Shown in pieces: positions 1 through 42,827 of a stretch of 42,827 nucleotides of DNA. The notes below the pieces were generated by a model, which saw only the letters and a program-made list of their open reading frames with translations, did not search any database and was not told the origin of the DNA. The stretch comes from Candidatus Altimarinota bacterium (lineage in GTDB: Bacteria; Patescibacteriota; Gracilibacteria; UM-FILTER-43-11): NCBI GenBank assembly GCA_028281045.1, contig JANQKP010000002.1:1-42827 (forward strand), written 5' to 3'. Both the position numbers and the translations under genes were made by a program. How positions within the stretch are numbered: position 1 is the first letter of the stretch; the number at the start of each line of letters is the position of its first letter.

Positions 1-1397
1 GGCTCTTCAATAACTTCCTCTACAACCTCTTCGGCAGCTGGCTCCTCAGCGATTTCTTCCACAGGTGTTTCTTCCACTACCTCCTCAACCACTTCTTCTA
101 GAACAGATTCTTCTTCGAGAGAAATATTTTCTCCATCGACAGGCTCTACTGGCTTAGTAGGCTCTTCTTCAACTACTACTGGTTCTTCAACAGTTACATC
201 ACCAACGTACCTATTGAAGTAAGTTGTGTTTTCAATAACCACACTTGTTTGAACCGTATTCTGGTTAAAGAAGTCTAGAAGCTCAAATAGTTTTTCGTTT
301 TGTTCGGTTGAATCAAAAGGAGTGATACTAAACTGGTCTATCGCGCTGCGAACGAATCCAGCGGATAGCGTGTAGTAATTATTAATGTCTGCGTAGCTTG
401 TATTTTCAAGAGCACTAGCAATATCTCTATTCTCATTGGTTTGCTGTACTACAGCATCAATAAGTGCAGAGTTATTGGTAGCCTCAATTAAACGGTATAG
501 ATCTATTTCATCTTCCGTAAGAGGTTGTTGTTTTTCAGCAGGGGAATCGAACTCCTTTAATATATTAAGGTAAAGGGCGGTTTGATTTCCGTTCTTTTGC
601 AGAAGCTTAGCGGTGTTTATTTCAAAGCTTCCATTTTCACCATTAATAACATTAATTTTATTTTGAATATTAATAGAGGCTGCTTTTTGTTTAAGCATCG
701 CTTCGTCTAGAACGAGTTCTTCATCTAGCTTTTGAATCAGCTCTAGGTAGCTAAGCACAAGTGGGCTCAGCTCTTCGTCTCCTTGTTCTGGAAGCGCCAG
801 TTCAATTACATTGCGAAGTGCTTTTTGAGCCAGGATTTTCTCTTTAATTTCTTCCAGACTAAAGGTGATCATATTCACCGCAAGGCTGTCCTCAATTTGT
901 TTGTATATATCAAGTGAGTCTGCAGAAACTTCGGCTAAGCGAATTTCTTCTTCGAGTTGAGCAATGAAATCTCCATAGGTTGGATTTTCTTTGATTTGAG
1001 CTTCTGCGATAACAGATTCTCCACCAAAGCTAGTGCTGATTGCCTGAATTTCATCGAGCCTCTCTCTTTGTCTCAGTTGCTCCTTAATATTTTCCTTAAT
1101 TAAATTAAGCCTTTCTTTATATGCTTCACGATTGTCTAAGAATCTTTGAAGATCTGACTGACCTTTATTACTATTAAGTTTTCTCAAGAACTTAATAAGT
1201 TTCTCGATATTTTCATCTGGTACGGTAATATCTTGAGTAATCACCACTTCAGTTTCTTCTTGCGCTTGAATGCTGGCAGAAGAAATAGTGAAGCTGGCAA
1301 TAACAGTCATTACCACGAACCCTAGGGCAACATGAAGGTAGCCCTTGTGGGGTTCAATTTTTTCTAAGCCGAATTTTTCAAGAAAATTCTTTAACAT
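1..1397 (-). CDS. Secreted or surface protein with acidic stalk (C-terminus cut by window)
   Basis: The reading frame is open from an ATG at 1397 to the window edge (about 465 codons), so the C-terminus is missing. A basic N-terminus is followed by a hydrophobic segment at about residues 20-42, ending in an Ala/Gln-rich stretch that looks like a signal peptide or anchor. Residues 60-330 are charged and Leu-rich, probably helical or coiled coil. From about residue 405 the protein becomes a Glu/Val/Pro-rich low-complexity stretch resembling a wall-spanning stalk. The ATG directly abuts the TAA of the gene before it, so it is the third gene of a surface-protein operon. No catalytic family recognised. 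Confidence 0.8.
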   Translation of the reverse strand, partial: MLKNFLEKFGLEKIEPHKGYLHVALGFVVMTVIASFTISSASIQAQEETEVVITQDITVPDENIEKLIKFLRKLNSNKGQSDLQRFLDNREAYKERLNLIKENIKEQLRQRERLDEIQAISTSFGGESVIAEAQIKENPTYGDFIAQLEEEIRLAEVSADSLDIYKQIEDSLAVNMITFSLEEIKEKILAQKALRNVIELALPEQGDEELSPLVLSYLELIQKLDEELVLDEAMLKQKAASINIQNKINVINGENGSFEINTAKLLQKNGNQTALYLNILKEFDSPAEKQQPLTEDEIDLYRLIEATNNSALIDAVVQQTNENRDIASALENTSYADINNYYTLSAGFVRSAIDQFSITPFDSTEQNEKLFELLDFFNQNTVQTSVVIENTTYFNRYVGDVTVEEPVVVEEEPTKPVEPVDGENISLEEESVLEEVVEEVVEETPVEEIAEEPAAEEVVEEVIEE

Positions 1398-3887
1398 TTA
1401 TTTAAGTAGTCTTTTACTGATTTTTTTAGCTTTAGATACTTTTTCTTTTCTAGTGAGCTTGCGTCCAACGCTGGTGTTTCCTTTAAGTAGACGTTCACGT
1501 AGGGCTATGGCTGCAATAGAAAGTACTCCAATAGTTACTAGGGCCCCTAGAATAATTGGAAGTGGCAACCCACGCTCTGCTACAAAGAAGTGAACGGTTA
1601 CACTTGGTGAGCGTAACTTGTTTCCACTTAAGTCTTGTTTAACAGCGTAAAGGGTTACGCGATGGGCCTCACCTTTTTCTAGAGCACGTGGAGCTTTAAT
1701 AGAGAAAGCTCCTTCTGATTGTGTTTTAGCATCACTGTTTAGAACTACAGGGCTATTCCACACGGCAAATACTTGAGAGTCTTCCTCGGTTAGACCGGTA
1801 AGTTCAGGTTGTTCGTTATTAATGTCGAAAGGATTTGCTCCGTTTTGTGCATGAGCTTTTGGAATCCATGATTCATCTAGGTGAATGGCAATGTTTCCAG
1901 AAGCATCTGCTGAAATAGATTCTTCAGGAATAGGTTCACCATCTAGGGCTAGTTCACTTGGTGGCTCTGAGAATAGTCCGTTGTCGAATCCAAGGTTCAC
2001 CGCACTAATAATAGATCTTTCAAATTCTGGTGCGATTTCGCCATCTTCTGTAGTAACCACTTCTTCATAGAAGGCCTCTGCTTCAATCACATATTTAGAT
2101 TGATTTTCAAAGGCGCTGTAGCTTCTTAGGCTGAAGTTTTTGTAGGCAATAATATTGTCACATTGGTCTACCGCAGGGTAGTTTCCAAATTCTGCCACTT
2201 CACCTACAAGTTCACGCTCTGCGCCAACTGCGCGGCTACCGTCTAGTTCTAGACGAGTTCTATAAATCGCTACCTTTTCAGTGTTCTGCGTTACAGAACC
2301 GGTGATCTCAGGTTTTAGGTCTGAAGATACAATATTGTTTTCAGGTCCTAAGATTTCCACAGATTGGAATGGAGCATCAATATCACAATCGTTTGAAGTG
2401 ATATTCGCCACATACTCTTGTGGAAGTGGTTCTGGCTCTGGTTCTTCTTCCTCTGGAGCAAGGAACGCTAGAAGAGGTGCTTCCTCTTCTTCCTCTGCAG
2501 GCTCTTCTTGAGCAATGTTTCCTGTTGCAGGTACTTCTACAATTTGGGCCTCAGGCAGTGGACAAGGTCCAACCGTATCTCCGTGAGCTAAGTGCTCATC
2601 TAGGAAGCTTTCACCAATCTGAAGGCTATAAGGATTTGTTGGATCTTCTTCTGGGAAGTGACAAATGATAATTTGCTCTTCGTCTATTGCAATGGCAGGT
2701 CCTTCTGGATCGAATGTGCTTGCACTAGAAGTGGTTTCTCCAGGAAGGGCACAAACAAGATCACATGTAGGACAAGGTCCTCCACAATCTACTCCTGTTT
2801 CTCCTTGGTTGATGATCCCATCTACACAAGTTGCACAGGCAGCACATGTTCCTCCACAATCTATGCCATCTTCGTTGGCATCGTGGATTCCATTGCTACA
2901 ACTTGCTTCTGGAATAACAATGATTTCATTTAAACATAGGCTAGAACATCCATCTTCTGAAACTAGGTTTCCATCGTCACATTGTTCTCCTCCTGCAGGT
3001 TCTAGAATTCCATTTCCACAAACTGGTGGAGGTGGAGCAGGCTCCCAAATGTAAATAGTAGTACTTGAAGTTTTACAATTGGCAGGTACGTTTAGGTCAC
3101 AAATGGTAACGCTAATTGGCACATCTTCTCCTTCTTGGAAGTCTGACGTTGGATCTGTTTCTATGCGGTACACTCCATTGTCTAGCTCAGTGGTTACCTG
3201 AGGTGAATTTGGATTAATACTGGTTCCATTAATACTAAAGGTCAGTGAGTCTATATCTACTCCAGCACGGTTATCGCTTAGAGAGAAAATTACGTTGGTA
3301 TCTACTGGGTTATTCGCAGATCCGGCTACCGGTGTTATGAATTGGACCGTAGGCGCTGTAAGGTCTGGAGTACAGAATCCAACCCCATCCACTTCAGTGT
3401 TGTATCTATCTTGGAAATTATAGGTTTTATTGCTTACCCCCGTTAACACGTTGGTGATTGCATCGCTCACCATGTTGTTTGCTGTTACAAGGTCTGGTGA
3501 GAACGTAAAGGTTCCCGTGTCTTCTGTCAGACTTGGGGTGAAGGTGATATAACCAAACGTTCCACTACCATTGTATGAACCTGTGAAAGGTAAGCGCGCA
3601 CCACTTAGCTTCAGGTTATCTGCATTGATCTGGTTGAATGCCAGCATTGGCAGGGGAGTTCCAATGGCAAGTGTATCCACTGTCACTTCGTTTGAATCGA
3701 AGAGAATGGTGGTATCACCTGCAATAACATTTTCCCCTTGGGTATCCATCTTGATCTCTACTGTAGTAGAACAACCTTTTACAAGGTTATTGGCATCAGA
3801 CAGACTGTATGTTGCAGCGTATGCGTGAGGCATCAGCATCAGCATACTGGTTAAGAAACTTATAGATTTATAAAATGTGCGCTTCAT
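1398..3887 (-). CDS. Membrane-anchored surface protein with cohesin-like and Cys-rich domains
   Basis: 829 residues. A signal peptide (about 1-24, ending HAYA) precedes a cohesin-like beta-sandwich at about 25-150 (the patterns TTVEIKMDTQG, ILFDSNEVTVDTLAIG and TFGYITFTP follow the cohesin layout). An Ig-like region (175-285), a DUF4215-type Cys motif (CGNGILEPAGGEQCDDGN) and two CxxGxxxxxExGxDCGG-type Cys repeats follow. An acidic Glu/Pro linker lies near 490-520, and a C-terminal membrane helix (about 775-797) ends in a Lys/Arg tail. This reads as an extracellular scaffold anchored at its C-terminus. It begins 13 bases after the upstream gene, whose protein ends in a dockerin, which suggests the two proteins bind. 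The cohesin call rests on pattern, not a profile search. Confidence 0.8.
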   Translation of the reverse strand: MKRTFYKSISFLTSMLMLMPHAYAATYSLSDANNLVKGCSTTVEIKMDTQGENVIAGDTTILFDSNEVTVDTLAIGTPLPMLAFNQINADNLKLSGARLPFTGSYNGSGTFGYITFTPSLTEDTGTFTFSPDLVTANNMVSDAITNVLTGVSNKTYNFQDRYNTEVDGVGFCTPDLTAPTVQFITPVAGSANNPVDTNVIFSLSDNRAGVDIDSLTFSINGTSINPNSPQVTTELDNGVYRIETDPTSDFQEGEDVPISVTICDLNVPANCKTSSTTIYIWEPAPPPPVCGNGILEPAGGEQCDDGNLVSEDGCSSLCLNEIIVIPEASCSNGIHDANEDGIDCGGTCAACATCVDGIINQGETGVDCGGPCPTCDLVCALPGETTSSASTFDPEGPAIAIDEEQIIICHFPEEDPTNPYSLQIGESFLDEHLAHGDTVGPCPLPEAQIVEVPATGNIAQEEPAEEEEEAPLLAFLAPEEEEPEPEPLPQEYVANITSNDCDIDAPFQSVEILGPENNIVSSDLKPEITGSVTQNTEKVAIYRTRLELDGSRAVGAERELVGEVAEFGNYPAVDQCDNIIAYKNFSLRSYSAFENQSKYVIEAEAFYEEVVTTEDGEIAPEFERSIISAVNLGFDNGLFSEPPSELALDGEPIPEESISADASGNIAIHLDESWIPKAHAQNGANPFDINNEQPELTGLTEEDSQVFAVWNSPVVLNSDAKTQSEGAFSIKAPRALEKGEAHRVTLYAVKQDLSGNKLRSPSVTVHFFVAERGLPLPIILGALVTIGVLSIAAIALRERLLKGNTSVGRKLTRKEKVSKAKKISKRLLK

Positions 3888-3900
3888 GGTATGAAGTTGG

Positions 3901-6552
3901 TTAATAATTGGTCAGGTCTCCTGACTGTAAGTAATTAGCAATTAAAGTGGCTAAATCAAAGGCGTTAATAATGCCGTCTTTAGTAAAGTCGGTAATGGTT
4001 CCAGCAAGTCCGTAATCGGTAATCAGTTTCGCTAGATCCAGGGCATTAATCACATCATCAGCAACTACGTCACCGGCAATGAATTCGAAGGTTTCGTCTA
4101 CGATGTGAGTGATTCCATCAGTTTCTCCTTCAATGAGGGTAATGGTTCCAATAACCTTACTCAGATGATTCAGCCCTTTCATCACAATCGCGAAGCTGCT
4201 GTATCCAAGTTGATTGGTTACATAGTTCGCAAAGTTTTCATCTACTGGAATATCTAGCACGGTGATGATGTCTCCGTTATTCAGATCTACGAAGCTTAGG
4301 TCAATCGTCGCGAAATCGATGAATTGTCCAAGGACAAAGGCCACTTCACCTCCCACAATTGGGTTATCGGTTTGAATCGCAAGTTCTACAGCACTTTGGG
4401 TTCCTGCAAGCACAGAAGCTGCGTAATTATTCGTAGCTGCAGTGTAGAAATTCTGAGGTAGATTTTGTACATTAATCAGGTAATCATCAGAACCCAGGCT
4501 ACTAAACAGGGCAGAGCCTTGAGAGGCCACTTGAGTCACAATGAATTCATCTACGTTGGTATCTAGAGTTCCATTTTGATCAATGTCTCTGTAAACCGAG
4601 ATGTCTGGGGTTCCTACTCCTTGTTCGTTTTCGCTTACGTCTTTCACGCCATTTTGATCAATGTCGTTGAAGAGATCTACTTGAAGCGTTCCAAAGGTTG
4701 GGTTCACCGCTAACTGCACTGTGCTTGAACTATTAGTTCCAAGCGGAATAGCATAGTTGTTACTTGCTCCAAGACTGTAGCCCACAAGTAGATCGGTTAC
4801 CCCGACTACGTAGTTATCGGCTTGCAGGTTGAAGTAGCTGGCAATTCCCACAGAAACCGGCTGAGATAGCACCGCGGTATCCACGTTGGTATCTAGAATC
4901 CCATCATCATCTTCATCCACGTAAAGCGTTACGGTTGGGGTTCCAATGGTTGCTGCTCCTTCACCGGCATCTAGTGAGCCGTTGTTGTCTGTGTCTTCAA
5001 AGAGTTCAACCACCACAAAGCTTGAAATAGCATCAAGCACTACGGTGTTTGAAGTCGAATTAAAGGCCACGCTGCTTACTTCAAAGTCAGCTACGAATGT
5101 GCTTTCAATTTGCGGCCCTACAATAGGGCTAAGCACTTGAAGTGCGTAGCTATAGTTTCCAGTTTCACCAATGGCGATATCGGTATCAGTTACCGTAATC
5201 GTACGCGTTGAATCTTCGTAGTTAAACTGCATACTTGGGTCAGAACTTGTGAAGCTGCTATCTACGTAATCTACCCCAGCGTCTAGTACTTCGGTGAACA
5301 CTACATTGCCTGCGGTTTCACCCGTAGTATTTTCATAGCTTGCTGTTACCGTGATTTGCTCATTCACTTCTGCCTGATTTGCATAAACTGTGCTTATGGC
5401 ATTGGTTAGTACTAGTGTTCCGGTAACTGTATCTGTGGCTATGTTGGCCGCAGGAGAGAAGCTGGTTTCTACAGCATTTGTGTTGCGAAGTTTGTACTGC
5501 ACTGCGTAGTCTTGTCCTGGGGTAAGTCCTGTGAAAATGAAACTGGTGTTAGAAATCCAACCAGAGTCTGAAACCAGAGTTAGTGTTCCACCGTTATTGG
5601 CATAAAGTTCAAAGAATACTCCGCTGCTGCCTTGGGCGATATTATTAATCACCAGGCTAGAAGGGGTATCTACTTGAATTGTGGTTGTCGTTACAGTCGT
5701 TTCTGGGGCATCTACAGGATCTGGCATAAGCGTGGTTACGTTTGGACAGCTGGCTGTTGTAGATTCATCAGTTCCTTCGTAAGAAACAATGCTTCTTCCA
5801 GAGTAGGTCGTATTAGAAGCAAGTCCGGTTTCATCTGCTGAAAGGGTGTTTGGATCTGTAGTTTCGGTAAGCACTGTAGATCCGTCTTTTACGCGGAATC
5901 CAACGTGGTCAGAAGTTCCAGAGGTAATTCCAAAATCCCAGGTGATCACATCGGTATTTGGCGTTCCCACACAGTTTTCTGGAGCTAGAAGCACAGTTTC
6001 AATCTGACAGGTGCTAGAACATCCATCTCCATCGATTAGGTTGGCATCGTCACACTCTTCGCCTGCGTCTAGTACAAAGTTTCCACAAGCTGGAACGTAA
6101 GTAGATCCACCACTTGGCAGGGGAATAATAGCGCTTGTTGGGTCAGATTCCGGCTGACAAAGATCCAGTGGCGTTCCCGTACACCCAAGTACATCAAGCA
6201 CCTGGTTCCCACTTCCATCCACCGTCTGGGTGATTTTAGTAGCCACCGGTATTTCTGCGCTATAAGCCCCCCCACTGATTCTGTACTTGTAAAAGTTTAC
6301 ATCTGTACCCGAAATGGTGATGTCCAGAGGGGTTTGGGTGTCAATCGTCTCCGTAGGAGCACCTGTAATAACCGCTCTAGGGGTGGCTGTGATATTCACA
6401 TCCAGTAAAGCGGCAAGTGTATTTCCTACCTGCATTCCTACTGCCATCAGCATAGGGAACACTAGAAGGGAAATAATTCGGTGATTTCTTTTGGTGTTAA
6501 ACAACGCGTTTTTTGTTTTAGCTAAGCCAAATAAATCTAAATATTTTACCAT
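3901..6552 (-). CDS. Large secreted protein ending in a duplicated dockerin
   Basis: 883 residues from the ATG at 6552; a TTG at 6564 in frame would add four. A hydrophobic segment near 28-50 acts as signal or anchor. A DUF4215-like Cys motif (CGNFVLDAGEECDDANLIDG), fibronectin-III-like segments, a DUF11-type repeat and two SdrD/Cna-B-like modules (about 490-690, with DNNGSLDAGE and DQNGVKDVSE loops) follow. The last 57 residues hold two dockerin-type calcium loops: DVVADDVINALD (Asp at 1, 5, 12 and Asn at 9) and DFTKDGIINAFD (Asp 1, 5, 12, Gly 6, Asn 9), each with a hydrophobic helix. First gene of the surface operon. No enzymatic domain was recognised, so a structural or adhesive role is inferred. 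Confidence 0.83.
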   Translation of the reverse strand: MVKYLDLFGLAKTKNALFNTKRNHRIISLLVFPMLMAVGMQVGNTLAALLDVNITATPRAVITGAPTETIDTQTPLDITISGTDVNFYKYRISGGAYSAEIPVATKITQTVDGSGNQVLDVLGCTGTPLDLCQPESDPTSAIIPLPSGGSTYVPACGNFVLDAGEECDDANLIDGDGCSSTCQIETVLLAPENCVGTPNTDVITWDFGITSGTSDHVGFRVKDGSTVLTETTDPNTLSADETGLASNTTYSGRSIVSYEGTDESTTASCPNVTTLMPDPVDAPETTVTTTTIQVDTPSSLVINNIAQGSSGVFFELYANNGGTLTLVSDSGWISNTSFIFTGLTPGQDYAVQYKLRNTNAVETSFSPAANIATDTVTGTLVLTNAISTVYANQAEVNEQITVTASYENTTGETAGNVVFTEVLDAGVDYVDSSFTSSDPSMQFNYEDSTRTITVTDTDIAIGETGNYSYALQVLSPIVGPQIESTFVADFEVSSVAFNSTSNTVVLDAISSFVVVELFEDTDNNGSLDAGEGAATIGTPTVTLYVDEDDDGILDTNVDTAVLSQPVSVGIASYFNLQADNYVVGVTDLLVGYSLGASNNYAIPLGTNSSSTVQLAVNPTFGTLQVDLFNDIDQNGVKDVSENEQGVGTPDISVYRDIDQNGTLDTNVDEFIVTQVASQGSALFSSLGSDDYLINVQNLPQNFYTAATNNYAASVLAGTQSAVELAIQTDNPIVGGEVAFVLGQFIDFATIDLSFVDLNNGDIITVLDIPVDENFANYVTNQLGYSSFAIVMKGLNHLSKVIGTITLIEGETDGITHIVDETFEFIAGDVVADDVINALDLAKLITDYGLAGTITDFTKDGIINAFDLATLIANYLQSGDLTNY

Positions 6553-6621
6553 AAATTGACCCAAAAATCACGCATAGGGAGTGGACGCATTTATATATTG
6601 TGATTTAATATATATCTTTTT

Positions 6622-6659
6622 TGTATAAATAATTTGTTCATGTATAAAAAAATTGTTCA
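6622..6659. repeat. Tandem pair of 19-bp near-palindromic boxes
   Basis: Two adjacent 19-mers, TGTATAAATAATTTGTTCA (6622-6640) and TGTATAAAAAAATTGTTCA (6641-6659), agree at 17 of 19 positions. Both fit the near-palindrome TGWAYAAWWWWWTTRTWCA. They lie 70-107 bases upstream of the dockerin-protein ATG and downstream of nhaA, in an AT-rich gap with no other feature I can support. A matching pair occurs at 35721-35758 and single copies lie inside mutY and aroA-aroK. Operator function is inferred. Confidence 0.55.
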
Positions 6660-6721
6660 ATAAAAACGGCATAATAAAGGGAAGACAGGCAGGCGAACCA
6701 AACCTATCAACCCCGAAGCGA

Positions 6722-7894
6722 CTAAGCAGCCGCTTCAAATTTTTTAACCCCCAGTAGTTTAGCTGCTAAAAGGGCAAACCCCGCAGCGGAAAACGATAGT
6801 AGGGCGCCGAGCTTCGCTCCGTTCAGATTTGGACCTTCGTCGAAGGCCACGACCGAAACAAAGAGAGACACGGTGAACCCGATGGCTGCCAGTAGGCCGA
6901 CCACGATAAGATCCCTTTTCTGCATGCCTTTGGGTAAATCCTGTTTAAAAAGGACTATGCCCACCAGCGCACATAGAGGAATAAATACCGTTTTGCCCAC
7001 GAGAAGGCCTCCAAGAACTAGCCAGGTGGCCGTGTTGAAACTCGCTATAGCGATCGGCACGCCAGCATTCACTAGTCCAAAGAGCCCCAGAATGAGCTCC
7101 ACCGGTGTCTTGAAGAAGTGTTCGAACTCGTTCAAGGCGTCGTGGTGACGGTATTCTTCGGCAACGTGCTCATCGTGCTCCAGCTCTTGGAAGAGACCTT
7201 CGTCCCTTTTTTCGTGCGGAAGCGTAAAAATGATGGGCACTAGCGCCAGTGCGGGGTGAAATCCGCCTACATAGAAGGCGGCCCAACTGATACCACCACC
7301 GATGACGATGTATGGCCAGAAGGATTTAACCCCCCATTTGAACATGGCCGTATTGAACCACATGGCTCCCGCGAGTGCTATCGCGAAGAAAAACAGGTTC
7401 ATATCGCCTGTCGGATAGAATACCGCCAGGATGATGAGGCCGGCCGCATCGTCGACAATGGCCAGCAAAAGCAAGAAGGGGATTACCGGGGATTTACTCC
7501 CGAAGATCATGCGCGCGAACATGTACGAGAATGCAATGTCCGTTGCACACGGTATGGCCCAGCCTCCTGCGATGCTGGGGTCTAAAACTTTAGCAGCGCC
7601 GTAGTACAGCACTGCCGGTCCGAACACACCACCGAACGTTGCCAGAAGGGGTACGGTGGCTTTGCTGATTGGATTCAGGCTTCCGCCTGGCAGCAAGGCC
7701 TCCCGGATCTCCTTGGTAGCGATACCGAAGAAGAAAACCATTCCGACGTCGTTGACGAAAAAGTGAAGCGCGTGCTTCATGTGCTCGTAGCTTTCAAAGT
7801 TAATATTTGCCCAAAGAAGGGCGCAAAGGGTTCCTCCAACAAGAAAAAGTGAATTTTCTAGTAGAAACCCAATGCCATTTCTAAATCTTTCCAT
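6722..7894 (-). CDS. nhaA: Na+/H+ antiporter NhaA
   Basis: 390 residues, usual NhaA length, with many membrane segments. The family hallmark GGWAIPCATDIAFS and the later AIVDDAAGLIILAVFY, containing the paired aspartates that bind Na+/H+, are intact. It exchanges cytoplasmic Na+ (or Li+) for external protons at the inner membrane. Unlike most genes here it has a strong Shine-Dalgarno site: AAGGAG at 7902-7907, 7 bases before the ATG. Much of it has G/C-rich third positions, unlike its AT-rich neighbours. It probably shares the promoter at 8299-8327 with the small gene upstream. Horizontal acquisition is the likely explanation. Confidence 0.93.
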   Translation of the reverse strand: MERFRNGIGFLLENSLFLVGGTLCALLWANINFESYEHMKHALHFFVNDVGMVFFFGIATKEIREALLPGGSLNPISKATVPLLATFGGVFGPAVLYYGAAKVLDPSIAGGWAIPCATDIAFSYMFARMIFGSKSPVIPFLLLLAIVDDAAGLIILAVFYPTGDMNLFFFAIALAGAMWFNTAMFKWGVKSFWPYIVIGGGISWAAFYVGGFHPALALVPIIFTLPHEKRDEGLFQELEHDEHVAEEYRHHDALNEFEHFFKTPVELILGLFGLVNAGVPIAIASFNTATWLVLGGLLVGKTVFIPLCALVGIVLFKQDLPKGMQKRDLIVVGLLAAIGFTVSLFVSVVAFDEGPNLNGAKLGALLSFSAAGFALLAAKLLGVKKFEAAA

Positions 7895-7940
7895 GACAAA
7901 GCTCCTTGATGGAAAATTTCAAAGATGAGGGGGTGACTGC

Positions 7941-8126
7941 CTAAAAAAAGACAATATTTGGACCCCTGGGTTTCAGTGGAAGCAATTCGATGTAGTTGCG
8001 AAAAACACGCACCTCCATCTTAGCGATTTTGCTTTCAATTACTCTTTTTCTCTTAGGAGAGATCAGAGTTGCGACAGCGGCTGCACTTATGAGACAAAGT
8101 CTCACTACCCGCATGTAATAATGCAT
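7941..8126 (-). CDS. Small hypothetical protein upstream of nhaA
   Basis: 61 residues: a short hydrophobic stretch (about 6-22), then a basic tail. The reason to accept it is a textbook ribosome site, AAGGAG at 8133-8138, 6 bases before the ATG, in a region where native genes lack such sites. It ends 46 bases before nhaA. It could be a small membrane protein or a leader peptide coupling translation to nhaA. No family recognised. Confidence 0.55.
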   Translation of the reverse strand: MHYYMRVVRLCLISAAAVATLISPKRKRVIESKIAKMEVRVFRNYIELLPLKPRGPNIVFF

Positions 8127-8327
8127 GACCTACTCCTTAGGTTTTTGGTTGATAGATGTTCCAGACGAAAAACAAGAAAGTTTGAGCTCGCTTGTTACTC
8201 GTCTGGAGATTCGCCTGCTTGTCAAAGAACATAGCCTTTTCAAAGCCTATAGCAAAACACACATTGGTTCACGGGAGGCATATTAAAAAGGAGCGATTAT
8301 TTTAAAAAATACGCTCCTTGTTGTCAA
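8127..8327 (-). promoter_or_regulatory. Promoter and structured leader of the nhaA unit
   Basis: A near-consensus sigma70 promoter: TTGACA (8322-8327), 17-base spacer, TAAAAT (8299-8304). An interrupted palindrome (AAGGAGCG at 8288-8295, CGCTCCTT at 8312-8319) spans the -10 and could be an operator. The leader of about 165 bases contains a long hairpin: arms 8161-8176 and 8191-8206 pair at 14 of 16 positions around a 14-base loop, 35 bases before the small gene. An ion-sensing riboswitch is possible since nhaA leaders sometimes carry one, but I cannot match a known class by eye. Confidence 0.7.
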
Positions 8328-8368
8328 CCCGCTAAAAGGCTGCTTTATTACCTAGCCTTAGCCGGTTT

Positions 8369-9109
8369 CTAGTTTTTGCTAGCCGTTACCGAAAAATTCA
8401 TTTTTACACTGTCTCCCGTGGTGTAAAGATTGGCGATTGAAGGTGGCTCTATGTTAAAGGTAGAAAACTTGAATGAGCCGTTTCCAGAAGCTGATACAGT
8501 GTCTCCTTGGTCGCTTATTGAAATAACAAAAGGAACCGTACTAGTCACCCCATTAATGGTGATGTTCAACATGGCAAACGTGCTGCTTAGGGCAATGCTA
8601 TTACCTGTTACTTTTACATTTCCAGAAAATAGGCCGGCCACATGATTGTCTCTTCCACCACTCCCAGAATTGAAGTTTTTAGCGTTAATTTCTGCGTTTA
8701 CAGAAAGAACACCGTTGTTTAACGTTCCAGATCCGCTTACAGAACTTGTGGTTCCTGTTACAGTTTCTGTGGGCTTATTTAGCCACCCTTTTTCTACGCT
8801 ATAGGTAATAGATCCAGATTCAATAGTAAGCGCTCCAGAAGGCTCTTTTACAACAGGTGTAGGCTCCTTCGCAGGTTCTTGTACTACTTCTGGTTCTTCT
8901 TCTACCTTAGGAGTTTCCACAGGAATACTTTCTTGGGCTTTCATGGCTACTTCGATCTCTGCTTCCATGGCCTCAGATTTTTCTTCCATCACATCTTCTA
9001 TAACTTCAACTTCACCAATGATCAGATCTTCTGCGGTATTATCGTTACCACAGGCGGTGAGCACAGAAAGACTAAAGAATAAAATGAATATAAGTTTTAA
9101 ATTTTTCAT
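8369..9109 (-). CDS. YceI-like lipoprotein
   Basis: 246 residues from the ATG at 9109, chosen because a lipoprotein signal starts there and ends in a lipobox (LSVLTACGN), with Cys about residue 20. An upstream in-frame start would add 11 residues. A Glu/Val/Pro-rich linker (about 25-90) leads to a beta-rich domain (95-246) resembling YceI (ITYSVEKGWLNKPTETVTGT, RDNHVAGLF, DSVKMNFSVTA). YceI-family proteins are lipocalin-like and bind isoprenoid or amphiphilic ligands; the ligand here is unknown. It is divergent from mutY, sharing a compact bidirectional promoter. Confidence 0.72.
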   Translation of the reverse strand: MKNLKLIFILFFSLSVLTACGNDNTAEDLIIGEVEVIEDVMEEKSEAMEAEIEVAMKAQESIPVETPKVEEEPEVVQEPAKEPTPVVKEPSGALTIESGSITYSVEKGWLNKPTETVTGTTSSVSGSGTLNNGVLSVNAEINAKNFNSGSGGRDNHVAGLFSGNVKVTGNSIALSSTFAMLNITINGVTSTVPFVISISDQGDTVSASGNGSFKFSTFNIEPPSIANLYTTGDSVKMNFSVTASKN

Positions 9110-9132
9110 AATGTAATTGTTAGTACCCACGC

Positions 9133-9150
9133 ATTTTAACATGTTACAAT
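9133..9150. promoter_or_regulatory. Overlapping bidirectional promoter, lipoprotein/mutY
   Basis: The palindrome TAACATGTTA (9137-9146) places a -10 on each strand: TACAAT (9145-9150, toward mutY, 12 bases before its ATG) and TAAAAT (9138-9133, toward the lipoprotein). Neither -35 is strong. The two starts compete for the same DNA. The mutY message would have a leader of only about 5 bases. Confidence 0.5.
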
Positions 9151-9162
9151 GACGTCCACACT

Positions 9163-10254
9163 ATGAAAAAAATCACCCCAGAAAAAAAGCAGGCTATTCA
9201 AGAAAAATTACTCCATTGGTTTGAAGAAAACCAAAGAGATTTACCTTGGAGAGAGCACTACGAGCCTTATGCGGTTTGGATTTCTGAGATCATGCTGCAG
9301 CAAACGCAGGTAAAAACAGCGCTGCCTTATTTTCATCGCTGGATGAAAGAACTGCCTACGGTTAAAGATGTAGCCGAATCGAGCGAAGACAAGATTCTAA
9401 AGCTCTGGGAAGGGCTTGGGTACTATAGTAGGGCTAGGAATCTGCAAAAAGCAGCTAAGGTCATCATGGAAAAACATGATGGCGTTTTTCCAGAGGATTA
9501 CGATTCTATTTTAGCCCTGCCAGGCATTGGTAAATACACCGCAGCGGCTATTTCAAGCATTGCCTTTGAAAAAGACGAGGCTCTGGTAGACGGTAATGTG
9601 ATTCGCGTGCTGGCTAGACTTATGGGCTTTAAAGAAAACACCAGGCTTCCCGAAAATGAGAAAAAAGTATGGGAATTGGCAGAAGCTCTGCTGCCAAAAG
9701 GGGAGGCCAGAAACTTCAACCAAGCGCTTATGGAATTTGGGGCCCTCATGTGCACACCCAAGGCTCCAAAGTGCATGGAATGTCCTGTACAAAAAAATTG
9801 TTCAGCTTATGAAAAAAACGAAGTAGAGCAAATTCCAAATAGAGGACCTAAAAAAGAACACGTAAAGCTAGATATTGCCTTAGGTATAATAAAAAAGTCG
9901 AACAAAATTTTTATTCAAAAAAGACCAAGTACAGGGCTTATGGGGGGTCTTTGGGAATTTCCTGGAGGGAAAATAGAAGCCAAAGAAAAACCCGAAGAAG
10001 CCTTAAAAAGAGAGATTAAAGAAGAGGTAGGTATTGAGATTAAAAATATTAAAAAACTGAAGATTATTAATCATGCTTACACGAAATTTAAAGTGAAATT
10101 GCATTGCTACGAAGCCGATTTTGAAAACGGTGAAGTTGAGCTAAAAGCAGCCACTGATGGAAAATGGGTTGAGCTTAACGACTTGAATGAGTATCCTTTT
10201 CCTGCTGCCAATGTGCAGCTTATTGCTGATTTAATTAAAAATGGCGGAGCCTAA
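9163..10254 (+). CDS. mutY: Adenine DNA glycosylase MutY with complete Nudix box
   Basis: 363 residues. It removes adenine mispaired with 8-oxoguanine in base-excision repair. The N-terminal HhH-GPD domain has SEIMLQQTQV, the helix-hairpin-helix LPGIGKYTAAA, the catalytic Asp in VDGNVIRVLAR, and a [4Fe-4S] loop C-x6-C-x2-C-x5-C (about 197-213). The C-terminal MutT-like domain (from about 240) contains GLWEFPGGK followed by a full Nudix signature GxxxxxExxxxxxxREIKEEVGI. The Nudix box is normally degenerate in MutY, so this protein may also hydrolyse a nucleotide such as 8-oxo-dGTP; that activity is inferred. The next gene starts 14 bases before its stop. Confidence 0.95.
   Translation: MKKITPEKKQAIQEKLLHWFEENQRDLPWREHYEPYAVWISEIMLQQTQVKTALPYFHRWMKELPTVKDVAESSEDKILKLWEGLGYYSRARNLQKAAKVIMEKHDGVFPEDYDSILALPGIGKYTAAAISSIAFEKDEALVDGNVIRVLARLMGFKENTRLPENEKKVWELAEALLPKGEARNFNQALMEFGALMCTPKAPKCMECPVQKNCSAYEKNEVEQIPNRGPKKEHVKLDIALGIIKKSNKIFIQKRPSTGLMGGLWEFPGGKIEAKEKPEEALKREIKEEVGIEIKNIKKLKIINHAYTKFKVKLHCYEADFENGEVELKAATDGKWVELNDLNEYPFPAANVQLIADLIKNGGA
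9786..9804. repeat. 19-bp box inside mutY
   Basis: TGTACAAAAAAATTGTTCA differs at one position from the intergenic box at 6641-6659. It lies in the coding sequence for the Fe-S loop, so part of the match could reflect codon constraint. Function unknown. Confidence 0.35.
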
Positions 10255-11353
10255 ATGTAAATTCTTCGGTAAATGTGGTGGGTGTGCTACCCAACACGTG
10301 GATTATGAACTTCAACTTAAGAATAAAGAAGAAGTGCTTCGTAATGCCTCTGGGCATACGGGGAATATCCAGGTGTTTTCTGGAGATCCTTATAATTACA
10401 GAAACCGTATGGATCCTCATTTTAGAAAAGGGGGTATTGGCTTCCGTGAAAAAGGCCGCTTTGGAAGTATTGTAGATGTAAACGAGTGTAAGATTTCTAA
10501 TAAAAAGCTCAATGAGCTTTTAAAAGAAGTGCGTGATCACTGGCCAGAGCCAGATTACTTCAATCCTATAGATCACACGGGTACACTTCGTTATGCGGTT
10601 ATTCGTACACCGCAAAACGATAGTTCCATTTCTTTTGTGGTGAACCAAGATTCCACTCGCGTAGAGGAGGCGATTCAAGAAGTGAAAGAGTTTGCCAGGA
10701 AAACAACTGCCAACAATATTTTGGTGACTTATATGCCAGCGAAGTCTGATATGAGCATAGGATCCGATTACATTGTTATAAAAGGTAAGGACATGCTAGA
10801 AGAGACCTTGCTTGGAAAAACCTTTTATTACAGCGTCCAAGGATTCTTCCAGAACAATCATCATATGGCAGAAGAAATGCACCGCTATGTGAATGAGCTT
10901 TTAAAAACCTACGATACAAGCCAGGCTCATCTTTTAGATTTATATGGGGGAGTGGGGACCTTTGGAATCATTAATTCAGATTTATTCAAGTCTGTAACGA
11001 CTTTAGAGTCTTTCCAGGGGTGTACAGACTCTGCGGTTGAAAATATCGCCTTAAATGGCGCTAAAAATGTAGAAGCCGTATGTAAAGATGCAAAACTCCT
11101 TAAAAATGTAGAGCTGCCTAAGCCACTTTATGTGATTACAGATCCTCCAAGAGCTGGAATGCATCCTAAAACCATTCGCCAGCTTCAAGATTTAGATCCA
11201 GAGCTGATCATTTACATTTCATGTAATGTGAAGCAGCTGGCCAAAGATATGCCTAAATTCAGAGACTACGATATTAAGTCTGCAGCGATCTTCGATCTCT
11301 TCCCGCAGACCAATCATATGGAATCTGTGCTAGAACTGGTTAAGAAACGGTAG
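10241..11353 (+). CDS. RlmD/TrmA-family RNA (uracil-5-)-methyltransferase
   Basis: 370 residues; SAM-dependent methylation of a uridine at C5 in rRNA or tRNA. The N-terminus has the Fe-S cysteines of the RumA/RlmD branch (C-x5-C-x2-C at about 6-15, and a fourth near residue 78) but no TRAM domain before them. The catalytic half has the SAM loop DLYGGVGTFG, DPPRAGMHPK, the nucleophile loop ISCNVKQLAKD and the final FPQTNHMESV, all family hallmarks. It is translationally coupled to mutY (14-base overlap). Which uridine is targeted cannot be told from sequence. Confidence 0.9.
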   Translation: MAEPKCKFFGKCGGCATQHVDYELQLKNKEEVLRNASGHTGNIQVFSGDPYNYRNRMDPHFRKGGIGFREKGRFGSIVDVNECKISNKKLNELLKEVRDHWPEPDYFNPIDHTGTLRYAVIRTPQNDSSISFVVNQDSTRVEEAIQEVKEFARKTTANNILVTYMPAKSDMSIGSDYIVIKGKDMLEETLLGKTFYYSVQGFFQNNHHMAEEMHRYVNELLKTYDTSQAHLLDLYGGVGTFGIINSDLFKSVTTLESFQGCTDSAVENIALNGAKNVEAVCKDAKLLKNVELPKPLYVITDPPRAGMHPKTIRQLQDLDPELIIYISCNVKQLAKDMPKFRDYDIKSAAIFDLFPQTNHMESVLELVKKR

Positions 11354-11672
11354 TTACACTACTTTCCGGGGTCCAAATCATCTCCTCTTTAAAAGGGGAG
11401 TGTACTTTTGCATGTGGCATGTCTTCAAAAACAACATGCACTATGATTCTAGCCCACTGAATAATACCAGGTTTGTCCTGTTCTGGTTTTGGTATCCCAA
11501 AAGAAAGCTCCGCAATTCTTTTTCTGCCATGACTAAGCCCTTTTTCATAGCGGTCTGCTATGTGCTGCATAATACGAATACGATACTCTTCGGGTATCGC
11601 GTTGAAGTTTTCTGGTATGTATCTAATAGTTCTTTGGCAGTCGCCAACTTTTTCACCAAAACATTTATGCAT
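11340..11672 (-). CDS. Hypothetical protein
   Basis: 110 residues, not recognised. Mixed charge with His and Arg, no signal peptide or membrane segment. Its 3' end overlaps the convergent methyltransferase gene by 14 bases. A possible promoter (TTGACA near 11721-11726, then TAGGAT after 18 bases) overlaps the preceding terminator. It looks coding because its composition is protein-like over the full length and its stop is TAA, but evidence is limited. Confidence 0.55.
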   Translation of the reverse strand: MHKCFGEKVGDCQRTIRYIPENFNAIPEEYRIRIMQHIADRYEKGLSHGRKRIAELSFGIPKPEQDKPGIIQWARIIVHVVFEDMPHAKVHSPFKEEMIWTPESSVTTVS

Positions 11673-11679
11673 AAATAAA

Positions 11680-11715
11680 AATAAGAGAGCAGGGAAAAGA
11701 TCCTACTCTCTTATT
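11680..11715 (-). terminator. Terminator after the DoxX gene
   Basis: Perfect 10-base arms AATAAGAGAG (11680-11689) and CTCTCTTATT (11706-11715) around a 16-base loop. On the minus strand the stem is followed by a T-rich run (TTTTTATTT). It lies 18 bases after the DoxX stop. Confidence 0.75.
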
Positions 11716-11733
11716 GATAATTTTGTCAAAGTT

Positions 11734-12222
11734 TTACGCTTTCCAGTGCTGATACTTCTTTCCAAGTAGTTCTGGCAGGTAAGCGTTAATTCCTCCAATG
11801 ATCACCGCAATAACTACGTGTCCCGTGGTAATGGTTGGAAGATCAAAGTGCACTATGGTGTAAGCCCCAAAGCCTATAAATAGACCTACAAAGGCTAGAG
11901 CTAGAATGAGAAGGTCATAAGACCATTGGCTGAAGCCTTTACTCTTTTTAAGTTTCCAGAAGGTTCCTACGATCATAGTGTAGGCAATAAGAATGGCTCC
12001 AATCTCTGGGTAAATCCCAAGAATAACAGAAAGGCCTCCAAACACCTCAGTTAAGGCCATAAGGGTTCCCCAGAAGCGCCCTGGTTTAAAGCCCTTATTG
12101 GTGAATTCTTTGGCCACTTCTTTTAAATTAAGAAGCTTTGGAACTCCAAAGAAAAACATCGTGTAGCCAAAGGCTACGCGAGCTAAGAACAGTACAATGT
12201 CTGGTGGGAATGCGGTCTCCAT
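11734..12222 (-). CDS. DoxX-family membrane protein
   Basis: 162 residues with about four membrane helices. The start (LARVAFGYTMFFFGVPKLLNL) and the later LTEVFGGLSVILGIYPEIGA are typical of DoxX, a family linked to redox and quinone-associated membrane functions in other bacteria; substrate unknown. It follows the cyclic-nucleotide-type gene by 18 bases, so the two probably share a transcript, and it ends at a clear terminator. Confidence 0.83.
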   Translation of the reverse strand: METAFPPDIVLFLARVAFGYTMFFFGVPKLLNLKEVAKEFTNKGFKPGRFWGTLMALTEVFGGLSVILGIYPEIGAILIAYTMIVGTFWKLKKSKGFSQWSYDLLILALAFVGLFIGFGAYTIVHFDLPTITTGHVVIAVIIGGINAYLPELLGKKYQHWKA

Positions 12223-12240
12223 AATAATTATATTTAAGAA

Positions 12241-12654
12241 TTATTTTTCATCACCGTAATCTTCTGAGATACGGCGTAATATTTCTAGTTTAACTTCATC
12301 TCCTAGGTCGTCTTTAATGGCTTTAAAGGCTTTTCTAGAGAGATAAAAGGCGGAGAGATCATCTGAAGTTACAGTTACATTGGCACTTCGTGGTTCATCG
12401 GCTACAAGAGCCATTTCACCAAAGAAATCATTGGTAGTTAAGGTGGTTAGGACTTGTCCGTCACGGACCACTTCAACTTCACCGAAAATGATGACGTACA
12501 TGCCGTCACCCACTTCATTTTGCATAATAACAGCATCTCCCTTATGGAATAGGCGATTTTCAAACAAGCTGGCTAGAAAGCCAAGCTGTTCTTCGCTTAG
12601 GTGAGAGAAGAAAGGGATTTGCTTAAGGAATTTACTTTCCATTTTCGTATTCAT
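12241..12654 (-). CDS. Stand-alone cyclic-nucleotide-binding domain protein
   Basis: 137 residues forming one CRP/cNMP-type beta-barrel (about 10-120): FSHLSEEQLGFLASLF, GDGMYVIIFGEVEVV, and the phosphate-binding-cassette region NDFFGEMALVADEPRSANVTV. No helix-turn-helix follows, so it is not a CRP-type repressor by itself; it may act as a regulatory subunit. The GEMAL...PRSA stretch keeps the Glu and Arg that contact cyclic nucleotide in known members. A second in-frame ATG lies four codons in. Confidence 0.85.
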   Translation of the reverse strand: MNTKMESKFLKQIPFFSHLSEEQLGFLASLFENRLFHKGDAVIMQNEVGDGMYVIIFGEVEVVRDGQVLTTLTTNDFFGEMALVADEPRSANVTVTSDDLSAFYLSRKAFKAIKDDLGDEVKLEILRRISEDYGDEK

Positions 12655-12738
12655 TTTTTTAGGACAATTAACCCCTGCACGCTAAGCGTACATTTTTAAA
12701 ACGTCGATTCGGGTGGCTAATTTGGGGGTGTAGTAGGT

Positions 12739-12939
12739 TTACCCTTTGGCAGCAACCTTCACTCCAGCAAGTCCTACTAGAATGTAAACGATGCTCTCTA
12801 CTGTAGGCCAAGACCCAAGAAGTAGGTTTACAACGTTAAGGTTAGAACCGGCAAAATCCCCGATACCAACAAGACCCCAGTTAAGAGCCCCAATGATTAC
12901 AAGAATCTTTGCAACTTTTGCACATGTTTTATTATCCAT
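12739..12939 (-). CDS. DUF378 small membrane protein
   Basis: 66 residues with two hydrophobic helices and the DUF378 patterns VIIGALNWGLVGI and VYILVGLAGV. Function of the family is unknown. A 7-base hairpin (TGTACGC/GCGTGCA, 12680-12696) lies between it and the next gene but lacks a T-run. Confidence 0.85.
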   Translation of the reverse strand: MDNKTCAKVAKILVIIGALNWGLVGIGDFAGSNLNVVNLLLGSWPTVESIVYILVGLAGVKVAAKG

Positions 12940-12979
12940 GTTAAGTTTGTTTAGGTTTTAAATTGTCTGAATTATACCA

Positions 12980-13234
12980 TTAATGTTTAAAATACACAAA
13001 GAGTCTTCCATGATTCTTTGGGTCTACCTTTAGTCTATGGTATTTAGCTTTGATGTGAGGCTGATCTAAAAAGCGAAGTACCGTACGTTTTAAGGCGCCA
13101 CTTCCTTTGCCAGGAATAATTTCAATTTCTTTTATCTTTTTTTCTACGGCGTCATTAATAACACGACCGAGCTCTTCGTTGATCTTTTTCCCTTTGTTGT
13201 AGATATCGTGCAGGTCTAGTTTAAGTTTGGCCAT
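12980..13234 (-). CDS. Smr-domain protein
   Basis: 84 residues, essentially one Smr domain (found at the C-terminus of MutS2 and alone): LKLDLHDIYN at the start and the core IIPGKGSGALKRTVLRFL. Smr domains bind or nick nucleic acids, and in some systems cut mRNA at stalled ribosomes; the target here is unknown. Its ATG overlaps the stop of the TSUP gene (TAATG), so the two are coupled. Confidence 0.85.
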   Translation of the reverse strand: MAKLKLDLHDIYNKGKKINEELGRVINDAVEKKIKEIEIIPGKGSGALKRTVLRFLDQPHIKAKYHRLKVDPKNHGRLFVYFKH

Positions 13235-13965
13235 TAGACAATAAGCTTAATTGCAGATAGTAGTACCACTACGGCAAATCCATATTTAAACCAACCATTC
13301 CCTTTTTTGATAATGTAGTGAGCTCCTACATAAGCCCCGAATATGTTGGTGATAAATAGAATGATCCCGGTAGGCCAATGAATAAGATCGTTGTAAATGA
13401 ATATGAAAACAGAGGCTAGCATACTGATTAGAAAAGGAAGCTTTCTGGTTCCAGAAGACTCTAGATAGGTTTGCCCAAAAGAGAACACAAGTACATAGGT
13501 CACAAGAATAGAAGATCCACTGTTTACAGCACCTTTATAGATTCCAATGATATTGATAAGCAAATGTCCAAAGTTTTTGCTTAGCTTACTTGTTTCTCTT
13601 CTCCTTAGGCCTACATTTTTACTGAATAAAAGAAAACAAAGAACAATGATTAAAAATACTCCAATAAGCCTTCTAAGAAACTCTGTTGGTAGGTAAAGCA
13701 GGATAAGAGATCCAATCACAGATCCTATGGTAAGGTCTATGGTTGTTCTCCAAGATAGGGGCCAATCTACTTTTTTGCTTTTAGAAAATTTATAAAGCCC
13801 TGTCGAGGCTACCGATAAATAACCAAAGGTGGCTGTTGCCACGGCTATTTTTGGATCTAATCCAACAAAAATGAGAATAGGTAGTAAAATAAGACCAGCT
13901 CCTCCGGTAGATACACCAATAGCACTAGAAAGAAAGGCGGCGATGGCAATAATAAGTATTTCCAT
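13234..13965 (-). CDS. TSUP-family (TauE/SafE) membrane transporter
   Basis: 243 residues from the ATG at 13965. This start is preferred over one six codons earlier because a -10-like TATACT (13972-13977) sits exactly where the transcript would begin at the ATG. About seven to eight membrane helices. FLSSAIGVSTGGAGLILLPIL and DPKIAVATATFGYL match the TauE/SafE/TSUP family, which moves sulfur-containing or organic anions. Substrate unknown. Confidence 0.85.
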   Translation of the reverse strand: MEILIIAIAAFLSSAIGVSTGGAGLILLPILIFVGLDPKIAVATATFGYLSVASTGLYKFSKSKKVDWPLSWRTTIDLTIGSVIGSLILLYLPTEFLRRLIGVFLIIVLCFLLFSKNVGLRRRETSKLSKNFGHLLINIIGIYKGAVNSGSSILVTYVLVFSFGQTYLESSGTRKLPFLISMLASVFIFIYNDLIHWPTGIILFITNIFGAYVGAHYIIKKGNGWFKYGFAVVVLLSAIKLIV

Positions 13966-14042
13966 AATTTCAGTATATATCATTAGAGTTGTTTTTTCCT
14001 ATCATTTCCTATAGGATCTTTGGGCCCTAATTACTAAAACTT

Positions 14043-15833
14043 ATGGATATCCGGAACATTGCCATTGTGGCCCATGTAGACCATGGAAAAACAACGCTCG
14101 TAGACGCGCTTCTTAAAGCTAGTGAACATTTTGATGAACACAAAGGCTTAGAAGAACGTGCTATGGATAGCAATGATCAGGAAAAAGAACGGGGGATTAC
14201 CATTTATGCCAAGAATGCTTCTATTTCTTACAAAGGAGCTAAGCTTAACATTGTAGATACTCCAGGCCATGCAGACTTTGGATCTGAGGTAGAGCGTGTG
14301 CTTAAAACCGTAGACGCGGTGATTTTAGTGGTAGATGCTTACGAAGGGCCTATGCCTCAAACCAAGTTTGTACTAAGAAAATCTCTAGAGCTTGGACATA
14401 AGGTGCTTGTAGTGATCAATAAGATTGATAAGCCTATGGCTCGCCCAGATGAAGTGGTGGATCTTACTTTCGATCTCTTTGGAACCCTTGGGGCTTCAGA
14501 CGAACAGCTAGATTTCCCGTACATGTACGCCATTGCTAAAGATGGCGTTGCCGTTAGAGAGCTTGCTGATGACAAGAAAGACATCACTCCACTATTAGAC
14601 TTTATTTATGAACATGTAAGCCCTGTGTCTGCAGATACGGAGGCGGCATTTAGAATGCAGCCTGCTACCCTTGGATACGATAACTTCCTAGGGCGTATGG
14701 CCATTGGGCGTGTTTATGAAGGATCTATTAAGGTAAACGACAATGTAACGATTATTAATGCCGATGGTGTAGAGCGTAAAGGAAAGATTTCACAGCTCTT
14801 TACTTACCAAGGCATGGAACGCATTGAAGCGAAAGAAGTGGTGGCTGGAGACATTGTAGCTATTGCCGGTATTCCAGATATTTACGTGGGCGAAACCATT
14901 GCTTCAGCTTCTGGGCTTAAAGCTTTACCTGCGATTAAAGTCGATGAGCCAGCGCTGGCTATTGAATTCATGGTAAACGATTCTCCATTTGCAGGACGCG
15001 AAGGGAAAATGGTGACAGGAAGACATATTAGAGAGCGCCTAGAAAAAGAATTAGAAACCAATGTGGGGCTTAAAATTGAATTCAGTGGTGGAGACCACAT
15101 GAAAGTATACGGACGTGGAGAAATGCATATTGCCGTACTGATTGAGACCATGAGACGTGAAGGATTTGAACTACAGATTTCACAACCTGAAGTGATTATG
15201 CGTGATATAGATGGACAGCTTCATGAGCCTGTTGAAGCCGTTGTAGTGAATGTTCCAGATGATCTTTCTGGAGCTGTGATTCAAGCCCTTGGAAAAAGAA
15301 AAGGGGTGATGACCAATATGAAATCTGATAATGGAAACACTCTGATTGAACTGGATGTGCCTACCCGTGGACTGCTCGGATTTAGATCTCAATTCCTAGT
15401 GATGACTCGTGGAGAGGGGACCCTTTATCATTCATTCGATCGTTTTGAGCTACACATGGGAGACATTGAAAAACGCAGCGTTGGATCTTTGATTTCAGGA
15501 GAAACCGGACCAACGATGGCCTACAGCCTTTGGAAGCTTCAAGAGCGTGGTCCACTATTTGTGGGACCAGCCACCGAAGTTTACGAAGGTATGGTGATTG
15601 GAGAACATAACCAAGGAACAGACCTTGTGGTTAATGCTCTTAAGAATAAGAAGCTAACGAATGTACGTGCTTCTGGATCTGATGAGGCGGTGAATTTAAC
15701 CCCTATTATTCCAATGACCTTAGAAAAGGCCATTGAATACATTGGACCAGATGAATACGTAGAAATTACCCCAGAAAATGTACGCCTTAGAAAGAAATAT
15801 CTGAAGGAGTCTGATAGAAAACGGGCGAAGTAA
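14043..15833 (+). CDS. typA: Ribosome-associated GTPase TypA/BipA
   Basis: 596 residues, standard length. The translational GTPase domain carries G1 AHVDHGKTTL (about 10-19), G3 DTPGHADFG and G4 NKIDKPMARP. Domains II, III and V and the TypA-specific C-terminal domain (LTNVRASGSDEAVNLTPI) follow. It binds the 70S ribosome at the EF-G site and supports 50S assembly under stress in other bacteria. It is divergent from the TSUP gene; its stop directly abuts the convergent stop of the SLH gene. Confidence 0.97.
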   Translation: MDIRNIAIVAHVDHGKTTLVDALLKASEHFDEHKGLEERAMDSNDQEKERGITIYAKNASISYKGAKLNIVDTPGHADFGSEVERVLKTVDAVILVVDAYEGPMPQTKFVLRKSLELGHKVLVVINKIDKPMARPDEVVDLTFDLFGTLGASDEQLDFPYMYAIAKDGVAVRELADDKKDITPLLDFIYEHVSPVSADTEAAFRMQPATLGYDNFLGRMAIGRVYEGSIKVNDNVTIINADGVERKGKISQLFTYQGMERIEAKEVVAGDIVAIAGIPDIYVGETIASASGLKALPAIKVDEPALAIEFMVNDSPFAGREGKMVTGRHIRERLEKELETNVGLKIEFSGGDHMKVYGRGEMHIAVLIETMRREGFELQISQPEVIMRDIDGQLHEPVEAVVVNVPDDLSGAVIQALGKRKGVMTNMKSDNGNTLIELDVPTRGLLGFRSQFLVMTRGEGTLYHSFDRFELHMGDIEKRSVGSLISGETGPTMAYSLWKLQERGPLFVGPATEVYEGMVIGEHNQGTDLVVNALKNKKLTNVRASGSDEAVNLTPIIPMTLEKAIEYIGPDEYVEITPENVRLRKKYLKESDRKRAK

Positions 15834-17267
15834 TTAATACGTCAGATTATAAGTTGGAGCTTCGCTTCTGGTGAAGCTGTTTAAAGGTGCGGCTGCATAG
15901 CCGTAGTCTAAATCAGTGACCAGAAGATCATAGGTTTCATCGAGATAGAGCTGAATGGTTTGATTTGTATTACCTCCATACAAGTTACAGTTTACAAAGA
16001 AATGACGCGTCTGATTCTCTGTCATTTCAAAGTACTCGGTTGGAATAAAAATAAGTTGCCCCTCAAAGAAGCCAGCGGCTTCTGAGATGAGATCATTGTT
16101 GTTATAAAGACGACACTCTCTAATATCCTCCTCCTTAAAGCTTCCACCTTGGTGGAAGATAAAGGCTTCCATACTCACGCGACTAGAAGAACCTGTTTGC
16201 AGTTTTACAGAGGCAATGTTGGCTCTGGTATCTAATTCTGGGTTAGGCAATGTTGTTCCTGCGGTTACCGATACCGTGTTTGCCGTTTGAGCTCCAATGT
16301 TAATGGCGTTTCCATACATGGCAAAGTCTCCCGTTATATTTTCTGTGGTGGCTACAATGCTACTCGCTGAAACAATGCCAAAGAAATGCTGGTTTGTAGG
16401 AACAGAAATAGTGTCTGTATCTCCGTAGAAAGAAATGGTTCTCGTTTCACCTTCTTTAACGGTGAAATCGAAAGGCATTTTAACGGTGCTGTCATCTCGA
16501 CTTACGTTGTACTCAGCAGTGATCTTAAAGAAGCCTTCGTAAGCGTAAATAGCAAACCAGTCTGCGGCAACTCCAACCCCTTTGCGCTGTAAAGTGATTT
16601 CAGAAACACTTATGTCTTCACCTTTAGCGGTGAAATCTATATTTATTAGCGGGGCGGTACTAGCCAGGGGAACTACTAGGGCAGGGGCTTGTTCTGCGCT
16701 TAAGCTCACAACGAGTTCCGCTTCAGTTGCTTCTGGCTGCGTAATAGCTTTGGCATTAGTCACTAGTTTATTGGCCTGAGATCTGGTCACTGGATCTCCA
16801 GGGCCAAAGTAACCATTTTCATAGCCACTTATAATAGATAGATCAAAGGCGCTCACAATATAATTGTGATACCAATCCCTGCTTTTTACGTCTGGAAAAG
16901 GGGACTTGCCACTGCTTTGAGGTAAATCAAAAGCCAGGGTTAAAACTTTCATGGCTGCAGCGCGAGTCAGCGTATCATTTGGACCAAAGTAGCCTGTGGG
17001 GTTTCCACTTCCATCTTTGTATCCATCTATAATTCCAAGTTTGGCTGCGGTTTCTACGTGGCTATAATACTCTGCACTTTCAGATACATCTTTAAAGGTA
17101 GGGGAGCTTGGTGCCTCCTCTAGGCTATCACTCGCTTCAATCACCATTTGTACTAGCTCAGCTCTTGTGATGTTGTCATCTGGGGCTTGGGCTAACGTAA
17201 AACCACTAGATAATAAAAAAACTAAAACAGCGAATGGAGCGCATACTGCTTTTATTTTTTTAAACAT
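15834..17267 (-). CDS. SLH-domain surface protein
   Basis: 477 residues with a signal peptide (about 1-26, ending LAQA). Two clear SLH modules plus a weaker first one lie in 28-180 (FKDVSESAEYYSHVETAAKLG with GYFGPNDTLTRAAAMKVL; FPDVKSRDWYHNYIVSAFDLS with GYFGPGDPVTRSQANKLV). SLH modules bind secondary wall polymers and tether proteins to the envelope, so this is a candidate S-layer or wall protein. The remainder (190-477) is beta-rich and not recognised. Confidence 0.88.
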   Translation of the reverse strand: MFKKIKAVCAPFAVLVFLLSSGFTLAQAPDDNITRAELVQMVIEASDSLEEAPSSPTFKDVSESAEYYSHVETAAKLGIIDGYKDGSGNPTGYFGPNDTLTRAAAMKVLTLAFDLPQSSGKSPFPDVKSRDWYHNYIVSAFDLSIISGYENGYFGPGDPVTRSQANKLVTNAKAITQPEATEAELVVSLSAEQAPALVVPLASTAPLINIDFTAKGEDISVSEITLQRKGVGVAADWFAIYAYEGFFKITAEYNVSRDDSTVKMPFDFTVKEGETRTISFYGDTDTISVPTNQHFFGIVSASSIVATTENITGDFAMYGNAINIGAQTANTVSVTAGTTLPNPELDTRANIASVKLQTGSSSRVSMEAFIFHQGGSFKEEDIRECRLYNNNDLISEAAGFFEGQLIFIPTEYFEMTENQTRHFFVNCNLYGGNTNQTIQLYLDETYDLLVTDLDYGYAAAPLNSFTRSEAPTYNLTY

Positions 17268-17292
17268 ATAAGTGACTTATCTTTTAAATACC

Positions 17293-17315
17293 ATTCTATA
17301 GATACTTTATAGAAT
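17293..17315. promoter_or_regulatory. Palindrome upstream of the SLH gene
   Basis: Perfect 8-base arms ATTCTATA (17293-17300) and TATAGAAT (17308-17315) around GATACTT, 26 bases before the SLH protein ATG. It could be an operator or a weak terminator for the upstream DUF1905 gene. Confidence 0.4.
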
Positions 17316-17357
17316 AAGTAAACGTTCTAACGAAAAAATTTAAGTTTCTATAATGTT

Positions 17358-17657
17358 TTATTGCAAGGCGATGTTTACTTCCACCTTGCTTCCTGCTTCA
17401 ATATTTTCGGCCTTTCTCACAGAGGCTTTTATAGGTAAAACGTAACTACCTCTTTTAGAGTCTGGGAAGATACTGGTGCTCCAACTGCTTTTTCCAATGG
17501 TTACTTTTACTTTAATAGAACCAAAGCCTCTTTTTGGCCCTTCGTAAAAACCTTTAATGTCTTCAGATAGTTTTTTAGGCACCGTGACAAAGTGCCAAGA
17601 GCCAGCATGCACACTCCATAACCAAATCTCTGCTTTGAATTTAAAATTAGGATTCAT
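17358..17657 (-). CDS. DUF1905 protein
   Basis: 99 residues matching DUF1905: FKAEIWLWSVHAGSWHFVTVP, then GFGSIKVKVTIG and the closing YVLPIKASVRKAENI. These form a small beta-barrel of unknown function. The ATG overlaps the stop of the VKOR gene (TAATG), so the two are co-translated. Confidence 0.87.
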   Translation of the reverse strand: MNPNFKFKAEIWLWSVHAGSWHFVTVPKKLSEDIKGFYEGPKRGFGSIKVKVTIGKSSWSTSIFPDSKRGSYVLPIKASVRKAENIEAGSKVEVNIALQ

Positions 17658-18646
17658 TATGTTTCTCTTTTAAGGTGCAAGTAAGATTCGTAGGTGAGGC
17701 TGATGCTAGTAGCAATGAATAACAGTAGGGCATAAAGCAGCATGATTTCCATGGCAGACCACGGAAGAGATCTTAGGGTGCCTAAGATAAAGACAGAGTA
17801 CCAAGACACAATAGAAACAGCCCCCATCACAAAGGCGGTTCTTCTGTATTTTCTAATTCTAGGCTTAGGCTCTTTTTTGAAATTGAACTTGGTCATATGA
17901 GGAATAACGTAGGTGTGGAACAAGGCTCCATTGAAAACCAGCACAATGAAAATAAGCACCTTAGCTATGAATTTACTAGAGGCTAAAAGCCTTTCGCTTT
18001 CTGGTAGGAATAAGCCCACACCAGATATAATAGCCAGAATAACTCCTATCCAAATGATGTTTGAAAAGGTTCTTAAAATAGAAAGCTCTTCTCTAGATAT
18101 TTTGAGATCCTTAAGGAATCTAAAGAAAAAAATATCGTTAAAGGTAGCACCTCCAAGCCCAAGAACCATGGCAAAGAGATGCATGATTAAGAGAATCTCT
18201 TTAGAGTGATTAAACACCGAAACGAAATCAAAGGAGGCTGAAGTAGCTACGGCCACAAAAATACCTATGCTGCTTAATAAAGAGGTTATACACCAAAAAC
18301 AATACTCTCTTAGGGCTAGTGTTTGTATAAGCAATAAATATAGAGAGAAAAGAACCGCAAAGGATGACAGCAGTGTTAATTCAAAGATGATGACCTCTGG
18401 AATAACCGAGGGGCCAGTAAGAATGAAAAGGTAGGTGAGTAGAATAACTAAGTAATAACCCATTCCAATGATTTCATTGGAAAAAATACCAAAGATTTTA
18501 GAATATTCACTTTGCACGACTAGATCGCACTTCATGCCAAAAGGGCAGAGGAGTTTCTTTGATTTTCTTCTACCCCAAAAGATATAGCTAGAGGCAATGA
18601 GCCCTACGGCGGCAAAAATCAGAGGTGTGATTAATGAAAGATCCAT
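17657..18646 (-). CDS. VKOR fused to a C-terminal membrane domain
   Basis: 329 residues. The first half (1-145) is a vitamin-K-epoxide-reductase-type quinone-linked disulfide oxidase: the loop cysteine pair CPFGMKC (about 34-40), the Ser and Gly of SEYSKIFGIFSNEIIGMGYY, and the active-site CFWC after YLLLIQTLALREY. It would pass electrons from secreted thiols to quinone. No thioredoxin domain is attached. The second half (150-329) has about four to five helices beginning LLIMHLFAMVLGLGGATF, whose helix His and Gly-rich pattern loosely resembles CopD/DUF2269-type domains; this part is not confidently identified. Confidence 0.83.
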   Translation of the reverse strand: MDLSLITPLIFAAVGLIASSYIFWGRRKSKKLLCPFGMKCDLVVQSEYSKIFGIFSNEIIGMGYYLVILLTYLFILTGPSVIPEVIIFELTLLSSFAVLFSLYLLLIQTLALREYCFWCITSLLSSIGIFVAVATSASFDFVSVFNHSKEILLIMHLFAMVLGLGGATFNDIFFFRFLKDLKISREELSILRTFSNIIWIGVILAIISGVGLFLPESERLLASSKFIAKVLIFIVLVFNGALFHTYVIPHMTKFNFKKEPKPRIRKYRRTAFVMGAVSIVSWYSVFILGTLRSLPWSAMEIMLLYALLLFIATSISLTYESYLHLKRET

Positions 18647-18697
18647 AAAAGTATTTCTCTTGTACTCATGTTATCACAAAAATGACCGATTGTTTTC

Positions 18698-18970
18698 TTA
18701 ATCCTCATCCTCATCATCGGGATCGTAGCTATCGATGTTTGTCTGCTGGAGCATTCCAAGCTCCCCAATAAGAGTTCTTATCTGTTCTACTTTTTCTTCG
18801 CCATCAACATCAACGTAAATTTCTTGAATTCCTTCACCACTTCCGATATCAATTACTTTACCAATTCTTTTACGTTTAATTTGCTCAGCAATCTCTTCTG
18901 CTTTAGCTTTATCCGCCTCACTGGCGAATTGATCTATGATGGCAATTTCAATTCTTACTTCTTTTGACAT
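18698..18970 (-). CDS. Hypothetical acidic protein
   Basis: 90 residues, not recognised. Alternating strand and helix pattern, with a very acidic C-terminal tail (YDPDDEDED). The promoter 7 bases upstream puts transcription at the ATG itself, a leaderless message. Confidence 0.75.
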   Translation of the reverse strand: MSKEVRIEIAIIDQFASEADKAKAEEIAEQIKRKRIGKVIDIGSGEGIQEIYVDVDGEEKVEQIRTLIGELGMLQQTNIDSYDPDDEDED

Positions 18971-18976
18971 ATTAAA

Positions 18977-19005
18977 ATTATAACATATTTAATATAATAC
19001 GTCAA
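18977..19005 (-). promoter_or_regulatory. Leaderless promoter, TTGACG-N17-TATAAT
   Basis: -35 TTGACG (19000-19005), 17-base spacer, perfect -10 TATAAT (18977-18982). The predicted start falls on the A of the ATG at 18970. It begins one base after the direct repeat that ends the tRNA-Asn islet. Confidence 0.75.
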
Positions 19006-19006
19006 T

Positions 19007-19041
19007 AAATGGCTCCCCGTAGCATACGAAGTTAGAACCTG
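19007..19041. repeat. Direct repeat 1 of the tRNA-Asn islet
   Basis: 35 bases identical at 34 positions to 21200-21234. Minus strand: starts CAGGTTCTAAC and ends GGGGAGCCATTT. The end resembles the 3' end of the tRNA-Asn gene (GGAGCCATTTATTGAC here, GGAGCCATATATTGAC after the tRNA, 15/16). The stop codon of the FAD oxidoreductase lies inside it. Candidate attachment or recombination site. Confidence 0.75.
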
Positions 19042-20261
19042 TTTTGTGGTGTAGTGCTAGCACTTCTTCGTATTAGATGTGTCGCAATTGCTTCTGCATT
19101 CATGTCTGCCATTCCAAAATTAGCGGCTGCTGGACCATGGCCCAAGGAGGCCAGTTTGCCTGTTGCATACACTCCTTCTACCCCTTTAAACTCTAGTGTT
19201 TTGGTATCCACATTTGGTAAGCCTGCGTGAATTTCTGATACTGATGCAAATGCTTCTTCCCATGGATTTTCACCAAAGGTGGTTTTATAGCCTGTGCAAC
19301 ATATAACTAAGTCGAACACTCTCAGTCCATCAACTTCAACTCCGTGTTCTCTTGATATTAGGCTTCCAACAGTTGTGTTCTCTGCGATGGTGAAGTTTTC
19401 GTGACTGCTTGCTGCAGCATGGGTATGAGGGTGGACTCTTCCACGGGCATTAATAGCTTCTATTATATCCGCTCTTTGCCCCAATAGTTTTTTTTTGAAT
19501 TCCTCATATTCTTTTCCTCCAAAATAACCAGCATCGAAGTCCAGGGGATTGATATTTGGTGTAGATCTGCTAGTTAAGGTTACCATTCCTCCTCTTTCTA
19601 AAATGGCATAAGATAAGCCAAATCCGCTTTGACCAGAGCCAATAATAAGCACATTTTTACCTTGCCAGTTTCTTTTTGTTACATCTATTTCATGGCTATG
19701 AATTACTCTTGTGTCCTCAAAACCCTGAATGTCTGGTTTTTTGGGTTTGCCTCTACCAGTTGCTAAAACTACATTATTAACTTGTATTCTGATTTTCTCA
19801 GCAATATTACCCTTGCTTATTTCAAGCGTGAGATCCTTTGTTCCATCAGAGTTCAAATTGGTGTTTACTACTTGGCCATCTAAATGATGATTCTGTATTC
19901 CAGATTTTCTGACGACTTCGTCATGAAAACCATTAAGGTATGCAAGACTCGGTCTTCCTCCTTGTGCATTAGGTTCTGGCAGTTGGAAATCATTGTTCTC
20001 TGGTGAAATATCTAAGTCACCAGGCAGGGATAGATAATGTTTAAATGGGGAACGATAATGAGTCATTCCTTGTCTTGAGGTTACATTTTTCCAGTCTGAT
20101 AGTGGAGCATTAGGGGCTATCATCAAAAAATCATCATAGCCCCATGCGGCAAGATGGGTTGCGACTGCAACTCCTTGTGGCCCATGGCCTATGATGGCAG
20201 TTTCAACCGTCCTTAAGTCGCTATCAGATGGATGTTGTTTTAAGTTTTCAATGTTCTTCAT
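19032..20261 (-). CDS. FAD/NAD(P)-dependent oxidoreductase, FMO-like
   Basis: 409 residues. It has an N-terminal FAD Rossmann motif (AIIGHGPQGVAVA, about 23-35), a central VVLATGRGKP, a second nucleotide site NVLIIGSGQSGFG (about 205) and a late CCTGYKTTFG typical of flavin monooxygenases. The layout resembles flavin-containing or amine N-hydroxylating monooxygenases (Pyr_redox_3/NAD_binding_9 type). Substrate unknown. It lies in the islet beside tRNA-Asn and is divergent from the alarmone-synthetase-like gene, sharing a palindromic control region. Its last codons lie within direct repeat 1. Confidence 0.85.
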   Translation of the reverse strand: MKNIENLKQHPSDSDLRTVETAIIGHGPQGVAVATHLAAWGYDDFLMIAPNAPLSDWKNVTSRQGMTHYRSPFKHYLSLPGDLDISPENNDFQLPEPNAQGGRPSLAYLNGFHDEVVRKSGIQNHHLDGQVVNTNLNSDGTKDLTLEISKGNIAEKIRIQVNNVVLATGRGKPKKPDIQGFEDTRVIHSHEIDVTKRNWQGKNVLIIGSGQSGFGLSYAILERGGMVTLTSRSTPNINPLDFDAGYFGGKEYEEFKKKLLGQRADIIEAINARGRVHPHTHAAASSHENFTIAENTTVGSLISREHGVEVDGLRVFDLVICCTGYKTTFGENPWEEAFASVSEIHAGLPNVDTKTLEFKGVEGVYATGKLASLGHGPAAANFGMADMNAEAIATHLIRRSASTTPQNRF

Positions 20262-20311
20262 TGGAGGGTGTATTTATGAAATATGTGGTGACCTTAATGT
20301 CATCAAGAGAG

Positions 20312-20374
20312 AATATATATCAAAAATATTCTTAATGCAACTATGTTGCATTAAGAATATACAATCTATAAAAT
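20312..20374. promoter_or_regulatory. Divergent promoters sharing a perfect palindrome
   Basis: A 35-bp palindrome with 16-base perfect arms (20326-20341 and 20345-20360, centre TAT) contains a -35 on each strand. Rightward: TTGCAT (20346-20351), 17 bases, TAAAAT (20369-20374). Leftward: TTGCAT (20340-20335), 17 bases, TATATT (20317-20312). One protein bound at the palindrome could control both the FAD oxidoreductase and the synthetase-like gene. The rightward transcript would start about 5 bases before its ATG. Confidence 0.72.
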
Positions 20375-20385
20375 GTTTCTGAAAA

Positions 20386-20889
20386 ATGAGAAAGAATACA
20401 ATGCATATTAATGCAATAAAAACTAGGCTGCATGCATGTCATCATCATGACTCAAGATGCCTCTCGGACTTAAAATGCTTACTTGAGAAAATAGTAATGG
20501 AGCACGATATGGATGCCATTATTTCCTATCGCATCAAAAATGCCCATTCTATGAAACTCAAGATGAGGAAAAAACAATGTCAGTTTCATGAGATATACGA
20601 TCGTCTTGGCATGCGTATTATTGTAAAAGAAATCAAGGATTGCTATAAGGTGTTAAGCCTATGCAAGAAAAATTCCTTGTATGAATTGGATAGCTTGAAA
20701 GATTATATTTCTAGCCCAAAGCCAAATGGTTACCAGTCACTACATATTTTAATTAAACCACCTTGCAGCTCTCATCATCAGCATGTAGAGCTACAAATTC
20801 GGACATGGACCATGCAGCAACAATGTTCGCTTGGGGAGCTTAGCCATTCTAATTATAAGAAGGGAAAGTATGGTGACTTGAGTATCTAA
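20386..20889 (+). CDS. Small alarmone-synthetase-like protein (RelA/SpoT synthetase domain)
   Basis: 167 residues, short for a small alarmone synthetase (usually 200-260). The synthetase core is present: SYRIKNAHSMKLKMRKK, the metal Asp in IYDRLGMRIIV, DYISSPKPNGYQSLHI (substrate loop) and VELQIRTWTMQ with the catalytic Glu, then GELSHSNYK. No hydrolase or regulatory domain. It could make (p)ppGpp or be a toxic or RNA-modifying synthetase of the toxSAS kind; sequence alone does not decide. A second ATG lies at 20401. It forms a likely operon with the ferredoxin-like gene 45 bases on. Confidence 0.8.
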   Translation: MRKNTMHINAIKTRLHACHHHDSRCLSDLKCLLEKIVMEHDMDAIISYRIKNAHSMKLKMRKKQCQFHEIYDRLGMRIIVKEIKDCYKVLSLCKKNSLYELDSLKDYISSPKPNGYQSLHILIKPPCSSHHQHVELQIRTWTMQQQCSLGELSHSNYKKGKYGDLSI

Positions 20890-20934
20890 AAAGCTTAATA
20901 ACCTTGGCATTCCAATAGATTAACTTTATTAATA

Positions 20935-21186
20935 ATGAAAATCATTCGCATTTGCAAAGCAATTTACTGTTGCAAGGCAGACTCAGAAAAATTGATTGAG
21001 TTTGCAGAAAATAAAACACAATCTGATTCAACTATTAAAGTGGAACCTTCTGGATGCCTGGGGGCCTGTGATTATGCACCTAATATAGAAATAGTAGATT
21101 GTCAGGCTAATAAGCGAAAAAAATACTTAACCGTCACAAAGGGGTACTTAATGTCCTTGATTAAGAAGTTAAGAAAAGCCAAATAA
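20935..21186 (+). CDS. Thioredoxin-like [2Fe-2S] ferredoxin
   Basis: 83 residues. Cysteines at about 7, 12/13, 41 and 45, with the hallmark GCLGACDYAPNIEI, match the thioredoxin-fold [2Fe-2S] family (the NuoE-like C-terminal type). Likely an electron carrier; the FAD oxidoreductase in the same islet is a possible partner, by position only. C-terminus is Lys-rich. Ends 13 bases before direct repeat 2. Confidence 0.8.
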   Translation: MKIIRICKAIYCCKADSEKLIEFAENKTQSDSTIKVEPSGCLGACDYAPNIEIVDCQANKRKKYLTVTKGYLMSLIKKLRKAK

Positions 21187-21199
21187 TGTAAGTATGCTT

Positions 21200-21234
21200 A
21201 AATGGCTCCCCGTAGCATATGAAGTTAGAACCTG
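21200..21234. repeat. Direct repeat 2 of the tRNA-Asn islet
   Basis: Second copy of the 35-base repeat (one difference from 19007-19041), in the same orientation, 2.16 kb away. It lies immediately downstream of the 131-residue minus-strand gene, just as repeat 1 lies at the end of the FAD gene. Confidence 0.75.
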
Positions 21235-21236
21235 GA

Positions 21237-21632
21237 CTAGTTAGTAAGTGATGCCCAGACTAATTCCATTTCCGCCATTAGTTCTTGCAACCTTTCTCTT
21301 GTGATTTTGAAATGTTCGGCAAGTAGAAGAATTGTAGCTACTTCGCTTTGGTGGGCACTCCTGGTTAATTCGGAAGCCTCATTTATCGCATCTATGTGCT
21401 CTCCCGCTTTTTCAATTCTTTTATTTCTCTCTGTGGACCTGGTTATATTAATGGATGCATCAAAGCCATTTTGGTGGATTACATCCTCTATGTTAGTTCT
21501 TATGGCGGAATCTACAATTAGGCTTAAAACAATCCTTTCCTCGTCGGTAAGCTGGGGATTCTCTTGTAAATCCGCTTTTCTACGGATAAGTGCCGAAACT
21601 TCATTGCCTAAATTGTACTCTTGATCACTCAT
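21237..21632 (-). CDS. Hypothetical helical protein
   Basis: 131 residues, charged and almost entirely helical, without cysteines, signal or membrane segments. No family recognised. It lies between direct repeat 2 and tRNA-Asn, so it may be a second unit inserted at this tRNA. Stop is TAG. Confidence 0.65.
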   Translation of the reverse strand: MSDQEYNLGNEVSALIRRKADLQENPQLTDEERIVLSLIVDSAIRTNIEDVIHQNGFDASINITRSTERNKRIEKAGEHIDAINEASELTRSAHQSEVATILLLAEHFKITRERLQELMAEMELVWASLTN

Positions 21633-21652
21633 ATTTAATTAACTTTGAGTGC

Positions 21653-21681
21653 AGTAAAATAACACCATTTAATTATGGTGT
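21653..21681 (-). terminator. Terminator after tRNA-Asn
   Basis: Perfect 7-base stem ACACCAT (21662-21668) / ATGGTGT (21775-7 region, 21675-21681) with a 6-base loop, followed on the minus strand by TTATTTTA. It starts 7 bases after the tRNA CCA end. Confidence 0.7.
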
Positions 21682-21688
21682 CAATATA

Positions 21689-21763
21689 TGGCTCCTCGGA
21701 CTGGATTCGAACCAGTGACCTACCGGTTAACAGCCGGGTGCTCTACCACTGAGCTACCGAGGA
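21689..21763 (-). tRNA. tRNA-Asn (GTT)
   Basis: 75 bases with encoded CCA. Acceptor TCCTCGG pairs with CCGAGGA; D arm AGCTCAGTGGTAGAGC; anticodon loop reads CTGTTAA with anticodon GTT; T arm CTGGTTCGAATCCAG. Its 3' end is the likely integration point of the neighbouring islet. Confidence 0.96.
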
Positions 21764-21822
21764 TCATCTTCAAATTGCAGAAAAAAGATTACAGATCTTT
21801 CAGGTGCGTTGCAAGAGTTTTT

Positions 21823-23160
21823 TTATCCAAAAACTCTTTGGTGAGCTTCCACTATAAGCGGACTCATGATTTTAAGTTCATCGTGGGTGTATCCACCAAA
21901 TGGAATTCTAAATCCGTGAACTTTTTTATCTACGATAAACACATCCAGGTTTCCTGAGCCTACTCCAAGTGAGCTTAGGGTTGTAAAGAATTGCGCTGAC
22001 TGATCATCATCGCAGCCCTCAGGGAAGAAAACACATACATTGTATCCGTGCTCCACCTTCTCTGTTGAAAGCCTTATTCCAGCGGCTGTGAGCTTTTCTT
22101 TAACGATGTCGAATCCTCCAGAAAGGTGAGGGCGAATATTACGGTTTAAATAATCTCTGTACGTAGAGGCATCTAGTTCTTTTCCAAATATATTTTGGAA
22201 TAGCTCTCTGGCGTTTTCAATGTTCTCTGCAAATAAACCACTAGCCATATAATCAGCTCTTTGCACAGCATAGTTTGGGCTTAGGCCTTTGTCAGAGTGT
22301 ACAGCTAAGAGCTTAGTCATACGCTCTTCGCTTCCATAAACAAAAGCAGGTCCACGATCTTTTCCTTCTTTGGTGCCACTGAATACGATAGAAACAGTTC
22401 CATCGGTTAAATGTCTTCTTAGGAGTGGGTAACGTTCCCCAACACCCTTTTCACTAAAAGCAAGGCGTGCGTATGAGGCATCCAAAAGAATAACTCCTCC
22501 ATACTCCTTGGCTATATCAGCCATTTTATCGACTTTATCTATCGAGTTTGACACCCCATCTGGGTTACCTCCTTCGTGAACAAGGAAGAAAACCCCCTTA
22601 GGGTTTTTCTCAAAGAAGTCTCTAAGAGAATCTAAGTCTACTCCTTCTTCATCATGTTCTACCCCTACCATTTTTCTCTTATGGCGAATGGCATAATTCT
22701 TAGTTCTGTTAAACGTAAGATTAGTAGAGCCAAAAGCTTCTCTTTCTTCGTCTAAGAAGAAAAGCTCTAGCATACTGGTTACAAGCTCTTGTCCACCAGC
22801 AGAACCAGTTACAATTTGATTCACGTTATAATCTAGACCAAATTCAATTTCAAGGCGTTCTGCCACGTCTTCTAGATATTTTTTATCTCCACGGAACGCA
22901 TTTTTATCTAGTTTAGCCTTTGAGTGTTTTTCGCCTGTATACGTTGAAAGCACTTTAGGCACTCTTGCGCGTTCTCTTAGCGCATAGAGGGAAGCAAGAA
23001 GAATAAGATCTTCATTTGTTTCTGTGGGTACTCCGCGGCCTAAAGCCATAGGAAATGTCATCTCATTTCTATCTTTTCCAGTTTCAGATTCGATATCTGA
23101 AATAATAGCCTCCGGAATAACAACATCTTTTGCGGGTTTGAAGTCTGGACTACTTGCCAT
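21823..23160 (-). CDS. PLP-dependent class I/II aminotransferase-like protein
   Basis: 445 residues. Fold-type I PLP pattern: VTGSAGGQELV (cofactor phosphate loop), LVHEGGNPDGVSN, the Asp of ILLDASYARLAF (pyridine N contact), the Schiff-base Lys in VFSGTKEGKDRGPAFVYG, and the C-terminal Arg of GFRIPFGGYT for the substrate carboxylate. All catalytic residues seem present. Substrate not identifiable; it could be a transaminase or a related decarboxylase or lyase. Confidence 0.82.
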   Translation of the reverse strand: MASSPDFKPAKDVVIPEAIISDIESETGKDRNEMTFPMALGRGVPTETNEDLILLASLYALRERARVPKVLSTYTGEKHSKAKLDKNAFRGDKKYLEDVAERLEIEFGLDYNVNQIVTGSAGGQELVTSMLELFFLDEEREAFGSTNLTFNRTKNYAIRHKRKMVGVEHDEEGVDLDSLRDFFEKNPKGVFFLVHEGGNPDGVSNSIDKVDKMADIAKEYGGVILLDASYARLAFSEKGVGERYPLLRRHLTDGTVSIVFSGTKEGKDRGPAFVYGSEERMTKLLAVHSDKGLSPNYAVQRADYMASGLFAENIENARELFQNIFGKELDASTYRDYLNRNIRPHLSGGFDIVKEKLTAAGIRLSTEKVEHGYNVCVFFPEGCDDDQSAQFFTTLSSLGVGSGNLDVFIVDKKVHGFRIPFGGYTHDELKIMSPLIVEAHQRVFG

Positions 23161-23223
23161 AATTTGTAAGGGTTAACTTTAAGGGGATTACTCTATCAAA
23201 GACTGATGCGCCTAGCAAGTGCA

Positions 23224-23252
23224 TTGAAAAAATGCCTTATTTTTGCTATAAT
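23224..23252 (+). promoter_or_regulatory. Promoter TTGAAA-N17-TATAAT
   Basis: -35 TTGAAA (23224-23229) and -10 TATAAT (23247-23252) with a 17-base spacer, 22 bases before the ATG of the 216-residue protein. The short leader is A-rich and has no Shine-Dalgarno site. Confidence 0.75.
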
Positions 23253-23274
23253 AATATGAATTTAAAACAAAAAA

Positions 23275-23925
23275 ATGCCTGGGAAAGGACCTGAGTTACA
23301 TGCTGGATTATTCGATTATATCGAGAATAAGCTTGAAGATGGGGGTGAGGTTATAAAGCACTCTATGGATCTTTATGCTCTCAATAATACAAAGAAATAC
23401 TTTGAGAAAAAGAAGGCTGAGATTGAGGATATTGATCCCATGGAGGTTTTTGATGACCCAGAGAAAATCACAGACCTTGTAAAAGAGGTGAACGGGGAAA
23501 TTGTAAAAGCTGAAACGGCGGCTAGAAGTATCAGCACTTCTAATCTTAAATTTAGCCGAGCTTTCCTTGGGCCAGTGGTAGAAGAATTAGAAACTGCCCT
23601 TAACGATTTAAACGATTGGACCATTGGCATTCTTGAAATGGCCGTAGACCCAGAGTCTACGATTGGAGAGGCTATTCGCTTTTTCACCAGCGATGAAACG
23701 GATGCAGAGCTTAAAAAGCTCGATATAGAAGTGAAGCTTTTAAAGAAAAACACCACTCAGTTTAAAGGCACTTTAGAAGGTTTGATTCTAGAGGGGCTTA
23801 CAACTCCAACCAATAATGATTTCGTAAATGGTGGCCTAGGTCTTAATGCGGATTGGGAATCTCTTATGGATTTCCTAAGTATTATTGGAAAATCTGATTC
23901 AAAAGAAAAAACTAAGAAAGCTTAA
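23275..23925 (+). CDS. Hypothetical helical protein
   Basis: 216 residues, not recognised. Acidic, helix-rich, no signal or membrane segment, with a Lys-rich tail. It has a good promoter, and its last 14 bases overlap the convergent hflX gene. Confidence 0.75.
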   Translation: MPGKGPELHAGLFDYIENKLEDGGEVIKHSMDLYALNNTKKYFEKKKAEIEDIDPMEVFDDPEKITDLVKEVNGEIVKAETAARSISTSNLKFSRAFLGPVVEELETALNDLNDWTIGILEMAVDPESTIGEAIRFFTSDETDAELKKLDIEVKLLKKNTTQFKGTLEGLILEGLTTPTNNDFVNGGLGLNADWESLMDFLSIIGKSDSKEKTKKA

Positions 23926-25012
23926 GCTTGCTTGCAACGACTTCTTTTAGACCTTCTAAGTTTTGTTTAGTGAGGCCTGAAACAAAAATAGGGGAGTGCT
24001 TTTTGTATTTCTCTGCAATTTCACTGGTGATATCGAATTGCATCTTATCTATTTTGTTAAAAACATAGATAATATCTTTGTCTTGGCAGTCTAAGTCTTC
24101 AAGAACGTCTTCGACGACTTTGACCTTTTTTTCGAGGTCAAGATCGTCGATATCAATCACATGCAAAATAAGGTCGCTGTGAAGCGTTTCGGCTAGCGTA
24201 GAATGAAAAGCTTCAATAAGATCTGGTGGTAAATCTCGGATAAATCCAATCGTGTCGCTCACAAGCACCGATTGATTCACCGTGGGTAAATATACTTTTC
24301 CAATGCGGCTATCTAAAGTCGCAAAGAGTTCATCTTTCACTTTTACCTTTTTGTTGGTGAGCCCAGTGAGTAGCTGCGATTTACCGGCATTGGTGTAGCC
24401 CACAATAGAAACGGTTTTAAAGCCGTAATCTGTTCTTTTATTTCTCTGTTGCTGCTGATTCTTTTCAATCTTTTTAAGGTCCTGCTTAATCTTTCGCTCT
24501 TGTCTGGCAATATGGCGTTTCATCATCTCAATATTGGCCTCCCCAGCACCACGCGTACCCATGCGTCCTTCTTGCCTCATCAGTTCGCCTCCCATCTTAT
24601 AAATACGTGGCCCAAGGTGCCTGAGTTTCGCCAGTTCAATCTGCAGTTTCGCTTCTTTGGTCGTGGCATGTTTTGAGAAGATTTCTAAAATAAGGTCTAT
24701 ACGATCCCATACCTTTATATGGTGTTTTTCAAAGCGCTCTTCTAGGTTATACAGCTGCTGAGGCTTTAAAATATTATTTACAATAATATAGTCCACATTT
24801 CCTTTTAGAGCTTCTTCTTCAATTTCATCAAGCTTTCCACTTCCTATATAGGTCTTATAGTCTGGATCTTGTTTCTTTTGGTACATGCGTACCACCACAA
24901 AACCACCGTAAGTATCTAGTAGTCTTTCCAGTTCATTCATGCGGTCTATTTTGTCCTCGGCGGACGTGGTTTTATCTATGATGTCTACGAGTATTGCTCT
25001 TGGTTTTCCCAT
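23912..25012 (-). CDS. hflX: Ribosome-splitting GTPase HflX
   Basis: 366 residues. The N-terminal HflX domain (GGFVVVRMYQKKQDPDYKTY, then YIGSGKLDEIE) is followed by a helical linker (LGPRIYKMGGELMRQEGRMG) and a G domain: G1 GYTNAGKSQ (about 205), G3 DTIGFIRDLP, G4 NKID. It separates stalled or hibernating 70S ribosomes in other bacteria. Its ATG overlaps the stop of the ferredoxin gene upstream. Confidence 0.95.
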   Translation of the reverse strand: MGKPRAILVDIIDKTTSAEDKIDRMNELERLLDTYGGFVVVRMYQKKQDPDYKTYIGSGKLDEIEEEALKGNVDYIIVNNILKPQQLYNLEERFEKHHIKVWDRIDLILEIFSKHATTKEAKLQIELAKLRHLGPRIYKMGGELMRQEGRMGTRGAGEANIEMMKRHIARQERKIKQDLKKIEKNQQQQRNKRTDYGFKTVSIVGYTNAGKSQLLTGLTNKKVKVKDELFATLDSRIGKVYLPTVNQSVLVSDTIGFIRDLPPDLIEAFHSTLAETLHSDLILHVIDIDDLDLEKKVKVVEDVLEDLDCQDKDIIYVFNKIDKMQFDITSEIAEKYKKHSPIFVSGLTKQNLEGLKEVVASKLKLS

Positions 25013-25284
25013 TAATAAATCATCTCTATTTCTCCGTCAGACTTTGGTTTACATTGGCAAGCTAGGCGCTCTGGTTCTGGGAGGTCCATCATTTCTTCCG
25101 TTTGAGTTTTTTCTGTGAATTCTCCTTCTACAGGTTTAAACGAACAGGTTTGGCAGATGCCTGCTCCATTACAAGCGGCCACAATCTCTGCACCTTGCTC
25201 TTGCAGTTGCTGCATCATAGGTTCATCACTGTCTGTGTCGACCTTGTAATCTACGCCTTTAAGTCTAATGGTTACTATAGCCAT
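25012..25284 (-). CDS. Plant-type [2Fe-2S] ferredoxin
   Basis: 90 residues. Cluster cysteines in CNGAGICQTC (C-x5-C-x2-C) and the distal Cys of RLACQC, with beta-grasp flanks (VTIRLKGVDYKVD). Soluble electron carrier; partner unknown. Coupled to hflX by a TAATG-type overlap. Confidence 0.9.
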   Translation of the reverse strand: MAIVTIRLKGVDYKVDTDSDEPMMQQLQEQGAEIVAACNGAGICQTCSFKPVEGEFTEKTQTEEMMDLPEPERLACQCKPKSDGEIEMIY

Positions 25285-25336
25285 ATTTTTTGTTAGTTAC
25301 CCTTTCAGTTTAGTGCAAAAAACTTCAAGAAAAAAG

Positions 25337-25364
25337 TTGCAATAATTCAGTTATTTGTTATAAT
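25337..25364 (+). promoter_or_regulatory. Promoter TTGCAA-N16-TATAAT for a candidate ncRNA
   Basis: -35 TTGCAA (25337-25342), 16-base spacer, perfect -10 TATAAT (25359-25364). No reading frame begins within 140 bases downstream; a structured segment and terminator follow instead. Confidence 0.65.
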
Positions 25365-25366
25365 GA

Positions 25367-25478
25367 GGTTGGTCGTAGATAGGTAGCAAAGCTGTTACGA
25401 GAGAATCATCCGTAGATAATGGAACTGGCTACCTACGAACCACCCTCCTAAATTCCCCCCAGCTGGGGTCTTTTTTTT
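25367..25478 (+). ncRNA. Candidate structured small RNA or riboswitch
   Basis: About 110 bases between a good promoter and a strong terminator. The ends pair: GGTAGC (25382-25387) with GCTACC (25428-25433), and outside it TGGTCGTA (25370-25377) with TACGAACCA (25434-25442), with single-base and 4-base bulges. The terminator is CCCC-AGCT-GGGG (25457-25468) with eight T from 25471. It does not match tRNA, 4.5S/SRP, tmRNA or RNase P RNA by eye. It lies 33 bases before exoIII, so it is either an independent sRNA or a terminator-type leader controlling that gene. Confidence 0.6.
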
Positions 25479-25510
25479 ATCTATTTTTTCGTGCTAAACT
25501 TTCTTTTGTT

Positions 25511-26293
25511 ATGTCCAAAAGAAATTACAACATCATCAGCTGGAATGTGAATGGAATAAGGGCCGTACAAAAGAAAGGCTTTTTAGACTGGTTAGACACA
25601 GAAAGCCCAGACATTTTGTTTCTGCAAGAAACCAAGGCGCAGCCGGAGCAGCTGGATGGAGAACTGGTGTATCCCATGGGATACCACACGTATTTTCACA
25701 GTGCTTCTGTGAAAAAAGGATACAGCGGCGTAGCCCTGTATTCCAAAGAAGAACCTCTTGAGGTTATAAAAGGCATGGGTATTGAAAAATTCGACGGTGA
25801 AGGCCGCGTGATTGGCGCTGAATACAAAGATTTTGTGGTGTTTGGGGTGTATTTTCCTAATGGAAAACGCGATATAGATCGCCTGAATTATAAGCTGGAG
25901 TTTTATAATGAATTCTTAAAGTTTGTAGACGGTTATAAAAAGAAAGGAAAGAAAGTGATTTTCTCTGGTGATGTGAATACGGCGCATAAAGAAATAGACC
26001 TTTCACGTCCTAAAGAGAACGTAAAAGTCTCTGGATTTATGCCTGTAGAACGCAAGTGGATTGATCAGGTGATTGAGCACGGATATATAGATACCCTTCG
26101 TGAATTCCACGAAGAACCTGAGATTTACACCTGGTTTGATTTTAAAACAAGGGGTAGAGAGCGGAACGTAGGCTGGAGAATTGATTATTTCTTCATTCAA
26201 GAAGAACTGAAAAAACACATGACAGACGCCTTTACATTGCAAGATGTGATGGGCTCTGACCACATCCCTGTGGGGATTAAATTGACTTTTTAA
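25511..26293 (+). CDS. xth: Exodeoxyribonuclease III / AP endonuclease
   Basis: 260 residues, standard length. All family motifs are seen: ISWNVNGIRA, LFLQETKA (metal Glu), GYSGVALYSK, GVYFPNG, FSGDVNTAH (catalytic Asp/Asn), WRIDYFF and the final MGSDHIPV (catalytic His). It cuts DNA 5' to abasic sites, acting after glycosylases such as the MutY encoded 15 kb away. No Shine-Dalgarno; a -10-like TAAACT lies 12 bases before the start. Confidence 0.96.
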   Translation: MSKRNYNIISWNVNGIRAVQKKGFLDWLDTESPDILFLQETKAQPEQLDGELVYPMGYHTYFHSASVKKGYSGVALYSKEEPLEVIKGMGIEKFDGEGRVIGAEYKDFVVFGVYFPNGKRDIDRLNYKLEFYNEFLKFVDGYKKKGKKVIFSGDVNTAHKEIDLSRPKENVKVSGFMPVERKWIDQVIEHGYIDTLREFHEEPEIYTWFDFKTRGRERNVGWRIDYFFIQEELKKHMTDAFTLQDVMGSDHIPVGIKLTF

Positions 26294-26310
26294 TAGGGTA
26301 AATCTAAACT
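26282..26310 (+). promoter_or_regulatory. Promoter TTGACT-N17-TAAACT for FTR1
   Basis: -35 TTGACT (26282-26287, inside the end of exoIII), 17-base spacer, -10 TAAACT (26305-26310). The leader to the FTR1 ATG would be about 34 bases. Confidence 0.65.
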
Positions 26311-26350
26311 GACGTTACTTTATTTATTTCATTAACATACACGCTCAGCT

Positions 26351-27157
26351 ATGTTTGAAAGTTTTCTAATCGTATTCCGTGAAAGCTTAGAGGCCGCCCT
26401 TATTGTAGGGATTGTAATGGCCTTTTTGAAAAAGAACGGAAAACAAGCGCTTTATCCGCTTGTACTTACCTCTATTGGGGCCGCTATTGGGGCCAGCCTC
26501 TTTGGAGCTTTTCTATTTAGCCTCATTGCCGGTGGCTTCACAGGCTCTAACGAAGCAATCTTCGAGGGAATCACTATGATTTTAGCCTCAGGATTCCTGA
26601 CTTATATGATTGTGTGGCTCTACCAGCAAAAGAATGCCAAAAAGGCCTTAGAGGCCAAATTAATGCAGCATACAGACACGGTGCATAAGGCAGGTCTTTT
26701 CTTTTTAGTCTTCTTCGCGATTCTACGCGAGGGGATTGAAACCGTACTCTTTATGAACGCTATTGCCTTTAATACAGGGCAAGTGGCGCTTTGGGGAGGT
26801 TTCCTAGGGTTGTTTGCAGCCCTTGTTATTGGATACCTACTCTTTGTGGTAGAAATCAGACTTCCTATTAAAAAATTCTTCCAATTCTCTGGAATCATGC
26901 TTATTTTCTTCGCCGCAGGGCTTCTAGCTCATGGGGTACATGAACTTCAAGAAGCAGGGATTGTGCCGATCATCGTAGAGCATCTTTACGATATCAATCA
27001 CATTTTCAATGAGAAGAGTACAGCAGGGGAATTTGCTAAGGGAATCTTTGGTTACAACGGGAATCCTTCTCTTATAGAAATTGCCGTTTATCTAGCTTAC
27101 CTAGGCGCTGCCTTTAAACTGTTCTTTGAACCTAAGAAAGCAGTTATTAAGGCGTAA
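26351..27157 (+). CDS. FTR1-family iron permease
   Basis: 268 residues with about seven membrane helices. Two REGLE-type motifs needed for Fe binding are present as RESLEAAL (about 10-17) and REGIETVLF (about 126-134). FTR1/EfeU proteins carry Fe3+ or Fe2+ across the cytoplasmic membrane, usually with an oxidase or EfeO partner; none is encoded nearby. Confidence 0.92.
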   Translation: MFESFLIVFRESLEAALIVGIVMAFLKKNGKQALYPLVLTSIGAAIGASLFGAFLFSLIAGGFTGSNEAIFEGITMILASGFLTYMIVWLYQQKNAKKALEAKLMQHTDTVHKAGLFFLVFFAILREGIETVLFMNAIAFNTGQVALWGGFLGLFAALVIGYLLFVVEIRLPIKKFFQFSGIMLIFFAAGLLAHGVHELQEAGIVPIIVEHLYDINHIFNEKSTAGEFAKGIFGYNGNPSLIEIAVYLAYLGAAFKLFFEPKKAVIKA

Positions 27158-27161
27158 TTCC

Positions 27162-27189
27162 TTGACACTTACCGTATAGGCGTTATAGA
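27162..27189 (+). promoter_or_regulatory. Promoter TTGACA-N16-TATAGA
   Basis: -35 TTGACA (27162-27167) and -10 TATAGA (27184-27189), 34 bases before the start of the 45-residue protein. Confidence 0.6.
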
Positions 27190-27223
27190 CTGACCTCCGT
27201 TATTTACTTATTTTAGACCTGAA

Positions 27224-27361
27224 ATGACTAATAAATCTTCTAGCAAACAGCATGGACTTGTGGGTAATATTCGCCCAAAGAGCAAGCTTAGAAAGAGAGC
27301 GAATAAGGCAAAAGCTAATGCACGCAAAGCAGAACGTCGTGCGGCTTTAAAAACGGACTAG
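27224..27361 (+). CDS. 45-residue highly basic protein
   Basis: Starts MTNKSSSKQHGLVGN and continues with Lys/Arg/Ala-rich helix (RPKSKLRKRANKAK, ARKAERRAALKTD), stop TAG. About 15 of 45 residues are Lys or Arg, with few acids. It has its own promoter. The composition suggests RNA, ribosome or DNA binding, like small ribosomal proteins, but no family is recognised. Confidence 0.65.
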   Translation: MTNKSSSKQHGLVGNIRPKSKLRKRANKAKANARKAERRAALKTD

Positions 27362-27381
27362 AAAAAAAGCGAATAAAATAG

Positions 27382-27574
27382 TTGACAAACCGTTAAAAAT
27401 TGTTTATTATAGCATCCTTTACAGTCGCCTCGAGATATAGAGTTTCGCTTTAATAAGCCAAAAAGTCCTTACTCGAGTACATCTTATCAATAAACTTGAC
27501 GACTAGTAAAATTCTTTATATCGTAAGAAACAGTTAAAGTTCCCCCTAATTAACGACCTAACCTTTTTATCAAT
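27382..27574 (+). promoter_or_regulatory. Promoter and long leader of the sigma4/HARE-HTH regulator
   Basis: TTGACA (27382-27387), 17 bases, TATTAT (27405-27410), then about 158 bases before the ATG, the longest native leader in the window. Two CTCGAG palindromes lie in it. A second weaker promoter is possible (TTGACG near 27498). A long leader suggests control after transcription starts. Confidence 0.6.
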
Positions 27575-28675
27575 ATGAGTCAAAGTACGCAAGATACTAA
27601 CGCCGCTCTCGCTGTTCTTCAACAGAAGAACCTAAACCTGAAAGAAGTGATTGAGGACATGTTCCTTGTTCTTACGGACAAAGAGAAAGATGTCATCATT
27701 AAACGTTTCAGTCTAGACAATAAGCCGAGACAAACTTTAGATAAAATTGGTCGTCATTACTCAGTGACTCGTGAACGTATTCGTCAGATTGAAAACATTG
27801 CTTTAAATAAGCTTCGCAGAACTGTTAGTAACACTAAGCTACGTCTTATTAACCGTCTTGCGAAGGATTTCATCATCGAAGAAGGTGGGGTAATGCTTGA
27901 AAGCGATATCATCAATAAAATTCTTCAATCGATTTACTCTACGTCTAAAGTAGACGACAAGATCATCGTACTTGCTCTTAACTGTGATGTAGATCTTCGT
28001 AAATCAGATCGCACTTCAACTTCTGAAGCGTTCTGGATGCTGAAAGAAATCTCTCTTGGAGATGTAAATCAAATCACTGATTCAGCTATTTCTACTCTGA
28101 AAAAGCACGGAGAAGTGATGAGTGAAGAACAAGTGATCTCTGCTGTCGTAAATCTTCCTAAATTCAAAGGGAAAAAGATCAACGCTAGCCTAATCATCTC
28201 TTGTCTTAAAACAGACAAGCGTGCTCGCCAAGTGGAACAATCTTGGGGACTTATGGAATGGCGTCATGTTAATCCACGTTCTATTCGTGATAAAGCAGCG
28301 ATCGTTCTTGAAAAAGCTAAACAACCTCTTCATTTCGTCGAAATTGCCAACCGTATTGCTGAAGTTGGATTCGATAAGAAAATGGTTACTGTACAAGCGG
28401 TTCACAATGAACTGATCCGTTACGATCAATTCGTACTTGTGGGACGCGGTCTATACGCTCTATCTAAATGGGGATACAAACCAGGTACTGTAGCTGATGT
28501 TATCGAAGATCTTCTAGATAAAAACGGAGCAATGACTAAAAAGCAAATCGTTGAAGAAGTGCTTAAACAACGTAACGTTAAAGTGGGAACGATCAGTCTA
28601 AACTTACAAAAAACTGAACACTTCGTTCGTGTTGGTCGTGCGGTTTATGACCTAGATGCTTCTAAGAAAAAATAA
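27575..28675 (+). CDS. Sigma-region-4 / HARE-HTH fusion regulator
   Basis: 366 residues. Residues 25-90 are a sigma70 region 4 helix-turn-helix (LTDKEKDVIIKRFSLDN, then TLDKIGRHYSVTRERIRQIE), which normally contacts the -35. Region 2 is absent, so it is not a complete sigma factor. A middle helical section (100-220) is followed by a HARE-HTH winged helix (about 225-275, AAIVLEKAKQPLHFVEIANRI) and a second winged helix (280-360). HARE-HTH is also found in the RNA polymerase delta subunit of Firmicutes. Probably a transcription regulator binding the polymerase or promoters. It precedes the pilin/PKD cluster but is separated by a terminator. Confidence 0.85.
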   Translation: MSQSTQDTNAALAVLQQKNLNLKEVIEDMFLVLTDKEKDVIIKRFSLDNKPRQTLDKIGRHYSVTRERIRQIENIALNKLRRTVSNTKLRLINRLAKDFIIEEGGVMLESDIINKILQSIYSTSKVDDKIIVLALNCDVDLRKSDRTSTSEAFWMLKEISLGDVNQITDSAISTLKKHGEVMSEEQVISAVVNLPKFKGKKINASLIISCLKTDKRARQVEQSWGLMEWRHVNPRSIRDKAAIVLEKAKQPLHFVEIANRIAEVGFDKKMVTVQAVHNELIRYDQFVLVGRGLYALSKWGYKPGTVADVIEDLLDKNGAMTKKQIVEEVLKQRNVKVGTISLNLQKTEHFVRVGRAVYDLDASKKK

Positions 28676-28700
28676 GCATTATCCAAATTAGAAATTGAAG

Positions 28701-28725
28701 CCCGGAGCCAGTCTCCGGGTTTTTT
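28701..28725 (+). terminator. Terminator after the regulator
   Basis: Perfect stem CCCGGAG (28701-28707) / CTCCGGG (28713-28719) with loop CCAGT, followed by six T. Confidence 0.93.
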
Positions 28726-28736
28726 GTTTATAGGCC

Positions 28737-28765
28737 TTGCTTTTTGGGCTTATTTTTGGTATAAT
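28737..28765 (+). promoter_or_regulatory. Promoter TTGCTT-N17-TATAAT of the pilin/PKD cluster
   Basis: -35 TTGCTT (28737-28742), 17-base spacer, perfect -10 TATAAT (28760-28765), 28 bases before the ATG at 28794. The leader is A-rich with no Shine-Dalgarno site. Confidence 0.75.
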
Positions 28766-28793
28766 TATTAGATTTAAAAAGTTCAAAACAAAT

Positions 28794-29288
28794 ATGAAAA
28801 GCGCTATTAACAAACTAACCACAGCTACTGCTCTCCTGATTTTCACAGTTCCTACAGTGGTAAAAGCGGCTATTTTTTCTGCCGGAGAAACCGTAGGACT
28901 TTGTCTTAGAAATCCAGACGCAGCAGATTGTGCTGGGGTAGATTGTACTAGTTCAGACTTTGCGACAAACCCGCTTTGTCTTTCTGAAACTCGCGCAGGA
29001 GCTGGATTCATTGGAGATTCTCTTCAAGGATCTGGAGTAACGAATACCACGAACTTCGCAAGCCTTGTGATTCAGTGGATCAACTTCTTCCTGCCGTACC
29101 TTTCGCTAGCGGCTTTTGTAGGATTTGTTTATGCCGGTTTCCTATACGTGACTGCGTTTGGAAACGACGAGCAACTTCAAAAATCTAAAAAGATTCTTAT
29201 CTGGTCTATTGTGGGATTAATCCTTGTGATTTCTTCATTCACAATCGTGCAATTCTTTACTGTAGATCTAGTCGAAGGACTTTCATAA
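28794..29288 (+). CDS. T4SS-pilin-like (TrbC/VirB2-type) membrane protein
   Basis: 164 residues from the ATG at 28794, chosen because it follows the promoter and opens a signal peptide (MKSAINKLTTATALLIFTVP, cleaved near VKA). A Cys-containing linker follows, then two membrane helices (about 95-115 and 130-155) joined by FGNDEQLQKSKK. This two-helix layout matches the T4SS_pilin family widespread in CPR genomes. Whether it forms a pilus is unproven. The next gene follows by 7 bases. Confidence 0.8.
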   Translation: MKSAINKLTTATALLIFTVPTVVKAAIFSAGETVGLCLRNPDAADCAGVDCTSSDFATNPLCLSETRAGAGFIGDSLQGSGVTNTTNFASLVIQWINFFLPYLSLAAFVGFVYAGFLYVTAFGNDEQLQKSKKILIWSIVGLILVISSFTIVQFFTVDLVEGLS

Positions 29289-29295
29289 AAAACAA

Positions 29296-32200
29296 ATGAA
29301 AAAATTAACCCTTAAAACCATTGGAAAAATTCTAGGAGTGCTGCTTGTTGCTGTACTTCTTGTGAATTTTGCCCCAGAAACGCTGGCGAATAACGCCGCG
29401 CTTTCTGAAGGGGGACAAGGGCTTGCGATTCCTACTGGAGATGCACAACTTTCTAGTGATATTCGCCAAGACAGAAGTCTTGGAGAACTGATCACATTAA
29501 TGGTGAACTTCTTCACTGGATTCCTTGGATTCATTGCCGTGATTGTATTCATTTACGCTGGTGTCCTCATGGTGGTTGCTGGTGGAAACGATGAACAGAT
29601 CACCAAGGCCAAAAAAATCATGACCTACGCCGCTATTGGTCTACTGGTTGTAATTCTAAGCTTCTCTATTGTGAGCTTTATTACCTCAGCTGGACAAGGT
29701 GGGGGACTAGATCAAGATGATACCCAGCTTGAATGTGGATACTTAGACGAAAACGCTTCACTGATAGAATGTTCTGAAGGACTGGTTTGTCTTGCTGGTA
29801 AGTGTGTGACCTCAGACGGTGTTTCTGGAACTGGAGGGTTCCAAGATCAGCCGGAAGGGGTAGTGACCTCAGGTCCAAGCGTGCCAGTTTTTGAAGAAAA
29901 CCTAGATCAAATTGACGATGGTCTTGCAGACCTACAAGATGCCTTCACGAACCTAGCTTCTGATGTGCAAGATCTGCCCGCAGAAGACCGTGAAGATGTA
30001 CAAGAAATTCTAAACTCTCCTGGAGATCTAAACGATAAACAAGCTCGTCTTGAAGATCTTCTGGATGCAACGAATGATCCTGAAGTAGCGGAGCTACTCG
30101 ATAGAATCATCCGTGGAATTCAGCGTCTTGAATTTATTAAGAGAGAATTTGAAAAATTCAGAGATAATATGCCAGAATCTGATGCGATCAATCAGGCTTA
30201 TGCAGACACTGCAGAAGCTCTAAATGATCTGATCGATGATCCAGATAGTTCTGTGAAATTACGTCGCTTTGAATCTGAATACAGAGCCCTTAAAGACATT
30301 GTGAATAAATTCCCGGTGGTAGAAGCGCGTATCCGTGCTTTCCCTGGAGAAGACAATGTACCATTCACAGTAACCCTTGATGGACTGAATTCAATCGATC
30401 CTACAGGAGGAACCATTAGTGATTACAAATGGTCTTTCCTAGATAACTCTGGAAATGAAATTAGCCTAGGTTCTGAACCTGTGGTGACTCGTGAATTTAC
30501 AGAGCCTAACACGTATTCTATTAGATTACGTGCCTCTACGTCTCAAACAGACGCTGGTGGATTTAAAACGGCTGCAGATGGTCTATCTGTAATTCGTATT
30601 AAAGCCAATCCACCTTCTTCACAAGTGGAATTCCTTATTAATGGTAAAGAAGTAACTGATGTATACCATATCACCCTTGAAGAAGCAGAAGCAGGGCTTA
30701 CGTTTGATCCTACTCGTACTTCTGCGGCTCTTGGACGCACCGTTGAAGAATACAACTGGAGCTTTGGAGACACGACTTCTGAAAAAAGAACTACTCCAGG
30801 AGCGGTAGTGCATAGCTACACTTCTGCTGGAGAATACTTTGTGCAACTTGAAGCGACCGATAACATTGGAAATAAAGATCGTAAGATCGTGAAACTCTTT
30901 GTTAAGTCTGTAGCGGCTGACATTGATGTAACCCCTAAAGAAGGAAACGTAAATACAGAATTCACCTTTAGAGGTCTTGAGTCTCGCTCTGACCTTGGAG
31001 CCATTAATGAATATGAATGGGATATTCAAGATGCTGAAGGACGCACGATTGCTGACAGTGAAGAAGAAGTCTTCACGTACAGCTTCGAGCGCCCAGGAAC
31101 CTACCGTATACAATTAATAGTAACGGACTTCTCGGGACAAAGAGATACTATTTTAGAAACCGTTAAAATTGAATCTCGTGACCCTGTCGCGAACTTCACG
31201 GCAGAAGCCCGTGAAAGCAATCATCCTAATCGTATTGAATTCAATGCGATTGATTCATACGATCCAGACGAAGGAGATTCTATTACTTACTCTTGGGACT
31301 TTGACGGAGACGGAGACTTTGACGTTGTAGACTCAGAAGATATTCAAATTGAACATATATATAATAGAGTAGGAGAGTTCCGTGCTCGTCTTCAAGTACA
31401 AGATCAGTTTGGAAAAATAGACCTTGTAGAAAAAGAAGTGAATGTAGATTCTATTCTTTCTGCGGATATCGAGCTGCCTAAACGCGCTGGTATTGTGGGA
31501 GAAGAGATGGAATTTAAAGTGGTGAACTCAAATGCTGAAGCTTACCTTTGGGAATTTGGAGATGGACAAACCACAAGCACTGAAGAAGATGAAGTGACTT
31601 ACACTTATACTCAAAAAGGGAAGTATAAAGTTAAACTGAACTTCTTTGATGACGATGATAACGACAACACAGATACCACTACTATTATTATAGGAGATGG
31701 GGAAGAGCCAATTGCTGCTCTAGATCTTCTTATTGATGATAGAAACCCTAGAATCGTTGAAGACCTTTGTGGAGAAGATAAAGATGGTGTACGTGTAACA
31801 CGTGCAGACCTGATTCGTTTCTCTGCAAGCAATTCAGTGAACACTGATGGATCTGGAAGACTCCTCTCTTACGATTGGAAATTCTCTAACGGAGACTCTG
31901 ATTCTAAACGTGAGTTTAATCACAGATTCACAGAACTAAGCACAGGAAACTCTTGTATAGAAGTATCTCTTGCCGTTCGTGATCAGATTCAAGGAGGAGT
32001 GAGTGAAGAAGATGTGATGTACTTCCGTGTTGAAAATGAAGTGCCAAGCATCACTGATCTTGTGATTGATGCTGGAACAGCAGAGCTTGTAACTCCTGCC
32101 AAGGTAAAACTTAAAGTGGTTACTCCTAAAGATGTAGACGGTAATATTAAGAAGTATAAATGGTATTACTTCGTAGAAGGAGATGAGGATGAACAGCTAG

Positions 32201-33297
32201 GAACTCATTTCACTACCATGCCTGAAACTGAAATGGTGATCACCGCAGAAGGAGAAGCGGATGTTAAAAACAATATCTTCTTTAATGTAGAAGTGATTGA
32301 TAACGACGGTGGTACTTATGATGCTACAGAACGTTTTGGAGATGTTTCTTCTCTAGAGGTTACTAATGGGCCAAACCTTAGCCCTGTGGTGGACTTTAGT
32401 GTAGATAAAACCACGATCTCTGTAGGAGATAGTATTACCTTTGTATCTAGCTCTTATGATCCACAAGGAGATGAGCTAAGTAATACAGATTACCGTTGGG
32501 ACTTTGACGGAGATGGAGAGTTTGATGACAGTTCGTCTGGACCTCAAGTTAATCGTCAGTTCAATACTCCAGGGGAATACGAAGTACGCCTTAAAGTGAC
32601 TCACAGAGGACTTTCTACCTCTGCGGTTAAGAAGATCTTTGTGCAACCAACACAATCTCTACCACAAGCGGCGTTCACTTATAAAATAGAAGGAAATACC
32701 GTGATCTTTGACGGAATTCATTCTCGTTTCGATCCAGATCTTGAAGATACAACCCTTAGATTTGAATGGGACTTTGATGTCGACGATGATGCCAACGGAA
32801 ATGGTATCAATGACGATGACATTCAATCTCAAGACCTTAAACCAAGCTTTACTTATCTTGAAAAGAAAGCGTACAGAGTGCGCCTGATTGTAAAAGATAC
32901 TCTTGGTATGCAAGGGGTTGTGGTTCGTGATGTAGATCTAAACCTAAATGAACAGCAACTACTAGAAAATAGTTACTCTACGCTGAATGTTACTTCTAAT
33001 ACGCAAGCGCTTACCACGCTTAGTCTGAATGTGATTCCAGCTGAAATGCTAGTAGGGCAAACCGCAGATGTAACGGCGATTGTGCTTAATGCAGACGGAA
33101 CTCCATATAACGGAGAAGTATTCTTTGAAATTCTAGAAGGGGCTGGAGAACTGACTCCAAACCCAGTAGAAGCCACTGATTCTCGCGCCACTGCGATTTT
33201 CACGGCTACAGATCCTGGAGAAGTTAAACTTCAAGTTCGTGCCACTAATACGATCTTCGGAGAACTTGTTGAACAAGCTAATATTAATGTCCGCTAA
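29296..33297 (+). CDS. Giant surface protein: pilin-like N-terminus plus PKD repeats
   Basis: 1333 residues. A signal peptide (about 8-31) and two helices (65-86, 98-118) joined by GGNDEQITKAKK repeat the layout of the preceding pilin-like protein. A Cys-rich knot (LECGYLDENASLIECSEG) and a charged helical stretch (190-345) follow. From about 346 to 1225 there are roughly eight PKD-type beta-sandwiches, several with the calcium-loop signature WDFDGDG. The C-terminal 100 residues resemble an invasin/BIG-1 Ig domain. An extracellular fibre or adhesin anchored by its N-terminus is the likely role. Stop overlaps the next start (TAATG). Confidence 0.85.
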   Translation: MKKLTLKTIGKILGVLLVAVLLVNFAPETLANNAALSEGGQGLAIPTGDAQLSSDIRQDRSLGELITLMVNFFTGFLGFIAVIVFIYAGVLMVVAGGNDEQITKAKKIMTYAAIGLLVVILSFSIVSFITSAGQGGGLDQDDTQLECGYLDENASLIECSEGLVCLAGKCVTSDGVSGTGGFQDQPEGVVTSGPSVPVFEENLDQIDDGLADLQDAFTNLASDVQDLPAEDREDVQEILNSPGDLNDKQARLEDLLDATNDPEVAELLDRIIRGIQRLEFIKREFEKFRDNMPESDAINQAYADTAEALNDLIDDPDSSVKLRRFESEYRALKDIVNKFPVVEARIRAFPGEDNVPFTVTLDGLNSIDPTGGTISDYKWSFLDNSGNEISLGSEPVVTREFTEPNTYSIRLRASTSQTDAGGFKTAADGLSVIRIKANPPSSQVEFLINGKEVTDVYHITLEEAEAGLTFDPTRTSAALGRTVEEYNWSFGDTTSEKRTTPGAVVHSYTSAGEYFVQLEATDNIGNKDRKIVKLFVKSVAADIDVTPKEGNVNTEFTFRGLESRSDLGAINEYEWDIQDAEGRTIADSEEEVFTYSFERPGTYRIQLIVTDFSGQRDTILETVKIESRDPVANFTAEARESNHPNRIEFNAIDSYDPDEGDSITYSWDFDGDGDFDVVDSEDIQIEHIYNRVGEFRARLQVQDQFGKIDLVEKEVNVDSILSADIELPKRAGIVGEEMEFKVVNSNAEAYLWEFGDGQTTSTEEDEVTYTYTQKGKYKVKLNFFDDDDNDNTDTTTIIIGDGEEPIAALDLLIDDRNPRIVEDLCGEDKDGVRVTRADLIRFSASNSVNTDGSGRLLSYDWKFSNGDSDSKREFNHRFTELSTGNSCIEVSLAVRDQIQGGVSEEDVMYFRVENEVPSITDLVIDAGTAELVTPAKVKLKVVTPKDVDGNIKKYKWYYFVEGDEDEQLGTHFTTMPETEMVITAEGEADVKNNIFFNVEVIDNDGGTYDATERFGDVSSLEVTNGPNLSPVVDFSVDKTTISVGDSITFVSSSYDPQGDELSNTDYRWDFDGDGEFDDSSSGPQVNRQFNTPGEYEVRLKVTHRGLSTSAVKKIFVQPTQSLPQAAFTYKIEGNTVIFDGIHSRFDPDLEDTTLRFEWDFDVDDDANGNGINDDDIQSQDLKPSFTYLEKKAYRVRLIVKDTLGMQGVVVRDVDLNLNEQQLLENSYSTLNVTSNTQALTTLSLNVIPAEMLVGQTADVTAIVLNADGTPYNGEVFFEILEGAGELTPNPVEATDSRATAIFTATDPGEVKLQVRATNTIFGELVEQANINVR

Positions 33298-35714
33298 TGC
33301 TAAATCTATTTAAAAAAGCATCGGCTGCCTTACTTCTACTTATTGTACTTATCACGCAAGCGAATGCGAGCGGAAAAATGGAAGTACAAATTGGAGAAGT
33401 GGTGTCACTACAAGCTCAAAGTAAAGAGCAAGCTGCTCAATACAAATGGGTGGTGACTAGAGGTAATGACATTATTACCACTCAAGCCAACAGACTGTTT
33501 AATTATCAGTTCTTGCAGCAAGGAGAATATGAAGTGAACCTTACGGCTACTTCTGGACTGAATGTCGTAGAAAACACCTCTATTATGGTGCTTGTAGGAG
33601 ATCGTTATAAACGTCCTTCTATTAAAGGAACCGATGCAGATGTAGATCCAGAATCACTGCCTACGGCTGTGAATGCAACCACGCTTCCAGAAGCGTCAGA
33701 CGATGGACGTATTCACCTGCAAGGAGATGGAAAACTATTTATAGATCTTTCTAATGCCACCGGAACTATTCTTGAATACCGTGTGGATGAAAACATCTTT
33801 GAAGACTCTGATGGAAACGGAAGCTCTAACGATGACATTGATAATATCAACGATAAATCTTACCTGGTTGGAGGATTTTATGAAGCTAATTACGAAGCGG
33901 GTCAGGCGCCTAAGATCATTACCAAGGTAACCCTTGTGGATGACGAAGGGCAAAAAGCCGAACAGCAATTTGAAATTGTAATTGATGAACCCGAGCTTAA
34001 AGAAGGGGATACCGTAGCGAAACTACTAGCGGCTCCGAAGCCTCGTGATGACGATAAGATTCATCTGGTAAACGATGTATCTAACGTGGCATTCTACGCC
34101 CGTGAAAGTGCTGGTAAAGCGCTTGAATACAGAATCGATAAGAACATCTTCTTTGATTCAGATGGAGATGGAAACCCAGCCAATGACATTGATAATAAAG
34201 ACGATAAATCATTTAAAGACGGAGACGTTTGGGTGACTCAGTACGAACGTACAGATAGCCAGATCATTGCTCAACTGATTACCGTTGGAGAAGGCGGAAA
34301 AGGAAGCCGTATTCAACGTGGTATTGTCTTTGATGAAAAGAAACAAGTAGCGCTTCCAAAAGACGATGAAGACACTGGAATCCGCATTGTAGCGGACAAA
34401 GACTTTGTGTTAACTGGAGACCCTATTAGCTACACCGTTAAAGGTCTAGCGCTTAGCCTAGATAATTACACCTTTGAATGGGACTTTGATGGAGATATTA
34501 CTCCAGACCAAGTGAAAGAAGGGGATAATACCGCTCAAACGATTTACGACGATGCTGGATTCAACGAAGTGTCTGTTCTTATTACAGATACCGCTGGAAA
34601 CAGTGCGATTCGTAAGCTAGAAGTGCTAGCAAAACAAAAGATTGTAACCAAAGCAGACTTCACCTTTGAAGTTTCTGGAAACACCGTAACCTTTAATAAT
34701 CTTTCTACAGCAAGTGCTAATCTTGCTGATCAGTCTCTAGAATACAGATGGTCATTTGGAGACTCTGATGAAGCGAACTTTGCAGAACAACAATTCAAGA
34801 TCACAGAAGAAAATCCTTCTTATGAATATAAAGGAGGAGGGAATTACTTAGTAACTCTTACCGTGACTGACGCGGATCAAGTGATCAACGTGACCTCTAA
34901 GGATATTACAATTGAAGGACAAGTGATTGAAGTGACCACTCCAGAAGAAACCGGAGATACTGGATTCCAAGTGGTAGGTGGTACTGAACCTTCAGATGAA
35001 GGAGGATCTCTAATTGGAGGAATCTTTAAAGCAATTCTTTATCTGATTCTATTTGTCATCATTCTTGTGGTGATTATTCTTGGTGGGTTCCTTACTTTCC
35101 TTAAGGTTCAACACCCAGACCTAACCTTTGATGAGCTTGTAGATGAACTTAGAGTTAAACTTCTTGGAATGATGGGCGTACATGAAATGATTGAGCCTAC
35201 GGCAGAAGCAGCAGCGCCTGCTCAGCCTGAAGCGCCTCAACAAGAAGCACCAACTCCTGAAGTAGAAGTTATGGAAGCCCCTGCGGCTCCACAGCCTGAA
35301 GTTAAAGTTGAACCTACTCCTGCGCCTGCAGAGCCAGTAGTTCCTACGCCAGAGCCTGTTGCTCCGGTAGAGCCTACGCCGGCTCCAGAAGCTCCTGTAC
35401 AAGATACAGTGGCAGGACGCCCTGTTATTGATACTGAAGTAGTGCCTGAAACTCCTGCTGCACCAGTAGAACCTACTCCTGCACCTGCAGAGCCAGTAGT
35501 TCCTACACCAGAACCTGTTGCTCCAGCTCAACCTGAGTCTGCACAACCAGTAGAACCTACCCCGGCTCCAGCTCCAACTCCAACACCTGAGCAACCTGCA
35601 GCTCCTGCAGAGCCAGCTCAGCCTGAAACTCCACAGCCTGGAGAGCAAGGAGGGGATGACCAAAATCCACCTGTAAATGAGCAGGGTCCTATGCCAGATT
35701 GGCTTAAGGGATAG
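33297..35714 (+). CDS. PKD surface protein with membrane helix and Pro/Glu/Ala-rich tail
   Basis: 805 residues. Signal peptide 1-24. A PKD-like domain is followed by two copies of a module with a calcium-like loop (FEDSDGNGSSNDDIDNINDK and FFDSDGDGNPANDIDNKDDK), then two more PKD domains (about 360-550). One membrane helix at about 575-605, then a C-terminal region ending in a repetitive Pro/Ala/Glu/Val tail (about 640-805) that would be cytoplasmic. Translationally coupled to the preceding gene. Confidence 0.85.
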   Translation: MLNLFKKASAALLLLIVLITQANASGKMEVQIGEVVSLQAQSKEQAAQYKWVVTRGNDIITTQANRLFNYQFLQQGEYEVNLTATSGLNVVENTSIMVLVGDRYKRPSIKGTDADVDPESLPTAVNATTLPEASDDGRIHLQGDGKLFIDLSNATGTILEYRVDENIFEDSDGNGSSNDDIDNINDKSYLVGGFYEANYEAGQAPKIITKVTLVDDEGQKAEQQFEIVIDEPELKEGDTVAKLLAAPKPRDDDKIHLVNDVSNVAFYARESAGKALEYRIDKNIFFDSDGDGNPANDIDNKDDKSFKDGDVWVTQYERTDSQIIAQLITVGEGGKGSRIQRGIVFDEKKQVALPKDDEDTGIRIVADKDFVLTGDPISYTVKGLALSLDNYTFEWDFDGDITPDQVKEGDNTAQTIYDDAGFNEVSVLITDTAGNSAIRKLEVLAKQKIVTKADFTFEVSGNTVTFNNLSTASANLADQSLEYRWSFGDSDEANFAEQQFKITEENPSYEYKGGGNYLVTLTVTDADQVINVTSKDITIEGQVIEVTTPEETGDTGFQVVGGTEPSDEGGSLIGGIFKAILYLILFVIILVVIILGGFLTFLKVQHPDLTFDELVDELRVKLLGMMGVHEMIEPTAEAAAPAQPEAPQQEAPTPEVEVMEAPAAPQPEVKVEPTPAPAEPVVPTPEPVAPVEPTPAPEAPVQDTVAGRPVIDTEVVPETPAAPVEPTPAPAEPVVPTPEPVAPAQPESAQPVEPTPAPAPTPTPEQPAAPAEPAQPETPQPGEQGGDDQNPPVNEQGPMPDWLKG

Positions 35715-35720
35715 TTATAT

Positions 35721-35758
35721 TGTATAAAAATTTTATACAAGAATAAAAAATTTGTTCA
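35721..35758. repeat. Second tandem pair of 19-bp boxes
   Basis: TGTATAAAAATTTTATACA (35721-35739, a perfect palindrome) is followed directly by AGAATAAAAAATTTGTTCA (35740-35758), repeating the arrangement at 6622-6659. It begins 7 bases after the PKD gene stop. The rest of the gap to 35880 is AT-rich with weak inverted repeats and no supported gene. Confidence 0.5.
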
Positions 35759-35880
35759 ATATGTATTATTCATGTATTGGCTCTATTTAGCCTAAAATAG
35801 CCATTATTTTCTTGATAATATTAGGCTTTTTAGCTATATTTCCACCATCTTAAAAGACATAAAAAAACTTCATCTAATAC

Positions 35881-36053
35881 TTGACATATTATATAAAATA
35901 TTGTAAAATATATCAGCTTTGTTCTTTTAAAATTCAACTCAAGTTTAGCAGAGAAAAACTTGTTTTTCGTCCATTTTTACTAACAATTTGGTGCGCAAGA
36001 CAGATATTCTCTGTTATTCGCACTTTCCCCCCTAACTACTGTGAGGTATCACC
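35881..36053 (+). promoter_or_regulatory. Promoter, leader and ribosome site of a foreign-looking gene
   Basis: TTGACA (35881-35886), 17 bases, TAAAAT (35904-35909): the same promoter design as nhaA. The leader of about 138 bases holds a hairpin GAAAAAC-TT-GTTTTTC (35952-35967) and the 13-mer CTTGTTTTTCGTC, also found in the nhaA leader (8164-8176, minus). GAGG (36043-36046) lies 7 bases before the ATG. Confidence 0.72.
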
Positions 36054-36680
36054 ATGATCATCAACATGATCAAAGTCGGGCTCAAAATTTATTTTGGGCT
36101 CGCTGTCTTCGGACTATTCATTCTTGCCGTCGCCGCTCTTGAAGGAATGTCTTCAGCTCGGCAAATCTATTTTCTTGCCGTCGCCTTTGCCCTTGCTACT
36201 GCGGCCGTGCCCGTGGTCTACGCCATTCGCTTGCTCTTCTCGCGCTTGTCGGACGAGTTCCAACAAGTCTTGAAAAAAGAGCCTGTGGTCAAGGCATTCG
36301 ACATCTTTAATTTCACCACACGCACGGTGACCGCCATCGCCGGCTCCAACCTGTTTGCAGCCCTGATGTACGGCGTTGTGATGGCGCTGAGCACTGAAGG
36401 CCACGTCGAGCGCTGGACTGTTGAAAAGTCTCATGTGTTTCTCGGCATCCTTTATTTCGCAGCCTCAGTACCTGGGTCCTACTACTTCGCTCGTCATTTC
36501 AAGTGGAGTAGCCCTGTCTTCGTTCTAGTGCAAGCGGTTTTCCTTGTTGGCGTTGCCTTTGTGCTCGCTGGCGCCCAGCTGTTTACGCAATTTGCCGCAG
36601 CTGGAGGAGTAATTTGGTGGGTGACCACCCTCGCGCAGCGCGCAAGCGCTCAGCGAGACTATTACACACCGAAGGCCTAG
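36054..36680 (+). CDS. Six-helix membrane protein, probably acquired
   Basis: 208 residues with about six membrane helices, not recognised. A second ATG lies four codons in. Codons favour C/G at the third position, unlike the flanking AT-rich PKD genes; it also has a Shine-Dalgarno site, a consensus promoter and its own terminator. It splits the PKD cluster. These features mark it as a horizontally acquired single-gene unit. Function unknown. Confidence 0.8.
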   Translation: MIINMIKVGLKIYFGLAVFGLFILAVAALEGMSSARQIYFLAVAFALATAAVPVVYAIRLLFSRLSDEFQQVLKKEPVVKAFDIFNFTTRTVTAIAGSNLFAALMYGVVMALSTEGHVERWTVEKSHVFLGILYFAASVPGSYYFARHFKWSSPVFVLVQAVFLVGVAFVLAGAQLFTQFAAAGGVIWWVTTLAQRASAQRDYYTPKA

Positions 36681-36723
36681 GCTTAGATTTGACGCAGGTA
36701 TATCGAAATTGTGCGGATAACGT

Positions 36724-36753
36724 AGGGCAGCTCAAAAGGCTGCCCTTTGTTTT
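36724..36753 (+). terminator. Terminator of the acquired gene
   Basis: Stem AGGGCAG (36724-36730) / CTGCCCT (36740-36746) with a 9-base loop, followed by TTGTTTT. Confidence 0.88.
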
Positions 36754-36764
36754 ACCTAAATTTT

Positions 36765-36793
36765 TTGAATATATGGCTTTTCTATGGTAAAAT
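36765..36793 (+). promoter_or_regulatory. Promoter TTGAAT-N17-TAAAAT
   Basis: -35 TTGAAT (36765-36770), 17-base spacer, -10 TAAAAT (36788-36793), 28 bases before the next PKD gene. A-rich leader, no Shine-Dalgarno. Confidence 0.7.
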
Positions 36794-36821
36794 GTCTGCA
36801 AATAAATAAAGAAAAAACAAA

Positions 36822-39032
36822 ATGGCAGAAGAAAATCCTTCAAACGTTAATCCTGAAGAACAGGGGCAAGATCAATCTGCTCCGCCGGTTTCTGGTGCAG
36901 GAGAAGAAAAACAAATGAACCCTGAGGCTCAGGCGGCACTAGCGAATCAACCTAAGGAAGAAGCAAAAGCTGAAGCCCCAAAAGCCGCTCCGACAAAGAT
37001 TGGAAAAGAAAAGGCAGCCGCTAAGAGCAATAAGAAGTTTCTTTTAGGATGTGCAGGAGGACTTATTGTGCTTTTTGTACTCTTTGTATTCCTGATGGTC
37101 CTTGTGATCTCTAAACAAGGGGCTGGAAGCCCTGTTTTAAATGCTTTTGGACTAGATCCAGGACAACTTAAACGTTTCTTGCTGAATTTCATCGGTCTTT
37201 CGTTTGGATTCTTAGCACTCCTATTCTTTGTGCTAATGATCATTGGTATTTTTAAGACTGCTTCAGCGAAGAAAGATGATAAAGATAAGCGAAAAAGAGG
37301 GCTTGTGATGACCTTTTTCAATGCCATTTCAATGTTCCTGATATTACTTGTGTGGCTATTCCTGTTTAATTTCATTAATAACCTGCAAATTGCCGCTGAA
37401 AGAGTGGTGGCTGAGATTGTTGTTGTGGAGCCAGAAAACCTAGACAATCTAGAGGCTCCTACAGAAATCACCTATAGTGCTATTAATGTAGCTAAAGCGC
37501 TGCAAAATAGCGCGCTTCAGATTGAATCTATGAACTGGGATCTAGACGGAAATGGATCTTATGAAACTCCGGTAGGAGCAGACCCAGAAGTGTCTCGTTT
37601 ATACACCCGTCGTGAAGTGGTCAATGTAGGACTTCAAGTGAACGTAGCCGGCGAAGACACCCCTCGTGTTTACACGAAGCTGATCAATATTGGGGAGGCT
37701 CTATTTAGCATCGATCCTGAAACAGGAACGGCGCCTCAAGAAATTCAATTTGATGCCTCTTCTCTAGTAGGAGCAGATCAAAAGATCAGCAGTGCTGATT
37801 GGGATTTTGACGGCGATGGTAAATACGATACTCAAGGAAAAGAGCTACGCCCAAGTTACGTTTATGAGCAAATTGGAACGTACGAAATTCACCTGAGAAT
37901 TGTAGATGAAAACAACGTAGTAGAGAACTACTACAGAAACATTGAAATCAGACAAAGCGATGTTCCGCTTCTAGCGGCAGAAATCACCGCAACCCCAGGT
38001 CTGGAAGGAACTCTTCCATTCCAGGTGCGCTTTGACGGTAGTCAATCGACCAGTCTTAAAGGTTCTATTGTGAACTATGAATGGGACTTTGGAGATGGAG
38101 CAGCGCTTCAAACCGGGCGCTCTGTGAGCCATGTGTATAACAAGTCTGGAGAGTACACCGTAAGACTCACCGTGCGTGAAGATACCGGTAAAGAAGCGAC
38201 CAGCACGGCGCAGGTTGTGGTAAGCGATATCACCTCAGCGCCACAGGCGAAAATTGAAGTGAATCTAGAGCTAGATGAAGATGGAACACTTCGTGGAGAA
38301 CTGCCACTTGTGGTGAGCTTTGATGCTGAAGATTCAACCGATTCGGACGGAGACATTGTAGATTATGAATGGGACTTTGATGGAGACGGAGAACAAGACA
38401 GCAGTGGGCAAAAAGTGAGCCACACTTTTGATGCCGTAGGCCTTGTACAAGTAGGGCTTCTGGTTCGTGATGCCACAGGACAAGAAGGCACGGCTACGCT
38501 TGCTGTAGAAGTGAATGAACCAGGAACCAAGGCTGTGATTAGCGCCAATCCTCAAGAAGGATCTGCACCACTTCTGGTGCAATTCGATGGCTCTGGATCT
38601 ACTGCCTTTGAGGGCAATATTGTGAGCTACGAATGGGACTTTGGAGATGGTTCTGCTCCAACAATTACAGGTGCGACCGTAACGCATAAATACGACGTTG
38701 TAGGGACTTACGATGTGAAGCTAAAAGTGGTGACCGATAGCAGTGAAACGGCAGAGACCACGCAACAAGTGTTTGTACGTGAAGTACCTCTAAGAGCGTG
38801 CTTTACGCCAAGTCGTACTACTGGAGCTGCGCCACTGACCGTGGCCTTCGATCCACAGTGTTCTACGGGTAATGCAGAGAGCTTCAGCTGGAACTTTGGA
38901 GATGGAGACGAGAGCACGGCACGTAAGCCAAATCACACGTTCAATAACGCTGGAGAGTACACCGTTACGCTTGAGGTCGCCGACGATAAAAACAACGTGA
39001 GTATCTTCACAGATACCATTACCGCTGAGTAA
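36822..39032 (+). CDS. Multi-span membrane protein with PKD repeats
   Basis: 736 residues. A cytoplasmic N-terminus (1-70, Glu/Ala/Lys-rich) is followed by three membrane helices (about 73-100, 115-150, 163-190), then about six PKD-type domains (200-736), several with WDFDGDG or WDFGDG. It resembles the other PKD proteins of the cluster but has a cytoplasmic N-terminus in place of a signal peptide. An envelope platform or adhesin role is inferred. Confidence 0.85.
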   Translation: MAEENPSNVNPEEQGQDQSAPPVSGAGEEKQMNPEAQAALANQPKEEAKAEAPKAAPTKIGKEKAAAKSNKKFLLGCAGGLIVLFVLFVFLMVLVISKQGAGSPVLNAFGLDPGQLKRFLLNFIGLSFGFLALLFFVLMIIGIFKTASAKKDDKDKRKRGLVMTFFNAISMFLILLVWLFLFNFINNLQIAAERVVAEIVVVEPENLDNLEAPTEITYSAINVAKALQNSALQIESMNWDLDGNGSYETPVGADPEVSRLYTRREVVNVGLQVNVAGEDTPRVYTKLINIGEALFSIDPETGTAPQEIQFDASSLVGADQKISSADWDFDGDGKYDTQGKELRPSYVYEQIGTYEIHLRIVDENNVVENYYRNIEIRQSDVPLLAAEITATPGLEGTLPFQVRFDGSQSTSLKGSIVNYEWDFGDGAALQTGRSVSHVYNKSGEYTVRLTVREDTGKEATSTAQVVVSDITSAPQAKIEVNLELDEDGTLRGELPLVVSFDAEDSTDSDGDIVDYEWDFDGDGEQDSSGQKVSHTFDAVGLVQVGLLVRDATGQEGTATLAVEVNEPGTKAVISANPQEGSAPLLVQFDGSGSTAFEGNIVSYEWDFGDGSAPTITGATVTHKYDVVGTYDVKLKVVTDSSETAETTQQVFVREVPLRACFTPSRTTGAAPLTVAFDPQCSTGNAESFSWNFGDGDESTARKPNHTFNNAGEYTVTLEVADDKNNVSIFTDTITAE

Positions 39033-39086
39033 TCTTTTGCAAAAAAATGTTTTCTGCTAAGCTAAGAAAGTCTTAACTTTAGTAGT

Positions 39087-39191
39087 ATGAATAACAAGCA
39101 AAGAAAACGTATCGTAAAAATAGTGGTCTATGTTTCTATAGCAGCGCTAATCTTTACGTCGCTTGCACCACTACTTGCTGTGCACTCTTAA
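39087..39191 (+). CDS. 34-residue single-helix membrane peptide
   Basis: Starts MNNKQRKRIVKIVVYVS and continues as one hydrophobic helix to the end (stop TAA). Basic N-terminus, so the C-terminus would face outward. It resembles in size and layout the tiny DUF4044-type proteins of other bacteria, but this is only similarity of form. It ends one base before the ATG of aroA-aroK, so it is probably co-translated. Confidence 0.6.
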   Translation: MNNKQRKRIVKIVVYVSIAALIFTSLAPLLAVHS

Positions 39192-39192
39192 T

Positions 39193-40962
39193 ATGCAAAT
39201 ACGCGAAGTCATTCCTTTTGCACCGGGGCAGGCAGTTGACCTTAATTTAGAGCTGCCTGGGTCTAAATCGATCACCAATCGGGTTTTTCTTATTGCCGCG
39301 CTAGCCGAAGGAAAAACACAAGTACATGGAGCTCTAGATAGCGACGATACTCGCGTGATGCTAGCAGCCTTAGAGGAGCTAGGTATTTCTATAGTAGGCC
39401 AAGACGGCTATATAGAAGTAGAAGGGGGCACATTTAACGATGAAGATATAGAGCTAGATCTGCACAATGCAGGAACCGCTGTACGCTTTTTAACCGCAGC
39501 CATGTCTCTTAGAAAGGGAAACACCCTTATAACAGGGGATAAACGCATGCAAGAGCGCCCTATACGCGACCTTGTAGATGGATTAAAGCAGCTAGGGGCT
39601 ACCATTGAGTACAAAAGCCTAGAAGGTTACCCACCCCTTTCTATAGCAGGAGGGCTTAAAGCTGACAAATACGAGGTTTCTATGCCTGGGAATAAAAGTA
39701 GCCAGTATTTTTCTGCCCTACTGATCATTGCCCCACTGCTCGGAGAAAAAGTAACGATTAACGTAGAGGGGGATTTAGTGTCTAAACCTTATATAGAGAC
39801 CACCCTAAGTATTATGCAATCCTTTGGCGTGGAAGTGACCAATAACGATTACAAATCTTTTGAAGTAGAGCCCCAGAAATATAAAAGTCCTGGGCGCTAT
39901 GATGTAGAAGGCGATGCCTCTGCGGCAAGTTACTTTACGAGCCTAAAGCACCTGCATGGTGGAAGCTTGAATTACACCAACTTGAACAAAAAAAGTATTC
40001 AAGGAGATGCGGCTTACTATAGCGCCTTAGAGCAGATTGGAACGGGTGATATTAACATGAATAAAATGCCCGATGTGGCCATGACTTTAGCGGTGACGGC
40101 ACCGTTCTATGAAGGCACGACCAATCAGGTGGATATTGCGAATTTACGCATTAAAGAAACCGATCGTTTAGACGCCCTTGAAACGGAGCTAAAAAAAGCA
40201 GATGTAGATGTTTCTACAACAGAAGATTCTATTTCAGTTACCGGTGAAGTTACTATCCCAGAAGGGGAAGCCATAAAAGACATTAAAATAGGCACTTATA
40301 ATGACCATAGAATGGCCATGTGTTTTGCCGTATTTGGCACTAAATACCCTGGGATTATTATTGAACACCCAGGATGTGTAGATAAAACCTACCCCGACTT
40401 CTTTAAAGACTTAGAAAAGGCTTATTTAGCGCCTATAGCGCTTGGAGACAAGCATTTAGTATTCACAGGAATGCGTGGGGCTGGAAAGACGTATTACGGG
40501 CAAAGAGCCGCCAAAGTACTTAACCGTACCTTTATAGATATAGACGCTGAGATTGAAAAAGAAGTAGGGGACAATATCTTTAACTATGTTAAAGAAAATG
40601 GCTGGGACAAGTTCAGAGAAATTGAACAAAAAATTTGTTCAGAAGTGATCGATCGTGAAGAACACAGTGGTAAACCTCTAGTGATTTCTACAGGAGGTGG
40701 TGTGATTTTAAACGAGGAGAACATGAAGCATTTAAAAAAGAATGCTATTAATGTTTTCATCTACGCAGATCCTCACGTTTTAACGAATAGAGTGATGCAT
40801 GGCACGAATCGTCCACCGCTAAAAGAGGGGCAAGATCCAGATATGGAAATTCATCACTTATGGCAAGAAAGACGTCATTTATACCTAAAGTATGCTGATG
40901 TCACCTGGGATGACACCAGTGGAGATGTGATAGAAGAGTTTCTACCTGAACTTTTTAACTAG
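39193..40962 (+). CDS. aroA-aroK: Fused EPSP synthase and shikimate kinase (AroA-AroK)
   Basis: 589 residues from the ATG at 39193; an earlier in-frame ATG lies inside the peptide gene. Residues 1-415 are AroA: LPGSKSITNRVFLIAALAEG, the substrate loop HNAGTAVRFLTA, MPGNKSSQYFSALL, and IKETDRLDALE with the later NDHRMAM. Residues 420-589 are AroK: Walker A GMRGAGKTYYG, the DID shikimate site, FREIEQ, and the STGGGV loop, with the lid near RPPL. These catalyse the fifth and sixth steps of the shikimate pathway, but in sequence the kinase acts first. Fused AroA-AroK is uncommon. No other aro genes are in the window. Confidence 0.94.
   Translation: MQIREVIPFAPGQAVDLNLELPGSKSITNRVFLIAALAEGKTQVHGALDSDDTRVMLAALEELGISIVGQDGYIEVEGGTFNDEDIELDLHNAGTAVRFLTAAMSLRKGNTLITGDKRMQERPIRDLVDGLKQLGATIEYKSLEGYPPLSIAGGLKADKYEVSMPGNKSSQYFSALLIIAPLLGEKVTINVEGDLVSKPYIETTLSIMQSFGVEVTNNDYKSFEVEPQKYKSPGRYDVEGDASAASYFTSLKHLHGGSLNYTNLNKKSIQGDAAYYSALEQIGTGDINMNKMPDVAMTLAVTAPFYEGTTNQVDIANLRIKETDRLDALETELKKADVDVSTTEDSISVTGEVTIPEGEAIKDIKIGTYNDHRMAMCFAVFGTKYPGIIIEHPGCVDKTYPDFFKDLEKAYLAPIALGDKHLVFTGMRGAGKTYYGQRAAKVLNRTFIDIDAEIEKEVGDNIFNYVKENGWDKFREIEQKICSEVIDREEHSGKPLVISTGGGVILNEENMKHLKKNAINVFIYADPHVLTNRVMHGTNRPPLKEGQDPDMEIHHLWQERRHLYLKYADVTWDDTSGDVIEEFLPELFN
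40623..40641. repeat. 19-bp box inside aroK
   Basis: TGAACAAAAAATTTGTTCA is a perfect palindrome with 8-base arms and fits the intergenic box consensus. It lies in the AroK coding part. Confidence 0.35.
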
Positions 40963-41217
40963 TTTGTCTAGCGCTCCCACCTTTTGTTTTTTAACGACTT
41001 TGTATCTATCTAGAAGGAGATAGATGATTTCAAAGATTCCAACGGTGTTTGAAATAAGGATGAGAATGAACCAGATCTTGTGGTTGTTTTTTACCGCTTT
41101 CCACAGGGCAAAAGCCGTCCACAGCATGGTCCAAATAATAAGAATATAAAATTCTACTAAATGGTTTGCGATTAGGATCTCTAGGTCCGCTAGGGTCATA
41201 TTTTCTAAATTCATCAT
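40942..41217 (-). CDS. DUF5652-type small membrane protein
   Basis: 91 residues with two membrane helices. The pattern WTMLWTAFALWKAVKNNHKIWF with ISNTVGIFEIIYLLL matches DUF5652, a family seen mostly in CPR bacteria; function unknown. Its end overlaps the convergent aroA-aroK gene by 21 bases and it follows the next gene upstream by one base. Confidence 0.8.
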   Translation of the reverse strand: MMNLENMTLADLEILIANHLVEFYILIIWTMLWTAFALWKAVKNNHKIWFILILISNTVGIFEIIYLLLDRYKVVKKQKVGALDKLVKKFR

Positions 41218-41218
41218 A

Positions 41219-41467
41219 TTATTTTCCTTTATGGTAAGTGTCTAAATAGTAACTCATAACAATAAGAATAAAGACTCCAATCGCCATGGTTTGATAGTAG
41301 CCAATATCATCTGCAACAATGTTTACTAGGGGGTAAGCAACAAAATAGGCCCCTAAGAAAGCCAGGGTAGCTGTGAAGATGTTTTTTCTTCCTGTGAAGA
41401 TCTCTCTAAAACGGTGATGCAGATGCTCACCCATGGTTTTTTCCCTTTTGAATGGATTTTTATTCAT
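41219..41467 (-). CDS. Small two-helix membrane protein
   Basis: 82 residues with a basic N-terminus and two membrane helices (about 33-50 and 58-76). Not recognised. A -10 TATAAT (41493-41498) lies 25 bases upstream. It forms a two-gene unit with the DUF5652 gene, divergent from the rRNA operon. Confidence 0.75.
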   Translation of the reverse strand: MNKNPFKREKTMGEHLHHRFREIFTGRKNIFTATLAFLGAYFVAYPLVNIVADDIGYYQTMAIGVFILIVMSYYLDTYHKGK

Positions 41468-41583
41468 TTTTTTATTTGTTTTTTGCTCCGAAATTATAGC
41501 ATTAAAATGGCTTAAAATAAAGCAAAACAGCCTCTTTTTTTATTCTTGGCTTTCTTAAGCCAAAAAAAAGTCCAAAAAAAGTG

Positions 41584-41613
41584 TTGACTTCCTATAGGGC
41601 CACAGGCTAAACT
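41584..41613 (+). promoter_or_regulatory. Ribosomal RNA promoter
   Basis: TTGACT (41584-41589), 18-base spacer rich in G/C for this window, TAAACT (41608-41613), 284 bases before 16S. The stretch 41500-41583 has A/T tracts and a short hairpin (TTGGCTT/AAGCCAA) without a following T-run. Confidence 0.65.
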
Positions 41614-41897
41614 CTTTTCGCTTAGACTGGAAGTATAGAACTTTTAAGTAAGCCTTTGTTCATTAACAGCAAGGGAATTTTATTAGCTTGATTATTAATT
41701 CCACATCAAGCTAATGACGATCTTATATAATATTCAAAATTGTATTTTGAATGCAGTAAAGATCTCCGCTATTTTTAGAGTTTTTAAATTGAAACTTATA
41801 CCCTGTCTCTTCTTTTAGAAGAAACAGGTTTTGCAAAGTCCTATCTTTTGATAGGCAAATCCTACTTCAGCTTTAAGCTGACTAGGTACAAACTTTT
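41614..41897 (+). other. rRNA leader with five hairpins
   Basis: Successive inverted repeats: 41682-41692/41705-41715 (11 bp, perfect); 41732-41740/41744-41752 (9 bp, loop TGT); 41802-41813/41817-41828 (12 bp, one mismatch); 41840-41845/41850-41855 (6 bp, loop TTTT); 41868-41873/41875-41880 (6 bp). They may act in processing or anti-termination. I found no boxA match. Confidence 0.65.

Positions 41898-42827
<930 letters not shown>

Follow-up and report, generated by a model that had tools for sequence, protein, structure and literature searches.

What is a short run of redox and alarmone genes, enclosed by direct repeats beside a tRNA-Asn gene, doing in the genome of an ultra-small bacterium, and how did it come to be there? 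The locus lies within a stretch of 42,827 nucleotides that was analysed as a whole (the window), in a host genome of 1.2 Mb that is 96% complete. Many lineages of the host's class seem to decode TGA as sense, which suggests Patescibacteria/Gracilibacteria. The features of the locus are collected in Table 1.

Table 1. Features of the tRNA-Asn islet and its borders (positions in the window).
Feature	Position	Strand	Remarks
Promoter-like TTGACG-N17-TATAAT	18977–19005	−	directly after R1; reads into flanking gene 18698–18970
R1 (Repeat 1), distal boundary	19006–19041	−	in tRNA orientation CAGGTTCTAACTTCGTATGCTACGGGGAGCCATTTA, then TTGAC
FADox, FAD/NAD(P)-binding flavoprotein	19032–20261	−	Pyr_redox_3; Zur-associated family
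Perfect palindrome, predicted Zur operator	20326–20360		16-bp arms, 3-nt loop; core AATGCAACTATGTTGCATT (20334–20352)
SAS, stand-alone Rel-type (p)ppGpp synthetase domain	20386–20889	+	RelA_SpoT, 6.9e-30
Ferredoxin, NuoE-like thioredoxin-fold 2Fe-2S	20935–21186	+	2Fe-2S_thioredx; Cys 7, 12, 13, 41, 45, 56
R2 (Repeat 2), boundary of 2.2-kb unit	21199–21234	−	then AGCATAC
ORF131, all-helical protein	21237–21632	−	possible second unit between R2 and tRNA
Promoter-like TTGACA-N17-TATTTT	21656–21684	−	directly after tRNA; reads into ORF131
tRNA-Asn(GTT), presumed integration target	21689–21763	−	3' end GGAGCCATATATTGAC resembles R1

Boundaries and gene content of the islet

The two repeats, first described by a sequence-only reading as 35 bases long with 34 in common, proved to be direct repeats of 36 nt that are identical at 35 positions and spaced 2193 nt apart. 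Gene calls and domain matches bore out the proposal that an FAD oxidoreductase, a RelA/SpoT-like synthetase and a 2Fe-2S ferredoxin lie between them, and the further gene that had been placed between R2 and the tRNA is present as ORF131. The structural model of that protein is all-helical and of low confidence, and no homologue was found for it, including in viral contigs. The stop codon of FADox falls within R1 and that of ORF131 lies 2 nt before R2, and therefore both possible units end in a repeat. No further copy of R1 or R2 was detected in the 1.2-Mb genome at up to 3 mismatches, and a search of viral contigs, genome contigs and 341 genomes of the class for the repeat pattern returned the two islet copies only.

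The repeat ends had also been said to resemble the 3' end of tRNA-Asn. For R1 this likeness is strong: it matches the tRNA 3' end plus the 8 downstream bases at 17 of 20 positions, above any other place in the window (next best, 14/20) and above the best matches in 30 random 13-kb sequences (13–15). R2 matches the tRNA end at 14 of 20. Because the TTGAC within the R1/tRNA match is also the −35 hexamer of the promoter-like sites on both sides, the similarity could partly reflect promoter constraint; the site next to the tRNA, moreover, overlaps a hairpin at 21660–21683. The AGCATAC that follows R2 mirrors the repeat's own ATATGCT, as it would in a complete site with two arms, and a different sequence follows R1. 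This is consistent with R2 being an element-type site and R1 a hybrid joint. An attC-like or tRNA T-arm fold of the repeat was considered and rejected, symmetry being limited by inspection to short arms.

A palindrome between divergent genes is a predicted Zur operator

FADox and SAS are divergent genes, and the region between them contains the palindrome ATATTCTTAATGCAAC-TAT-GTTGCATTAAGAATAT, the sole perfect inverted repeat in the window with arms of at least 12 bp and a loop of at most 6; it is the strongest feature of the locus and had been overlooked in the sequence-only reading. Each arm contains a TTGCAT that could act as a −35 element, being spaced accordingly from a −10-like hexamer (TATATT on the FADox side, TATAAA on the SAS side). 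From this layout, the palindrome is predicted to be an operator common to both divergent promoters, overlapping both possible −35 elements. A terminator-like call on the minus strand at the same position was discarded: 4 of the 16 pairs are G-C, the palindrome lies upstream of FADox, and it is an exact match to the Zur box described below.

When the genome was scanned for AATGCAAC-N3-GTTGCATT with up to 3 mismatches, four sites besides that of the islet were found, a count not above the chance level given by a reversed-pattern control. The argument for a Zur box is therefore made from the positions of the sites and their conservation, not from their number. Two of the four sites lie 44 bp apart before a Fur-family gene (C4:442-870), which is followed after 5 nt by a ZIP transporter gene and provides a repressor candidate within the host genome. 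At least eight relatives (G015, G007, G014, G041, G055, G043, G040 and G002) have the same box closely upstream of Fur homologues, at distances of up to ~140 bp and with a perfect match in G002; by our estimate, chance alone would give ~0.5 such matches in the 618 kb covered by the scan. Where read, the operons behind it are fur-znuA-ABC in G007, G014 and G041 and fur-ZIP in G015, and in G006 a run of such boxes precedes another fur-ZIP operon. Because it precedes a fur-ZIP operon in the host and fur-znuA or fur-ZIP operons in relatives, the box is most likely a Zur box. The host protein is called Zur here by its operon context only; its NCBIfam scores fall below every curated cut-off, the best being against Fur. 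For this group of Patescibacteria, the comparison thus provides AATGCAAY-N3-RTTGCATT as the probable Zur box.

The closest experimental precedent is the divergent pair cg0794/cg0795 of Corynebacterium glutamicum, in which a putative oxidoreductase gene diverges from another gene and both are directly repressed by Zur via operators overlapping the −35 regions (PMC2823685). The likeness noted is one of arrangement; the partner gene in C. glutamicum encodes a COG0523 GTPase, there are two operators instead of one, and the pair is chromosomal.

FADox belongs to a family associated with zinc starvation

A second line of evidence, independent of the operator, comes from the relatives of FADox. A genome-wide scan identified 269 of them, to which FADox aligns over its full length with 24–29% identity, sharing invariant residues that include R70-S71, D241, D243, G245, G248 and K250. 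The family extends over cyanobacteria, Bacilli, planctomycetes and haloarchaea. In the best 80 of the 269, a gene for a COG0523 zinc GTPase lies within 5 kb at 30 loci, as opposed to none of 72 control loci from other taxa, and genes adjoining family members include cobW, ZnuA, HemB and FUR. The canonical cyanobacterial Zur box TGATAATNATTATCA (up to 2 mismatches, within 150 bp upstream) precedes 41 of 52 cyanobacterial homologues, against a background of 1.1% of other windows at the same loci, and a Bacillus-type box within 3 mismatches precedes four of the seven homologues from Bacilli. The first three homologues found on plasmids are all beside COG0523 GTPases and zinc-sparing paralogues, and plasmid-borne members adjoin rpsN, hemB, folE, metal-ABC and COG0523 genes; two of them (S. 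aureus, Salimicrobium) are not beside zinc genes. Operator and family, as independent lines of evidence, tie FADox to zinc starvation. The comparison also suggests zinc starvation as the function class of a widespread family whose members are mostly annotated just as FAD/NAD(P)-binding protein.

The islet protein has the family motifs but differs in its company, since members of the family often occur with COG0523, ZnuABC, HemB, FolE or S14 paralogues. Neither a SAS nor a ferredoxin of the islet type was present at the FADox-family loci examined, so that the case for a joint function of the three genes is made by the operator they have in common. As for the reaction, the AlphaFold2 model of FADox (pLDDT 88) has PvdA and SidA as its top Foldseek matches (TM 0.66–0.75, 12–18% identity), with putrescine N-hydroxylases also close. 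The predicted fold thus resembles that of ornithine/lysine/putrescine N-hydroxylases, and its reaction may be of the N-hydroxylating monooxygenase kind.

A stand-alone alarmone synthetase in the same unit

SAS is a protein of 167 aa, or possibly of 162 aa if translation begins at the ATG at 20401 (SD-like GAGAAAG). It scores 104 bits against the RelA_SpoT profile (cut-off 27), and its synthetase motifs are intact, with conserved YRIK, EIYDRLG, KPNGYQSLH and VELQIRT regions; its product is presumably (p)ppGpp. No hydrolase, HD, TGS or Cys-rich zinc-finger domain was found in it. The host has its own long Rel, a bifunctional protein of 725 aa that does possess HD, TGS and Cys-rich domains (HD and TCCAP...HNKAC). 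In carrying a RelA_SpoT synthetase domain with intact motifs, SAS is like both the small alarmone synthetases and the long RelA/SpoT homologues. Its synthetase domain is nearer to long Rel, its best matches being long RelA/Rel proteins, than to the YjbM/YwaC type, and it stands apart from these groups in its Zur-type operator and its location on an acquired islet. The ferredoxin gene starts 45 nt past the SAS stop on the same strand; the two genes probably form an operon, and the ferredoxin could be the redox partner of FADox. The box was absent from the other Rel-type loci gathered for comparison, and SAS from the other FADox loci examined, so that the proposed link between Zur and an alarmone synthetase is so far known from this islet only.

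Taken together, these features lead us to propose, with a probability of about two in three, that the unit between R1 and R2 is a horizontally acquired, Zur-controlled zinc-starvation module that was placed at tRNA-Asn and that makes (p)ppGpp synthesis subject to zinc. With zinc in good supply, the host Zur, encoded elsewhere with the ZIP transporter, would occupy the palindrome and block both divergent promoters. Under zinc shortage, Zur would be released and transcription would proceed in both directions, yielding FADox on one side and SAS with the NuoE-like ferredoxin on the other. Because SAS is without a hydrolase, ribosome-sensing or Cys-rich zinc-finger domain, the level of its product would be set by derepression of Zur. 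Ribosome synthesis is a large zinc sink, and raised (p)ppGpp would be expected to slow it and so save zinc; the host's own bifunctional Rel would then remove the signal and reset the system. The gene content, the operator architecture, the Zur-box assignment, the Zur association of the FADox family and the SAS motifs are the parts of this proposal for which sequence speaks, and from them we infer Zur binding to the palindrome, the (p)ppGpp product and the effect on growth.

The genes for which Zur regulons are known encode uptake systems, metallochaperones and zinc-free replacement parts. Two reviews of Zur do not mention ppGpp (PMC6103462, PMC8000910), and no case of an alarmone synthetase under Zur control appeared in the literature searched for Zur together with alarmones. 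If the proposal is right, the islet would connect a metal signal to a growth brake by simple genetic means.

Alternative explanations

A different regulator of the Fur family (Fur, PerR or Mur) might instead use the palindrome as its operator and make the islet respond to iron, peroxide or manganese. Fur-family subtypes are indistinguishable by sequence, the NCBIfam scores of the host protein point if anywhere to Fur, and a cargo of ferredoxin and flavoprotein would suit iron or redox control equally well. We nonetheless consider this unlikely, given that ZIP or ZnuA genes are part of the operons sharing the box and that homologues of FADox across phyla have zinc-type boxes and zinc neighbours. 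A further possibility is that the islet is an ordinary metabolic one, its palindrome a product of chance and none of it regulated by zinc; FADox and the ferredoxin would then be a redox pair and SAS the decaying remnant of a long Rel gene. The shortness of SAS, with its lack of other Rel domains, fits such decay, and conserved linkage of the three genes was not found elsewhere. This explanation seems quite unlikely to us in view of the intact synthetase motifs, the operator that matches the box of a zinc operon with 0 mismatches and the Zur signal in the FADox family.

The sequence-only reading had left the choice between a defence and a stress module. Of the two, stress has gained from the operator and the FADox family, in the form of zinc starvation. 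For defence, SAS would have to be a module of the toxSAS/CapRel kind, anti-phage or toxin-antitoxin, and respond to infection by pyrophosphorylating tRNA or producing a lethal alarmone. An island location would be in keeping with this, as would a PADLOC match to PDC-S33 (2.3e-21, confined to the synthetase domain) and a match to PHROG 4773. SAS has, however, neither an antitoxin-like partner nor a fused sensing domain, its neighbours being FADox and the ferredoxin; its sequence is nearest to long RelA/Rel, with no known toxSAS among its PDB matches; and its promoter bears a zinc operator in common with a zinc-starvation flavoprotein. A defence role is therefore not supported, and we regard it as very unlikely.

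Insertion and mobility

The reading of the unit as an acquired islet is also supported by comparison. FADox was not matched in any of 353 class genomes at E 1e-20 or 380 phylum genomes at E 1e-12 (~730 sampled genomes; the two sets overlap somewhat), nor in viral contigs and phages; SAS was likewise absent from viral contigs. The nearest genomes belong to other genera, none of the genomes compared was a close relative with an empty site, and the content of the tRNA-Asn locus differs in each one read. A comparison of related genomes at this site had been suggested, and one of them (G012) keeps the TypA...tRNA-Asn...HflX neighbourhood with other genes between the tRNA and TypA. In two more (G007 and G018), tRNA-Asn is directly adjoined by large serine recombinases (26% mutual identity) that have Resolvase, Recombinase and/or zinc-ribbon domains, so closely that their reading frames terminate within the tRNA, on the other strand; tRNA-Asn is therefore a repeated target in the class. 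A distal repeat of the tRNA end was not found on the contigs examined from these recombinase-bearing relatives. Together with the boundaries, the absence of FADox from the sampled genomes, the different genes at the locus in G012 and the recombinases at tRNA-Asn support the earlier idea of one or two units inserted at tRNA-Asn.

The islet was also correctly read as having no integrase, there being no recombinase among its genes. The host genome encodes a single Xer-like tyrosine recombinase and lacks serine recombinases. A site-specific recombinase encoded outside the islet probably carried out the insertion. It is possible, though in our judgement somewhat short of an even chance, that the unit is a mobile cassette that wires Zur to (p)ppGpp, so that zinc limitation triggers the stringent response, and that has spread among ultra-small bacteria via tRNA-Asn with a recombinase acting in trans. 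Insertion at the tRNA-Asn 3' end and direct-repeat boundaries are features of tRNA-integrated genomic islands and large-serine-recombinase elements, from which the islet differs in having no recombinase, in measuring 2.2 kb only and in residing in a genome without a serine recombinase. It is also reminiscent of integron gene cassettes, in that the last gene of each unit stops at a conserved repeat or within it and the units stand in tandem at one site, but there is no adjacent integron integrase, no attC-like hairpin symmetry is seen by inspection, and the site is a tRNA gene.

Recombinases and promoter-like sites at tRNA-Asn

Two relatives of the islet-bearing genome (G007 and G018) carry a large serine recombinase gene whose reading frame extends into tRNA-Asn in antisense, and both proteins end in the same C-terminal sequence, LLGLDSNQ. 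The tRNA-Asn at the attachment site possibly completes the integrase gene in these genomes. In G010, tRNA-Asn is interrupted by a group I intron (2975-3215; Rfam RF00028, 53.5 bits). At both outer boundaries of the islet, good promoter-like sites start exactly at the end of the tRNA-like core, so that an insertion would leave both the neighboring gene and the first of the inserted genes expressed.

Features at the islet and in related loci
Feature	Locus (genome:contig)	Position	Remarks
Promoter-like site	window	18977-19005	score 11/12
Promoter-like site	window	21656-21684	score 10/12
Large serine recombinase	L101 (G007)	8074-9705	directly downstream of tRNA-Asn
Large serine recombinase	L103 (G018)	1218-2672	directly downstream of tRNA-Asn
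Split tRNA-Asn	L109 (G010:C58)	2901-3263	nucleotides 34 and 35 separated by the intron
Run of overlapping TGCAA/TTGCA half-sites	L104 (G006:C61)	2060-2150	near tRNA-Asn
Zur box	L125 (G007:C94)	477-495	1 mismatch; 60-80 bp upstream of ORF
ORF with His-rich stretch	L125 (G007:C94)	554-1429	adjoins fur-znuA
Rel-type gene	L234 (G000:C5)	513-1463	316-aa protein

Zinc-related neighborhoods and further homologues

The half-site run in G006 precedes a second Fur-family gene, which is followed by a ZIP gene, and may represent a multi-site Zur operator. The product of the His-rich ORF in G007 is a candidate zinc-binding, Zur-regulated protein. A homologue of FADox, the islet flavoprotein, was found with an S14-like gene nearby on JAAUUT010000049.1 (L190), a contig labelled Candidatus Gracilibacteria that is possibly a cyanobacterial misbin; this homologue shares no more than 26% identity with the FADox of the islet. 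The 316-aa protein of G000 carries its Rel synthetase domain at the C-terminus, and no HD motif is evident in it; its gene adds a third member of the Rel type to a reduced genome.
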